This document shows, piece by piece, positions 1 through 38,984 of a stretch of DNA of 38,984 nucleotides (positions are counted from its first letter, which is position 1; each line of letters opens with the position of its first letter). Under the pieces are notes generated by a model, which was given only the letters and a program-made list of their open reading frames with translations, was not told the origin of the DNA and made no database searches. Origin of the DNA: a virus. The position numbers and the translations under genes are program-made. The stretch spans positions 1 through 38,984 of the IMG/VR virus record IMGVR_UViG_3300011128_000246, one strand, 5' to 3'.

Positions 1-113
1 ATGTTGGCGCGCCTGTCCTCAACGGGCGGTGCTTCTGGCGTTTCAATTATTTCGGGGGTGTCTACTACCTCGGTAGTTTCGACAGACTCAAGCTGTTGTG
101 CTTCTTCTGACAT
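1..113 (-). CDS. Scaffold protein, N-terminal part (gene continues at 38984)
   Basis: This is the 5' part of the scaffold gene cut by the window end. The ATG at 113 follows a GGAG ribosome site 7 bases upstream. It encodes an acidic, Pro/Glu/Thr-rich N-terminus beginning MSEEAQQLESVETTEVV. The frame leaves base 1 after two bases of a codon and resumes exactly at base 38984, reading on into AAAFDRPRDEAGRFA. An Arg-Asp-Glu-x-Gly-Arg-Phe motif of this kind is common near the N-terminus of phage scaffold proteins. The joined gene is 996 bases, 331 aa. It lies between the portal group and the major capsid gene, the usual scaffold position. A terminator-like hairpin sits just upstream. Confidence 0.85.
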   Translation of the reverse strand, partial: MSEEAQQLESVETTEVVDTPEIIETPEAPPVEDRRAN

Positions 114-125
114 ATAAGCTCCATC

Positions 126-146
126 AAAAAAGGCCCCGAAGGGCCT
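126..146 (-). terminator. Rho-independent terminator upstream of scaffold gene
   Basis: On the minus strand a 6-bp stem AGGCCC/GGGCCT with a 4-base loop is followed by six T residues. It lies between the 188-484 gene and the scaffold ATG at 113. The scaffold ribosome site comes directly after the T-run, so transcription reaching scaffold and capsid must read through it or start nearby. The same hairpin read on the plus strand has only three T residues. Confidence 0.8.
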
Positions 147-187
147 TTGTGGGAATTACCGACGCATCACGCGCAGGCTTGAATTAG

Positions 188-484
188 TTAGTGTCCTCTG
201 CCGTTAATCACTTCGGCGATATCACGCTTGCGGCGCTCTCTGTCCAGTTGCGGCGTATCGCGGTAATTCATCATGTGATTAACTTCGTTACCGACCTCAA
301 TCAATCGGTGCTCGCGCAAGTGTTCTCTATGCGTGGAACGTGAGCCAATCATTTCGCCTGTCTGCATGGATTGATATGGATCGATGTCGCTGAATACCGC
401 ATGGTGGCGTTGGGCCGGTGGGCGGTATTCTTCTGCTGGGACAAGCTTGTTCGTTTTGGGGCATTGGATATAGCGCGTCCTCAC
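188..484 (-). CDS. Conserved small podovirus head-module protein
   Basis: 98 aa. It starts with GTG at 484, whose GTGA overlaps the portal stop, so translation is probably coupled. From memory, proteins of this pattern are common between portal and scaffold in short-tailed phages: an N-terminal CPKTNKLVPAEEY stretch, then a GEMIGSRSTHREHLREH segment and EVGNE. The role is unknown. Two Cys/His-bearing stretches suggest a small folded domain, but no intact zinc motif is visible. A terminator follows the gene, so it ends the terminase-portal subgroup. Confidence 0.75.
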   Translation of the reverse strand: MRTRYIQCPKTNKLVPAEEYRPPAQRHHAVFSDIDPYQSMQTGEMIGSRSTHREHLREHRLIEVGNEVNHMMNYRDTPQLDRERRKRDIAEVINGRGH

Positions 485-2739
485 TGCAACGTTTCTCCAT
501 CAAAGCCTTCAATCTGCACGCCTTCCACTCGGCCATTAGCTCCGCGTATCGGTGTCCGTTTGGCTGTGGCATAGCGCATCAATAACTGTTGCGTGGCTTG
601 CACGCCATCACTGAGTTGGGCAATCTCTTGCGCCTGCTGTTCTCGCACTGTGGTGATGGCTTCGGCCATTTGTGTTAATGCCTGGCCGACCTGTTGAGAG
701 AATTGGTCCAGTGCGCCCATATGCTCGCCGATACCTCCGGCAACATCCTGCAACCCTTTAGCTTTAAACGCCTCAACCTCTTTCGCCATTTGCTGCCCTT
801 GCTTGTCGGCGGCGGATTTCATTTGGATCATCTTTTCAGCGGCTTGCTTCTCTAGGCCGAATTTCGTTTTCTCAACATCTAGCGCTTGCTTTTCTGCGGT
901 AAGCTTCTGGCCAGCTTCGTCGATCTGAATTTTCTCTTGCTGCATCTGCTGGCCTTGCTCTTGCAGCATCATTTGCTGTTCTTGTATCTCCTGCTGCGCT
1001 TGCTGGACCTCTACGGGCATTTCAACCTGTTTACTCATAGAAGCTTTAAGTTGGTCGAAAGCGCCTTCCACATCACGCCCCGCTTTAAACCCTCGCACGC
1101 CGAAGTTAAGCAATTCCAAAAGGAACGGCTTCATCTGCGGTGCGGTTTGGGCCAGTGGCAACGCTTGCTCTAAGAATCCACCGGCAGCGGTTAAGAATTC
1201 CACCCTGCCACGTTTCTGTTCCTCGACATCAATCTCTACCATCGAATCCGAATTAACCTCGATGCGGAATTGCCGCAGCGGGTTTGATTTCAGTAACTCG
1301 ATAGCAGGCTGCGCATACTCTGCGTCAAGTGTGTTCTCTATGCCGGACATCATCAGCAGTGTTTTTGGCTGGTAATGTTTCGCCATGATCTCGGCTTTCA
1401 GTCTCAACAAGTCAGATGAGAACCGCGCCATATCGTTTTGCGTCATCTGGATGCGCAGGCTGGCGAACTGTGACTTGATTTGCTGGGCTGTGGCCGTCTC
1501 AGAGGCTTGTGATGCGCCTCGGACAATATCGGCTAATCCCGTGATCTCGTAAATCGTTTGCTTGATGCTGTCACGAGCCACATACAACTCACGCAGAGCG
1601 GTAATAATCTCCGCTAAAGGCATCCAATCGATAACGCCCTTAAGTCCGCCTTTCTCGCTAAATGCGGTGAAGTTCTCGACCGGAATTAATCGGTTGTCTA
1701 CGTTCTCGCTGAGTAGCTGCTGAACGCCTTTCTGCGTGGCGTCATACACGCCCGCTGCCTTGACAGCCTTGGTCAGCATGTCAATTCGAGCGGTAACCCT
1801 GTCCAGTTCGTCAGCTTGGTCCTGATACTGAGTAAAATCAGGAACCGGGATCAGATTGTCTGTCGTTATGGTGGCAAACAGCGGGCGGGGGCAAGGGAAA
1901 AAATCTTGCAAGCCTAAAGGGTCATCTTTTACGTCTAATGCCGTATCGTGATCAGGGCATATCCAATAGACCTTTTTATCAGTCTTGCACCAGATCTCCA
2001 TCACAAGCGCTTTCTCTAACTCCTCGCCTTCTTTCGATACCTCCTTGCGATTGCCTTCATTCTCTCGATCTTTCAGCGCCTGCGGTTTATAAGCCAGCGG
2101 GACATTCTTCGCCGCATCCTCGCCAAAGCGCTCTATTAATTCTGCTTTAGTGAGATAAGCATCACGCGACACCCAGCGCACTTCCTCCCATGTGCGGGCA
2201 GGAGAATGCAGCATGTCCTTATAGTGGACGTAATCGCATGGCGCGCACTCGTAATCGATTTCCTCCGATGTCTCGACATCATCTGTAAGCATGGGGGATT
2301 GCATCATGTGTGGTTCGTAGCGCACCCATGATGTGCCTCGACCGCCGAGCAGCCTGTCTTGTAGTGAATTTCTTAGGGCATTATCGAAATCGTGATAATT
2401 CTCGACTTCGTACTCCAGCGCGCGTTCGAGAATAGATGCTGCGGTGCGGCTTACCGGGTCTTCATCGTTCTGTCTGCGTGTTACTTCGGGCTTTGGGATC
2501 TTCGCGTAAATGGCCGGAGTCAACGTCTGGACATTCGACCACAAGATATTGAACTTCCGCGTGCCAGTGTCTGATGTTTTACGCTCGTCTCGGTAACGCT
2601 TGACTACCTTATCCGAGCGCTTAATCCAGTCCTTGAACTCATCTTCGGCCAGCTTGCGCTCCAGCGACCACCGCTTGTGGAGATCTCGCGACTCCTTAAG
2701 CGCTGAGCTAGATTCTGGTGCTTGTTGGTTGGGTTGCAT
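481..2739 (-). CDS. Portal protein
   Basis: 752 aa, the size of P22-like or podovirus portals (700-750 aa). It forms the dodecameric ring at the capsid vertex through which DNA enters and leaves. The N-terminal half has the charged helical and mixed alpha/beta character of the portal clip and stem. Residues about 570-660 are a Gln/Glu/Lys-rich coiled coil with runs such as QQAQQEIQEQQMMLQ, consistent with the helical barrel of long portals. The ATG at 2739 overlaps the end of the large terminase gene, and the position directly after terminase supports the call. The C-terminal 60 residues look like a flexible tail. Confidence 0.9.
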   Translation of the reverse strand: MQPNQQAPESSSALKESRDLHKRWSLERKLAEDEFKDWIKRSDKVVKRYRDERKTSDTGTRKFNILWSNVQTLTPAIYAKIPKPEVTRRQNDEDPVSRTAASILERALEYEVENYHDFDNALRNSLQDRLLGGRGTSWVRYEPHMMQSPMLTDDVETSEEIDYECAPCDYVHYKDMLHSPARTWEEVRWVSRDAYLTKAELIERFGEDAAKNVPLAYKPQALKDRENEGNRKEVSKEGEELEKALVMEIWCKTDKKVYWICPDHDTALDVKDDPLGLQDFFPCPRPLFATITTDNLIPVPDFTQYQDQADELDRVTARIDMLTKAVKAAGVYDATQKGVQQLLSENVDNRLIPVENFTAFSEKGGLKGVIDWMPLAEIITALRELYVARDSIKQTIYEITGLADIVRGASQASETATAQQIKSQFASLRIQMTQNDMARFSSDLLRLKAEIMAKHYQPKTLLMMSGIENTLDAEYAQPAIELLKSNPLRQFRIEVNSDSMVEIDVEEQKRGRVEFLTAAGGFLEQALPLAQTAPQMKPFLLELLNFGVRGFKAGRDVEGAFDQLKASMSKQVEMPVEVQQAQQEIQEQQMMLQEQGQQMQQEKIQIDEAGQKLTAEKQALDVEKTKFGLEKQAAEKMIQMKSAADKQGQQMAKEVEAFKAKGLQDVAGGIGEHMGALDQFSQQVGQALTQMAEAITTVREQQAQEIAQLSDGVQATQQLLMRYATAKRTPIRGANGRVEGVQIEGFDGETLQ

Positions 2740-4060
2740 GATCTTGCCAAAGTGTTTCTAAAGTGACCGGCTCATCTAAGTGCGCGGCTAATCGCTCAGC
2801 TTCCGTCTGTGTTGGCGATGGCGCTTGCTGCTCTGTTGCAATCTGGCAACCGTAAGCGAACGCGTCGCCTGGATGACTAGCCCAGTTATGCAAAGGTTCT
2901 CGTGAAAAAACGCCTGATTCTTCGTTGTATTCAAATTCCCATGCGTTCAGGCCATCTATGCCTAGCTCGCATCGGGTCTTGTTGAATTCAATCCGGCCTA
3001 CTACATCGCGCGCTGCTGCGATCTGGTCAGGCTTCTTGGATGGCGGCGTAATAGCCATATGGCCCCCGCCAAAATGGCCAATAAAACGCTCTACGCTCGA
3101 ATGCTTGCTTTGAAACGTCTTAGCCTTCGCGTCGGTCGGCAGCCATATCTTGCTGAAATCTTTTATGCCGTGACTCTTAAGCTTTTTTTCAATGCGAGGA
3201 ATCCAGTCGTTAGCGTCTAAGCCTCTGTCCTCGTCGTAATCAAAAACCTTAAATCCGCCCATAACAGGCTGCCAAAACCACCACGACGCAGTGTCTCTAA
3301 ACCCAATGTCGCTCGATATAAATACCGGCGCACCATCCGGGTCGTAATGCACGCCGTCATGGATGCGGCCTTCTCTCTCGGCCCTGGCCATCCACTTAGC
3401 GAGGACCGTACCTTCGCCAATCCGATAGCCACCGTTCCAGACGTGCTCTGCCCCTTCGGGGTCTACCGCGAAGTCATGCGCAATTTCATCCTTAAGGACA
3501 TCAGGCAGCCAAGGGTTATCGCTGTAATTGACACTGACTGATACCGCGTTAGGTGGTGGGTTCTTGCGAAAGAACATATCCACAGGGTCAGTTTTGTATC
3601 GAGGATTCCAGCTAAACCACAGCTCAGAATCATCTGCGCGCATCGTTGGCCTAAGCAGCTTGAGGCTCAGGGCTGACAGCGTCTGCGCTTCCTCTACCCA
3701 GGCTACGTTGTAATTCTCAAGCGACTTAATATTTTCAGCGTTGTACGACTGCATCCCGCGAAAGGTGATCAGCCCGCCATTCTCGGTTTCACGTATCTCA
3801 CTTGCTGTAATGTCGAAGCGATGCGATAAGCCGAGTTTTTTAATCTTATCGACGAGCAGCTGACGGACAGAATCCCTGATGCTGTTCTGTACTTCTCGAA
3901 TACAGACGATGCGGGCCGGACCTGCAATACACCGCTTGATGACCCGCTCGGCAAAGAAGTGTGATTTTGCCCCGCCTCGACCGCCGTACGCCCCCTTGTA
4001 ACGCATCGGCACCAGCAGTGGTGCCAGTTTACGAGGGCATTTAATCTTTAGGGTCGACAA
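2708..4060 (-). CDS. terL: Terminase large subunit, PBSX/Terminase_3 type
   Basis: 450 aa; ATPase and nuclease of the DNA packaging motor. A Walker A-like loop is seen at residues 23-34 (GAYGGRGGAKSH), Walker B at 119-126 (VAWVEEAQ) and a coupling motif near 147-153 (LWFSWNP). Candidate metal-binding nuclease Asp residues are D251 (SSDIGFRD), D310 (LPTDAKAK) and D399 (HPGDAF). The TTG start at 4060 is chosen because GAGGAAG lies about 5 bases upstream; the first in-frame ATG would begin only a few residues before Walker A. The gene overlaps the small subunit by 20 bases. The packaging strategy (headful or cos) cannot be read from the sequence. Confidence 0.95.
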   Translation of the reverse strand: MSTLKIKCPRKLAPLLVPMRYKGAYGGRGGAKSHFFAERVIKRCIAGPARIVCIREVQNSIRDSVRQLLVDKIKKLGLSHRFDITASEIRETENGGLITFRGMQSYNAENIKSLENYNVAWVEEAQTLSALSLKLLRPTMRADDSELWFSWNPRYKTDPVDMFFRKNPPPNAVSVSVNYSDNPWLPDVLKDEIAHDFAVDPEGAEHVWNGGYRIGEGTVLAKWMARAEREGRIHDGVHYDPDGAPVFISSDIGFRDTASWWFWQPVMGGFKVFDYDEDRGLDANDWIPRIEKKLKSHGIKDFSKIWLPTDAKAKTFQSKHSSVERFIGHFGGGHMAITPPSKKPDQIAAARDVVGRIEFNKTRCELGIDGLNAWEFEYNEESGVFSREPLHNWASHPGDAFAYGCQIATEQQAPSPTQTEAERLAAHLDEPVTLETLWQDHATQPTSTRI

Positions 4061-4331
4061 TCACTTCCTCGATACGCGTAATACGCAATGGGTTATCTTC
4101 ATCACCGCTGAGCGTGACGCTTTGTGCGGCCTTCCCTTCCAGCCTGTCGCCAATCTCTTTCAGGGCCGGGATCTCGCCTTCAACCGCTTTACTCCATAAG
4201 GCCATCGCAGCCTTATCGATCATGGTCGTTCCTTGCGGTAAATCCTTATCCGCTCGCAACGCGCACTTGCGTATCGCGTCAGTCCAGACTTTTGCTTTTT
4301 TTGCGTTTTGGTTGCCTGTTGGAGCGCCCAT
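4041..4331 (-). CDS. Terminase small subunit-like protein
   Basis: 96 aa with an N-terminal GAPTGNQNAKKAKVW stretch, a helical middle, and a C-terminal segment EIGDRLEGKAAQSV. This pattern is common in short phage proteins encoded just before the large terminase and is taken as the DNA-recognition subunit. The ATG at 4331 follows a GAG-type ribosome site. The gene overlaps terL by 20 bases. The family is assigned from pattern and position; the protein is shorter than classical TerS (about 150 aa) and may contain only the DNA-binding and oligomerisation core. Confidence 0.75.
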   Translation of the reverse strand: MGAPTGNQNAKKAKVWTDAIRKCALRADKDLPQGTTMIDKAAMALWSKAVEGEIPALKEIGDRLEGKAAQSVTLSGDEDNPLRITRIEEVIVDPKD

Positions 4332-4401
4332 TAACTCAACTCTAAGTATTTAGTTTATTTAAAGATTGACGGGGTGAAACGGGACATCTTTACTCCGCCC
4401 T

Positions 4402-6171
4402 TCATGCGGCTTTTGCTTTAGCCATATCAACACCAGCGGGGACCACTCTTGCTGGAATTGCTGCGGCAGTCCCGCCACCGTAATATTCATATCCACCCAT
4501 TGAAGGAGGGACGCAGAATCTCAACCCATCCTCACCATGAGGCGGTTCGCCAGTCCACCATTCAATACCCGCCCCGATACACGGCGAGCCACCATTTAGC
4601 CGGTAGTCATCATTTGCCGCGTCTCTGAATAGCGGGTCTGCATCAAAGCCGTTCGTGTTTGTGGCATTACCGCCTAAATCTAAATCGTTATCGAACAGGC
4701 AGTTGTAATCCGTGTTAGTCGTTCCGGCACTGGCGCTCACATGCAACGCTGCGGTGACGTTCCAACCTGAGACAATATTGTTGTAAGCGTAATTCGTGCC
4801 TGGCGAGCCTATCGTGGTGTCAGTGAACTCAATACCCTGGCCTTTATTCCCATTCCCAACAACGGTGTTTTGGCATACCGTGCAACCATTGGCCGTGGTG
4901 ATCCCACCTTGCGCAACAGTCGTATCAAGCGCAACCCGAGCCAGCACGTTCCCAATCGCCTCGCCGTTCTTGCCTGAATAGTTCGCCCAGTAAATGCCTG
5001 CATTGTAGGTGTCTAATATTTTGTTTCGGTACGCAACTACGTCGGTGGTATAGCTGGACGTGTAGTTTCCACCTGAATCACCACCAATGCCAATGCCGTC
5101 CGCGTCAGTGCTTTCTGCGGTGACTTTCGTTGTCTGGATATGGTTATCCGATACCTCGATGTTCAGTGCGGTAATCGCGCCCTTGTTCGGTTTAAGGTCG
5201 CTGACGCCAATGCCATTCGCGCCTGACCCAGCTAAATGACAGTGAGACACTTTCGAGCCAGTGGGTAGTGAGGCATGCGCGTCCTCCATACGTAGCTCGA
5301 TCAATGAACCAATATGAAGCCCATCGCCGCGCGTAAGGTCTTGTGTATTGGTTACCGTAATGCCGTGAACCTGAACCGGCGTGTTCGAGATAACCGCCGA
5401 GCCGCGATCGATGCCGCCGTTGTCTTGGTTCTGGAACCGACCGCCGCTGATATTCCATGAGCGGGAATTCGTGCAGCCCGTCCCGAACAAGACCGCCTTA
5501 GCGCAGTCGGTTGACGTGATGTTGTAAGCGCGGCAGTTCTCCGCGTCCGTGAAATGTATAGCCGCGTCGTCTAAGTCAGCATTAGAAACAAACTGGTTGC
5601 AGTAACGTACAGACAGATCACGCACGTCGATGTAATCGTAGCCATCAATCACAAGCAGCTTGTTATTGTGGACGATTAATATCTCTGACCATTCAGTAGC
5701 CGGGTTCTGCGTGCAGTAAACGTCGAGGTTGTTGCTACCCCATGTCCACTCGCCTAATGTGTCTGGTGTGCCGTCACGATCTCCACCCTTGCCGTCGTAA
5801 TAAATAGCGCGCGGGTAGGTGTTAAAAAAGCTTGATAGATCTGTTCGCCAAACGTTGCCACCTTGATCGGTCCAATCGCCGGTTGTCTGCACGATATCGC
5901 TGGTAAAGCCGGTTAGTGAGCCAGGGTCGGGCGCATAGTCGCCTCGGATCGTGATGGGTGAGCCAGCAGCACCAGATGCGCCGATAGTGCCGATAACCGC
6001 ATTATGCGTAGACGCGGACACATGCGCGCCACAAACCCATAAGGTATCGCCAGCTACAATGCCGCCACTGCCCCACGTAATATCGCCGAAGCCATCCCAC
6101 GCGGTTGCGTAGCTAGTGCCGTCCTCGGCACCGTAGCTGCCGCCTGATGGCCTTACATACCAATCAGCCAT
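4402..6171 (-). CDS. Right-handed beta-helix protein, possible tailspike or depolymerase
   Basis: 589 aa from the ATG at 6171, which shares one base with the upstream TAA stop (TAATG), so it is translationally coupled. After an N-terminal segment of about 110 residues rich in Gly and Trp, residues about 180-510 show the short repeating Asn/Asp/Gly/Ile/Val turns of a parallel beta-helix (pectate-lyase-like), for example ITVTNTQDLTRGDGLHIGS and SDNHIQTT. Such folds are common in virion carbohydrate-binding or depolymerising spikes. It lies between lysis and terminase genes, not in the tail block, so a virion role is inferred. Catalytic residues cannot be assigned. A bacterial-type surface lyase would also fit. 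Confidence 0.8.
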   Translation of the reverse strand: MADWYVRPSGGSYGAEDGTSYATAWDGFGDITWGSGGIVAGDTLWVCGAHVSASTHNAVIGTIGASGAAGSPITIRGDYAPDPGSLTGFTSDIVQTTGDWTDQGGNVWRTDLSSFFNTYPRAIYYDGKGGDRDGTPDTLGEWTWGSNNLDVYCTQNPATEWSEILIVHNNKLLVIDGYDYIDVRDLSVRYCNQFVSNADLDDAAIHFTDAENCRAYNITSTDCAKAVLFGTGCTNSRSWNISGGRFQNQDNGGIDRGSAVISNTPVQVHGITVTNTQDLTRGDGLHIGSLIELRMEDAHASLPTGSKVSHCHLAGSGANGIGVSDLKPNKGAITALNIEVSDNHIQTTKVTAESTDADGIGIGGDSGGNYTSSYTTDVVAYRNKILDTYNAGIYWANYSGKNGEAIGNVLARVALDTTVAQGGITTANGCTVCQNTVVGNGNKGQGIEFTDTTIGSPGTNYAYNNIVSGWNVTAALHVSASAGTTNTDYNCLFDNDLDLGGNATNTNGFDADPLFRDAANDDYRLNGGSPCIGAGIEWWTGEPPHGEDGLRFCVPPSMGGYEYYGGGTAAAIPARVVPAGVDMAKAKAA

Positions 6172-6449
6172 TAGGTCGCCATAACCAGAGTTACAGTGCC
6201 GGATGTGTAGGCAGTCACATTGCCTCGCATATAGGGCCAAGGCTCCAACGTGCTATAGCCTTCCGAGGCTGTCGATGTACGCAACGTAACCACGGTTGAG
6301 AAATCCTCAAACATGCTCGCCTCCAACACGCACGTTGCGGTGTCTGTAATCACCACTTGGAATGCGCGGGTGAGTTCAGATGAACTAAACGCGGCCCCCG
6401 CGCCAGTCGCGCTCACGCTGTTCAACATTGTTTGTGTCATTCCATTCAT
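6171..6449 (-). CDS. Small virion-module protein of unknown function
   Basis: 92 aa, rich in Thr, Ser, Ala and Val, predicted mostly beta strand, without membrane segment or cysteine motif. The ATG at 6449 follows an AGGAT ribosome site; ATG 6440 is an alternative. It overlaps the beta-helix gene by one base and follows the Trp-repeat gene. I do not recognise the family. The context suggests a small virion or decoration component. Confidence 0.65.
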   Translation of the reverse strand: MNGMTQTMLNSVSATGAGAAFSSSELTRAFQVVITDTATCVLEASMFEDFSTVVTLRTSTASEGYSTLEPWPYMRGNVTAYTSGTVTLVMAT

Positions 6450-6452
6450 GAT

Positions 6453-6881
6453 TTATCCTGCCGCCATCAACAAGACGGCGGTATCGTTTTCTTCATCGAT
6501 AAATTGCTGATGCAGCGCTGCAAGCTGTTCAATCTTGTCAACGCTGCGTGATAAGTCTTTGAGTCGCTTTTTAGCGACCTGTACCGCTTCTGTCGGGCGT
6601 TTTGGCGCGAAGTCTTTGACAACTTCTGCCGCCTCCTCTTGGATGTCCTGAGGGGCGTCATTCAGCCCCAGGATGATGTTTTCTAAGAATTCTCGACGCT
6701 GCTCGGCAGACTTCCTGCGCCAATCAACCGAATCGACATATTTGCGTTTCTTCTCCGGCCAAATACCGCCGCGAGAAATATCGACGACCTGCGCCGCTTC
6801 ACCTTCCCGCCAAACACCATCAGCCCATACCGATTCAGCCCATACGCCAGACTTCCAAACGCCATCTACTGATAGGCTCAT
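6453..6881 (-). CDS. Trp-repeat protein with helical C-terminus
   Basis: 142 aa. Residues 6-27 hold five short Gly/Ser-Val-Trp units (DGVW, SGVW, ESVW, DGVW, then GIW further on), a pattern seen at the ends of phage structural proteins. Residues about 45-130 are highly charged and helical, likely a coiled coil. The ATG at 6881 overlaps the upstream stop (ATGA). The function is unknown; the Trp repeats could form a small beta-strand anchor to neighbouring virion proteins. Confidence 0.7.
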   Translation of the reverse strand: MSLSVDGVWKSGVWAESVWADGVWREGEAAQVVDISRGGIWPEKKRKYVDSVDWRRKSAEQRREFLENIILGLNDAPQDIQEEAAEVVKDFAPKRPTEAVQVAKKRLKDLSRSVDKIEQLAALHQQFIDEENDTAVLLMAAG

Positions 6882-7642
6882 ACATCAAACGGCGTCCCGC
6901 TGCCGTCGCCTGTCAGAGTTACGCCATTAATTGATTGCATGTTGGCGTCTAATTCGTTGGCTTTAGTGAAAGTCAGTTCGTCAGTCTTGGCCTTGATCGC
7001 GGCAACTTGAGTGCTGTTGCTGTCTATCTCTGTGCGAACATCAGCAGCAGAATGCGTACTAAACCCTGTCGCCGTGGCTGAGGCTGCAAATTGTGTATCC
7101 ATGTTGGCCGAAGCAAGGCCGACAGCAGTACGTATGCCTGCGGCGTCTAAGTCGTTCAACGCAGCTAATCCAGCATCAAGCTCTGCTTTCGTTGGGCCGT
7201 CATAATCAGCTAAGGCCGTATCAGCTTGCGCATTAATGTCGCCCAATGCTGTAGCGTTCCAGCTTGCAGTGCCGTCTGATTTGGGTACTTTGGCGAGTTC
7301 TGCAGCGGTCGAAAGTGAGGTCAATCCAGAACCAGTTGCACCAATCCGATCGAAACTATCGCCCGTCTGCGGGAATGTCGTGTAAATCTGAACCGTTGTA
7401 GGGATAGCGCCCGAACCGGTGAATGTATAAGCCACCAAGTCGTAATTAGTCTCGGCCTGCGCAGGGGCATAAGTGTGATAACCGTTGCCCTCATGCGTAC
7501 ATGCGCCACTGCCTACACTGCCAGTTGCTTGCGTGCCAGCGTCGCCCGTTACCGAGACTGTCACAGCGCCGGTAAAGGCCGAGCCGTCACTTGCAGTGAT
7601 TAACTGAGCGCCGACCGCCTGGCCTGAAACATTCTTTTTCAC
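6878..7642 (-). CDS. Virion-module protein: beta-domain N-terminus, helical C-terminus
   Basis: 254 aa with a GTG start overlapping the upstream stop. Residues 1-95 are Thr/Gly/Val-rich and look like an Ig-like or carbohydrate-binding beta domain. Residues about 100-230 are Ala/Asp/Thr-rich helical repeats with heptad character (ELDAGLAALNDLDAAG, SNSTQVAAIKAKTDEL). The last 25 residues return to Gly/Thr-rich sequence (INGVTLTGDGSGTPF). This architecture is frequent in marine and environmental phages beside LamG and Trp-repeat proteins. A fibre-like or baseplate-associated role is inferred; no named family is claimed. Confidence 0.7.
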   Translation of the reverse strand: MKKNVSGQAVGAQLITASDGSAFTGAVTVSVTGDAGTQATGSVGSGACTHEGNGYHTYAPAQAETNYDLVAYTFTGSGAIPTTVQIYTTFPQTGDSFDRIGATGSGLTSLSTAAELAKVPKSDGTASWNATALGDINAQADTALADYDGPTKAELDAGLAALNDLDAAGIRTAVGLASANMDTQFAASATATGFSTHSAADVRTEIDSNSTQVAAIKAKTDELTFTKANELDANMQSINGVTLTGDGSGTPFDV

Positions 7643-8412
7643 GCTGCTATACCGCCGCTAATCGTTGTGGTGGCATTAACTGCCCATGCTGGCTGAAATC
7701 CACTTGGGGCCGCTGCCTCACCTGGCAATACAAGTGGCGCATTGCGAGACAGCAGGCGGTACGGGCTCTCGCTGACGTAAATCGCTTCTTCATCTGACAG
7801 TGCTCGATCAAACACACCAACGCTGAACAGTTCGCCTTCAAACGGCAATGCATAGCCATCGAAATTCGATATTGTGAAAGTGCCTGTAGATGCAGATCCA
7901 ACGCCTACCCCCAAGTAGACGCCATTGCGAAAAAACCGTATCGGATTAACGCCGTCGTGAGTTACAAGATAACAATGCCGCATATTAATCGGCGATGTAT
8001 GAACCACCCCGCGAAAAAAAACGCTATCACGATGGAAAAAGCTCCCGCCACTTTGGAGAAACCCATATTGCGACGACCCATTCGACAGTAAAATGTCGCC
8101 GCCAGGATCGGCAATGAAATCCGCAAAAAACGAGTAAGCCGTGCCGGTGGTGTACGAAGTAGATAGATTTATCCCGGCACTCGTGGTGCCATCCATATAC
8201 CAGCTATCACCGCGAAAGGCGGTCCCGCTTTCGGTAGCTAGCGAATAATCTAAATCTCCAACAACTGGGGTTTGATCTTTGACGCCAAACGCCCACATCA
8301 CTGCCAGATCGTTTGCACACGGATGCGACCGATTAAGCGTGTATTCGCCACACGCAGACGCTAACCCGTAAGGGCCGGGTAACTGCCGACGGATGACCAG
8401 CTCACCAGCCAT
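7639..8412 (-). CDS. LamG/concanavalin-like lectin-fold protein
   Basis: 257 aa. Residues about 45-215 match the LamG-like jelly-roll pattern: GTTSAGINLSTSY, then FFADFIADPGGDILLSNGSS, a HDGVNPIRFFRNGVYLG strand pair and FDGYALPFEGELFSVGVFD followed by RALSDEEA. The last motif is typical of the final strands and helix of LamG_3-type domains. Such domains bind sugars or mediate virion contacts. The ATG shares a base with the upstream TAA. It belongs to a tight six-gene block (9231 to 4402) of beta-rich proteins, so a receptor or decoration role is likely. Confidence 0.8.
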   Translation of the reverse strand: MAGELVIRRQLPGPYGLASACGEYTLNRSHPCANDLAVMWAFGVKDQTPVVGDLDYSLATESGTAFRGDSWYMDGTTSAGINLSTSYTTGTAYSFFADFIADPGGDILLSNGSSQYGFLQSGGSFFHRDSVFFRGVVHTSPINMRHCYLVTHDGVNPIRFFRNGVYLGVGVGSASTGTFTISNFDGYALPFEGELFSVGVFDRALSDEEAIYVSESPYRLLSRNAPLVLPGEAAAPSGFQPAWAVNATTTISGGIAA

Positions 8413-8924
8413 TACGCGGACGTGTACTCAATGCCGTTATAACTGAACAGACCAGATTGTGAGCCCGCTAATGCGCCATTGTGATTGTGCGCCAGATATA
8501 GCCCCCAGAACTTCGGCATGGTGCCGCCGAAATGCGAAGCCACGCTAAAGGGCTGTATCCAATATTTAAGATTAGCCGTCGCGACAGTTACTCGCGGTGA
8601 GGCCACCAGTCTTAAGCTTCGCAACACAGAAACATGACTTAGTGTTTCAGCAGAGTCCGTGCCGTCTAGAACATCAATCGCTGTTGTCGCGAGGCTGGTG
8701 TCAGCACCCCACAGCCACAAGCCGATATATTGGCCAACTGTTGGCGCTGTGCTGGCATGTCCGTTGATGCCTTCAACGTTAACAATGCAGTCGATATACA
8801 GATTGGTCGTGTTATCAATCTGCGTGCTCTCGCGTCCGGCAACGAATGTAGACGACGTGCCGAGGCTTGAAATATCAAACGTTATCGGCGTGTTGGACGA
8901 ATAAGCGATATTGCTTGTTGCCAT
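8412..8924 (-). CDS. Beta-rich virion-module protein
   Basis: 170 aa with ATG at 8924 and an AGGCG ribosome site 7 bases upstream. It is composed of beta strands and Gly/Ser/Thr turns, with an aromatic C-terminus (FWGLYLAHNHNGALAGS). No signal peptide or membrane segment is seen. From memory, similar proteins of about 170 aa occur next to LamG-like genes in phages of marine Proteobacteria. The function is unknown; position in the block suggests a structural role. Confidence 0.7.
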   Translation of the reverse strand: MATSNIAYSSNTPITFDISSLGTSSTFVAGRESTQIDNTTNLYIDCIVNVEGINGHASTAPTVGQYIGLWLWGADTSLATTAIDVLDGTDSAETLSHVSVLRSLRLVASPRVTVATANLKYWIQPFSVASHFGGTMPKFWGLYLAHNHNGALAGSQSGLFSYNGIEYTSA

Positions 8925-8925
8925 G

Positions 8926-9231
8926 CTAGACGCCTGCTAGCGCGTCACGTAGCGCAGGGATAATCGCATCTACCGCGTTTTGTATGACTGAATCAGAAGC
9001 GCCTGTGATCTGGGCTGTGGTGTTGTCTTTATTTGCAGCCAGCACGCCGCGCCAGATAATTTCAGCTTCGGCTTGAGGGTTACTCAATATCTTGGCTGCG
9101 TAAGCCTTGTCTGCTGCGGTCGGCGAAGCCGCCGCGATCAAATCATTGGCCGCAACCACAGCGGCGACCGTCACTTTATTCAGCATGTCGCCATTGGAAT
9201 AAAGCGCCATCAATTCTGTATATGTAGCCAT
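8926..9231 (-). CDS. Helical phage protein of unknown function
   Basis: 101 aa, Ala-rich and helical (MATYTELMALYSNGDMLNKV then VAAVVAANDLIAAASPTAADK). Proteins starting in this way are common in phages directly before beta-rich virion genes. AGGAC lies before the ATG. It opens the six-gene virion block downstream of Rz1. An 82-base gap with three TTGACAA repeats separates it from the lysis genes. Confidence 0.7.
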   Translation of the reverse strand: MATYTELMALYSNGDMLNKVTVAAVVAANDLIAAASPTAADKAYAAKILSNPQAEAEIIWRGVLAANKDNTTAQITGASDSVIQNAVDAIIPALRDALAGV

Positions 9232-9258
9232 ATGTTGTCCTGCCGCTATGCAGCATTA

Positions 9259-9311
9259 AGGTTGACAATAAGTGTTGTTAGGTTGACAAGCGGTCGGCTT
9301 GCCATTGACAA
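9259..9311 (+). repeat. Three phased TTGACAA direct repeats in an intergenic gap
   Basis: In the gap between Rz1 and the virion block the plus strand reads AGGTTGACAA at 9259 and again at 9280, and TTGACAA at 9305-9311. The spacings are 21 and 22 bp, two helical turns, so the copies face the same side of the DNA. The first copy continues as AGGTTGACAATA, one base different from the GGGTTGACAATA core of the immunity operators. A binding array is inferred; no matching -10 box is obvious. Confidence 0.55.
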
Positions 9312-9313
9312 AG

Positions 9314-9559
9314 CTATTCTTGCGCCCAGCTTTCGAGCGCAGTTAATCGTCCGTTCGCTTCACGTAGCGCGGTAGTCGAATCTATCCAGCACTGCACCAT
9401 ATCGCCCCATGTTGAGGGCATGCACTCAGGTTCCGGTATCGGTTGAAGCAGGCTCAGTGGCGGCATTATTCGCTGCACCTGAACCGGCGTACTCGCGCAC
9501 GAGGCTAGCAACAGATTCAGGCATAGGAGCGTTGCCGCATTCCGCAGCTTCTGGATCAT
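9314..9559 (-). CDS. Rz1-like outer-membrane spanin lipoprotein
   Basis: 81 aa beginning with a short positive N-terminus, a hydrophobic segment and a lipobox LLAS-C with Cys at residue 21. The mature part is Pro-rich (PPLSLLQPIPEPE), as in Rz1 proteins. It starts inside the Rz-like gene in the +1 frame and extends about 110 bases beyond its stop, the classical partly nested Rz/Rz1 arrangement. Together with the Rz-like protein it should fuse inner and outer membranes in the last step of lysis, which implies a Gram-negative host. Confidence 0.85.
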   Translation of the reverse strand: MIQKLRNAATLLCLNLLLASCASTPVQVQRIMPPLSLLQPIPEPECMPSTWGDMVQCWIDSTTALREANGRLTALESWAQE

Positions 9560-9812
9560 TAATCAGCACCTCACGGAACACCGTCTTAGTGCGTGTGCCG
9601 CGCTTTATTAGTTCGTCGCGCTCTGACTGAACGGTTATAAGTAATTCGTCCTTACGCGCGCTCTCAGCCGTCAGTGTGTCTACTGCGCCTTTGAGTAGGC
9701 GGGTATTCGTTTCGGCCTTGGCCAGTTCTTCGGTTGTGTGTTTGGCATAGGCTGTGAGAGACACGACCAACAACACAGCGCCGCCAATCAGGATTAACCG
9801 TGGTGATATCAC
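9426..9812 (-). CDS. Rz-like inner-membrane spanin
   Basis: 128 aa with a single N-terminal membrane segment (residues about 7-23, LILIGGAVLLVVSLTAYA), then a charged helical region (residues 25-75) and a flexible Ala/Thr-rich end. The topology and the overlapping lipoprotein gene identify it as the inner-membrane spanin. Its start overlaps the holin stop by four bases. Confidence 0.85.
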   Translation of the reverse strand: MISPRLILIGGAVLLVVSLTAYAKHTTEELAKAETNTRLLKGAVDTLTAESARKDELLITVQSERDELIKRGTRTKTVFREVLINDPEAAECGNAPMPESVASLVREYAGSGAANNAATEPASTDTGT

Positions 9813-10246
9813 AGAAACATCGTCGTATCTTCGCGGCGGTCTACCGGGACATCAACAAGCTCGCTGCGTGGCGACCTGCGGTCATTCCTCAGCGCCTCAT
9901 ACAGTTCAGGATGCTTGGCTTTAGCGCGGCCCATCAGCAGCCGGACCAGCGTTGGCAGCGCGATAGCAATTAAGATTGCATGCGTGGCCAATACATCCAA
10001 ACTCAGGCCAGCGAACACATGCCCCACGATGAGCGTCAAAAGTATTGACGTGATTGTTGCTATCGTTGCCACCTCGAAGCCGTTTAAGCGGCGCTTCTTT
10101 ATCTCTGGGGCGATCCGCTTGATGCGCTGCACTAGCATGAAGGTAAATACGGGGTTCAGCAGCCATAAGGCGGTTAGTGTTGTTTCGGTGCGGTACTTGG
10201 CGATGAGATCGTAGGCTTGCTGTAGCCAAGTGATTTCGTCAGTCAC
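9809..10246 (-). CDS. Putative holin, three membrane segments
   Basis: 145 aa from GTG 10246, whose GTGA overlaps the endopeptidase stop, with GGTGAG 9 bases upstream. An earlier GTG at 10312 is open but lies deep in the upstream gene. Three hydrophobic stretches are seen: LTALWLLNPVFTFMLV, VATIATITSILLTLIVGHVF and LATHAILIAIALPTLVRLLM. They are followed by a charged C-terminal tail of about 40 residues. Topology and position between endolysin and spanins indicate a holin. The family is not recognised and the protein is somewhat longer than a typical class I holin. Confidence 0.7.
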   Translation of the reverse strand: MTDEITWLQQAYDLIAKYRTETTLTALWLLNPVFTFMLVQRIKRIAPEIKKRRLNGFEVATIATITSILLTLIVGHVFAGLSLDVLATHAILIAIALPTLVRLLMGRAKAKHPELYEALRNDRRSPRSELVDVPVDRREDTTMFL

Positions 10247-10641
10247 GCCGCCAATCTCACCGGATAAGCTCCCCACGTCAGTTGATAATGCGGGCCGTCC
10301 CTGAATTTCCACTTACCGCCCCACCTGATTGGAACGCCAAGCTCATCAGCCGAATACTTCATGGCTTCGTAAATCTGCTCGTACAGCGGCCATTCCCAAC
10401 TCACCCGACGACCAATGAAGGCAGCCAAATCAACCGCGTGCCCTGTCAAATGGCGACTGCGCATGGTGCGGCTTGCGCCCTTGGCCACCATTTCTCGCTG
10501 TCGCTCAATGCTTCTAACGCCCTCAATGACGCCAAAATCAACCTCAGTCACCGTGATTGCCCGGCGTACTACGTCAACTAAGTCAACGTGAACGCCTTCT
10601 AGATTGCGGTTACTGCGGGCTGATAGGCGGAAACTAGCCAT
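10243..10641 (-). CDS. M15-type endopeptidase endolysin
   Basis: 132 aa, a cell-wall peptidase of the D-Ala-D-Ala / L-Ala-D-Glu (M15) class that cleaves peptidoglycan cross-links or stem peptides. Zinc-site motifs are S62-R-H64-xx-G67-x-A69-x-D71 (SRHLTGHAVD) and H118 in DGPHYQL. The N-terminal segment with VIEGVRSIERQREMVAKGAS matches the conserved SxRTxxxQ region of this class. No signal peptide is present, so holin-dependent release is expected. The ATG overlaps the upstream stop by 8 bases. Confidence 0.9.
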   Translation of the reverse strand: MASFRLSARSNRNLEGVHVDLVDVVRRAITVTEVDFGVIEGVRSIERQREMVAKGASRTMRSRHLTGHAVDLAAFIGRRVSWEWPLYEQIYEAMKYSADELGVPIRWGGKWKFRDGPHYQLTWGAYPVRLAA

Positions 10642-10933
10642 TAGGGTTTAGCATCTTCGCAATGCGATCTTCGATATTACCCATCTGCCGGTCATATTCA
10701 GCGCGCAAGGCCAGCATTTCCTCTTGGTGCCTTGCCCTGTCAGCGGTGCACTCATCACGGCATTCCTTAACATCGGATCGAAGCCCCTCTATTTGCGACT
10801 GATAGCGCGCGTCGGCGGCCATCGTCATCTTGACCCAGAACGTCAAAATAGCTGCCAAGATCGTGCTTAACGCGGCGAAACACGCCATCAGGACGTAGAC
10901 AAACCACGGCGCGCCCTCAAGCATTAAAGGCAT
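10634..10933 (-). CDS. Membrane-anchored coiled-coil protein of the lysis cassette
   Basis: 99 aa (96 if ATG 10924 is used). One membrane segment (residues about 9-33, WFVYVLMACFAALSTILAA) is followed by a charged coiled coil to the C-terminus. This resembles small one-segment holin partners, antiholins or i-spanin-like proteins. Since a three-segment holin and an Rz/Rz1 pair are already present, an accessory role such as antiholin or pinholin is possible. It overlaps the PAS gene by 17 bases and the endolysin by 8. Confidence 0.7.
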   Translation of the reverse strand: MPLMLEGAPWFVYVLMACFAALSTILAAILTFWVKMTMAADARYQSQIEGLRSDVKECRDECTADRARHQEEMLALRAEYDRQMGNIEDRIAKMLNPNG

Positions 10934-11363
10934 GCCAGCAGGTATGCAGCATCCTTGTATTGATGGCCCTTAATGACGCGCCGACGTTGCCTTTAGGCGT
11001 CTTCCAGCGCAGGCATTGCCACGCAACATCAACAACGTCTTCGTCTGACCAGTCCTCGTATTGAGGCAGCCCGGTTTCAAGCACTTCGGCGTTCCTTAAT
11101 TCAACAAAGTCCGCCAAGCGCTTATGAAACACGTCACGAAAGTTACGGCCAATGGCTTCGTCCGGGGTTAGAAGTAAATCCTCTTCCCGACAGCCGAAAA
11201 ACAAGCCCTGCATACAGCGGTTAGCCCACAGAATGGTCCCGCTTGGCGAATACAACAAAAACGCCTCGGGCGCGGTGTCGTATAACTCGTCATGCCATAG
11301 CTGTGCGTGCCGGGCGCGAGCATGTGACTGCTCAAGCTCGGCTAATCGGTCGTCTATCGTCAT
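10917..11363 (-). CDS. Single PAS-domain protein in the lysis cassette
   Basis: 148 aa. Residues 1-22 form a short helical lead; residues about 27-120 match a PAS fold: TAPEAFLLYSPSGTILWANR at the start, a helical stretch containing EAIGRNFRDVF, and a closing CLRWKTPKGNVGASLRA strand pair. PAS domains bind small ligands or mediate protein contacts. There is no kinase, HTH or GGDEF output domain and no membrane segment. It is the first late gene, its ATG lying only six bases past the terminator T-run, with no clear ribosome site. The function is unknown; sensing or lysis timing is only an idea. Confidence 0.7.
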   Translation of the reverse strand: MTIDDRLAELEQSHARARHAQLWHDELYDTAPEAFLLYSPSGTILWANRCMQGLFFGCREEDLLLTPDEAIGRNFRDVFHKRLADFVELRNAEVLETGLPQYEDWSDEDVVDVAWQCLRWKTPKGNVGASLRAINTRMLHTCWHAFNA

Positions 11364-11368
11364 GGCAA

Positions 11369-11390
11369 TAAAAAACCCGCGCTAGGCGGG
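11369..11390 (-). terminator. Rho-independent terminator before the late genes (tR'-like)
   Basis: Reading minus, a stem CCCGC/GCGGG with a 5-base loop is followed by TTTTTTATT, and the PAS gene ATG comes six bases after the T-run. It lies downstream of a Q-like antiterminator gene and upstream of all late genes, which is where lambda has tR'. Read-through by the Q-like protein is inferred. Confidence 0.75.
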
Positions 11391-11460
11391 CTAAGGGTTG
11401 AATTCGCGCTGGCTATCGGTCACCACCCATTAGCGTCCTAGAAACGCTTCGCACAAAATT

Positions 11461-11555
11461 GGTTTGACGCTGGCCGGGCGATTGCTCACTGCCTTTCGGC
11501 TAGTACGCTCGGGTGTGACTCAGTAACACTCCGCTAAGGGCCGCAGCGTCAAATT
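11461..11555 (+). ncRNA. Candidate structured RNA or DNA element, cloverleaf-like
   Basis: A 12-bp closing stem pairs 11461-11472 with 11544-11555 (10 perfect pairs TTTGACGCTG/CAGCGTCAAA plus two G-U pairs on the plus strand). Inside it three hairpins follow: GGGC-GATT-GCTC (11476-11487), ACTGCC-TTTC-GGCTAGT (11488-11504, one bulge) and GGGTGT/ACACTC with a 9-base loop (11511-11531). The G-U pairs occur only when read on the plus strand, where minus would have A-C mismatches, so the plus strand is the better RNA candidate, antisense to the late leader. It fills most of the 195-base gap between the Acb2/Tad1-like gene and the terminator. No known RNA family is recognised and it is not a tRNA. 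Confidence 0.4.
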
Positions 11556-11558
11556 TAT

Positions 11559-11891
11559 TCAGGCAGCTTGGCCTTCGGATTCACGCAATTGATGCGTGCC
11601 TTCAACGCCCTTGGCTTCGCGGTCTGCGGTACGAGCATTTAGCCAGTGTTTGGCCTCTTGTAGCTTCGTAAGCGCTAATGCGTTCTCGCGACACCGGAAC
11701 TTACTGGACTGGAAAAACTCAAGCCGGTTAATAGCCGCGTTAATCACGCCCTCGACAAATGCGCCGTTCTGACCTTGGCCAGCCATTGGGCCGTCCTGCC
11801 AATCAATCTGGATGCCAACACCTCGACAACCGCCACCTGTTGGGTTGCCGTCGTGGTCTACGCTGTTCGCGCAATCAATCTGCTGATCCAC
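11559..11891 (-). CDS. Acb2/Tad1 hairpin-domain-like protein, candidate anti-defence sponge
   Basis: 110 aa; GTG start at 11891 with AAGGAAG 5 bases upstream (an overlapping ATG is in another frame). Residues 27-60 include IQIDWQDGP and NGAFVEGVINAAINRLEFFQ; residues 65-105 include CRENALALTKLQEAKHWLNA and then RGVEGTH-like KGVEGTH. From memory, the [SC]RE-x2-LAxTKLxEAxxW signature marks the Acb2/Tad1 hairpin domain, whose studied members sequester cyclic nucleotide or ADPR-derived immune signals (CBASS, Thoeris). Family membership is recalled, not searched. It sits alone between the Q-like gene and the late terminator. Confidence 0.6.
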   Translation of the reverse strand: MDQQIDCANSVDHDGNPTGGGCRGVGIQIDWQDGPMAGQGQNGAFVEGVINAAINRLEFFQSSKFRCRENALALTKLQEAKHWLNARTADREAKGVEGTHQLRESEGQAA

Positions 11892-11986
11892 ATTTGCTTC
11901 CTTTTGTCTGTAAGCGGAATTGCTTGATCGGCCCCGCCCCGCGAAAAAGTTTTAATTTCCCGCCGTTGGCAACGGCCATTAGCAGC

Positions 11987-12015
11987 TTTTTACACATTTA
12001 ATGCGCACTCAACAA
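11987..12015 (-). promoter_or_regulatory. Possible late promoter (PR'-like)
   Basis: On the minus strand TTGTTG (12015-12010), a 17-base spacer and TAAAAA (11992-11987) stand just downstream of the Q-like gene stop. The boxes are weak but the position matches lambda PR', immediately after Q. A transcript would carry the Acb2/Tad1-like gene and stop at 11369 without antitermination. Confidence 0.3.
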
Positions 12016-12030
12016 GCATTAGTGCGCACT
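12000..12030 (-). repeat. TGCGCACT repeat pair at the possible late promoter
   Basis: TGCGCACT occurs at 12002-12009 and at 12023-12030. The second copy lies in a perfect palindrome AGTGCGCACT (12021-12030) and the first in the near-palindrome AATGCGCACT (12000-12009). Centre spacing is 21 bp, the same spacing as the immunity operators. They flank the -35 box of the putative late promoter, so an operator or Q-utilisation site is possible. Confidence 0.45.
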
Positions 12031-12418
12031 AGTGGGCCTTCAGAAACCCGCGTATCGCGAATTCACCTCGCCCCTTTAGATCAAACATGCGACGCCGCTT
12101 TAATTGGGTGCCGTTACTTGTCTTGAATTTCTCTAACGTTTTTTCCTCACCGAAGCAGTAATACGCCCGGACGACTGATACTGCCTCGCCTACGTCTGAG
12201 TCAGTGAGTAGATTATTCATGGCCAAAGCTACTTGGCTTAAGCCTGGCGGCGGGGTAACGTCCCTAGGCGGCCTGCTTCCCGCCTCCCCTGTGACTGGCG
12301 ACATAACCGCACGCCAGAGCGTTGAGCTGTCTGGATAGGCTGAATTCAGGCGGCCTACGTACCAGTCGGCCCAATCTTTAAGCAAGTCCGGCAGCCAGTC
12401 GTCTCTGCGTGCTTCCAT
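12029..12418 (-). CDS. Q-like late antitermination protein
   Basis: 129 aa from ATG 12418 (TGATG overlap with the upstream stop); a GTG at 12439 is an alternative. The order of features recalls the lambdoid Q / DUF1133 group: an N-terminal LLKDWADWYVG motif, a proline-rich centre (RPPRDVTPPPGLSQVALAMN), then VVRAYYCFGEEKTLEKF and a C-terminal basic segment LKRRRMFDLKGRGEFAIRGFL. It is the last gene before the late region, as Q is in lambda, and a terminator lies ahead of the late genes. The assignment rests on pattern and position; a sigma-like regulator is the main alternative. Confidence 0.6.
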   Translation of the reverse strand: MEARRDDWLPDLLKDWADWYVGRLNSAYPDSSTLWRAVMSPVTGEAGSRPPRDVTPPPGLSQVALAMNNLLTDSDVGEAVSVVRAYYCFGEEKTLEKFKTSNGTQLKRRRMFDLKGRGEFAIRGFLKAH

Positions 12419-12612
12419 CACCGCCGCCCAATCCCCCACCGCTTAGCTAATGCGATTATTTCTTCCTTACCTGCCCCATGCTGCATACAGGCGACCTTAA
12501 CGCTGCCGTGTTCGCTATAGGCGTGTTCTACGCGCCTAGGGGTGAGTCCTTGAGTCATGGCGATTTTTGCGTCGTAGTCGCTGGCTTCGCTTACTTCTTG
12601 GCTACCTCGCAT
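12418..12612 (-). CDS. Small protein upstream of Q-like gene, possible HTH
   Basis: 64 aa from ATG 12612. The C-terminal half (SEHGSVKVACMQHGAGKEEIIALAKRWGI) is helical with an HTH-like feel, but no family is recognised. The stop overlaps the Q-like start. It belongs to a tight run of short genes upstream of Q, comparable in position to the lambda nin region. Confidence 0.6.
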   Translation of the reverse strand: MRGSQEVSEASDYDAKIAMTQGLTPRRVEHAYSEHGSVKVACMQHGAGKEEIIALAKRWGIGRR

Positions 12613-12813
12613 TCAACCCGCCCTCGTTACTGTTGGCTCGATTACTTTAGGCTCGGGTATGTCTAGCTCTGTTTCTAGCCAGTAGAGAATGTCGCCTGGG
12701 CATAAATCCGCTTCTCTTTTCGCTTCTTCGTCGTCCCATTCGTCAGCGCCGGCCGCCATCCAATCACCGTCTTCATCAATCGCCACCGCTATCCTTACTT
12801 TTACCTTAGCCAT
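12613..12813 (-). CDS. Small acidic phage protein
   Basis: 66 aa, beginning with a basic strand (AKVKVRIAVAIDEDGDW) followed by an acidic helical part rich in Asp and Glu (ADEWDDEEAKREADL). Proteins beginning KVRIAVAVDxxGxW are common small phage ORFs, so it is probably real; the function is unknown. It lies head to tail with its neighbours without gaps. Confidence 0.65.
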   Translation of the reverse strand: MAKVKVRIAVAIDEDGDWMAAGADEWDDEEAKREADLCPGDILYWLETELDIPEPKVIEPTVTRAG

Positions 12814-13008
12814 TTACTCTGCCTCTGTTATGTCTATGGGTTGCCAGTCAGTAACTTTTACATTGCGGTAGCCGGTCTCAAACCAAGTATGTTCAAGATG
12901 GGCAAATTCCTGTTCCAGCACCGCCCATCCGCCATCGGCTAGCTGTATGCAGCCTGCGTGCTTATCCCAATCGATTTCGTGCTTGTTGATGCGTCTTAGG
13001 CGGATCAC
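12814..13008 (-). CDS. Small hypothetical protein
   Basis: 64 aa, Trp- and His-rich, with no cysteine motif or membrane segment (CIQLADGGWAVLEQEF; TWFETGYRNVKVTDW). The start at 13008 overlaps the upstream stop. I do not recognise the family. Context is the nin-like gene string under the leftward early promoter. Confidence 0.6.
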   Translation of the reverse strand: MIRLRRINKHEIDWDKHAGCIQLADGGWAVLEQEFAHLEHTWFETGYRNVKVTDWQPIDITEAE

Positions 13009-13244
13009 AGAATTGGCTCACTTAGGAATTCGCCAAGGCACGCTTTTACGCAGTTTTGACATAGCGTGCACTTAAGTTCAGCGCCATCGCCAAACACCGA
13101 TCCAAACCCACCATTAACCTCAATAGTTATTCGCTCGCTCATCTCGAAAACATCATCATTGCGATAGGTCGCCTTGCATCGGTCGCAAGTAAAGCCGACC
13201 ACCGTAAATGTCACAACTTCTTTGAACTCCACGATATCGCCCAT
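13005..13244 (-). CDS. Small zinc-ribbon-like protein
   Basis: 79 aa with two Cys pairs, CDRC (residues 20-23) and CTLCQNC (residues 59-65), spaced as in a zinc ribbon, and a beta-rich core between them. It probably binds zinc and perhaps DNA or RNA. It sits between the PD-(D/E)xK nuclease gene and the 64-aa ORF in the nin-like region. Confidence 0.65.
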   Translation of the reverse strand: MGDIVEFKEVVTFTVVGFTCDRCKATYRNDDVFEMSERITIEVNGGFGSVFGDGAELKCTLCQNCVKACLGEFLSEPIL

Positions 13245-13246
13245 AC

Positions 13247-13567
13247 CTAAACCCTCGCTATATCCATTTGCGCCAATGCTTCGTTTCGCATGGCTTGAAC
13301 GTGTTTGTCTACGTCGTCATTCGATTCGATTGTGATAACCGGCCTGCCGCGCCATTCGTCTTGAAACTCTTGTTCTGCGTCCGTCAGTTGGCGTGCGCTT
13401 GGTGGTTTTTCGCCGTCCTTCACTTCTACGAGTTGATCGACAACACCACGGCAGCCGACTAACAGATCGACGCTATGCCCTTGCGATAGCACCAGTACTG
13501 AGCAGCCGTGATTGCGGTAGCGCTTCACTACTTCGGGCTGGTTGGCGTCTGAGCGCTGGCGCCTCAC
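13247..13567 (-). CDS. Small VRR-NUC-like PD-(D/E)xK nuclease
   Basis: 106 aa from GTG 13567, whose GTGA overlaps the HNH gene stop; AGGG lies 8 bases upstream. The open frame extends further up but only by reading inside the HNH gene. The sequence has R-x5-DANQPEVVKRYRNHG, then LSQGHSVDLLVGCRG and VEVKDG, giving the PD...ExK-like core (D near GHSVDLLV, E-V-K), and KPPSARQLTDAEQEF, typical of small phage Holliday-junction-type nucleases. It probably acts in recombination or replication-fork processing. Confidence 0.8.
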   Translation of the reverse strand: MRRQRSDANQPEVVKRYRNHGCSVLVLSQGHSVDLLVGCRGVVDQLVEVKDGEKPPSARQLTDAEQEFQDEWRGRPVITIESNDDVDKHVQAMRNEALAQMDIARV

Positions 13568-13839
13568 ATCAACTGCCCTATCGTTTGCGCCAATACAGCG
13601 GGCTCGTCTAGCCGGTACACTTTCCATAACGCCCTGTCGCCATGTATGCCGTTCTTGCCGGTGTGGCATTCTTTGCATAGAGGGATGGCCAGAAAATCCT
13701 CTGAGCGCTGTCCTGCGCCTACAGGGAAGCGTGGGTGATGTGCGTCACTTGGACCGCTGGCACCGCATACGCCGCAATTGAGTTCTTTGACGCGCTTTAG
13801 GTATCGACGTTCTTTATCTGTGCGGGATTTTTTAGTCAT
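13564..13839 (-). CDS. HNH/zinc nuclease, Ref-like
   Basis: 91 aa. CGVCG near residue 22, DAHHPRFPVG, then DFLAIPLCKECHTG and GIHGD make a Cys2-His-Cys2-type HNH unit. The arrangement resembles the C-terminal domain of phage P1 Ref (RecA-dependent nuclease) and the HNH proteins of lambdoid nin regions. A recombination function is likely. GGTGAG precedes the ATG; a GTG three bases upstream (13842) is an alternative start. Confidence 0.8.
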   Translation of the reverse strand: MTKKSRTDKERRYLKRVKELNCGVCGASGPSDAHHPRFPVGAGQRSEDFLAIPLCKECHTGKNGIHGDRALWKVYRLDEPAVLAQTIGQLM

Positions 13840-13842
13840 CAC

Positions 13843-14337
13843 TCACCCCGCCAACGGCATAGCTGCCGCCATTTGTTCTACTTGATCGGTTGTTAAATCA
13901 GGCCAGTATTTACTAGCCACGTATTCCGCTAAGCCCTTAAAAACGTCTTGAAAGGCTGATTCGTCCATGCTCTCGAAACTCAGCGAAGTCGGTACGCGAT
14001 ACATGCAGTGCATGCCGTCAAGCACGATTGCTATTTCGTGGCAGCCAATGCCTGATTCGATTTGTAGACGCTTCAATGCGCTGTGTGCGTCCATACCCTG
14101 AAAGGCATCTATGTTCTCGACCACCATTGTTCCGAACACATGCGCCAAACCGTGAAAGGCCGGGTTGCGTGGCTTTTTGAACTCGGCAAAAATAATGTCG
14201 TTCAGGTGGTAGCCTTTTGACTTTAGGCGTGCGCCGGTTAGCTCATCTGCTGCGACAAAGGCTGCGCGTTCATGGCCGTTTATGGTGGCCTTGACCAAGC
14301 GTAGGGCGTGGCGTTCTGCTTGGGTGCGTTTTTTCAT
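13843..14337 (-). CDS. DUF1367-like nin-region protein
   Basis: 164 aa. The middle motif FAEFKKPRNPAFHGLAHVF and later YRVPTSLSFESMDESAFQDVF, then YVASKYWPDL, follow the pattern of DUF1367 and related phage proteins found beside recombination nucleases. The biochemical role is unknown; association with recombination is inferred from neighbours. It overlaps the methyltransferase stop by four bases. Confidence 0.65.
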   Translation of the reverse strand: MKKRTQAERHALRLVKATINGHERAAFVAADELTGARLKSKGYHLNDIIFAEFKKPRNPAFHGLAHVFGTMVVENIDAFQGMDAHSALKRLQIESGIGCHEIAIVLDGMHCMYRVPTSLSFESMDESAFQDVFKGLAEYVASKYWPDLTTDQVEQMAAAMPLAG

Positions 14338-15158
14338 GCTGATGCGTCCATGTATGCGCCTATGAACTCTGCCGCTACTTGCGGGACGATGGCATTGCCG
14401 TAGGCGCGCAGTTGGCCCATCCTTCCGGGTATCCCATTAGATCCGCTACAAACGAAGGGTTGAGGCGCTGCCTCCCAGCAACCGTTCCACCTAATCGATT
14501 CTTCCCGCCCCACTCGTCGAGCCTCCCCGATGAATGAGAACTCCCTGCGGTGGGGGAAGGCAGCAACCGCATTATGTGTTCTTCCAGTCTCACCCCGCGC
14601 GGGTGATCTCGACGCTTCTCTAGCGCCTCCCCGACTACCGCCCCTTTCCAGTCTGTTGCTGTTGGCGTCGGCAACAAACCAGAGCCTCGCTCGACGGTGA
14701 CTTGCTCCGATGGCGTGAGCCGGAACAACCAACGCCCCGAAGGCGTAACCTTGGTTCTCCATGTTGCTGGCGGCCCTATCAACCCATTCAGGCGCGTTTG
14801 CAACCTGCTCACCAAAGACAACATTAGGACTCCGCTTATTGATGAGCCTGAACCAACTAGGCCACAAGTCTCTATTGCCGCCAAAACCTTCGCGCTTTCC
14901 TGCGACACTGAAATCCTGGCAGGGGCAGCTCCCTGTCCAAACATGTCTATCGTCTGGCCAGCCCGCCAATCTGAGCGCGTAGGACCACCCGCCAATTCCT
15001 GCGAAAAAGTGACATTGCGTATAACCTCGAAGGTCGGCGGGTTCCACGTCCTCGATGCTTCTTTCATCAACGTCGCCATCAGCAATCAATCCTTCTCTGA
15101 TCAGGTTACGAAGCCATTCCGCGCAGTACGGCTCCCATTCGTTGTAATAGACGCTCAC
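14334..15158 (-). CDS. C5-cytosine DNA methyltransferase
   Basis: 274 aa. Motif I is F51-FAGIGG-W (SAM binding); motif IV is GSCPCQDFS with the catalytic Cys at residue 80; motif VI is FGEQV (residues 115-119), a variant of ENV; motif VIII is SHRRARLWFV (about 153-162); motif X is YGNAIVPQVA near the C-terminus. The target recognition stretch between VIII and X is short, so specificity is unclear. No restriction enzyme partner is nearby, so it probably protects phage DNA. A second long ORF in the +1 frame is embedded in it (14375-15085). Confidence 0.92.
   Translation of the reverse strand: MSVYYNEWEPYCAEWLRNLIREGLIADGDVDERSIEDVEPADLRGYTQCHFFAGIGGWSYALRLAGWPDDRHVWTGSCPCQDFSVAGKREGFGGNRDLWPSWFRLINKRSPNVVFGEQVANAPEWVDRAASNMENQGYAFGALVVPAHAIGASHRRARLWFVADANSNRLERGGSRGGAREASRSPARGETGRTHNAVAAFPHRREFSFIGEARRVGREESIRWNGCWEAAPQPFVCSGSNGIPGRMGQLRAYGNAIVPQVAAEFIGAYMDASA
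14375..15085 (-). CDS. Overprinted ORF inside the C5 methyltransferase gene
   Basis: 236 codons in the +1 frame of the methyltransferase, same strand, starting TTG 15085 with AGAAGG 5 bases upstream (ATG 15079 is an alternative). Unlike ordinary shadow frames it reads like a known phage family as I recall it: GQGAAPARISVSQESAK, then TPSGRWLFRLTPSE, GLLPTPTATDWKGA, LLPSPTAG and the ending LNPSFVADLMGYPEGW...MPSSRK. Such PTPTA.../LMGFPxGW proteins are seen next to phage C5 methyltransferases. It may be a true overlapping gene, or the family may be a database artefact of methyltransferase shadow frames. The function is unknown. Confidence 0.4.
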   Translation of the reverse strand: MLMATLMKEASRTWNPPTFEVIRNVTFSQELAGGPTRSDWRAGQTIDMFGQGAAPARISVSQESAKVLAAIETCGLVGSGSSISGVLMLSLVSRLQTRLNGLIGPPATWRTKVTPSGRWLFRLTPSEQVTVERGSGLLPTPTATDWKGAVVGEALEKRRDHPRGVRLEEHIMRLLPSPTAGSSHSSGRLDEWGGKNRLGGTVAGRQRLNPSFVADLMGYPEGWANCAPTAMPSSRK

Positions 15159-15370
15159 CTCAACAACTCCTTAGCCGCCTCTAACTGCCCTCTGGCGGTT
15201 GTGGGCCTGCCTGCGTGGATCTTGTGTAGCTCGGCTAGAACCTTTGCGGCTACCTCGGGGTCGTGTTTCTTAATCAAGCTATGAAATATCACTTCGCGGT
15301 TTGCCTTGTCTTTTTGATCCAGCATGAGTTGAACGCAGCTTGATACGCTGGATAGGTCATAGGTGGGCAT
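15155..15370 (-). CDS. Small hypothetical protein upstream of the methyltransferase
   Basis: 71 aa from ATG 15370 (a longer open frame reaches 15403). Helical and charged (QLMLDQKDKANREVIFHSL; EVAAKVLAELHKIHAGR). It overlaps the HTH gene upstream by 14 bases and the methyltransferase start by four. I recognise no family. Confidence 0.6.
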   Translation of the reverse strand: MPTYDLSSVSSCVQLMLDQKDKANREVIFHSLIKKHDPEVAAKVLAELHKIHAGRPTTARGQLEAAKELLR

Positions 15371-15572
15371 TAAGTCGATACACCGCCACCCGCGCATAAT
15401 CACCGTTACGGCTTTTAACGCGCTTCATGGGGGCATCAATACGCCAACCTTGCTTGCGCAAGTCGTAGATGCGCCCGCTTAATCGGGTTATGCCGTAGCG
15501 GCTAAAGGCTTGCATCGAAGTCAAGGTGCTGCCGCGTTTAAGGTGCTTTAAAACGATTTCTGTATGGCTCAT
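15357..15572 (-). CDS. Small winged-HTH phage protein
   Basis: 71 aa. The sequence VLKHLKRGSTLTSMQAFSRY followed by GITRLSGRIYDLRKQGWRID matches the common small phage winged-helix pattern (helix, turn, TRLxxRIxxLRKxG recognition helix). It is likely DNA binding. A four-base overlap with the upstream gene suggests translational coupling. Confidence 0.75.
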   Translation of the reverse strand: MSHTEIVLKHLKRGSTLTSMQAFSRYGITRLSGRIYDLRKQGWRIDAPMKRVKSRNGDYARVAVYRLNAHL

Positions 15573-15736
15573 TTGTCTTGCTCCTTTAGCTTGTTGATGG
15601 CATCTACAAGTTCGTTGTAGCGCTCGGCTAAAAACTCTAAATTTTCAATCGTCAGGGCGGGGATGCGTTCGTCATAGCCATCTATGATTTTGTGGTGGCT
15701 GTCTGGCCAGTCGTAGGCGTCGATTGGCTTAATCAT
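15569..15736 (-). CDS. Small hypothetical protein
   Basis: 55 aa. The start at ATG 15736 is preferred because AAGGAAGGTGG lies just upstream. The C-terminal half is helical and charged (NLEFLAERYNELVDAINKL). The function is unknown. It overlaps the 49-aa gene before it by 8 bases. Confidence 0.6.
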   Translation of the reverse strand: MIKPIDAYDWPDSHHKIIDGYDERIPALTIENLEFLAERYNELVDAINKLKEQDK

Positions 15737-15878
15737 TTCCACCTTCCTTACTCGGCAATGGCCGCTTGCCCGCCAATGCAAAATGAACGTCTATGACTAT
15801 CTGACCGCTTGGTGGTGTTGGGCGGTTGTCTCGGCATGTCTTGACGACTCTGCGCGGATATTTTTGCTTGCCCTTCAT
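15729..15878 (-). CDS. Small basic protein between methyltransferase and next gene
   Basis: 49 aa. Its ATG overlaps the adenine-type methyltransferase stop (ATGA) and its TAA overlaps the next ATG, so it fills an otherwise unexplained 138-base gap. The N-terminus is basic (MKGKQKYPRRVVKTCRDNR). Tight spacing supports a real gene; no family is recognised. Confidence 0.5.
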   Translation of the reverse strand: MKGKQKYPRRVVKTCRDNRPTPPSGQIVIDVHFALAGKRPLPSKEGGND

Positions 15879-16543
15879 GGGAACATCCTTTGTTGGCGTT
15901 GGGCGTTCTCTATACGCTCGCAGGCTATGTCGAAATATTTAGGCTCGATTTCGATGCCGATAAACTTTCGGCCTAGATTCATGCAGGCTACGCCTGTGGT
16001 GCCGCTTCCCATGAAGGGGTCGAGGATTTGCCGTGGCTTCGGATACGCCTCTAAAACCTTTTCTAGCAAAAGAACGGGCTTTTGCGTTGGGTGTTCTCTC
16101 GTTTTTTCTTTCCCTATTAGGCCGTTATATTCAACGGTGATTTTTTTTACAGATTTCCTGTCGCTATTCGTCCAAGCTAACTCGCAATCTCCAAAAGTCG
16201 GCATGGTGTTAAGCTTGTCCCATACAACCCAGTGCGTTCCTGCTGGAAGCATGTCCGCGAAAAAGTTGCCGCCAAAAATTAACGCAAACCCACTTTTCTC
16301 GATCATCAAGTCGAAAACTTTTTTAGGTGGGCGCTCTCGGTCCCAGGCATCGTCCTCAAAGCGGCGTCTAGCGATAGGTGCCCCAAAGCCCCCAAAGCCC
16401 TCAAAGCCCTCAAAGCCCTTGTCGCGCTTCACGCCATAAGGAGGATCAGTAACCACCGCATCAACCTTATCCAGCGTCGGCAATATCTCAAGGCAATTAC
16501 CGAGGTACAGCGTGGCGTTTCCTATCACGACTGACTCAACCAT
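15875..16543 (-). CDS. Beta-class DNA methyltransferase (N6-adenine or N4-cytosine)
   Basis: 222 aa. Motif IV DPPYG at residues 33-37 comes before motif I DPFMGSGTTGVAC near residue 175, the beta-class order used by N6-adenine and N4-cytosine enzymes. EHPTQKPVLLLEKVL (motif X region) and GIEIEPKYFDIACERI (motif II/III) are typical. Residues 43-54 are a Gly-Phe-Glu/Gly tandem repeat encoded by four 9-base units. With the C5 enzyme it gives the phage two modification activities; no cognate nuclease is seen. Confidence 0.9.
   Translation of the reverse strand: MVESVVIGNATLYLGNCLEILPTLDKVDAVVTDPPYGVKRDKGFEGFEGFGGFGAPIARRRFEDDAWDRERPPKKVFDLMIEKSGFALIFGGNFFADMLPAGTHWVVWDKLNTMPTFGDCELAWTNSDRKSVKKITVEYNGLIGKEKTREHPTQKPVLLLEKVLEAYPKPRQILDPFMGSGTTGVACMNLGRKFIGIEIEPKYFDIACERIENAQRQQRMFP
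16383..16418 (-). repeat. Four 9-bp tandem repeats within the methyltransferase gene
   Basis: On the plus strand [C/T]CAAAGCCC is repeated four times without gaps. On the coding strand this gives GFE GFE GFG GFG. Because the unit is 9 bases, gain or loss keeps the frame and changes the length of a loop just after the DPPY motif. Confidence 0.8.
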
Positions 16544-16566
16544 CTATGCCCGGCTCCCGCTCATAA

Positions 16567-16692
16567 TCACCACACCCGCACACACGGCGCGTTATGTTTC
16601 GCGCACCATAGGGCTTGATAAATTTGAATCTCTTTACGTGGGCGCGTTGCGTGCTTTACAGCGCGTGAGTGTGTGCAGTGGGCGCAGTTCAT
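16567..16692 (-). CDS. Small Cys-rich protein
   Basis: 41 aa. The ATG overlaps the P-like stop (ATGA) and a GGGG site precedes it. CAHCTHS at residues 3-9 and C30/C37 with nearby His (WCAKHNAPC) form a likely zinc site. It explains most of the 145-base gap between the P-like and methyltransferase genes. The function is unknown. Confidence 0.55.
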   Translation of the reverse strand: MNCAHCTHSRAVKHATRPRKEIQIYQALWCAKHNAPCVRVW

Positions 16693-17105
16693 TTCATCCC
16701 CGCCTTTATCGCTGCTAATGCTTCACGGCCACGTTGCTTTTCTTCATCCGTTGCCAGCTTGGGTAGTTGGTGGCTCGGGGGTATGTGGTACATCGCTGCG
16801 TTTTCGCGGTTCTGTTTTTTACACATAGCCCTAAACTCTGTTGCCGAAGGTGGCCACTCTGCGCCGCTGTCACGTAGCTTTAGAATCCCCGTACCTACGT
16901 CAGCCGGGCTTAACCCTTCCAAAGCAAGCAGCCAGCCGTCAGTCGGCGTAGACGGTTGCTGGCTTGTCCATTTGGTTGAGAACAGCTCAGCCATTACCGC
17001 CCACAACTCCGAGACGTGCGCGGGGACTGTTGGCCGCTCTGAATTGCTCGACGGCTGATAGTTGTTCACCAGTTCCGCCATTGATTTTGCAGTCGTCATG
17101 CGCAT
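16689..17105 (-). CDS. Replication P-like protein (helicase loader)
   Basis: 138 aa from ATG 17105 (GAGGAA just upstream); the open frame extends to 17141. The segment LWAVMAELFSTKWTSQQPS, then WLLALEGLSPADVGTGILKL and SGAEWPPSATEFRAMC, follows the phage replication P / helicase-loader pattern (aromatic helix, W...L..L, and a WPP-F-x2-C end). Lambda P recruits host DnaB to the O complex. It follows the O-like gene with a long overlap, as in lambda O-P. Shorter than lambda P (233 aa). Confidence 0.7.
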   Translation of the reverse strand: MRMTTAKSMAELVNNYQPSSNSERPTVPAHVSELWAVMAELFSTKWTSQQPSTPTDGWLLALEGLSPADVGTGILKLRDSGAEWPPSATEFRAMCKKQNRENAAMYHIPPSHQLPKLATDEEKQRGREALAAIKAGMK

Positions 17106-17298
17106 AAATTCCTCGCCATTCGTGCTCCATTGCCTTCTCAATTAAAAGCGTGGGGCAGTACCCTTTTTCTTTAAGCTTTGTCAGTTTCCTAATCGTTATT
17201 TTTTGGCTCGTTTCTGACGCTGGCTTTTTCAGCTCAGTGCGTCGGTATTCGATCCATGCTTGCCATAATTCCTCGTCCAACCATGTTGGTAAGTCCAT
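16987..17298 (-). CDS. O-like replication protein, C-terminal domain only
   Basis: 103 aa. LPTWLDEELWQAWIEYRRT, then TIRKLTKLKEKGYCPTLLIE and KAMEHEWRGIYA match the C-terminal domain of phage replication initiators, which binds P. The usual N-terminal winged-helix origin-binding half is missing. GGAG 7 bases before the ATG supports this start, and no lost N-terminus is found in the 245 bases upstream. Either a separate protein binds the origin, or this is a stand-alone adaptor. Confidence 0.65.
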   Translation of the reverse strand: MDLPTWLDEELWQAWIEYRRTELKKPASETSQKITIRKLTKLKEKGYCPTLLIEKAMEHEWRGIYAHDDCKINGGTGEQLSAVEQFRAANSPRARLGVVGGNG

Positions 17299-17544
17299 TC
17301 ATTCACTCCAACCTCCTCGCATGGGTTTGCTGGATAATTTCGTCACCACCCCCCTTTCCGGGAACAGGGCGGGAAGCCTTTTTACTGCGGCCTCTTACCT
17401 GTCGAAACACCGATTGGGTGCCCGTTAGTGTCCGGTTTACAGTGCACTACCTATTGGCAGTTCCCGTCGCGGCGGTCGGGGGTAGGACCGTTGCCCGCTC
17501 TTCCCTTTTTGCCCCTTTGCTTCCGCGCAGCGGGGGCAGCGCTC
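17299..17544 (-). other. Intergenic GC-rich stretch, possible replication origin
   Basis: No convincing gene is seen in these 246 bases. The plus strand from 17461 to 17540 is made of G-rich and C-rich blocks (GGCGGTCGGGGG, CGCAGCGGGGGCAGCGC) and contains a palindrome AGTGCACT near 17440. Position beside the O-like gene would suit an origin. Clear iterons are not visible. Confidence 0.3.
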
Positions 17545-17670
17545 TTAGTTATGGCCCGGAGTGCCGTTAATTACTCGCCCGCTCTGCGGTGGGTCGAATA
17601 GGGTGACGAAGGCGGACGCCAATCCGCAGCGGGCAAACAAATATCCGCATTGCTTCGTCATAGTTGTCAT
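17545..17670 (-). CDS. Possible 41-aa protein
   Basis: ATG 17670 overlaps the stop of the 17667-17852 gene (ATGA), and the frame runs 41 codons to TAA. The sequence (GYLFARCGLASAFVTLFDPP, then VINGTPGHN) has a mildly hydrophobic middle. Coupling to the upstream gene is the only support. No family is recognised. Confidence 0.35.
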   Translation of the reverse strand: MTTMTKQCGYLFARCGLASAFVTLFDPPQSGRVINGTPGHN

Positions 17671-17852
17671 ATCGGTTGTAGCCAGTAGTCGGCACAACCA
17701 AGTGGGTCAATGTCCGTTCGGCACACTTCGATAAACTGAGTTGCTTCGCCGATAGGCATAGTCAACGCCTCATCGCCTATCTCGATTTCTGGCTCACGCT
17801 CGCTGGCGTTCCAGTAATTGCGCCAGCAAACCCTATAAAGCTGCTCGCTCAC
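17667..17852 (-). CDS. Small hypothetical protein downstream of CII-like gene
   Basis: 61 aa with a GTG start overlapping the CII-like stop (GTGA) and GGAG upstream. Acidic with Trp and Cys (YRVCWRNYW; CRTDIDPLGCADYW). The function is unknown; it is in the early leftward operon between the CII-like and replication genes. Confidence 0.55.
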   Translation of the reverse strand: MSEQLYRVCWRNYWNASEREPEIEIGDEALTMPIGEATQFIEVCRTDIDPLGCADYWLQPI

Positions 17853-18229
17853 GCCTGCTCCCTCATCAGCGCGTCATAGGCGCGCGCCTTTTCTGCTTCG
17901 GATAATTCACGGTCAACTACCAGCAGTCCTTTGCTTTCGAGCTTGAAAAACTGAGATATGCAGCGGTTGCCTAAAAGCTGCTCGACTTCACGGAATCGGT
18001 CAGCGTCGAAATACCGCAGCCGACTGCCGGTCTTGTTCAGTACCCGCGATAGGTTGCTAGGGGTCATGCCAAGTTCTGCGGCTAGCTGTGCTTCGGTTTG
18101 GATATAGAAGCTGAACCTGATCCCTACTCGCACTGCTTCACGCCAGTTACGGCAGTGCATGAGCGCCTGCGCGTCTAAGTCGCGAGGCTGCGGTATGGCG
18201 TGCGGTGCTAGGGCTAAATGTCGTTGCAT
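17849..18229 (-). CDS. CII-like HTH transcription activator
   Basis: 126 aa. Residues about 28-85 form an HTH: ALMHCRNWREAVRVGIRF, then TEAQLAAELGMTPSNLSRVLN with the recognition helix at SNLSRVLN. A following RYFDADRFREVEQLLGNRC is typical of phage CII-like regulators. It is the second gene of the leftward early operon after the Cro-like gene, as cII is in lambda. A near-match to the lambda CII site, TTGC-N6-TTGG, lies just before its own start on the plus strand with a -10 box 17 bases on, which would direct repressor synthesis. Confidence 0.65.
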   Translation of the reverse strand: MQRHLALAPHAIPQPRDLDAQALMHCRNWREAVRVGIRFSFYIQTEAQLAAELGMTPSNLSRVLNKTGSRLRYFDADRFREVEQLLGNRCISQFFKLESKGLLVVDRELSEAEKARAYDALMREQA

Positions 18230-18237
18230 GGCTTAGG

Positions 18238-18270
18238 TTGCGCTAGGTTGGCTTATGGCCGCTGCATAAA
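18238..18270 (+). promoter_or_regulatory. PRE-like promoter with CII-type TTGC repeats
   Basis: Plus strand: TTGC (18238-18241), six bases GCTAGG at the -35 position, TTGG (18248-18251), and CATAAA (18265-18270) as -10, 17 bases after the six-base core. Lambda PRE has the same TTGC-N6-TTGC plan and lies at the start of cII, reading antisense through cro toward cI. Here the transcript would run antisense to the Cro-like gene into the repressor. Confidence 0.5.
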
Positions 18271-18361
18271 TTTTTTTCATGCAATCGAGCCGAGAAATAG
18301 AACCCGCCAGCCAGCCGCCCAGGGGAGGTTTGGTGTGTTTGTGGCTGACTGACGGGGTAGT

Positions 18362-18553
18362 TCATTGCGCAGGGGTATCCTGCGATTGGAAAAAATTGTG
18401 AAGTTGCTGGATCTTTTGCACCCCAGGGTCTTTACTTTCCTGACGAGCGATTTTCTCTATCGTCCGCAGCGATATCCCTGTACCAGCCGCGACCTGCGGC
18501 CACCGGTACTTCCATTGCTGCAAATTTTCCAGAACAGATGCGTGTATATCCAT
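18362..18553 (-). CDS. Cro-like HTH repressor
   Basis: 63 aa from ATG 18553; an open frame extends upstream but through the promoter. WPQVAAGTGISLRTIEKIAR is an HTH with the recognition helix at SLRTIEKIAR. It is the first leftward early gene, facing the repressor gene across 71 bases, the place of cro. The promoter -10 box ends 6 bases before the ATG, so transcription should start at or next to the ATG and the mRNA would be leaderless. No Shine-Dalgarno is seen, in agreement. Confidence 0.75.
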   Translation of the reverse strand: MDIHASVLENLQQWKYRWPQVAAGTGISLRTIEKIARQESKDPGVQKIQQLHNFFQSQDTPAQ

Positions 18554-18559
18554 GGGGTC

Positions 18560-18588
18560 TTTATAGACCCTAATATGGGTATTGTCAA
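18560..18588 (-). promoter_or_regulatory. Leftward early promoter (PR-like)
   Basis: Minus strand: TTGACA (18588-18583), a 17-base spacer, TATAAA (18565-18560). This is nearly consensus. The expected transcription start is at about 18553, the first base of the Cro-like ATG. Operators overlap the -35 box and fill the spacer. Confidence 0.85.
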
Positions 18589-18602
18589 CCCGCTTTAGGG
18601 TT
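18566..18602. promoter_or_regulatory. Operator pair at the leftward promoter
   Basis: Two inverted repeats with half-site ACCC: ACCC-TAATAT-GGGT (18567-18580) and AACCC-GCTTTA-GGGTT (18587-18602), centres 21 bp apart. The first fills the promoter spacer and the second overlaps the -35 box, so binding would block the leftward promoter. The same pair with the same spacing occurs at the rightward promoter. Confidence 0.8.
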
Positions 18603-18624
18603 TCGCGCGGATCTAAACTTACGC

Positions 18625-18966
18625 ATGGCCTCAAACCCGAGAAAATCGAAAATACCCGGCATCATGCGAGACATTCTTGCGATGAACACGCAGGCGTTGA
18701 TGGATGTTGTATTTGCCGAATCTACTAATCGGCCGATGGACTTGGCGAAGAAGGCTGGTATATCGCTATCTTCTGTGCAGCGAGTTCTATCCGCTAGCGC
18801 AGGGGCTTCTATCGATACTATCGAAAACCTAGCCCTGGCTCTCGACGTTTCTCCTTACCAATTAATCATTCCCGATCTGAATATATCCAACCCCCAAGTC
18901 GTTAACGGCGCATCGGCTGCTGAGAAGCGACTCTACGCCCGCCAACTAAAATCCAAACAAAAATAA
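18625..18966 (+). CDS. Short HTH phage repressor (CI-like)
   Basis: 113 aa from ATG 18625. Residues about 35-80 are an XRE-type HTH: RPMDLAKKAGISLSSVQRVL followed by SIDTIENLALALDVSPYQLI. It lies between the two operator blocks and points in the rightward direction, as cI lies between OR and OL in lambda. The C-terminus has no Ser/Lys protease (LexA-type) domain, so induction cannot be by the usual self-cleavage. No Shine-Dalgarno is visible. TAAACT ending 5 bases before the ATG could serve as a -10 for a leaderless maintenance transcript. Confidence 0.7.
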   Translation: MASNPRKSKIPGIMRDILAMNTQALMDVVFAESTNRPMDLAKKAGISLSSVQRVLSASAGASIDTIENLALALDVSPYQLIIPDLNISNPQVVNGASAAEKRLYARQLKSKQK

Positions 18967-19001
18967 CGCCTTAGCGAAGCATTGAAAACTTCGTAAAATA
19001 A

Positions 19002-19038
19002 AACCCTAATTAGGGTTGACAATACCCTAAAACGGGTT
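19002..19038. promoter_or_regulatory. Operator pair at the rightward promoter
   Basis: AACCC-TAATTA-GGGTT (19002-19017, a perfect 16-bp palindrome) and ACCC-TAAAAC-GGGT (19024-19037), centres 21 bp apart. They overlap the -35 box and fill the spacer of the rightward promoter. The shared 15-mer GGGTTGACAATACCC links the outer half-sites and -35 in both blocks, in opposite orientation. Confidence 0.82.
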
Positions 19039-19044
19039 TATTCT
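19016..19044 (+). promoter_or_regulatory. Rightward early promoter (PL-like)
   Basis: TTGACA (19016-19021), a 17-base spacer and TATTCT (19039-19044). It drives the long plus-strand operon from 19117. The start should be near 19051, giving a leader of about 65 bases. Confidence 0.82.
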
Positions 19045-19064
19045 TTTCCTCAATGACCGAAAAG

Positions 19065-19087
19065 CCCGTTGATTTTTAGTTAACGGG
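19065..19087 (+). promoter_or_regulatory. Hairpin in the rightward leader
   Basis: CCCGTT (19065-19070) pairs with AACGGG (19082-19087) across 11 bases, within the untranslated leader of the rightward transcript. It could be an RNA hairpin or a further half-site element. No boxA was found beside it, so a nut site is not claimed. Confidence 0.35.
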
Positions 19088-19116
19088 TATTGCGAAAAAC
19101 GACAGGAGATTGAGGG

Positions 19117-19782
19117 ATGAGCGCTAAAAGAATCACTGAATACAGCCAAGATGAACTGCTGGCGTTAGATGAAGAAGAAATTTCATTAATCATAGATTTG
19201 GAGTGCGCCTATCACGGCGTGCCGTTTCTTCCTGATGAGCCGGTAGTGCCGAACAAGCCCGACATCGAACTTGATGTCGAATATTTTGAAGCTTGCGGCC
19301 TTTGCTTCGTGAACAAAGAAGATGCGCAAAGCGTTTGCGACCTCGTCAATTCTCTGCAACGCCTAAATATTGGCTATGACTTCCAAAATGACTATACCTA
19401 CTACGCGAACGGCCCAGAAGAAACTGGCGTACACGTCACGCCAAAGCGGGTCTCTAGCCAAAGTCAATTGGATGAAACGAAGGCAGCGCGCGCTAAATTT
19501 AAAAGCCTCGAATCCGAATACAAAAAGGCCAAGGCGGAATACGACGATATCGCTAGCCGTCGCGCCACGCACGCGGACGAGATTTACAACACTATTTCTG
19601 ACGCACGCCAATCGCTGTCCACTAAAAATAACTTCAAACTAAAAATTGAACGATACCTGGAATTAAGCGCGCGTGATTGCGATGTTGCTTTGAAGTTCTT
19701 TGAGGACGCTCACCCTGACGTCCTTGCTGAATATCCAGAGTTGCGCGGATGTTTTGGGCTGCCCGAAACAGAAGCCGCCTAA
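19117..19782 (+). CDS. First rightward early protein, hypothetical
   Basis: 221 aa; AGGAG 9 bases before the ATG. An acidic N-terminal half (residues 1-110) is followed by a charged coiled coil at about 118-180 (AKFKSLESEYKKAKAEYDDI) and a small helical end. As the first gene under the PL-like promoter it holds the place of lambda N and host-takeover genes, but it has no Arg-rich N-like motif. The family is not recognised. Confidence 0.7.
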   Translation: MSAKRITEYSQDELLALDEEEISLIIDLECAYHGVPFLPDEPVVPNKPDIELDVEYFEACGLCFVNKEDAQSVCDLVNSLQRLNIGYDFQNDYTYYANGPEETGVHVTPKRVSSQSQLDETKAARAKFKSLESEYKKAKAEYDDIASRRATHADEIYNTISDARQSLSTKNNFKLKIERYLELSARDCDVALKFFEDAHPDVLAEYPELRGCFGLPETEAA

Positions 19783-19802
19783 CCAAAGCAGGGATAACAG
19801 CA

Positions 19803-20123
19803 ATGACTAAACATACTGAAACGCCTTGGGTCGCGGATGGCCGTCTCATATGCCGCACCGACAACCACATGAACGAAATCGCTGATATTTGTGGATTTGA
19901 CGATGCTCACCCTGATCGAATGGTTGAAAAAAATATTGACGAGGATGAAGCAAACGCCGCCTTCATCGTCCGCGCCTGTAATGCACATGATGAGTTAGTG
20001 GCGGCTTTGGAAGCGCTCGAAAGCGCTCACTTGTTTTTCAAGTTCAGCGGGATAGGTGACGCAGAATCCGAAGCGATTGATTTAGCTGTTGCCGCCTTAG
20101 CCAAAGCCAAGGGGGAAGCATGA
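19803..20123 (+). CDS. Ead/Ea22-like early protein
   Basis: 106 aa from ATG 19803 (GGGAT upstream). The opening HTETPWVADGRLICRT and the motif EANAAFIVRACNAHDELVAA are a widespread phage signature, often at the N-terminus of Ead- or Ea22-type early proteins. The C-terminal part is an Ala-rich helix. The exact role is unknown in all members I recall. Confidence 0.7.
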   Translation: MTKHTETPWVADGRLICRTDNHMNEIADICGFDDAHPDRMVEKNIDEDEANAAFIVRACNAHDELVAALEALESAHLFFKFSGIGDAESEAIDLAVAALAKAKGEA

Positions 20124-20215
20124 CCAACCGCGACCCCTACCCCTTAAGCGAGATCATCGCGCTAGCTGTTGTATTCGCGATCTGCTGCTTCACATTCAAA
20201 GGAATATTTCCATGA
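20120..20215 (+). CDS. 31-aa single-membrane-segment peptide
   Basis: ATG 20120 overlaps the upstream stop (ATGA), GGGGGAA lies directly upstream, and its own TGA overlaps the next ATG. Residues about 11-25 (IIALAVVFAICCFTF) form a membrane helix. Perfect four-base overlaps at both ends support a real gene. The function is unknown. Confidence 0.6.
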   Translation: MTNRDPYPLSEIIALAVVFAICCFTFKGIFP

Positions 20216-20409
20216 ACTTCCCAGAATGCCAAAACCTTAAACGCCAGCGTGAAGTACTGCGCGTCAAGCGAGATTTAGATAGAGCGGTTAGCAACGATTA
20301 CACCTTGATCGCTGTGCCTAAGCATATGTCAGATCGCTTTTTCGCCCATGCCCGCAAAGCTTTCAAACTCAAAAACAAAAGCGGCTTCCCAACACTAGCC
20401 GAGGATTAA
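20212..20409 (+). CDS. Small basic hypothetical protein
   Basis: 65 aa, Lys/Arg-rich and mostly helical (NLKRQREVLRVKRDLDRAV). AGGAAT precedes the ATG. No family is recognised; it is in the early operon. Confidence 0.6.
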   Translation: MNFPECQNLKRQREVLRVKRDLDRAVSNDYTLIAVPKHMSDRFFAHARKAFKLKNKSGFPTLAED

Positions 20410-20411
20410 GC

Positions 20412-20837
20412 ATGAATGTTTACGAAACAATCGAGAAGAACGACTTTGAAACCGAAGCCAAAGAATTGTCGCATCGATACGGCGACTTCGAAGAGCTTCC
20501 GCTTCATAAGCAGTTGCTGTTGATCACGCTATACAACCGCTTCGATACATCCACCACTACCGAAGCCTTAATGGATGACTTCCAGACGCCAGACGACAAC
20601 AGCGTTACCGGAATTATTTTGCAGGAAGGGCTAAACCATCCTGACGACGTAGATTGGAACGCGCTTGGCCGCAAGGCTGCATATCGGGCGGCGCAGAACG
20701 CGCGTGAAAGCAGCCCTGATGCCGTTGAAGCCTTTAATGATATTGCACTGGATGGGCCGTGTGCAGATCTAAACGGACGCTATCACGAACCCCGCACGCT
20801 TATGGGCCAACTTAATCCGTGGCCTGGCTTGCTGTGA
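20412..20837 (+). CDS. Hypothetical early protein
   Basis: 141 aa, acidic and helical in residues 1-70 (VYETIEKNDFETEAKELSHR), then LGRKAAYRAAQNARESSPDA and a Pro/Gly-rich C-terminus. The gene starts three bases after the previous stop. I recognise no family. Its position before the SSB-like gene suggests replication or host takeover, by inference only. Confidence 0.65.
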   Translation: MNVYETIEKNDFETEAKELSHRYGDFEELPLHKQLLLITLYNRFDTSTTTEALMDDFQTPDDNSVTGIILQEGLNHPDDVDWNALGRKAAYRAAQNARESSPDAVEAFNDIALDGPCADLNGRYHEPRTLMGQLNPWPGLL

Positions 20838-20974
20838 GCGCAGCAGGACGTGAGGCGCTTGATGAGCAGCTAGAAGAACTTTATCGAGATCCAGAATATC
20901 TGGAGTGGTTAAAAGCAGTAGAAGCCAATAGGCAAAAAGAGGAAAAACAAAATGAGTTTAACAAGCAAAGATGA
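20834..20974 (+). CDS. Small helical protein overlapping the SSB-like gene
   Basis: 46 aa. GTG 20834 overlaps the upstream stop (GTGA) and the end overlaps the SSB-like gene by 23 bases. Strongly charged and helical (REALDEQLEELYRDPEYLEW, then KAVEANRQKEEK). It fills the 114-base gap between its neighbours. No clear ribosome site. Confidence 0.5.
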   Translation: MSAAGREALDEQLEELYRDPEYLEWLKAVEANRQKEEKQNEFNKQR

Positions 20975-21554
20975 AGGTAGTGAATTCCAGATTGCGCCAG
21001 CAGGTACGCATCTCGCCATCTGTTACCAGATGGTCGATTTAGGTTACCAGACGGACAATTACGGCACAAAAATGAAAGTGTACCTCGGCTTCGAGCTATG
21101 CAACGAAAAGATGGATGACGGCCGCCCTTTCATGATTGGGCAAATGTACACCAACAGCCTGAACGAAAAAGCCAATCTTCGGGTCGCATTGGAGTCCTGG
21201 CGCTCGGCTAAATTTACCGAAGAACAATGCGGTGGGTTCGATCTGCGCAACGTCCTTGGGAAGCCCTGCATTCTGAACATCGTGCATAACGACAACGGCG
21301 GGAAAACTTACGCCAACATTAACGATTACGGCAAAGGCATTGCAGCGATTATGAAGGGCATGGAAATCCCCGCGCAGGTTAACCCGTCAGTCGTCTATGA
21401 CATGGACCAACACGATCAAGCCGTCTTTGATGCCTTGCCCGAATGGATGCAAACCAAAATTAAAGAAGCCGGGCAGCGTGTAGAAACGATTAGCGCACCT
21501 GCAAGTGAACAGCCTGTTCCTGAGTTTGAAGATCTCGAAGATTTGCCTTTTTGA
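20952..21554 (+). CDS. SSB-like single-stranded DNA-binding protein
   Basis: 200 aa. Residues about 10-145 alternate beta strands as in an OB-fold phage replication protein, with HLAICYQMVDLGYQTDNYG, then KVYLGFELCNE and CILNIVHND. The C-terminus ends FEDLEDLPF, the acidic tip with terminal Pro-Phe by which SSBs recruit partner proteins. It probably coats single-stranded DNA in replication or recombination. No exonuclease or annealase gene is recognised next to it. Confidence 0.7.
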   Translation: MSLTSKDEGSEFQIAPAGTHLAICYQMVDLGYQTDNYGTKMKVYLGFELCNEKMDDGRPFMIGQMYTNSLNEKANLRVALESWRSAKFTEEQCGGFDLRNVLGKPCILNIVHNDNGGKTYANINDYGKGIAAIMKGMEIPAQVNPSVVYDMDQHDQAVFDALPEWMQTKIKEAGQRVETISAPASEQPVPEFEDLEDLPF

Positions 21555-21556
21555 TT

Positions 21557-22024
21557 ATGGTGGCTACCTCAAAAACTTGTCGGCGTTGCGGGAAGATAAA
21601 ATCGTTAACTGATTATTACGTTCACCCGCAAATGGGCGACGGACGATTAAACATTTGCAAAGAATGCAAGCGCTCAGACACGCGGGAATACATCGCAACG
21701 CATAAAGAGCAGGTTCGTAAATACGAAAAATCTAGGGCCTGCCTGCCTCACAGGATTAAAGCAAGAAAACATTACGCGACAACTAAAGCAGGCAAAGAGG
21801 CGTTGGCACGAGCCAGAGCTAAATATGCTTTGCGATACCCCGGGAAACGCCAGGCGCACATTAAGGTTGGCAACGCCATAAGAGACGGCAGGCTTACTAA
21901 AGCGCCATGCGAAGTGTGCGGCAGCACCATAAAAGTTCATGGGCATCATGACGATTACAGCCGACCTTTAGACGTTGTATGGCTTTGCCCTACCCACCAC
22001 AAAGAACGTCATGGAATCCTTTAG
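21557..22024 (+). CDS. HNH endonuclease, possibly homing type
   Basis: 155 aa from ATG 21557. An N-terminal zinc knuckle CRRCG...CKECKR (residues about 8-38) is followed by a basic helical linker and an HNH unit CEVCGSTIKVHGHHDDYSRP, then VVWLCPTHHKERH at the C-terminus. The Cys-x2-Cys plus HNH layout is common in free-standing phage endonucleases inserted among early genes. It may be a mobile gene or a resident nuclease. Confidence 0.85.
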   Translation: MVATSKTCRRCGKIKSLTDYYVHPQMGDGRLNICKECKRSDTREYIATHKEQVRKYEKSRACLPHRIKARKHYATTKAGKEALARARAKYALRYPGKRQAHIKVGNAIRDGRLTKAPCEVCGSTIKVHGHHDDYSRPLDVVWLCPTHHKERHGIL

Positions 22025-22026
22025 TC

Positions 22027-22347
22027 ATGTCTCTAACCGCAAAGGAGGATAAGACGCTCGCCTACCTTCTTCGCCACATGGCCGCAGTCCGAGAGCATTG
22101 GTCTACGGTCGTGGCGATTAAGGAAGGCTTGCGGCGGGAAGATGGCCTGATGGTTAAGGAAGCATGGCAGGAATTAACTTATGAACAAAAAGTTGATTTA
22201 TGGACAGCAAAAACCAAGGGCGGTATTTGGGAACCTTGGGAACGCAAAGCTATTGACGCCGTTGACTCGCTTACAACAGCGCATCAAGGGCTGCTTAGCT
22301 TTCAGATACACCGGCACAAGCCGGGTTCCTGTCCATGTCATCACTAA
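22027..22347 (+). CDS. Hypothetical early protein
   Basis: 106 aa from ATG 22027, two bases after the HNH stop. Helical with Trp (YLLRHMAAVREHWSTVV; WQELTYEQKVDLWTA). The C-terminus is His/Cys-rich (HRHKPGSCPCHH) and may bind metal. A second open frame overlaps its 3' half. The family is not recognised. Confidence 0.55.
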   Translation: MSLTAKEDKTLAYLLRHMAAVREHWSTVVAIKEGLRREDGLMVKEAWQELTYEQKVDLWTAKTKGGIWEPWERKAIDAVDSLTTAHQGLLSFQIHRHKPGSCPCHH

Positions 22348-22459
22348 CGACACCGCTGCCCTATGGATCGCATGGGGTGCGGTGTTCGTAATGGCTGCGT
22401 CCGAGGCTGGCTATTTGGTCGGGGCGCTTAATGAATGGTTGACTTTCTTGGAGGGCTAA
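22181..22459 (+). CDS. Overlapping ORF with a C-terminal membrane segment
   Basis: 92 codons from ATG 22181 (AGGA 8 bases upstream), overlapping the previous gene by 167 bases in another frame. Its last 35 residues contain a membrane helix (LWIAWGAVFVMAASEAGYLVG). Either the real gene is this overlap, or only the part after 22347 is coding with an unseen start. Without it, 110 bases would be empty. Confidence 0.35.
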   Translation: MNKKLIYGQQKPRAVFGNLGNAKLLTPLTRLQQRIKGCLAFRYTGTSRVPVHVITNDTAALWIAWGAVFVMAASEAGYLVGALNEWLTFLEG

Positions 22460-22460
22460 A

Positions 22461-22817
22461 GTGGCCGCATCAAATTTAGAGAAAGATATTTTACGCATAG
22501 CGAAAGCCAGCATTGAGGAAAGTATCACGTCTGCGTTAAGTGGCTACAACGGGCCGTTAAAAGAACTAACCCAACAGGTCATTAACAAAAACGCTGAGAC
22601 ACTTAACGCCCTCATTAACGATGAATTCGTGTCCTTGCTGGATTCTCAAGAATTCAGGCGCGCATTAGGTGAGGCCCTACATGCGAAGCTAGCCAAAACG
22701 TTAGTTTCTCGTATGGGTGGCGAGCTTGAGAAGCGCGTTAATGAATTGCAGCAAAATCCAACAACAAGGGCCGCCTTAACGCTTGCTGTGGATCGGGTTA
22801 TCAAGGAGTCCCAATGA
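22461..22817 (+). CDS. Helical hypothetical early protein
   Basis: 118 aa, GTG start with GGAGG 7 bases upstream. Entirely helical and amphipathic (SNLEKDILRIAKASIEESIT; RALGEALHAKLAKTLVSRM). It may be a coiled-coil or helical-bundle protein. It ends by overlapping the NinX-like start. Confidence 0.65.
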   Translation: MAASNLEKDILRIAKASIEESITSALSGYNGPLKELTQQVINKNAETLNALINDEFVSLLDSQEFRRALGEALHAKLAKTLVSRMGGELEKRVNELQQNPTTRAALTLAVDRVIKESQ

Positions 22818-23146
22818 CTAACCCAACAAACGACGAACTGAACCGGCGCGTAGCTGAAATCGAGGGGTGGACTTTTGGGGCGGTTTTTTGGCATCACCCT
22901 GATGAGCAAATACAAGAGGCGTGGATGCTTCGTGCATCACCCCCACCCTACGCTACAGATTGGACGTGGTGCGGAAAGCTAATCGATAAATACGGCATTC
23001 AAGATTTATATCAGCCACAACGACCGACTCTCGAAGAGGCGATTTTATTCAAATACCGAGCCAGTATAAAAATCGGCGTTTATGGTGAAGCCGACACCCC
23101 ACAGCGCGCCATATGCCTATCGGTTATCGCTAGCGAGGATAAGTAA
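22814..23146 (+). CDS. NinX/DUF2591-like protein
   Basis: 110 aa. ELNRRVAEIEGWTF, then YATDWTWCGKLIDKYGIQ and a closing TPQRAICLSVIAS match the phage family of NinX / DUF2591, with the DW-xx-CG-xLI-x-KY motif. The family is widespread in early or nin regions but has no known function. It overlaps the upstream gene by four bases. Confidence 0.7.
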   Translation: MTNPTNDELNRRVAEIEGWTFGAVFWHHPDEQIQEAWMLRASPPPYATDWTWCGKLIDKYGIQDLYQPQRPTLEEAILFKYRASIKIGVYGEADTPQRAICLSVIASEDK

Positions 23147-23329
23147 ATGGGACGAATAATTTCAGACGTCGAACGACTGTTAACCGCTGCAGAAGATAGC
23201 CGTAACGGGCATCACAATCGAGCAGTAAGAACTTATCAGGGCATGGCGAACGAGATTCGCAACCCTGAAGAGAAGCGCCGTCTTTGGGATATGGCGACAT
23301 CCAACAGGAATAAAGCCAATGGATATTGA
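23147..23329 (+). CDS. Small hypothetical early protein
   Basis: 60 aa, charged and helical (ISDVERLLTAAEDSRNGHHN). Its ATG directly follows the previous stop. It overlaps the next gene by 11 bases. No family is recognised. Confidence 0.55.
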   Translation: MGRIISDVERLLTAAEDSRNGHHNRAVRTYQGMANEIRNPEEKRRLWDMATSNRNKANGY

Positions 23330-23552
23330 TCAAACGATAGCGTGGCTGGAGCTTGCAGCAAACGCCGCCAACGACCCCATTGATAAACAACATCTGCAAG
23401 CCGCAGCCCAACATCTACGGCGGCTGCGGGATGCCGGGAAATGCAAGGTCATCGGTTGGCGCGAAAACGACTGGCCAGAAGGATTCGACAGAAGAACCGC
23501 TGAATTGATAGCTCACGAATACAGCGCAGCCCTTAACGAGGCGGCGGGATGA
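23319..23552 (+). CDS. Small helical early protein
   Basis: 77 aa, with two Ala-rich helices (TIAWLELAANAANDPIDKQH; LQAAAQHLRRLRDAGK) and a C-terminal RTAELIAHEYSAAL helix. The function is unknown. It overlaps both neighbours. Confidence 0.55.
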   Translation: MDIDQTIAWLELAANAANDPIDKQHLQAAAQHLRRLRDAGKCKVIGWRENDWPEGFDRRTAELIAHEYSAALNEAAG

Positions 23553-23830
23553 ATCAGTGCGGGATCGAATTTAAGCACAACGGCGCTATTTTTTATTGCG
23601 TCGCAGATGAAGGTCACCCAGGTTTATGCACCTATATCGGCCTCGACACCATCCCCGCCCCCGAAGTCGCGGCACTGGCGCGGGAGATACGCGTGGTCTC
23701 TTTGGCCCTTATGTCATGGGTGACGCCTGACGATAACGAGAACGCGCGACATGCTCTGCGAAAGCTTCATTGCGACATCGATGCCCTCTTAAAGCTAGCC
23801 GAGCCAGAGAACAGCAATGACTGTACGTAA
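23549..23830 (+). CDS. Small hypothetical early protein
   Basis: 93 aa. An N-terminal C-x-F-x5-A-x2-YCVADEGHPGLC segment carries Cys/His that could bind zinc. The rest is helical (LAREIRVVSLALMSWV). Overlaps on both sides (ATGA type) indicate coupled translation. Confidence 0.6.
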   Translation: MNQCGIEFKHNGAIFYCVADEGHPGLCTYIGLDTIPAPEVAALAREIRVVSLALMSWVTPDDNENARHALRKLHCDIDALLKLAEPENSNDCT

Positions 23831-24047
23831 ATTCCCCGAACAACTCGATCGGGTAGAAACCGGGCCTATTCAATTCGGCAATGACTGGCCTGGCGTTTTC
23901 ATCCGTGGTGATGAAGCGCTTTATTTCGCCAGAGTCTTAGAGTCGCACATGAACGACAAAGAACCTGAGCAGTTTTTCGAGCAGCCTGTTTTGAGTGGGT
24001 TAGTAGACACACTTCGTCGTTGTGCTGAACCGGAGAACGAAGGATGA
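23817..24047 (+). CDS. Small hypothetical early protein
   Basis: 76 aa. The core GPIQFGNDWPGVFIRGDEAL followed by YFARVLESHM resembles small phage proteins that report 'PGVFIRGDxA'. Role unknown. It overlaps the previous gene by 14 bases and the next by 4. Confidence 0.6.
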   Translation: MTVRKFPEQLDRVETGPIQFGNDWPGVFIRGDEALYFARVLESHMNDKEPEQFFEQPVLSGLVDTLRRCAEPENEG

Positions 24048-24631
24048 GTGATATAGGCGACATGATAGAAAGCGGAAGCGATGGGCCTGATTGGGCGAAT
24101 AATCAAATCCCTTCGCATTACCAGATTTTACTTAAGGCGCATGAGTCACTCAAAGCCCAGCTAACCGCCGCCCAACAACAAGCCGAAGCTGATAAGCAGC
24201 GTATAGCGAAGCTTGAGAAAGATTTGGACGAATGGTCCAGGGCGCGGCGGGCCGCATTGGGCAAATACATCAAGGCCAATGTTCGCGCTATACATCTCGA
24301 ATCCGAGCTTGCCACGGTAACGGCTGAGCGGGATAAGGCACGCGAAATAGGTTTTCGGCGAATCAAGGAAGTTATGAAGCTGAAAGCCGAGCTTGCCGCA
24401 TTGCGTGAGCAGTATCGGTGGGTGTCGGTTAGTGAGCGGCTGCCGGATGAATCAAAACGCGGCGCTTCGTACCCTTGCCAATACCACTACAGGCATTCAC
24501 CTAATCAGGTTTTTATCCATGAACAACCATGGGGCGGCACGCACTGGTGGGTGCTGCGAGAACTAATTGTAACGAAATGGTTTGACTTACCCGCGCCTGA
24601 TGCTGAGGACCAACACGATGAAGCCGGCTAA
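24044..24631 (+). CDS. Coiled-coil plus DUF551-like protein
   Basis: 195 aa. Residues about 28-120 form a long coiled coil (SLKAQLTAAQQQAEADKQRI). The C-terminal part begins YRWVSVSERLPDESK and ends TKWFDLPAP, the hallmark of DUF551 (W-x-SVxERLP ... THWxPLP). DUF551 proteins are common in phages and their function is unknown. It overlaps the next start by 14 bases. Confidence 0.75.
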   Translation: MSDIGDMIESGSDGPDWANNQIPSHYQILLKAHESLKAQLTAAQQQAEADKQRIAKLEKDLDEWSRARRAALGKYIKANVRAIHLESELATVTAERDKAREIGFRRIKEVMKLKAELAALREQYRWVSVSERLPDESKRGASYPCQYHYRHSPNQVFIHEQPWGGTHWWVLRELIVTKWFDLPAPDAEDQHDEAG

Positions 24632-24944
24632 CCACGCTCCAGCGTTTGCGCTGCTTTATCGAGGGTTGTGCGACATTGCCAGGCACCACGGCTATGCGCT
24701 CGCCATCCACGGCACATTGATCAGCGACTTCGATCTGATAGCGGTGCCGTGGGTTGATGAAGTTAGCCCTGCTCAGGCTCTGATTGATGCCCTGTCACTG
24801 CATTGCAATGCCTGCATCGAAGCGGACGTACCCGGCTACGAAGCGATAACTCAAAAACCGCACGGCCGGATAGCTGTGAATTTGTATTTAGACTTTGGCG
24901 CTAAGGTCGATCTTAGCGTTATACCTGCAGGGGCAACACGATGA
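24618..24944 (+). CDS. Nucleotidyltransferase-like phage protein
   Basis: 108 aa from ATG 24618. AIHGTLISDFDLIAVPWVDE resembles the G-S-x-x-RDxDL core of minimal nucleotidyltransferases, with the usual Ser replaced by Thr, followed by a helix and VNLYLDFGAKVDLSVIP. Similar 100-120 aa proteins are common in phages. Activity is unproven, since the second metal Asp is not obvious. Confidence 0.6.
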   Translation: MKPANHAPAFALLYRGLCDIARHHGYALAIHGTLISDFDLIAVPWVDEVSPAQALIDALSLHCNACIEADVPGYEAITQKPHGRIAVNLYLDFGAKVDLSVIPAGATR

Positions 24945-25300
24945 CCAATGACAAACCAGCGCCTGAAATCGAATATCAAGACATCGACGGAAACCCGGTA
25001 TCGTTAGATAAATTATGCCGGATAGAGCCAGCATGGGCCGCTAATCGCATCCGGTCGTCAGCGGCCGACTACGCAGCGCTTGAGGCTAAGTTTCAGCGGT
25101 TGGTGGGGGATGTCGCTCACGCCTTGCCGGATGGCCTTCCTTGTCCTGAGTGCGGCGACAGCGGCACCGTTCTTTATACATGCAATGAATTTGATGAGGC
25201 GGACGAAATTGGCCCATGTCAGTTTTGTTACGAGTGCGAGCAGAGTGTTTTTAACGTTCAACGCCGGAAATACGAAGCACTACGGGAGGCGGGCGAATGA
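24941..25300 (+). CDS. Phage protein with zinc-finger-like cysteines
   Basis: 119 aa. SLDKLCRIEPAWAANRIRSS is a frequent phage early-protein opening. Residues about 68-100 hold four or more cysteines (CPECGDSGTVLYTC, then CQFCYEC), suggesting a zinc finger. The role is unknown. Four-base overlaps at both ends. Confidence 0.65.
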   Translation: MTNDKPAPEIEYQDIDGNPVSLDKLCRIEPAWAANRIRSSAADYAALEAKFQRLVGDVAHALPDGLPCPECGDSGTVLYTCNEFDEADEIGPCQFCYECEQSVFNVQRRKYEALREAGE

Positions 25301-25488
25301 GCGATTACGTTCTAACTGATGACGGCCTGATTTATTGGCCAATGTGCGCTATCAGGACGTGCAAAAACCGTCGTTGTGATGCGCTCAATAGCGAATATTG
25401 TTGGCCGCACACCGGACAAAATAAAGCTCCTGGCGAAATCATGTGGGGGCCGAAAAAGCTTCTCGCCACACACCGCGATGAGGGGTAG
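25297..25488 (+). CDS. Small Cys-rich hypothetical protein
   Basis: 63 aa with CAIRTCKNRRCDAL and CWPH, a possible zinc site. Trp-rich C-terminus. Overlaps the previous stop by four bases. No family is recognised. Confidence 0.55.
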   Translation: MSDYVLTDDGLIYWPMCAIRTCKNRRCDALNSEYCWPHTGQNKAPGEIMWGPKKLLATHRDEG

Positions 25489-25713
25489 ATGATGAAGCAT
25501 AAGCAATTGCACGTTGTAGAAATGACGCTTGGCGACAGACTGAGAGAGGTCGTGTGTGTCATTTTCGGGCATTCATGGACTAGTTACGGGTCCACAAAAG
25601 ATTTCAACGGCAGAATTCTAGAAGAATACAGCGAATGCGGATATTGCGGCTTAGAAAATCACGACAGGAGTGGACATCTAGCCCTGTATAAAGAAACGCG
25701 CCCCGCATCCTAA
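25489..25713 (+). CDS. Small Cys/His hypothetical protein
   Basis: 74 aa (73 from ATG 25492). REVVCVIFGHSWTSYG and ECGYCGLENHDRSGH contain two Cys and several His, the pattern of small phage proteins of the 'GHxWxxxG...CxxCG' kind, probably zinc binding. It is the last of the run of small early genes before the excisionase-like gene. Confidence 0.6.
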   Translation: MMKHKQLHVVEMTLGDRLREVVCVIFGHSWTSYGSTKDFNGRILEEYSECGYCGLENHDRSGHLALYKETRPAS

Positions 25714-25727
25714 GCCGGAACGACTAG

Positions 25728-26051
25728 ATGAGACTCACCACAAAACAAGCTGCCGAATTCTGCGGGGTCAGCCCATCGACTATACGCCAAGCGGTGCGTG
25801 ATGGTCGATTGTTTTGTTCGCGCACTGGTAAAGGTCCGAAATCTGATCGATATTCCGAAGCTCAGCTTTTGGAGTGGTTGGAACTATGCCGATATACAGG
25901 CGCGGGCAAGTCTGGTACGTCGATGTCCAATACCAGGGTGAGCGGATTAAGAAAAGTTGCGGAGCAGGCTCAAGCCGCAGTTACGCAAAGGCGCTTGAAG
26001 CCGAGATCCTCACAAGACTCAGAAACCAGTCAGCAGGCGTCTACTACCTAG
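25728..26051 (+). CDS. Excisionase-like MerR-type HTH protein
   Basis: 107 codons. Residues 1-53 are an excisionase-type winged HTH: LTTKQAAEFCGVSPSTIRQA, then VRDGRLFCSRTGKG and YSEAQLLEWLEL. The remaining 54 residues are low-complexity Ser/Thr/Arg/Gln sequence overlapping the integrase start in another frame by 166 bases. That tail is unlike usual excisionases, which end near residue 55-70. Position directly before the integrase supports a directionality factor. Confidence 0.7.
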   Translation: MRLTTKQAAEFCGVSPSTIRQAVRDGRLFCSRTGKGPKSDRYSEAQLLEWLELCRYTGAGKSGTSMSNTRVSGLRKVAEQAQAAVTQRRLKPRSSQDSETSQQASTT

Positions 26052-26812
26052 ACGATGCCATCGATAAATGGCTAACCGAATATGTGCCGCGAATGAAATC
26101 GGCACGCTGGATTAACGAACATGCGAATATTATCAAGCCTTACTGCACTGGCAAACTTCTGGAACAAGCACCTGATGCCATCGCAGATTACCTCGCTGCC
26201 AACCCAACATCAGCGCCCGCGACACATAACAATCGAATACGAATTGTGCGACGGGTTTGCAATCTTGCGTTCGACGAATGGCGCTGGCTGGAACATCCTA
26301 TCGGCAAGAGAATCAAAACGCTTTCTGGCGTGGGCAAACGAACTACCTACCTGTCCATCGAACAAATAGATGAAATATGCCAGCACATCAACAATGAGGG
26401 CGTCTGCGAGGCGGTATGGTTTGCGGCTTACTCTGGCCTCAGATTGGGCGAACTGTTGAATATAGGGCCGGAGAATGTGCGAGAGGGGCGGTTATATTTA
26501 ACAGCCAACACCAAAAGCGGCAAGCCCCGCACTGTTCCGCTGCCTAAGCAGATTAAAGATATTCCGCTGCCGATACGGGCGACGAGAAACATGATCCAGC
26601 AGTGGTTTAGAAAAGCATCCAGAAAAGCCGGGCATGAGGGCTTAAGGTTCCATGACCTGCGTCATACCTACGCTAGCTGGTTACTCCAAAAAGGCGTGGC
26701 CCTGTCTGTGATACAGGAATTACTAGGCCATTCGTCGATATTAATCACGCGTGACTTGTACGCGCATTTGGAAAGTTCGCAGTTAGACGCTGCGGTGGAG
26801 TTGCTGGATTGA
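25886..26812 (+). CDS. int: Tyrosine integrase
   Basis: 308 aa from ATG 25886. Residues 1-48 are an arm-type DNA-binding region (YRRGQVWYVDVQYQGERIKK); the core-binding domain spans about 50-145; the catalytic domain has R186 (GLRLGEL), K210 (TKSGKPRTV), H256 and R259 (HDLRHTYASW), H282 (LGHSS) and Y292 (DLYAHL). All six active-site residues are present. It catalyses integration between attP, 200 bases downstream, and a host tRNA gene. A 54-aa ORF overlaps its stop. Confidence 0.95.
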   Translation: MPIYRRGQVWYVDVQYQGERIKKSCGAGSSRSYAKALEAEILTRLRNQSAGVYYLDDAIDKWLTEYVPRMKSARWINEHANIIKPYCTGKLLEQAPDAIADYLAANPTSAPATHNNRIRIVRRVCNLAFDEWRWLEHPIGKRIKTLSGVGKRTTYLSIEQIDEICQHINNEGVCEAVWFAAYSGLRLGELLNIGPENVREGRLYLTANTKSGKPRTVPLPKQIKDIPLPIRATRNMIQQWFRKASRKAGHEGLRFHDLRHTYASWLLQKGVALSVIQELLGHSSILITRDLYAHLESSQLDAAVELLD

Positions 26813-26973
26813 CTAAGAGAGAAGAAGCTGAGAATAACGCTAGCAGGGAAATTTTAAGTCTGCTGCAACGCCACAGTGAAAAATGGGGCGATAAGTCCGT
26901 GTTTTCGGTTGCGGCTATGGTGAATTGCGCGTTAGATTTCCTCGCAAAAGAGTCCCATAACGAGTCCCAATGA
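26809..26973 (+). CDS. Small helical protein after the integrase
   Basis: 54 aa from TTG 26809, overlapping the int stop (TTGA) with GTGGAG upstream. Charged and helical (TKREEAENNASREILSLLQR), then FSVAAMVNCALDFLAKES. Its last codons overlap a pair of GAGTCCCA repeats that may be integrase arm sites. No family is recognised. Confidence 0.45.
   Translation: MTKREEAENNASREILSLLQRHSEKWGDKSVFSVAAMVNCALDFLAKESHNESQ
26950..26969 (+). repeat. GAGTCCCA repeat pair, possible integrase arm sites (left)
   Basis: GAGTCCCA occurs at 26950-26957 and 26962-26969, 12 bases apart. A matching pair lies on the other side of the tRNA-like core. This arrangement suggests P-arm and P'-arm binding sites for the integrase N-terminal domain. 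Confidence 0.5.
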
Positions 26974-26985
26974 AAAATAACGATT

Positions 26986-26999
26986 GTTCCATGTGGAAC
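26986..26999. other. Palindrome resembling a chromosomal parS site
   Basis: GTTCCA-TG-TGGAAC is a 6-bp inverted repeat around TG. Extended to TGTTCCATGTGGAACC (26985-27000) it differs from the ParB site TGTTCCACGTGGAACA only in the central C and the last base. It stands 14 bases from the attP core. There is no T-run, so it is not a terminator. Confidence 0.5.
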
Positions 27000-27013
27000 C
27001 TAAGTCATTGTTT

Positions 27014-27072
27014 CGGAAGAGGTAGGAGTCGAACCTACCGCGCAGATTTTGGCCGCGCCACCGGTTTTGAAG
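27014..27072 (-). other. attP: attP core: 3' part of a tRNA-Sec-like gene
   Basis: Read minus, bases 27072 to 27014 match a tRNA from anticodon loop CTTCAAA (anticodon TCA) through a 22-base variable region with a 6-bp stem (GCGCGG/CTGCGC), a T arm GTAGG-TTCGACT-CCTAC and acceptor strand CTCTTCC plus discriminator G. The UCA anticodon, 22-base variable region and TTCGACTCC fit selC; the acceptor strand is one base short of the usual 8. The 5' half is absent and CCA is replaced by AAA, so this is an attachment core and not a tRNA gene. tRNA-Ser is the alternative target. Confidence 0.75.
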
Positions 27073-27154
27073 TGCGGCCACTATAGAGCAATCAATGAGT
27101 TATGCGGGATTATGTGCGTATTTGTGGGCTGTTGGGGCGTATTTATTTTTATCT

Positions 27155-27173
27155 GCGTCCCAAATGAGTCCCA
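27155..27173 (+). repeat. GAGTCCCA repeat pair, possible integrase arm sites (right)
   Basis: GCGTCCCA (27155-27162) and GAGTCCCA (27166-27173), 11 bases apart, mirror the pair at 26950-26969 in the same orientation on the other side of the tRNA-like core. They end three bases before the tail gene stop. Confidence 0.5.
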
Positions 27174-27175
27174 GC

Positions 27176-27535
27176 CTACTCCTCAACAAACCAACTCATA
27201 GGGAAGTGCGGCCGCGCTGATTTCCAGGCGCTGCCGTTCCAGAGCTGGAAGTATTCCTGGCCACTGGTCGAGAACACAGCATTACCCGCCCATGTGTAGA
27301 ACGTCACGCCCTGTGAGCCTGCCTGCAAGTTAGCTGAATCGGTGTGCACTTCGGCGTAAACATGATCTGTTTCGCTGTTGTAATGCACCCCGACAGGCGC
27401 GTAAAACTTCACCCAGTCCCCGTAGTCGAACGACACCTTAATATTCTGGCCTGACAGGACGGCGTCGATTAAAACGGTTTTATTGCCGTCGAGGCGGTTG
27501 CCGTTGGCGTCGTGCTTGTAGGTGAATTGGTACAT
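27176..27535 (-). CDS. Tail-fibre-associated protein of unknown function
   Basis: 119 aa, beta-rich, with many aromatic residues (YFQLWNGSAWKSARP at the C-terminus). It is the last gene of the leftward late operon and its ATG shares a base with the tail fibre stop (TAATG). It may be a receptor-binding tip, fibre chaperone or fibre extension. No family is recognised. Confidence 0.65.
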   Translation of the reverse strand: MYQFTYKHDANGNRLDGNKTVLIDAVLSGQNIKVSFDYGDWVKFYAPVGVHYNSETDHVYAEVHTDSANLQAGSQGVTFYTWAGNAVFSTSGQEYFQLWNGSAWKSARPHFPMSWFVEE

Positions 27536-28533
27536 TATGAATAACGCGCGCCAATTACGCCTGCATCAAGATTACCCCCGTTGGCCGTAATTCGAAACTG
27601 CGTAAGGGCCGCTGTTAGTGATTTCGATCCAGCGCCTACATTCATGTTTGCCAATGAACTTTCGCCGATGTTTAGACTAGCCGCCCAAGTGTGCGAAGAA
27701 TTACTCAGCCGAACGAGCGTAATAACCCCGTGCAACGAATCTCCCGCAGTCGCCGGGACATTAGTGAATAAAAAGCTACTGCTGAAATTGTAACTAGTAA
27801 CGCCAGTGCCCAAGCCAGTGCCGCCACCTGAATAGCCAGAAGTTTCAAAGCCTCCGGCGTCACCTAGCTGTAGCCCGATAACATCGGTGCTGTCAGACGA
27901 CAGGCCACTCAAAGTGATGTCAATCCTAGACGCCCATGACGGGATTCCGGTGAAATCCTCAGTGGCACCGCTAGCGGTTACTGGCGTCATTTCCACCGGG
28001 AAATTAAATTGTTCGGCGCGGTCGCCAACCCACTGGAATTGAGTCCCGTCATACACCACCACAACCACAGCGCCAGAAGCTACCTCATCGGCTTCCATCG
28101 CTTCCGTGCCGTGCTTGGTGATGCTTTTAGCGCCAATGCTGTTGATATTCAGCGTCATCGCGCCCGTATTGGCCCCTGCGGCGATGAAGCGGAATTCCTG
28201 CCCGGCAGCATAGGCGGCAAGGGATAATGGCCCTGTGGCTGTTACGTCATCAGCGCCGGATGGGGAAGTTAGGAACGTGAAGGTTCCGTCCTGGACCTGG
28301 CTGGCTTTGGCGTAATCCGTTCTTGCCGTTGTGTCTCCGACGCCTGTATGCTTATTGCCGCCCATTGGCAGATCTGCGGTTGCGGCTGTTTGTCCGTCCT
28401 TCGCGATACTGCCGGTTAAAGCAGTAGCAATGTCTGACATTGTCGTGTTGTGCGTGCTGCTGCTAACCGTAGTGCCTGTTACGACAGGGTTGCCTGCGGG
28501 CAGATTGTATGTGCCTGAACCGTTACGTGCCAT
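27535..28533 (-). CDS. Tail fibre protein
   Basis: 332 aa. The N-terminus (GSGTYNLPAGNPVVTGTTVS, then MSDIATALTGSIAKDGQT and LPMGGNKHTGVGD) is the conserved attachment start of many podovirus tail fibres. A middle beta domain has RFIAAGANTGAMTLNINSI. The C-terminal 150 residues (IDITLSGLSSDSTDVIGLQL) form a Gly/Ser-rich beta domain common in phage fibres. It determines host attachment by inference. AGAGG lies 7 bases before the ATG. No diversity-generating retroelement is present. Confidence 0.85.
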   Translation of the reverse strand: MARNGSGTYNLPAGNPVVTGTTVSSSTHNTTMSDIATALTGSIAKDGQTAATADLPMGGNKHTGVGDTTARTDYAKASQVQDGTFTFLTSPSGADDVTATGPLSLAAYAAGQEFRFIAAGANTGAMTLNINSIGAKSITKHGTEAMEADEVASGAVVVVVYDGTQFQWVGDRAEQFNFPVEMTPVTASGATEDFTGIPSWASRIDITLSGLSSDSTDVIGLQLGDAGGFETSGYSGGGTGLGTGVTSYNFSSSFLFTNVPATAGDSLHGVITLVRLSNSSHTWAASLNIGESSLANMNVGAGSKSLTAALTQFRITANGGNLDAGVIGARYS

Positions 28534-28537
28534 TTAT

Positions 28538-28729
28538 ATGACCTCTACTGAAAGCATGATGATCGCCATAGCAATCAAGCCGATTGCAGCTATTGCTATT
28601 TTGCTGGCGGTGCGATTTGTTGCGCTGGCGATCTTGAAAAAGATCCCAGACGGTAAACTTAAGCGGTTACTGTCCTACCGCACTAACGGCGCCGCCAGCA
28701 GCGACACCGGGAAGCGTTTTATTCAATAA
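28538..28729 (+). CDS. Possible small membrane protein, antisense in the tail block
   Basis: 63 codons on the plus strand between tail fibre and ejection genes, overlapping the latter's 3' end. Residues 7-33 are hydrophobic (MMIAIAIKPIAAIAILLAV), followed by KKIPDGKLKRLL, a pattern seen in small phage membrane proteins. There is no good ribosome site. It would fill a 133-base gap otherwise without a gene, but orientation against all neighbours makes it doubtful. Confidence 0.25.
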   Translation: MTSTESMMIAIAIKPIAAIAILLAVRFVALAILKKIPDGKLKRLLSYRTNGAASSDTGKRFIQ

Positions 28730-30421
28730 CGCCTGAATCAGTTGTTTGCGCTGGGATGGCGCGGCGTTTCTCATTACTTGCTGTGCGTATGCCGGATCTG
28801 ACAAGGCGCGCGCTAAAACCTGTTGAGTCGCGTTTTCTGCTGGCTGCAGCATGAACGAAACAGGCCGCATAATGCTTTGCGCTAATGCTGATTCCGCCCA
28901 TGATTCCGGCACACCCAAAGGTCCAGCGACCTGCCTCAGCAAATTATTGGTTGATAAATTTTGCGCGGTGTTTGTTCCCGCAGCGCGGCCTAAATTTCTG
29001 GCGCCCTCGCGCCGTGCGAAATATTCCCCTACACCGCTTAGCGTTTGTAGCTGCTCTGGCGTCATCGTGTTTTCGAGCGTAGCGCCACCGAAATCTGTTG
29101 CACGCTTTACTGTGCTTTCCGCGTCACGTAGCGCTTGCGCGTACATTGCCGGGCGAGTATTTGGAATATCAACGCCAAAATCGTTTAGAGCGGGGTTTAA
29201 TTTATCGCGGACATACCGCCCGACCTGCATTTGATTGATGGGCTTACTGTTCTTCTCGTACGCCGCGCGAACAGATGAATAACCGTCGATATTGTCATCC
29301 ATCCAGTTAACTATTGACTTTCGAGTGTCTTTGATCGCACGCGCGGCATTACCTTTGGCCCCGCTTTGTGCTGATGGATCTAGCATGTCATCCATCGCCA
29401 TTTTCACGTAATGCAGCCACCGTGCAGCGCTTGGCGCTTCTTCTCCTGCCTCAAGCGCTAGTTTTTCTGCGCCTTCCATCGCCTCTTGAGCTGCCGGGCG
29501 CTGCAGCAACTCTTTTAGTGCGTCGTCTGGATCAAGCACAGCAGCGTTAAGCACATCGTCATAAACGTTTTCAGCCTTGCGGGCAGCCTTGGCGGCGGCC
29601 ATTGCCGCATCATCCCCAGCTATCCCGCCAATAGCGTCGCGAACTGCGCCGATTGTGGCCTGTTCTTGCGCGCCAATCGTGCCGCCCATAACAGGATCTG
29701 CATTCCGCGCACCGCGTTCTAAAATCGCTATTCCAGGATCTTGTGTAGCTTCTGCTAGCGAGTATTTGATGCCCGGAACCTGCGATTTAGCTGGATTCGA
29801 GATAGCCTCTTTGTTTGTTGCAAATCGCTCGATAGTTTCCGCCGCGATTTTTTCGCGACCACCCTTATGGAAAGGCCGCGTGATGGCGTTATAAATAGCG
29901 GGAACACCGCGCGCTGCAAGCTGCCCCGCTGCGCCAAACGTTGCGCCGCCTATAGCGTTATTTAGCGCGCTCTCATCCTCTGTGGTGGGCGTTAACGCGC
30001 CCCCATAAGCCCCGCCGACTAAAGCCGAACCCGCAACCGTATTTACGCCGGGGATCGCAAAAGCCGGAACGCCAGCAGCAACATTGCCGCCGATATTGCC
30101 TGTCAGCCCTCCTGCTGTGTCCATTAGGGGCGCATCTAGCCTTCTTGATTCTGTTATTTCGTTTTCTAATTTGTCTTGATCACCAATGTTTAAAGCCTGT
30201 TTAAGTCCTCGGCTCAAATCAACGAACGCCTTCCCCGCACCCTCCAGCGCCAAGCGGCCAAACCCTTCGCCCTCTGTCGGGTCGATTTTTTCTCCGAAGT
30301 CTTGATAAGTCGCCAGTCCGGATTCTACTGCTTTGCGCATGATCTCGGTTTTGCTGGTACCGAGCGGGACGTTGTCGATTTCACGGCCATTCGGCAACAC
30401 AATAGTGTGCGTGCCTTCCAT
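28667..30421 (-). CDS. Large ejection (internal virion) protein
   Basis: 584 aa from ATG 30421, just after the upstream stop; a GTG at 30433 overlaps that gene and its GGAG would be too close. Residues about 95-185 are Gly/Ala-rich and hydrophobic (GLTGNIGGNVAAGVPAFAIP, SALVGGAYGGAL), as in ejected proteins that insert into the host envelope; the rest is helical. The final residues (LPGVAAGGAVSAVGQ) are also Gly-rich. It is third of three large proteins between tail and fibre genes, matching the ejection-protein set of podoviruses. Confidence 0.7.
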   Translation of the reverse strand: MEGTHTIVLPNGREIDNVPLGTSKTEIMRKAVESGLATYQDFGEKIDPTEGEGFGRLALEGAGKAFVDLSRGLKQALNIGDQDKLENEITESRRLDAPLMDTAGGLTGNIGGNVAAGVPAFAIPGVNTVAGSALVGGAYGGALTPTTEDESALNNAIGGATFGAAGQLAARGVPAIYNAITRPFHKGGREKIAAETIERFATNKEAISNPAKSQVPGIKYSLAEATQDPGIAILERGARNADPVMGGTIGAQEQATIGAVRDAIGGIAGDDAAMAAAKAARKAENVYDDVLNAAVLDPDDALKELLQRPAAQEAMEGAEKLALEAGEEAPSAARWLHYVKMAMDDMLDPSAQSGAKGNAARAIKDTRKSIVNWMDDNIDGYSSVRAAYEKNSKPINQMQVGRYVRDKLNPALNDFGVDIPNTRPAMYAQALRDAESTVKRATDFGGATLENTMTPEQLQTLSGVGEYFARREGARNLGRAAGTNTAQNLSTNNLLRQVAGPLGVPESWAESALAQSIMRPVSFMLQPAENATQQVLARALSDPAYAQQVMRNAAPSQRKQLIQALLNKTLPGVAAGGAVSAVGQ

Positions 30422-30422
30422 T

Positions 30423-31712
30423 TTATAGATCACTCCAATTTACCCGCGTTGACTCGCGCGGCGACTGGTCGCGGCTTATCTCCATCGCAGATCCTTGGGT
30501 AACAGGGTTTGCCCCGCCGACAGCCTGAGAATCTAATCGGGCGTTATGCTCGGCCATGATTTGCTGCCAGCTTTCGTAATGGCGCTTGACTTTGTTTAGC
30601 GCCTCAATCAATTCAGCACCCTCAAGCCCCTGATCTAGCGATGTCAATGAAGCCTGCAAGCCTTCCAATTCCTGAACCGCAACTTGTCCCAATGCGCCGC
30701 CAGTAGGCGACGCCTCGCGCATGGCTTGGAGTCTGTCAAAGCCTAGATTAGCTTTGATGGTTTTTAGTTTTTCTTGCAGCGAATAACCGCCGCTACCGCG
30801 TATTTTTGTTGTGACGCCACTAGCCATTCCAGTGGTAAAACGTTGATCAGCTAATTCAATCGCTTTATCTATCTCACCAAACAGCTCCGCGTTTTTCTGT
30901 TCCGTCATTTGCTGAGACAGCGCGCGCTTCGGCGCTGTGGCTGCGGCCTCTGCTGATCTCTCTGCAGCAGATCTGGCCGTTTCCACAGCCGCCGCTTGCG
31001 CCCCCTTGATCTCCGGATCTTCGCCCGGCTTAATACTAATAGGTGCGGCCGCTAAAGGCGGCGCTGCTGGGTTTGTCGGGTCCATCCAAGCATACTGATT
31101 TCCCAAGTTAACGGGCGTGTTAGCTCGCTTCATGGTTAAATACTGCGTTTGCTCGCCCGGTGACATAGCTTGGAATTCCCGCCACTCTGCAATATTAGAC
31201 GGCGTTGTTGCTGCAGCAGGGTTTTTTGCCTTGAATAAAGCAAGTTCTTTATCGTGATCAAGCTTATCCCCTAATAATGCGCGCCGCTGTTCTAGTGCCG
31301 AAGCTTGCTGCTGTTCTTGCATCATGGCTTGCGCGGCCATTTCGGGGAATCCGCCCGCAGCCAATCTGCTCGACATCGTGGAACTTTCCTGAGCTGCAAG
31401 CGCCTCCGGACTTGCGACGCCCACCGGCAGCGGATCTGGCCCCTTAAGCGCGCCGATTAACGCCTTATTCCTGTCTGTGGCAACCTGCGTGCTTTTTTTG
31501 TCAGCCTCGCGGATATCATCAGCGCCCCACTTAGCCCGCAGGATCTTCGCGAATCCTTGAGTCGGGGAATTCATTACGTAATGCTGGCCGACCATCTGGC
31601 CTTGCATTGGGTCTAATGCGCTTGACCGCAATTGCTCGCCTTGACGTTTCTGCGCTTCGGCCTGCAATAAAGCCTGGCTGTAAGGATTCGTGTAAGTAAA
31701 GGATTCAGCCAT
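30423..31712 (-). CDS. Ejection/internal virion protein, coiled-coil
   Basis: 429 aa, Ala/Gln-rich and helical. Coiled segments are at about 115-165 (MAAQAMMQEQQQASALEQRR) and 235-380 (AAVETARSAAERSAEAAATA; ELFGEIDKAIELADQRF). It has no membrane segment or enzyme motif. It lies between the two other candidate ejection proteins; the TAATG overlap upstream indicates coupling. P22 gp16/gp20-like function is inferred. Confidence 0.65.
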   Translation of the reverse strand: MAESFTYTNPYSQALLQAEAQKRQGEQLRSSALDPMQGQMVGQHYVMNSPTQGFAKILRAKWGADDIREADKKSTQVATDRNKALIGALKGPDPLPVGVASPEALAAQESSTMSSRLAAGGFPEMAAQAMMQEQQQASALEQRRALLGDKLDHDKELALFKAKNPAAATTPSNIAEWREFQAMSPGEQTQYLTMKRANTPVNLGNQYAWMDPTNPAAPPLAAAPISIKPGEDPEIKGAQAAAVETARSAAERSAEAAATAPKRALSQQMTEQKNAELFGEIDKAIELADQRFTTGMASGVTTKIRGSGGYSLQEKLKTIKANLGFDRLQAMREASPTGGALGQVAVQELEGLQASLTSLDQGLEGAELIEALNKVKRHYESWQQIMAEHNARLDSQAVGGANPVTQGSAMEISRDQSPRESTRVNWSDL

Positions 31713-32533
31713 TAACCACGCCCCGCAAATGCTGCGCCGATATCAAATAATCCGCCCATTGTGTTATTCCAGAATGCTTGATCTGCATTGTGCTGCCCCA
31801 GCTGCGCTTGATAGCCAGCGTTAGTGCCTTGCAGTATCGGCGTGGCCTGAGGTCCAGCCGTTGGGCTGTAAGCTTGAAACTGCGGCATGTTGGGCTGTGC
31901 GCCAGTTCGCAGTGCGTTCAATTCACTCAAAGGCAGATTGCGTAAAAAGGAAGCTTCTTGAGTTGCCCTGCCCCGTTCGGCTGCTTCCATGCCGTACTGT
32001 CGGGACATTTCGTCACCTGCGGCCAAATCAGCCTGAATTCGTGCGTCGGTTCGTGCGTCGTTTAAGTTCTCGAATTCACGGCCCCAAGCTTCACTACCTA
32101 GTGTGATCCCCTGATTAGCCAGTCGTGCGCGCAACGCATCCTCATCACGTTCAAAGCGTTCCTCTGTTCGACCTAACAACGCATCAGCATATTGTTGACG
32201 ACTCTCCATGCTGGGCGCGGTAACGTCTGGTAGGTCGTCCACCGGGAAGCCATTAGCAAAAGCTTGGCCTACACGATCAAAAGAACCCTCAGCAACGTTG
32301 CCTTGTTTTTGGCTGATGCGGTTTTGCTGATCGAATAAACCCTTCATCACGGGCGACAGGTTGATGCGCGATGTGTATTTATCGCCGCTGTTTGTCCACG
32401 TCCGCGAACCTAGCGGCGTGTACTCATTGGGCCGGTTCAGTGTCGCGCCAGCTCTGGCGGCTGCGACATTCGCAACGCCTTGCTGAGTTGCGGCTGCGGC
32501 GTAATCGGGCGGTGCTGGGGCATCACTACACAT
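31712..32533 (-). CDS. Podovirus virion protein, possible ejection protein
   Basis: 273 aa. The start CSDAPAPPDYAAAATQQGVA, with NRPNEYTPLGSRTW, is a very common podovirus signature in proteins encoded after the tail tube genes. The middle is helical with Arg/Glu heptads (RFERDEDALRARLANQGITL), and the C-terminus is Gln/Asn/Gly-rich. It probably helps form the inner core or DNA injection complex. It overlaps the GNAT gene by 8 bases. Confidence 0.75.
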   Translation of the reverse strand: MCSDAPAPPDYAAAATQQGVANVAAARAGATLNRPNEYTPLGSRTWTNSGDKYTSRINLSPVMKGLFDQQNRISQKQGNVAEGSFDRVGQAFANGFPVDDLPDVTAPSMESRQQYADALLGRTEERFERDEDALRARLANQGITLGSEAWGREFENLNDARTDARIQADLAAGDEMSRQYGMEAAERGRATQEASFLRNLPLSELNALRTGAQPNMPQFQAYSPTAGPQATPILQGTNAGYQAQLGQHNADQAFWNNTMGGLFDIGAAFAGRG

Positions 32534-32984
32534 TGGGATATACCTTTACTAACTCGACGGCGACAGGCTCATAGCCCCACCGCTCAAACAATTTTTGTGC
32601 TCTGTTGGCCATCTTCACGCTAATGCGTGTTTCGCTGACACCAAGACTGATTAATGCTTTCTCTACTTCATCGTGGAACCAGCGCGACGTACCGCCTTTG
32701 CGGTGCTCTGGCAGGATAAATATCGTGTCCTCGGTCGCGATGCGTTTGCCGGTGTGCGTGGATTGGTTGAGGTAGATCCCGCAATTCCCGACTAACTCGC
32801 CGTCATGGCGAAGGGTAAATAAGACGTATTGCCCGATCTGCTCATACCCACAAATACGGGCGTAGTCGGGATTGAATTCCAGCCCGTGGCGATAACCCTC
32901 AGTCTCCATCCAATGCGCGTGATGGATAGGGCGTATTTCGTCGATAATGTCTGCAAGCAATTCAGCTTGTGCTAAATAACTCAA
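32526..32984 (-). CDS. GNAT-family acetyltransferase in the tail module
   Basis: 152 aa. The acetyl-CoA loop region reads ILPEHRKGGTSRWFHDEVEK (a Q/R-x-x-G-x-G/A variant), preceded by strands VGNCGIYLNQS and followed by VSETRISVKMANRAQKLFERWGYEP, the standard C-terminal GNAT end. Similar genes are found among podovirus structural genes. The substrate is unknown; acetylation of a virion or host protein is possible. Confidence 0.8.
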   Translation of the reverse strand: MSYLAQAELLADIIDEIRPIHHAHWMETEGYRHGLEFNPDYARICGYEQIGQYVLFTLRHDGELVGNCGIYLNQSTHTGKRIATEDTIFILPEHRKGGTSRWFHDEVEKALISLGVSETRISVKMANRAQKLFERWGYEPVAVELVKVYPNV

Positions 32985-34510
32985 AGCACGCCGCCGACTT
33001 CGTAAGTGATGTCAGTCGCCGTCCATCGCGTTTCGATGCCTTTAGAGGCAATCTGCAATCGAACAGCCGCAGCGGTGCCGACGCCGCCTAATGTGTGCCA
33101 GCTTTTGATTAACGTTGGATCTCCGCCCCACACATCAGCGTCCCATTCTGCGGTGTCCCATACGCCAGCCGTGCTGCCAGAAAACGACAGCAAAGAAGCC
33201 GGGCCGGTTTCGTCGTAATCAAGATTCATGCTTAGGCTGACAGCAGGAGAGCCGGACGACTTAAGCAAAGGACGCCCCAACATGAAGCGCTTAACTTTCG
33301 CCCTGGCCTTAAAATAACTAAACGCCTGCTGTGCATCTGAATTAATGTTATTCTCACCGTCTGCATGACCGAACCACGCTTTTTGCACAGAGTCCGTGCT
33401 GCCGTAGTAAAGAACATCGCCTGCCACCGCGAAGCAGTGCGCATCCCAGTCCTTGAACCGGCACCATGCACCCGTTGTGGTGTTCATAACGTACTGATGC
33501 TGACCTGTAGTCCCTATAGGAATATTGAACAGGAGAAACGGGGCATCAGAATAATAAAGCCCTTCCCATCCGTAATTGGCCGAGTAAGCCGCAACAGCAT
33601 CCTGAACCGCCCCGCGTATCTTGAAACTCAAAGCGGCTGATTGTTCTCGGTCGGTGATAAGTGCTTTAGACATCGGGAAGAAGCCATCGCGCGTGATGAC
33701 AATTAGGTCACCCTTATACGCAAACAAACATTTCCGACCTATCGGCGGGGCGATCTTGAATGTGCCGACTTTGACCCAAGTTGACGCACTCGACGGGTCA
33801 ATGCCTTTATAAACGGCTACTTCGCCTTTCGATGTGATAAAGACGGCATGGTCGTCCATTCCCTCTCCGGCATCGATTGTCCAGCTACCCATAGCAACCA
33901 GATAACCGCCTTCTGAAAACACATCACCTAGATCGAATTCGGTCGCCGCACCACCAATCGCCGACGCGCCCAAATACCAAACCGACAGCGAATCTTTTTC
34001 AACGAACCAAAGCCGCTTAACGTGCTCCGCAACATAGACTAGGCTTGTCGTCGTAACTCCCGTTATCGCAGGGCTTGATGCGCCTGTTATTGCGGTCCAT
34101 GACGACCCATCGTAAAGCCTGGGTGAATCTGCGCCGTTGACGGCGTACAGGTACTGCCCGGCTGAGGTTTTGAAGTTCACATCCTGCCAACGGGCGTTAG
34201 TGAGACTCCCGACCGCAGAAGACGGCGAACTACCCGCGCTCGTTACGTCGTAAAAATCTGTCCCAGCCGCAGCAAATAACTTAGTTGTGGTGGCTGAGTC
34301 ATACACCATTAATGATTCGACGGGGTCGCCGATTGACGTTACATGGTCAACTTGCCCTAACCGCTGGACGACATCGCCAGTCGTTGGGAAGAAGTTATCC
34401 AACATCACCGCGTCCGTTTCATCCATGTTCGCTAATGGATCGCGTGCGTTCCAGCCCCCAACAGGCGCGCCTAACGTATGTTCTCGGGCGACGTTTTTCC
34501 TAGCCAACAC
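32981..34510 (-). CDS. Tail nozzle / packaged-DNA stabilisation-like protein
   Basis: 509 aa if GTG 34510 is used; the frame is open to 34546 and the start is uncertain. The N-terminus LGAPVGGWNARDPLANMD, then LDNFFPTTGDVVQRLG is the hallmark of podovirus tail proteins related to P22 gp10-like hubs or nozzles. The rest shows repeated beta blades (YAVNGADSPRLYDGSSW, VYVAEHVKRLWFVEKDS, AGDVLYYGSTDSVQKAW), consistent with a beta-propeller. It closes the tail and binds fibres or spikes, by inference from the family. Confidence 0.8.
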   Translation of the reverse strand: MLARKNVAREHTLGAPVGGWNARDPLANMDETDAVMLDNFFPTTGDVVQRLGQVDHVTSIGDPVESLMVYDSATTTKLFAAAGTDFYDVTSAGSSPSSAVGSLTNARWQDVNFKTSAGQYLYAVNGADSPRLYDGSSWTAITGASSPAITGVTTTSLVYVAEHVKRLWFVEKDSLSVWYLGASAIGGAATEFDLGDVFSEGGYLVAMGSWTIDAGEGMDDHAVFITSKGEVAVYKGIDPSSASTWVKVGTFKIAPPIGRKCLFAYKGDLIVITRDGFFPMSKALITDREQSAALSFKIRGAVQDAVAAYSANYGWEGLYYSDAPFLLFNIPIGTTGQHQYVMNTTTGAWCRFKDWDAHCFAVAGDVLYYGSTDSVQKAWFGHADGENNINSDAQQAFSYFKARAKVKRFMLGRPLLKSSGSPAVSLSMNLDYDETGPASLLSFSGSTAGVWDTAEWDADVWGGDPTLIKSWHTLGGVGTAAAVRLQIASKGIETRWTATDITYEVGGVL

Positions 34511-35153
34511 TGTAGCCACCACGTACCGCAGTTGAACCCGCCGCACCTATTGCGCCACGCGCCATGCCTTTCGGGCCACCACCGGAGAAGGTGCTGTATA
34601 AACCACCGGCAACAGGCCCGCCAATCAAGCCTGCACCTAACCCGATTAAGCCATTAAGCCACGGGCTACCTTTAAGGCTTTCAAAGTGTCTCTGTTGATC
34701 TTCGGCATGCGGTTGGATGCTTGCGCGGGCCAACCCTTTCGGCATGCCTCTCAATACGTTTGCAACCTGTATCTTGTCGCTAGCTCGGTAGTTAGTTGGA
34801 TTAATATCCGCAGAGGCGTAGGGCGATACCTGACCTAAAGCATTGGGGCGTCGGTAGTTTGGATTAGCCTGTCCCATCATTCCGCGCTCAGCCTTGGCAA
34901 CTTGTTTGTGCTGGGCGTTCATATCCCGGCTAATGGCATGCGCTAACCCCGCGTCGGTCATACCTTGGCCTGCTTGAGCGGCCTGACTTGCATTAGTCAG
35001 CATTGGGGAATTGCGCCCTGCCGCGTAACGCTGGAATTCTTGTGCGCCTTGGGGTGTTGGCCGCAATCCCGGCCCTGATGGGTTGGCGCGTTCGCGGATC
35101 GCTTGTGGTGCTGAGTTAGGATTAGCTTTCCAGCCTGCCAGCGCTTGAGCCAT
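34500..35153 (-). CDS. Tail or internal virion protein, Gly-rich C-terminus
   Basis: 217 aa from ATG 35153. The N-terminal two thirds are Ala/Asn/Pro/Gln-rich and probably disordered or helical. Residues about 165-215 are Gly/Ala-rich and hydrophobic (LNGLIGLGAGLIGGPVAGGL). Such tails are seen in small podovirus virion proteins between adaptor and nozzle genes. The function is unknown. Confidence 0.6.
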   Translation of the reverse strand: MAQALAGWKANPNSAPQAIRERANPSGPGLRPTPQGAQEFQRYAAGRNSPMLTNASQAAQAGQGMTDAGLAHAISRDMNAQHKQVAKAERGMMGQANPNYRRPNALGQVSPYASADINPTNYRASDKIQVANVLRGMPKGLARASIQPHAEDQQRHFESLKGSPWLNGLIGLGAGLIGGPVAGGLYSTFSGGGPKGMARGAIGAAGSTAVRGGYSVG

Positions 35154-35161
35154 CGTCGCCA

Positions 35162-35875
35162 CTAGCCAAACCCTCCGTCGGGGATATTCCAATAATCCAA
35201 CAGCACGCCGTTAGGCTGCCCGCCAGACAAATTGAGTGTCGGCGCACCCTCGTCTTGAGCGAGAGCCGATTCCAAGTTGCTCAAGAAGTCGCGAGCAAAT
35301 ATCGTGGTATCAAACCCTTTTTGCTCGTAATACTTGAGCTTTACTCCGGCCACCATTAAACGGTGCCGGAATATCGGCGTGTCGCCGTCTTTAGTGAAGG
35401 ATGATTTAACCGTGGCGTCATCGGGGTCTGTTATCCACGCGTTACTTGAATATTGGTACTTGAACGTCAAAACACCGCCCGGCGTGGGGTGAATGTTGAT
35501 TTTGTTGTCCTGCACCCTGAATCGATACCGGGGGCCGGTAGACGCAAGGCTAGACGATTGCAGCCACTGCCAACCCTGCGGAGAGATTGGGCCTTGTAAG
35601 CGCCATTTGTTCGTTTCATCCCAATGCGTGCGGGCTAATTGGTGGCTGTAATCCGACGGCAGGTCATAAGCCGATTGGCTAGCGACTGTCGTGATAGTCG
35701 CTTCCTTCGTCAACTCTTGCCAATCGTGGTTATAGTTGGTGATTAATTCTTGCCCCAAGGCGTCCGCAAATGCGTGTAGCTGCTGAACACCAACATCAGT
35801 GGACGAGGCGACCGTGTTGGGCTGCGTCAGCGCCAATTCGCGCGCAGCGTCCGTGATGATGGTGAGTAATGTCAT
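35162..35875 (-). CDS. Head-tail adaptor / tail tubular A-like protein
   Basis: 237 aa. The start LLTIITDAARELALTQPNTV, with AFADALGQELITNYNHDWQEL and TTVASQSAYDLPSDYSHQL, and the later ILTFKYQYSSN-like LTFKYQYSSNAWI are characteristic of podovirus adaptor proteins that join portal and tail (gp4/TTPA-like). Overlap with the upstream gene (ATGA) indicates coupling. Confidence 0.8.
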   Translation of the reverse strand: MTLLTIITDAARELALTQPNTVASSTDVGVQQLHAFADALGQELITNYNHDWQELTKEATITTVASQSAYDLPSDYSHQLARTHWDETNKWRLQGPISPQGWQWLQSSSLASTGPRYRFRVQDNKINIHPTPGGVLTFKYQYSSNAWITDPDDATVKSSFTKDGDTPIFRHRLMVAGVKLKYYEQKGFDTTIFARDFLSNLESALAQDEGAPTLNLSGGQPNGVLLDYWNIPDGGFG

Positions 35876-36387
35876 GCTGCTTTACGGCCCTTGCTCTTCA
35901 TTTCAGCGAATTGGGCTTTTAGATCTTCGATGTCTGCCTTGAGGCGTTTGTTTTCTTCGACGTACTTGGCAATCGCGCCAGAGTCCTTCGATACCTCGAT
36001 AGCAGCGCGTGCTTTCTCGCGCATACCCATGCCTTCCATGACTTTGTTGATCTGAGCATCAGAGGCATTTGCCAATTGCTCAACCGTGTAAAAACCGAAG
36101 TGCTTCAACTCATTCACGCGCGCCGGGCTTAATACCCAGGATTCGATAGGCCAGCCGTCAATTTCTTGTGATTCGTTGCGCTGGTACTTTTCCCAAATAG
36201 GAAACCATCGCTCCTTGTCTTGATCGCTGGCTTCGCGTTCAATTTTGGTCGTGGTGTCGCCGGGGATGATGATGGATATAAAGTCACGATCTTCGTAAAC
36301 CGGATGCCCGGCCTTTTCGGATGCGTGCTTCATATGCACCGCTTCTTTGTAGAACTTGACCAATAAATTTGCGTCGGCTGGATTCAT
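35872..36387 (-). CDS. Podovirus head-tail region protein with coiled-coil end
   Basis: 171 aa. GHPVYEDRDFISIIIPGDTT, then IDGWPIESWVLSPARVNELK and HFGFYTVEQLANASDAQINK form a pattern common in podovirus genomes between capsid and adaptor genes; the second part looks like a helix-hairpin segment. Residues about 140-168 are a short coiled coil. The role in assembly is unknown. Confidence 0.7.
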   Translation of the reverse strand: MNPADANLLVKFYKEAVHMKHASEKAGHPVYEDRDFISIIIPGDTTTKIEREASDQDKERWFPIWEKYQRNESQEIDGWPIESWVLSPARVNELKHFGFYTVEQLANASDAQINKVMEGMGMREKARAAIEVSKDSGAIAKYVEENKRLKADIEDLKAQFAEMKSKGRKAA

Positions 36388-36560
36388 TCGCTCACCATTT
36401 CAACTGATTGCCACTCACTCCAGCTTCGCGTGCGACCTAATACCTGATAACGATATTCGAGCACGGCATAGCCGTTGATAGTAGGCAGGACTAAAAGGTT
36501 TCGATAAATGGGTATAGCGTCAGTGTCGTCATTGACGTACCGCCATCTAAACTGAAACAT
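36384..36560 (-). CDS. Small beta-rich protein between capsid and tail genes
   Basis: 58 aa (MFQFRWRYVNDDTDAI, then YAVLEYRYQVLGRTRSWSEW). The ATG at 36560 lies immediately after a terminator T-run, and the TGA overlaps the next ATG (ATGA). Aromatic strands ending in W-x-EW suggest a small beta domain. Coding signal and coupling support a real gene; no ribosome site is visible, as with the PAS gene. Confidence 0.6.
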   Translation of the reverse strand: MFQFRWRYVNDDTDAIPIYRNLLVLPTINGYAVLEYRYQVLGRTRSWSEWQSVEMVSE

Positions 36561-36586
36561 AAAAAAGGGGCGACCGAGGCCGCCCC
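36561..36586 (-). terminator. Terminator after the decoration protein gene
   Basis: Minus strand: GGGGCG/CGCCCC 6-bp stem, 8-base loop, then six T residues directly followed by the ATG of the 58-aa gene. A strong rho-independent terminator separating highly expressed capsid genes from tail genes. Confidence 0.85.
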
Positions 36587-36592
36587 GCCTGA

Positions 36593-37063
36593 TTACAGCG
36601 TTGCGCCGATATAAGGCCAGTTCGCCACGCCAGCAGCGGCATTACTTGCCTCTGCTGCTGTGGTGGTCAAGCCTTCTACCAGCTCAGCGCCGCTAGTTGC
36701 ATCGTCATCCACACGGCCAGCGGTGCCAGTCGTGTTCACGCGGGTATGAACCGCGCAAGATGACGCGACGTTAATCGCGGCAACAATGCCGTTGCGCTGC
36801 ACCCATCCGTAATAAGACGCGGTGAAGGCAACCTTAGCAACGCCCACCGGTTGACCTGCGCCCGTTCCCGGTGCGGATGTAGTGGTGGTTGCTTGGTCAA
36901 TTACGTTGCTTTCGTTGATCTGAACAACATCACCAGCCGAGCAGCCGGTTCCGTCAGCCTGAACATACTGCCAGATGTTGCCATCTGAATCAGCGCCCAA
37001 AGAGCCGACGTTGTGTTCCGAAGTCGCGGTAACCCGATCAGGGTCAATGCCTAAGATATACAT
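36593..37063 (-). CDS. Capsid decoration protein (putative)
   Basis: 156 aa, Thr/Ala/Gly-rich and beta-type (SLGADSDGNIWQYVQADGTG; CSAGDVVQINESNVI; GVAKVAFTASYYGWVQRNGI). Small proteins of this kind directly after the major capsid gene are usually head decoration or stabilising proteins. The ATG lies 12 bases after the capsid stop and a strong terminator follows it. Confidence 0.7.
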   Translation of the reverse strand: MYILGIDPDRVTATSEHNVGSLGADSDGNIWQYVQADGTGCSAGDVVQINESNVIDQATTTTSAPGTGAGQPVGVAKVAFTASYYGWVQRNGIVAAINVASSCAVHTRVNTTGTAGRVDDDATSGAELVEGLTTTAAEASNAAAGVANWPYIGATL

Positions 37064-37075
37064 TAATCAGCCTCC

Positions 37076-38083
37076 TTAAGCTTTCAGCACACCAAGGAAC
37101 TTACAACCGCTTGCGGTCATGTTCCCGGCCCAGCCGATCAGTTTGACAATCGCGTCTTGGTTGACCGACATACGGTCGCCACCAATCGGCACGAAGTTGC
37201 GCGCAGAGTGCGGACGGAAGCACATGTACTTGCTGTTACAAAAATACATGTGGTCAGTCGGACAGTTTCCGCCAACACCGCCATCAAGCACCACATCAAC
37301 GGCTTTACCCGTTCCGTAATACTTAATGCTGGAGAAGCCAGCCGCGCCCATTTCTTCCGAGGTAATGCGCTGGATAGTTTGCAGCGATTCCAGATACAAC
37401 TTGTAGTAGTTGTTATCCGCGACGATTAAATCGCAGGAATCTGTGCCACGAACAAGCTGCAACGCGGTTGCGTTCATGTAGCTCTGAATGTTCGCGGACG
37501 TTGCTGCGCCACCGCCATCTGAGCTGGCGTCATAGCTGACGTTCTGCCAGAAAGACCACGTAGCGCGGTCAATACCACCAACCGTGCCAGAAGTAGGTGT
37601 GTCGGCGATGATGGCCTGCAAGCCGGTTAATGCTTTGCCGCTGTTGGTTGTACCGTCACCGTACACATCAGTGCTGATCAGGTTAGTCAATTGCGATTCA
37701 GCAATTTCCATGCGCCCATCAAGCAAGTCGATGATCTGCTCTTTGCCTGCGTTCTGGAGCATTTCCAGACCAGACATTGAGACAGCCGACGCATACTGCT
37801 TGATGTCCCATCGGGAAGCAGTGATCGGGCTGTTAGGCGTAACATCCAGCGTTTCATAGCCGGAATATGAGTTCGCGTTGTTAGTGTTGGCGTCCTCGTA
37901 GGAAAGTTCCTGCAAGATGACATCGCCACCACTAAAGGGTTTTACTTTGCCTTTCGATTTGAGTCGTTGGAGCAAAGCGTTATTGTCAGTGACGTTATCC
38001 GCCATCACGCCGCTACGATTTTCAATCGTGGTTGCGACGATATCGGTGATTTCCGTCGAAGAAAGAGATCCAGGAAAAGCCAT
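37076..38083 (-). CDS. Major capsid protein
   Basis: 335 aa. The order of segments fits HK97-fold capsids of podoviruses: an N-terminal arm with TDIVATTIENRSGVMADNV and ALLQRLKSKGKVKPFSGGD, an extended loop, a long spine helix at ISGLE-like SGLEMLQNAGKEQIIDLLDG, a central QSYMNATALQLVRGTDSCDLIV domain and a C-terminal HSARNFVPIGGDRMSVNQDA, then VKLIGWAGNMTASG. It follows scaffold and precedes the decoration gene. Confidence 0.85.
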   Translation of the reverse strand: MAFPGSLSSTEITDIVATTIENRSGVMADNVTDNNALLQRLKSKGKVKPFSGGDVILQELSYEDANTNNANSYSGYETLDVTPNSPITASRWDIKQYASAVSMSGLEMLQNAGKEQIIDLLDGRMEIAESQLTNLISTDVYGDGTTNSGKALTGLQAIIADTPTSGTVGGIDRATWSFWQNVSYDASSDGGGAATSANIQSYMNATALQLVRGTDSCDLIVADNNYYKLYLESLQTIQRITSEEMGAAGFSSIKYYGTGKAVDVVLDGGVGGNCPTDHMYFCNSKYMCFRPHSARNFVPIGGDRMSVNQDAIVKLIGWAGNMTASGCKFLGVLKA

Positions 38084-38101
38084 AATCTAGCCCTCCAATA
38101 A

Positions 38102-38984
38102 TTAACGGGCGTCCATCGCTGCTGCGAGGACTGCGCGTCTGTCATGAGGCGACGGAGCAGCGTTACCCGCTACAGGCGCACCAGTGACACTCACCGCAGC
38201 TTGTTTGGCTGCTTGAGCGGCCTGAGCGGCCTTCTCTCGTCGTGCTTTTTCCGCTTCCTCATGCTGTTGGGCGTTGATTTGTGCGGCTAATTCGTCGTTG
38301 AGGCGTAACGCCTTGTTATAGGCATCCTCCAAGTCTTGGGCTTTGCCGACTTCCATCAGCATCGCCATGTCTTCACGAACGGCTTCGAAGTGTTCGTGGT
38401 CTTTCGCAAACGCTTCAATCTCGCCGTTAAGCTGTTGCTGCGTTTGTTGTTGCATGCCGGTTACAAATTGGTTTTGCTCGGCACGTAATCGTTCAATTTC
38501 GCTTTGCAGTGCGCTGTACTGTGGATCGACTTCAGGCTGTTCCTGCGTCAATCCTTCAAGCGACACCCCATACGACTGCGCGAGTCGTTGGAACATTTGC
38601 ACTTTCTGTGCTTCTGGTCCGTATCTCAGCGCATGATCGGCAGCCAATAGAGTTTGCACTGCCGTGGTCGGCTCAACCCCCATTGATTGAATGGTGGCTT
38701 CATACGGCTGCAATACCTCACGCATTTTGCCGCCGAAATCTGCATTGGTTTGCAGCTTCTCGTAGCCTGCTGTGGTTTCTTCTAGTCGGCGCTTAAACGC
38801 GTCCACCGCCTGAGGACTGCGGAAGTGATCGAATTCTTCCTTCTTCAACCCGAGCTTCTGCAAGTCCTCATCGGTGATTGTTGGCGGTTCTTCGACCTCA
38901 ACTACCGGGGTTTCTTCGGTGACCTCCTGCGAGGTGGACGCAAACCGCCCTGCCTCATCACGCGGCCTATCAAAAGCTGCCGCG
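38102..38984 (-). CDS. Scaffold protein, main part (gene begins at 113)
   Basis: This is the rest of the scaffold gene that starts at 113 and crosses the window end. The frame is open from 38984. It reads AAAFDRPRDEAGRFAST, an acidic stretch with EEPPTITDEDLQKLG, then a long helical, Gln/Glu-rich region (residues about 175-280 of the joined protein: LRAEQNQFVTGMQQQTQQQL; NDELAAQINAQQHEEAEKAR) and a basic C-terminus ending PHDRRAVLAAAMDAR. Basic helical C-termini are used by scaffolds to bind the capsid protein. Treating TTG 38863 as the start would discard the conserved N-terminal motif. Confidence 0.85.
   Translation of the reverse strand, partial: AAAFDRPRDEAGRFASTSQEVTEETPVVEVEEPPTITDEDLQKLGLKKEEFDHFRSPQAVDAFKRRLEETTAGYEKLQTNADFGGKMREVLQPYEATIQSMGVEPTTAVQTLLAADHALRYGPEAQKVQMFQRLAQSYGVSLEGLTQEQPEVDPQYSALQSEIERLRAEQNQFVTGMQQQTQQQLNGEIEAFAKDHEHFEAVREDMAMLMEVGKAQDLEDAYNKALRLNDELAAQINAQQHEEAEKARREKAAQAAQAAKQAAVSVTGAPVAGNAAPSPHDRRAVLAAAMDAR

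Follow-up and report, generated by a model that had tools for sequence, protein, structure and literature searches.

A +1-frame gene nested in a phage C5 cytosine methyltransferase gene: evidence for dual coding and a probable two-polypeptide enzyme

Introduction

Does a long open reading frame (ORF) in the +1 frame of a phage C5 cytosine methyltransferase (MTase) gene encode a protein of its own, or is it a shadow of the gene that contains it? The question arose from an IMG/VR virus record of 38,984 bases (the window, that is, the whole stretch analysed). An earlier note, made from the letters alone, drew attention to such an ORF and held that either phages keep a dual-coded MTase locus or a protein family in databases is an artefact.

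C5 MTases need motifs I–X and a recognition region between motifs VIII and IX. Two-polypeptide enzymes are known among them. Lee, Kam and Shaw are said to have reported in 1995 that the small-subunit gene of M.EcoHK31I lies inside the large one in another frame, both being needed for activity; M.EaeI is a further two-polypeptide C5 MTase.

In M.EcoHK31I, motifs I–VIII and X are carried by one polypeptide and motif IX by the other, and the predicted recognition domain is placed in the large subunit (PMC3404938). M.AquI is split in the variable region, its small subunit holding motifs IX–X (PMC3404938). Mycobacteriophage methylases can also hide an out-of-frame HNH endonuclease of the ShiLan type (PMC11855218). 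In the open literature, outside which most subscription journals lie, no published description of overlapping genes in phage cytosine methyltransferases was found.

The locus and its neighbourhood

The product of the MTase frame is called alpha here and that of the +1 frame beta; both reading frames lie on the minus strand (Table 1). The 236-codon ORF described in the earlier note is real: read from a TTG start behind an AGAAGG sequence, it occupies 14375–15085 (-) and yields 236 aa, and the peptides quoted from it are present in the product. Judged from the sequence, the ATG at 15079 is an equally plausible start. Searches of Pfam and NCBIfam with the +1 product gave no match.

Table 1. Features of the C5 MTase locus in the window (positions are those of the whole stretch).
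Feature	Position	Strand	Details
Alpha, C5-cytosine methyltransferase frame	14334..15158	-	274 aa, GTG start; PF00145 1.1e-17, phrog_363 1.2e-74
Alpha motif I, HFFAGIGGWS	14982..15011	-	conserved in the A4 alignment
Alpha motif IV, catalytic PCQ, GSCPCQDFSVAGK	14895..14933	-	C80, Q81 invariant in A4
Alpha motif VI region, VVFGEQVA	14799..14822	-	E117, Q118 invariant in A4
Alpha motif VIII, GASHRRARLWFVA	14670..14708	-	R156, R158 invariant in A4
Alpha stretch between motifs VIII and X	14418..14669	-	mostly predicted unstructured; without motif IX
Alpha motif X, QLRAYGNAIVPQVAAEFI	14361..14414	-	A4 consensus
AGAAGG, Shine–Dalgarno-like, for beta	15091..15096	-	5 nt before TTG, 11 nt before ATG
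Beta, nested +1-frame gene	14375..15079	-	234 aa from ATG at 15079; phrog_1008 3e-27
Beta N-terminal tail	14843..15079	-	open, unconstrained; predicted disordered, pLDDT near 50; fourfold identity near expectation
Beta folded core (predicted), helix and two strands, SxxLQxSLxxRLxARLxxxGSTLYxLTWKxxxTPSGRxIxxLRAS	14702..14836	-	pLDDT 77–91 over most of its length; synonymous constraint 0.54–0.72
Beta LPTPTATDWKG block, candidate part of the recognition region	14639..14680	-	from sequence
Beta variable modules LLPSPTAG and GRLDEWGGKNRLGG	14486..14566	-	from sequence
Beta motif IX, RLNPSFVADLMGYPEGW	14417..14467	-	aligned by HHalign (E 4.8e-5) with the in-frame motif IX of actinophage MTases; fourfold identity 0.84

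Upstream, the gene cluster holds a second MTase, of N4/N6 type (PF01555; 15875–16543, -), on the strand of the C5 MTase; NinB (phrog_319) and DUF968 genes lie downstream. Neighbouring ORFs tested with PADLOC and Pfam gave matches to the N4/N6 MTase, DUF968, NinB and HTH_39. Because no restriction enzyme was recognised among them, although one of a novel kind may be present, the MTase is probably an orphan that acts on phage DNA. Long antisense ORFs also run opposite the C5 MTase (14697–15284, +, 195 codons; no Pfam or PHROG match) and opposite the N4/N6 MTase (15783–16439, +, 218 codons); both are probably due to chance.

Openness of the +1 frame

The family patterns quoted in the earlier note are images of MTase motifs read one base on (LPTPTAT from VADANSN; LMGYPEGW from NGIPGRM), and a null model is therefore needed. 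Synonymous codons were shuffled within each gene, which preserves both the MTase protein and its codon usage. The unbiased set was gathered with MTase queries only from IMG/VR and GTDB genomes; it retained 133 MTases less than 75% identical to each other (GC 39–68%) from Pseudomonadota, Nitrospira, Acidobacteria, Leptospiraceae, Aquimarina, Desulfovibrio and others. In the window alone, the tested stretch contains a single +1 stop, the ORF's own, vs 2.7 expected (p 0.155, not significant), so the claim of dual coding rests on comparative data.

Those data are clear. The 133 MTases contain 40 +1 stops against 458 expected from the shuffles, and 102 genes have none in the tested stretch where about 5.5 would be expected. 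Most of the 40 stops sit outside the core, which is free of them in 132 genes; a core stop, the sign of an artefact named in the earlier note, thus occurs in 1 of 133 relatives. Stops in the +2 frame are not depleted (1260 vs 1197 expected), and 216 neighbouring genes of the same loci, used as controls, show 2169 +1 stops vs 2183 expected (ratio 0.99). A beta HMM built from five proteins scored the real +1 frames at a median of 191 bits vs 64 for the shuffles, and every gene (133/133) lay above all of its own shuffles. Some beta-seeded loci seemed to have stops in the MTase frame, but these proved to be normal terminators.

Selection on both frames

Selection was measured at fourfold-degenerate sites as third-base identity between pairs that share the same fourfold-degenerate codon family. 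Identity is 0.29–0.37 over MTase columns 0–99 (expectation about 0.27), 0.44–0.76 at columns 100–168, 0.53–0.84 at columns 230–269 and 0.28 at the end; most blocks of the +1 core reach 0.6–0.84. At columns 190–199 and 240–249, the third MTase position is conserved more strongly than the first, and beta residues more strongly than alpha residues; at columns 190–199, the WPTPTAR blocks of beta are better conserved than the alpha residues they overlap.

Close pairs give the same direction. Across 37 independent close pairs, third-position differences outnumber those at first positions 4.77-fold in the N-terminus, where the frames do not overlap, and 1.23-fold in the core. The core has a dNN/dNS of 0.15 and a dSN/dSS of 0.28 (control genes: 0.57 and 1.38), with an NS rate of 16.5 and an NN rate of 2.5, and the beta tail (codons 45–98) has a dSN/dSS of 0.98. 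Since both core ratios are low relative to the control genes and the tail stands at 0.98, the amino acids of beta are under purifying selection in the core, while the N-terminal tail shows little.

The checks proposed in the earlier note thus fall on one side: all +1 homologues examined sit in the +1 frame of a C5 MTase, and the MTase frame shows a strong drop in synonymous change across the +1 core, a drop that is missing outside the core. With 40 +1 stops vs 458 and a core dSN/dSS of 0.28, the dual-coded locus is supported, and the suspicion that the database family is a shadow-frame artefact is refuted by the comparative tests.

Start signals of beta

Across the family, +1 stops vanish around alignment column 36. 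A +1 ATG stands at column 35 in 64% of genes, owing to the use of GAT for Asp, although GAC is more common (Fisher 1.7e-15), and a Shine–Dalgarno (SD)-like sequence lies upstream in 46 of the 85 genes with this ATG vs 1 of 48 without it (Fisher p 6e-11). An ATG with an SD-like sequence follows the last +1 stop in 97 of 133 genes; the shuffles give 24, and 35 at most. A clear start of this kind is absent in about a quarter of class-1 genes, the class to which the 133 belong. Because these signals are enriched, and located where the +1 stops vanish, the sequence points to independent initiation of beta. The RNA fold of the start region is not unusual (z 0.45), and an Rfam scan of the locus gave no match.

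Motifs and predicted folds

The earlier note called the MTase frame a complete C5 methyltransferase. Motifs I, IV, VI, VIII and X are indeed present; completeness did not hold, as motif IX and a predicted folded domain between motifs VIII and X are lacking. Motif IX was found in the alpha frame of none of the 133 class-1 relatives. In the AlphaFold model of alpha, residues 1–170 and 250–273 mostly exceed pLDDT 90, and residues 186–249, between motifs VIII and X, fall below 50 and are modelled as unstructured, so that the fold breaks off after motif VIII and picks up at X. The best Foldseek match of alpha in the PDB is M.HhaI (E 8e-10). A single-chain C5 MTase such as M.HhaI or Dcm carries motifs I–X in one polypeptide; alpha does not, and it is predicted to have no folded recognition domain between motifs VIII and X.

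Motif IX lies in beta, with the consensus LNPxxxxxLMGYPxxW. The LNPSFVADLMGYPEGW segment is beta's sole significant profile match to actinophage MTases (HHalign E 4.8e-5); in actinophages, the matched segment shares its frame with motif X and corresponds to positions 272–321 of PF00145, the motif IX end of that profile. Modelled alone, beta gives a weak AlphaFold model (pLDDT 62, pTM 0.32). The pLDDT rises to 76–91 in residues 80–130 (a helix and two strands) and in the LNPSFVADLMGYPEGW segment, both of which coincide with constrained stretches. The RLDEWGGxxN module of beta is also present in Microcystis and Paracoccus phages.

Other homology searches with beta yielded little. Foldseek with the low-confidence beta model returned nothing significant and no C5 MTase small domain; a PDB sequence search with the beta profile was likewise without a significant match, and one with a motif-IX-only profile found no C5 MTase. 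Pfam searches on 119 beta proteins gave only single chance matches.

Relatives and other alpha classes

A tblastn search with beta against 50,697 phage records found 40 records, mostly annotated as methylase, and a search with a beta-core consensus reached 228 phage records and 16 plasmids. The consensus query and the actinophage query are author-written sequences, and only their matches count as evidence. In 80 of 80 IMG/VR loci found by beta motif, an MTase match lies in the -1 frame relative to beta.

Enterobacterial prophages supply a second, divergent alpha class (L296 and 80 viral loci), in which 4 +1 stops stand against 106 expected and fourfold identity over motif IX is 0.96. A third class, seeded from a Paenibacillus plasmid, has 29 vs 75 expected. 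Actinophage MTases are overall not depleted (96 vs 114 expected). Their +1 hairpin block SETFPTSGMTxNGVAYELP is constrained (0.54–0.80); among L280, L282 and L397–L423, the +1 ORF with LPTPT blocks stops before motif IX, and motif IX lies in the alpha frame in 21 of 31 actinophages and in the +1 frame in 0 of 31. In one actinophage locus (L402), the LPTPT blocks carry on in the main frame. In these sequences, at least two large alpha classes have the nested arrangement as their norm, a third keeps it in part, and actinophages show a variant form.

Several individual loci depart from these patterns. In L335 and L384, alpha continues into the frame of beta and closes with motif IX (LMGWPIGW, LMGFPIGW), which may reflect a natural fusion, a recent frameshift or an assembly error. 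In L286 (Pseudomonas phage PACT201), matches to alpha and beta are spread over all three frames, which looks like an interrupted or rearranged gene. In most of a group of divergent C5 MTase loci (L391–L396; GITFSRWRQESIKALGNSMVPQVVYEIF), the +1 frame again holds motif IX (LNPLFVxEMMGF), which suggests that the nested arrangement reaches beyond the classes tested. Among 295 genomes of a single family searched for loci like that of EcoHK31I, 24 had beta matches, and no restriction–modification system was identified; the divergent beta-positive genomes inspected among the 24 include two copies of the second alpha class.

Database records reflect the overlap unevenly. The families of beta (phrog_1008) and alpha (phrog_363) are separate entries, both titled "DNA methyltransferase", and the entries seen state neither nesting nor a subunit role. 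In PMG1 (NC_016765) and FoX4 (NC_055839), beta alone is annotated, under the name "DNA methyltransferase"; in PhiXhv-28 (PV754127), both frames bear that name. The "Mte8-like protein" of Escherichia phages K1G, K1H and K1ind1 is beta, annotated inside a "C-specific methylase" gene; no evidence of function or selection is attached to these records, and a search of the literature for "Mte8" found no discussion of the protein.

Comparison with known systems

By description, the locus resembles M.EcoHK31I (YGGCCR): alpha has motifs I–VIII and X without IX, and beta has IX. The nesting of the small-subunit gene in the large one in another frame is observed here and reportedly holds for M.EcoHK31I itself. 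There are also differences. M.EcoHK31I is a restriction–modification enzyme of one E. coli strain, whereas here a phage gene, probably an orphan, belongs to a large multi-phylum family; the partner restriction enzyme, none being recognised here, is a property of the M.EcoHK31I system and not of the enzyme type. The recognition domain of M.EcoHK31I is predicted in the large subunit, whereas alpha has no predicted folded domain there.

M.AquI is similar in forming one C5 MTase from two polypeptides, but its division differs from the nested, motif-IX-only split seen here. Phages of the ShiLan type share a second protein out of frame within a methylase gene; their HNH endonuclease is, however, a mobile insertion. 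Beta is no insertion, has no HNH match and no match in Pfam, and is present in every class-1 homologue tested, and an out-of-frame HNH insertion was rejected as an account of it.

Proposed explanation and its alternatives

Both frames are under selection as coding sequence, alpha lacks motif IX and beta carries it, and beta has start signals of its own. Very probably, the locus encodes a two-polypeptide C5 MTase of the M.EcoHK31I type, composed of alpha and the nested beta. Alpha (frame 0) would be the AdoMet-binding, catalytic large domain with motifs I–VIII and X. Beta would be translated from its own internal +1 start, overlapping alpha by about 700 nt; its disordered tail would be followed by a core of helix and hairpin, by LPTPTAxD blocks and by motif IX. 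It would dock on alpha and supply the small domain, namely motif IX and the target-recognition region, so that either protein alone would be an incomplete enzyme; the pair would methylate phage DNA and may thereby protect it from host restriction. It is most likely, we infer, that beta supplies the DNA-recognition part that alpha lacks, although the predicted recognition domain of M.EcoHK31I is placed in its large subunit (PMC3404938). Also weighing against the two-polypeptide explanation are the weak model of beta alone, its Foldseek search without a C5 MTase small domain, the motif-IX-only profile that did not recover C5 MTases from the PDB, and the quarter or so of class-1 genes in which a clear ATG with an SD-like sequence is missing. 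The earlier note had put no name to the product, and the likely motif-IX/recognition role of beta is added here.

Two alternatives would deny that a second protein exists, and both are highly improbable. In one, the MTase protein and its codon usage alone force an open, conserved-looking +1 frame; many +1 motifs are indeed frame-shifted images of MTase motifs, and shuffled MTases still reach about 64 bits against the +1 HMM. But real +1 frames beat all of their own shuffles in 133 of 133 genes, stops are depleted (40 vs 458) where control genes show no depletion, and +1 residues are conserved beyond MTase residues at columns 190–199 and 240–249, with a dSN/dSS of 0.28. The other would attribute the constraint to RNA structure or a DNA site, with which the conservation of synonymous sites across hundreds of bases agrees; against it, the constraint follows +1 codon periodicity and spares beta-silent changes (NS 16.5, NN 2.5), stops are depleted in +1 and not in +2, and the locus has no match in Rfam.

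Reading of the +1 frame as a fusion, by ribosomal frameshifting from alpha instead of from its own start, is very unlikely, although the frames overlap completely, alpha runs into the beta frame in L335 and L384, and the LPTPT blocks change frame in some actinophages. The beta start shows an excess of ATG codons with an SD-like sequence (97/133 vs 24), the SD-like sequence co-occurs with the column-35 ATG (Fisher p 6e-11), with +1 stops vanishing just downstream, and a late fusion in alpha needs no fully open +1 frame. Somewhat less remote, yet still unlikely, is a real +1 protein that is no MTase subunit but an unrelated overprinted phage protein, for example an inhibitor of host restriction or a regulator. 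Most of beta has no detectable homologue, and its fold is unlike the known C5 small domain, as such a protein would have it; yet beta has motif IX at precisely the place where it is missing from alpha, and in actinophages the motif switches frame and is present in one frame only. An MTase frame also accompanies beta in 80 of 80 beta-seeded loci, as for an obligate partner, although nesting alone predicts the same.

Significance

Nested and split C5 MTases have precedent. If the two-polypeptide explanation is true, many "complete" DNA methyltransferase genes of phages and bacteria would be one subunit of two made from the same DNA, of which annotation pipelines often retain one frame or name both alike. 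This would account for orphan phage MTases, cloned or predicted, that may seem inactive or without a recognition domain, and it hints at where target specificity may be encoded. With rather more confidence than doubt, nested two-subunit enzymes can be proposed as the form that a very large proportion of cytosine MTases in phages and prophages normally take, the second subunit giving exchangeable target recognition and motif IX switching frames (in the alpha frame in actinophages, in +1 elsewhere). Among conserved nested genes on one strand in dsDNA phages, this pair would then be one of the most widespread known. The locus family is a widespread and statistically strong case of long same-strand overlap, useful for studying how two proteins evolve on one sequence.
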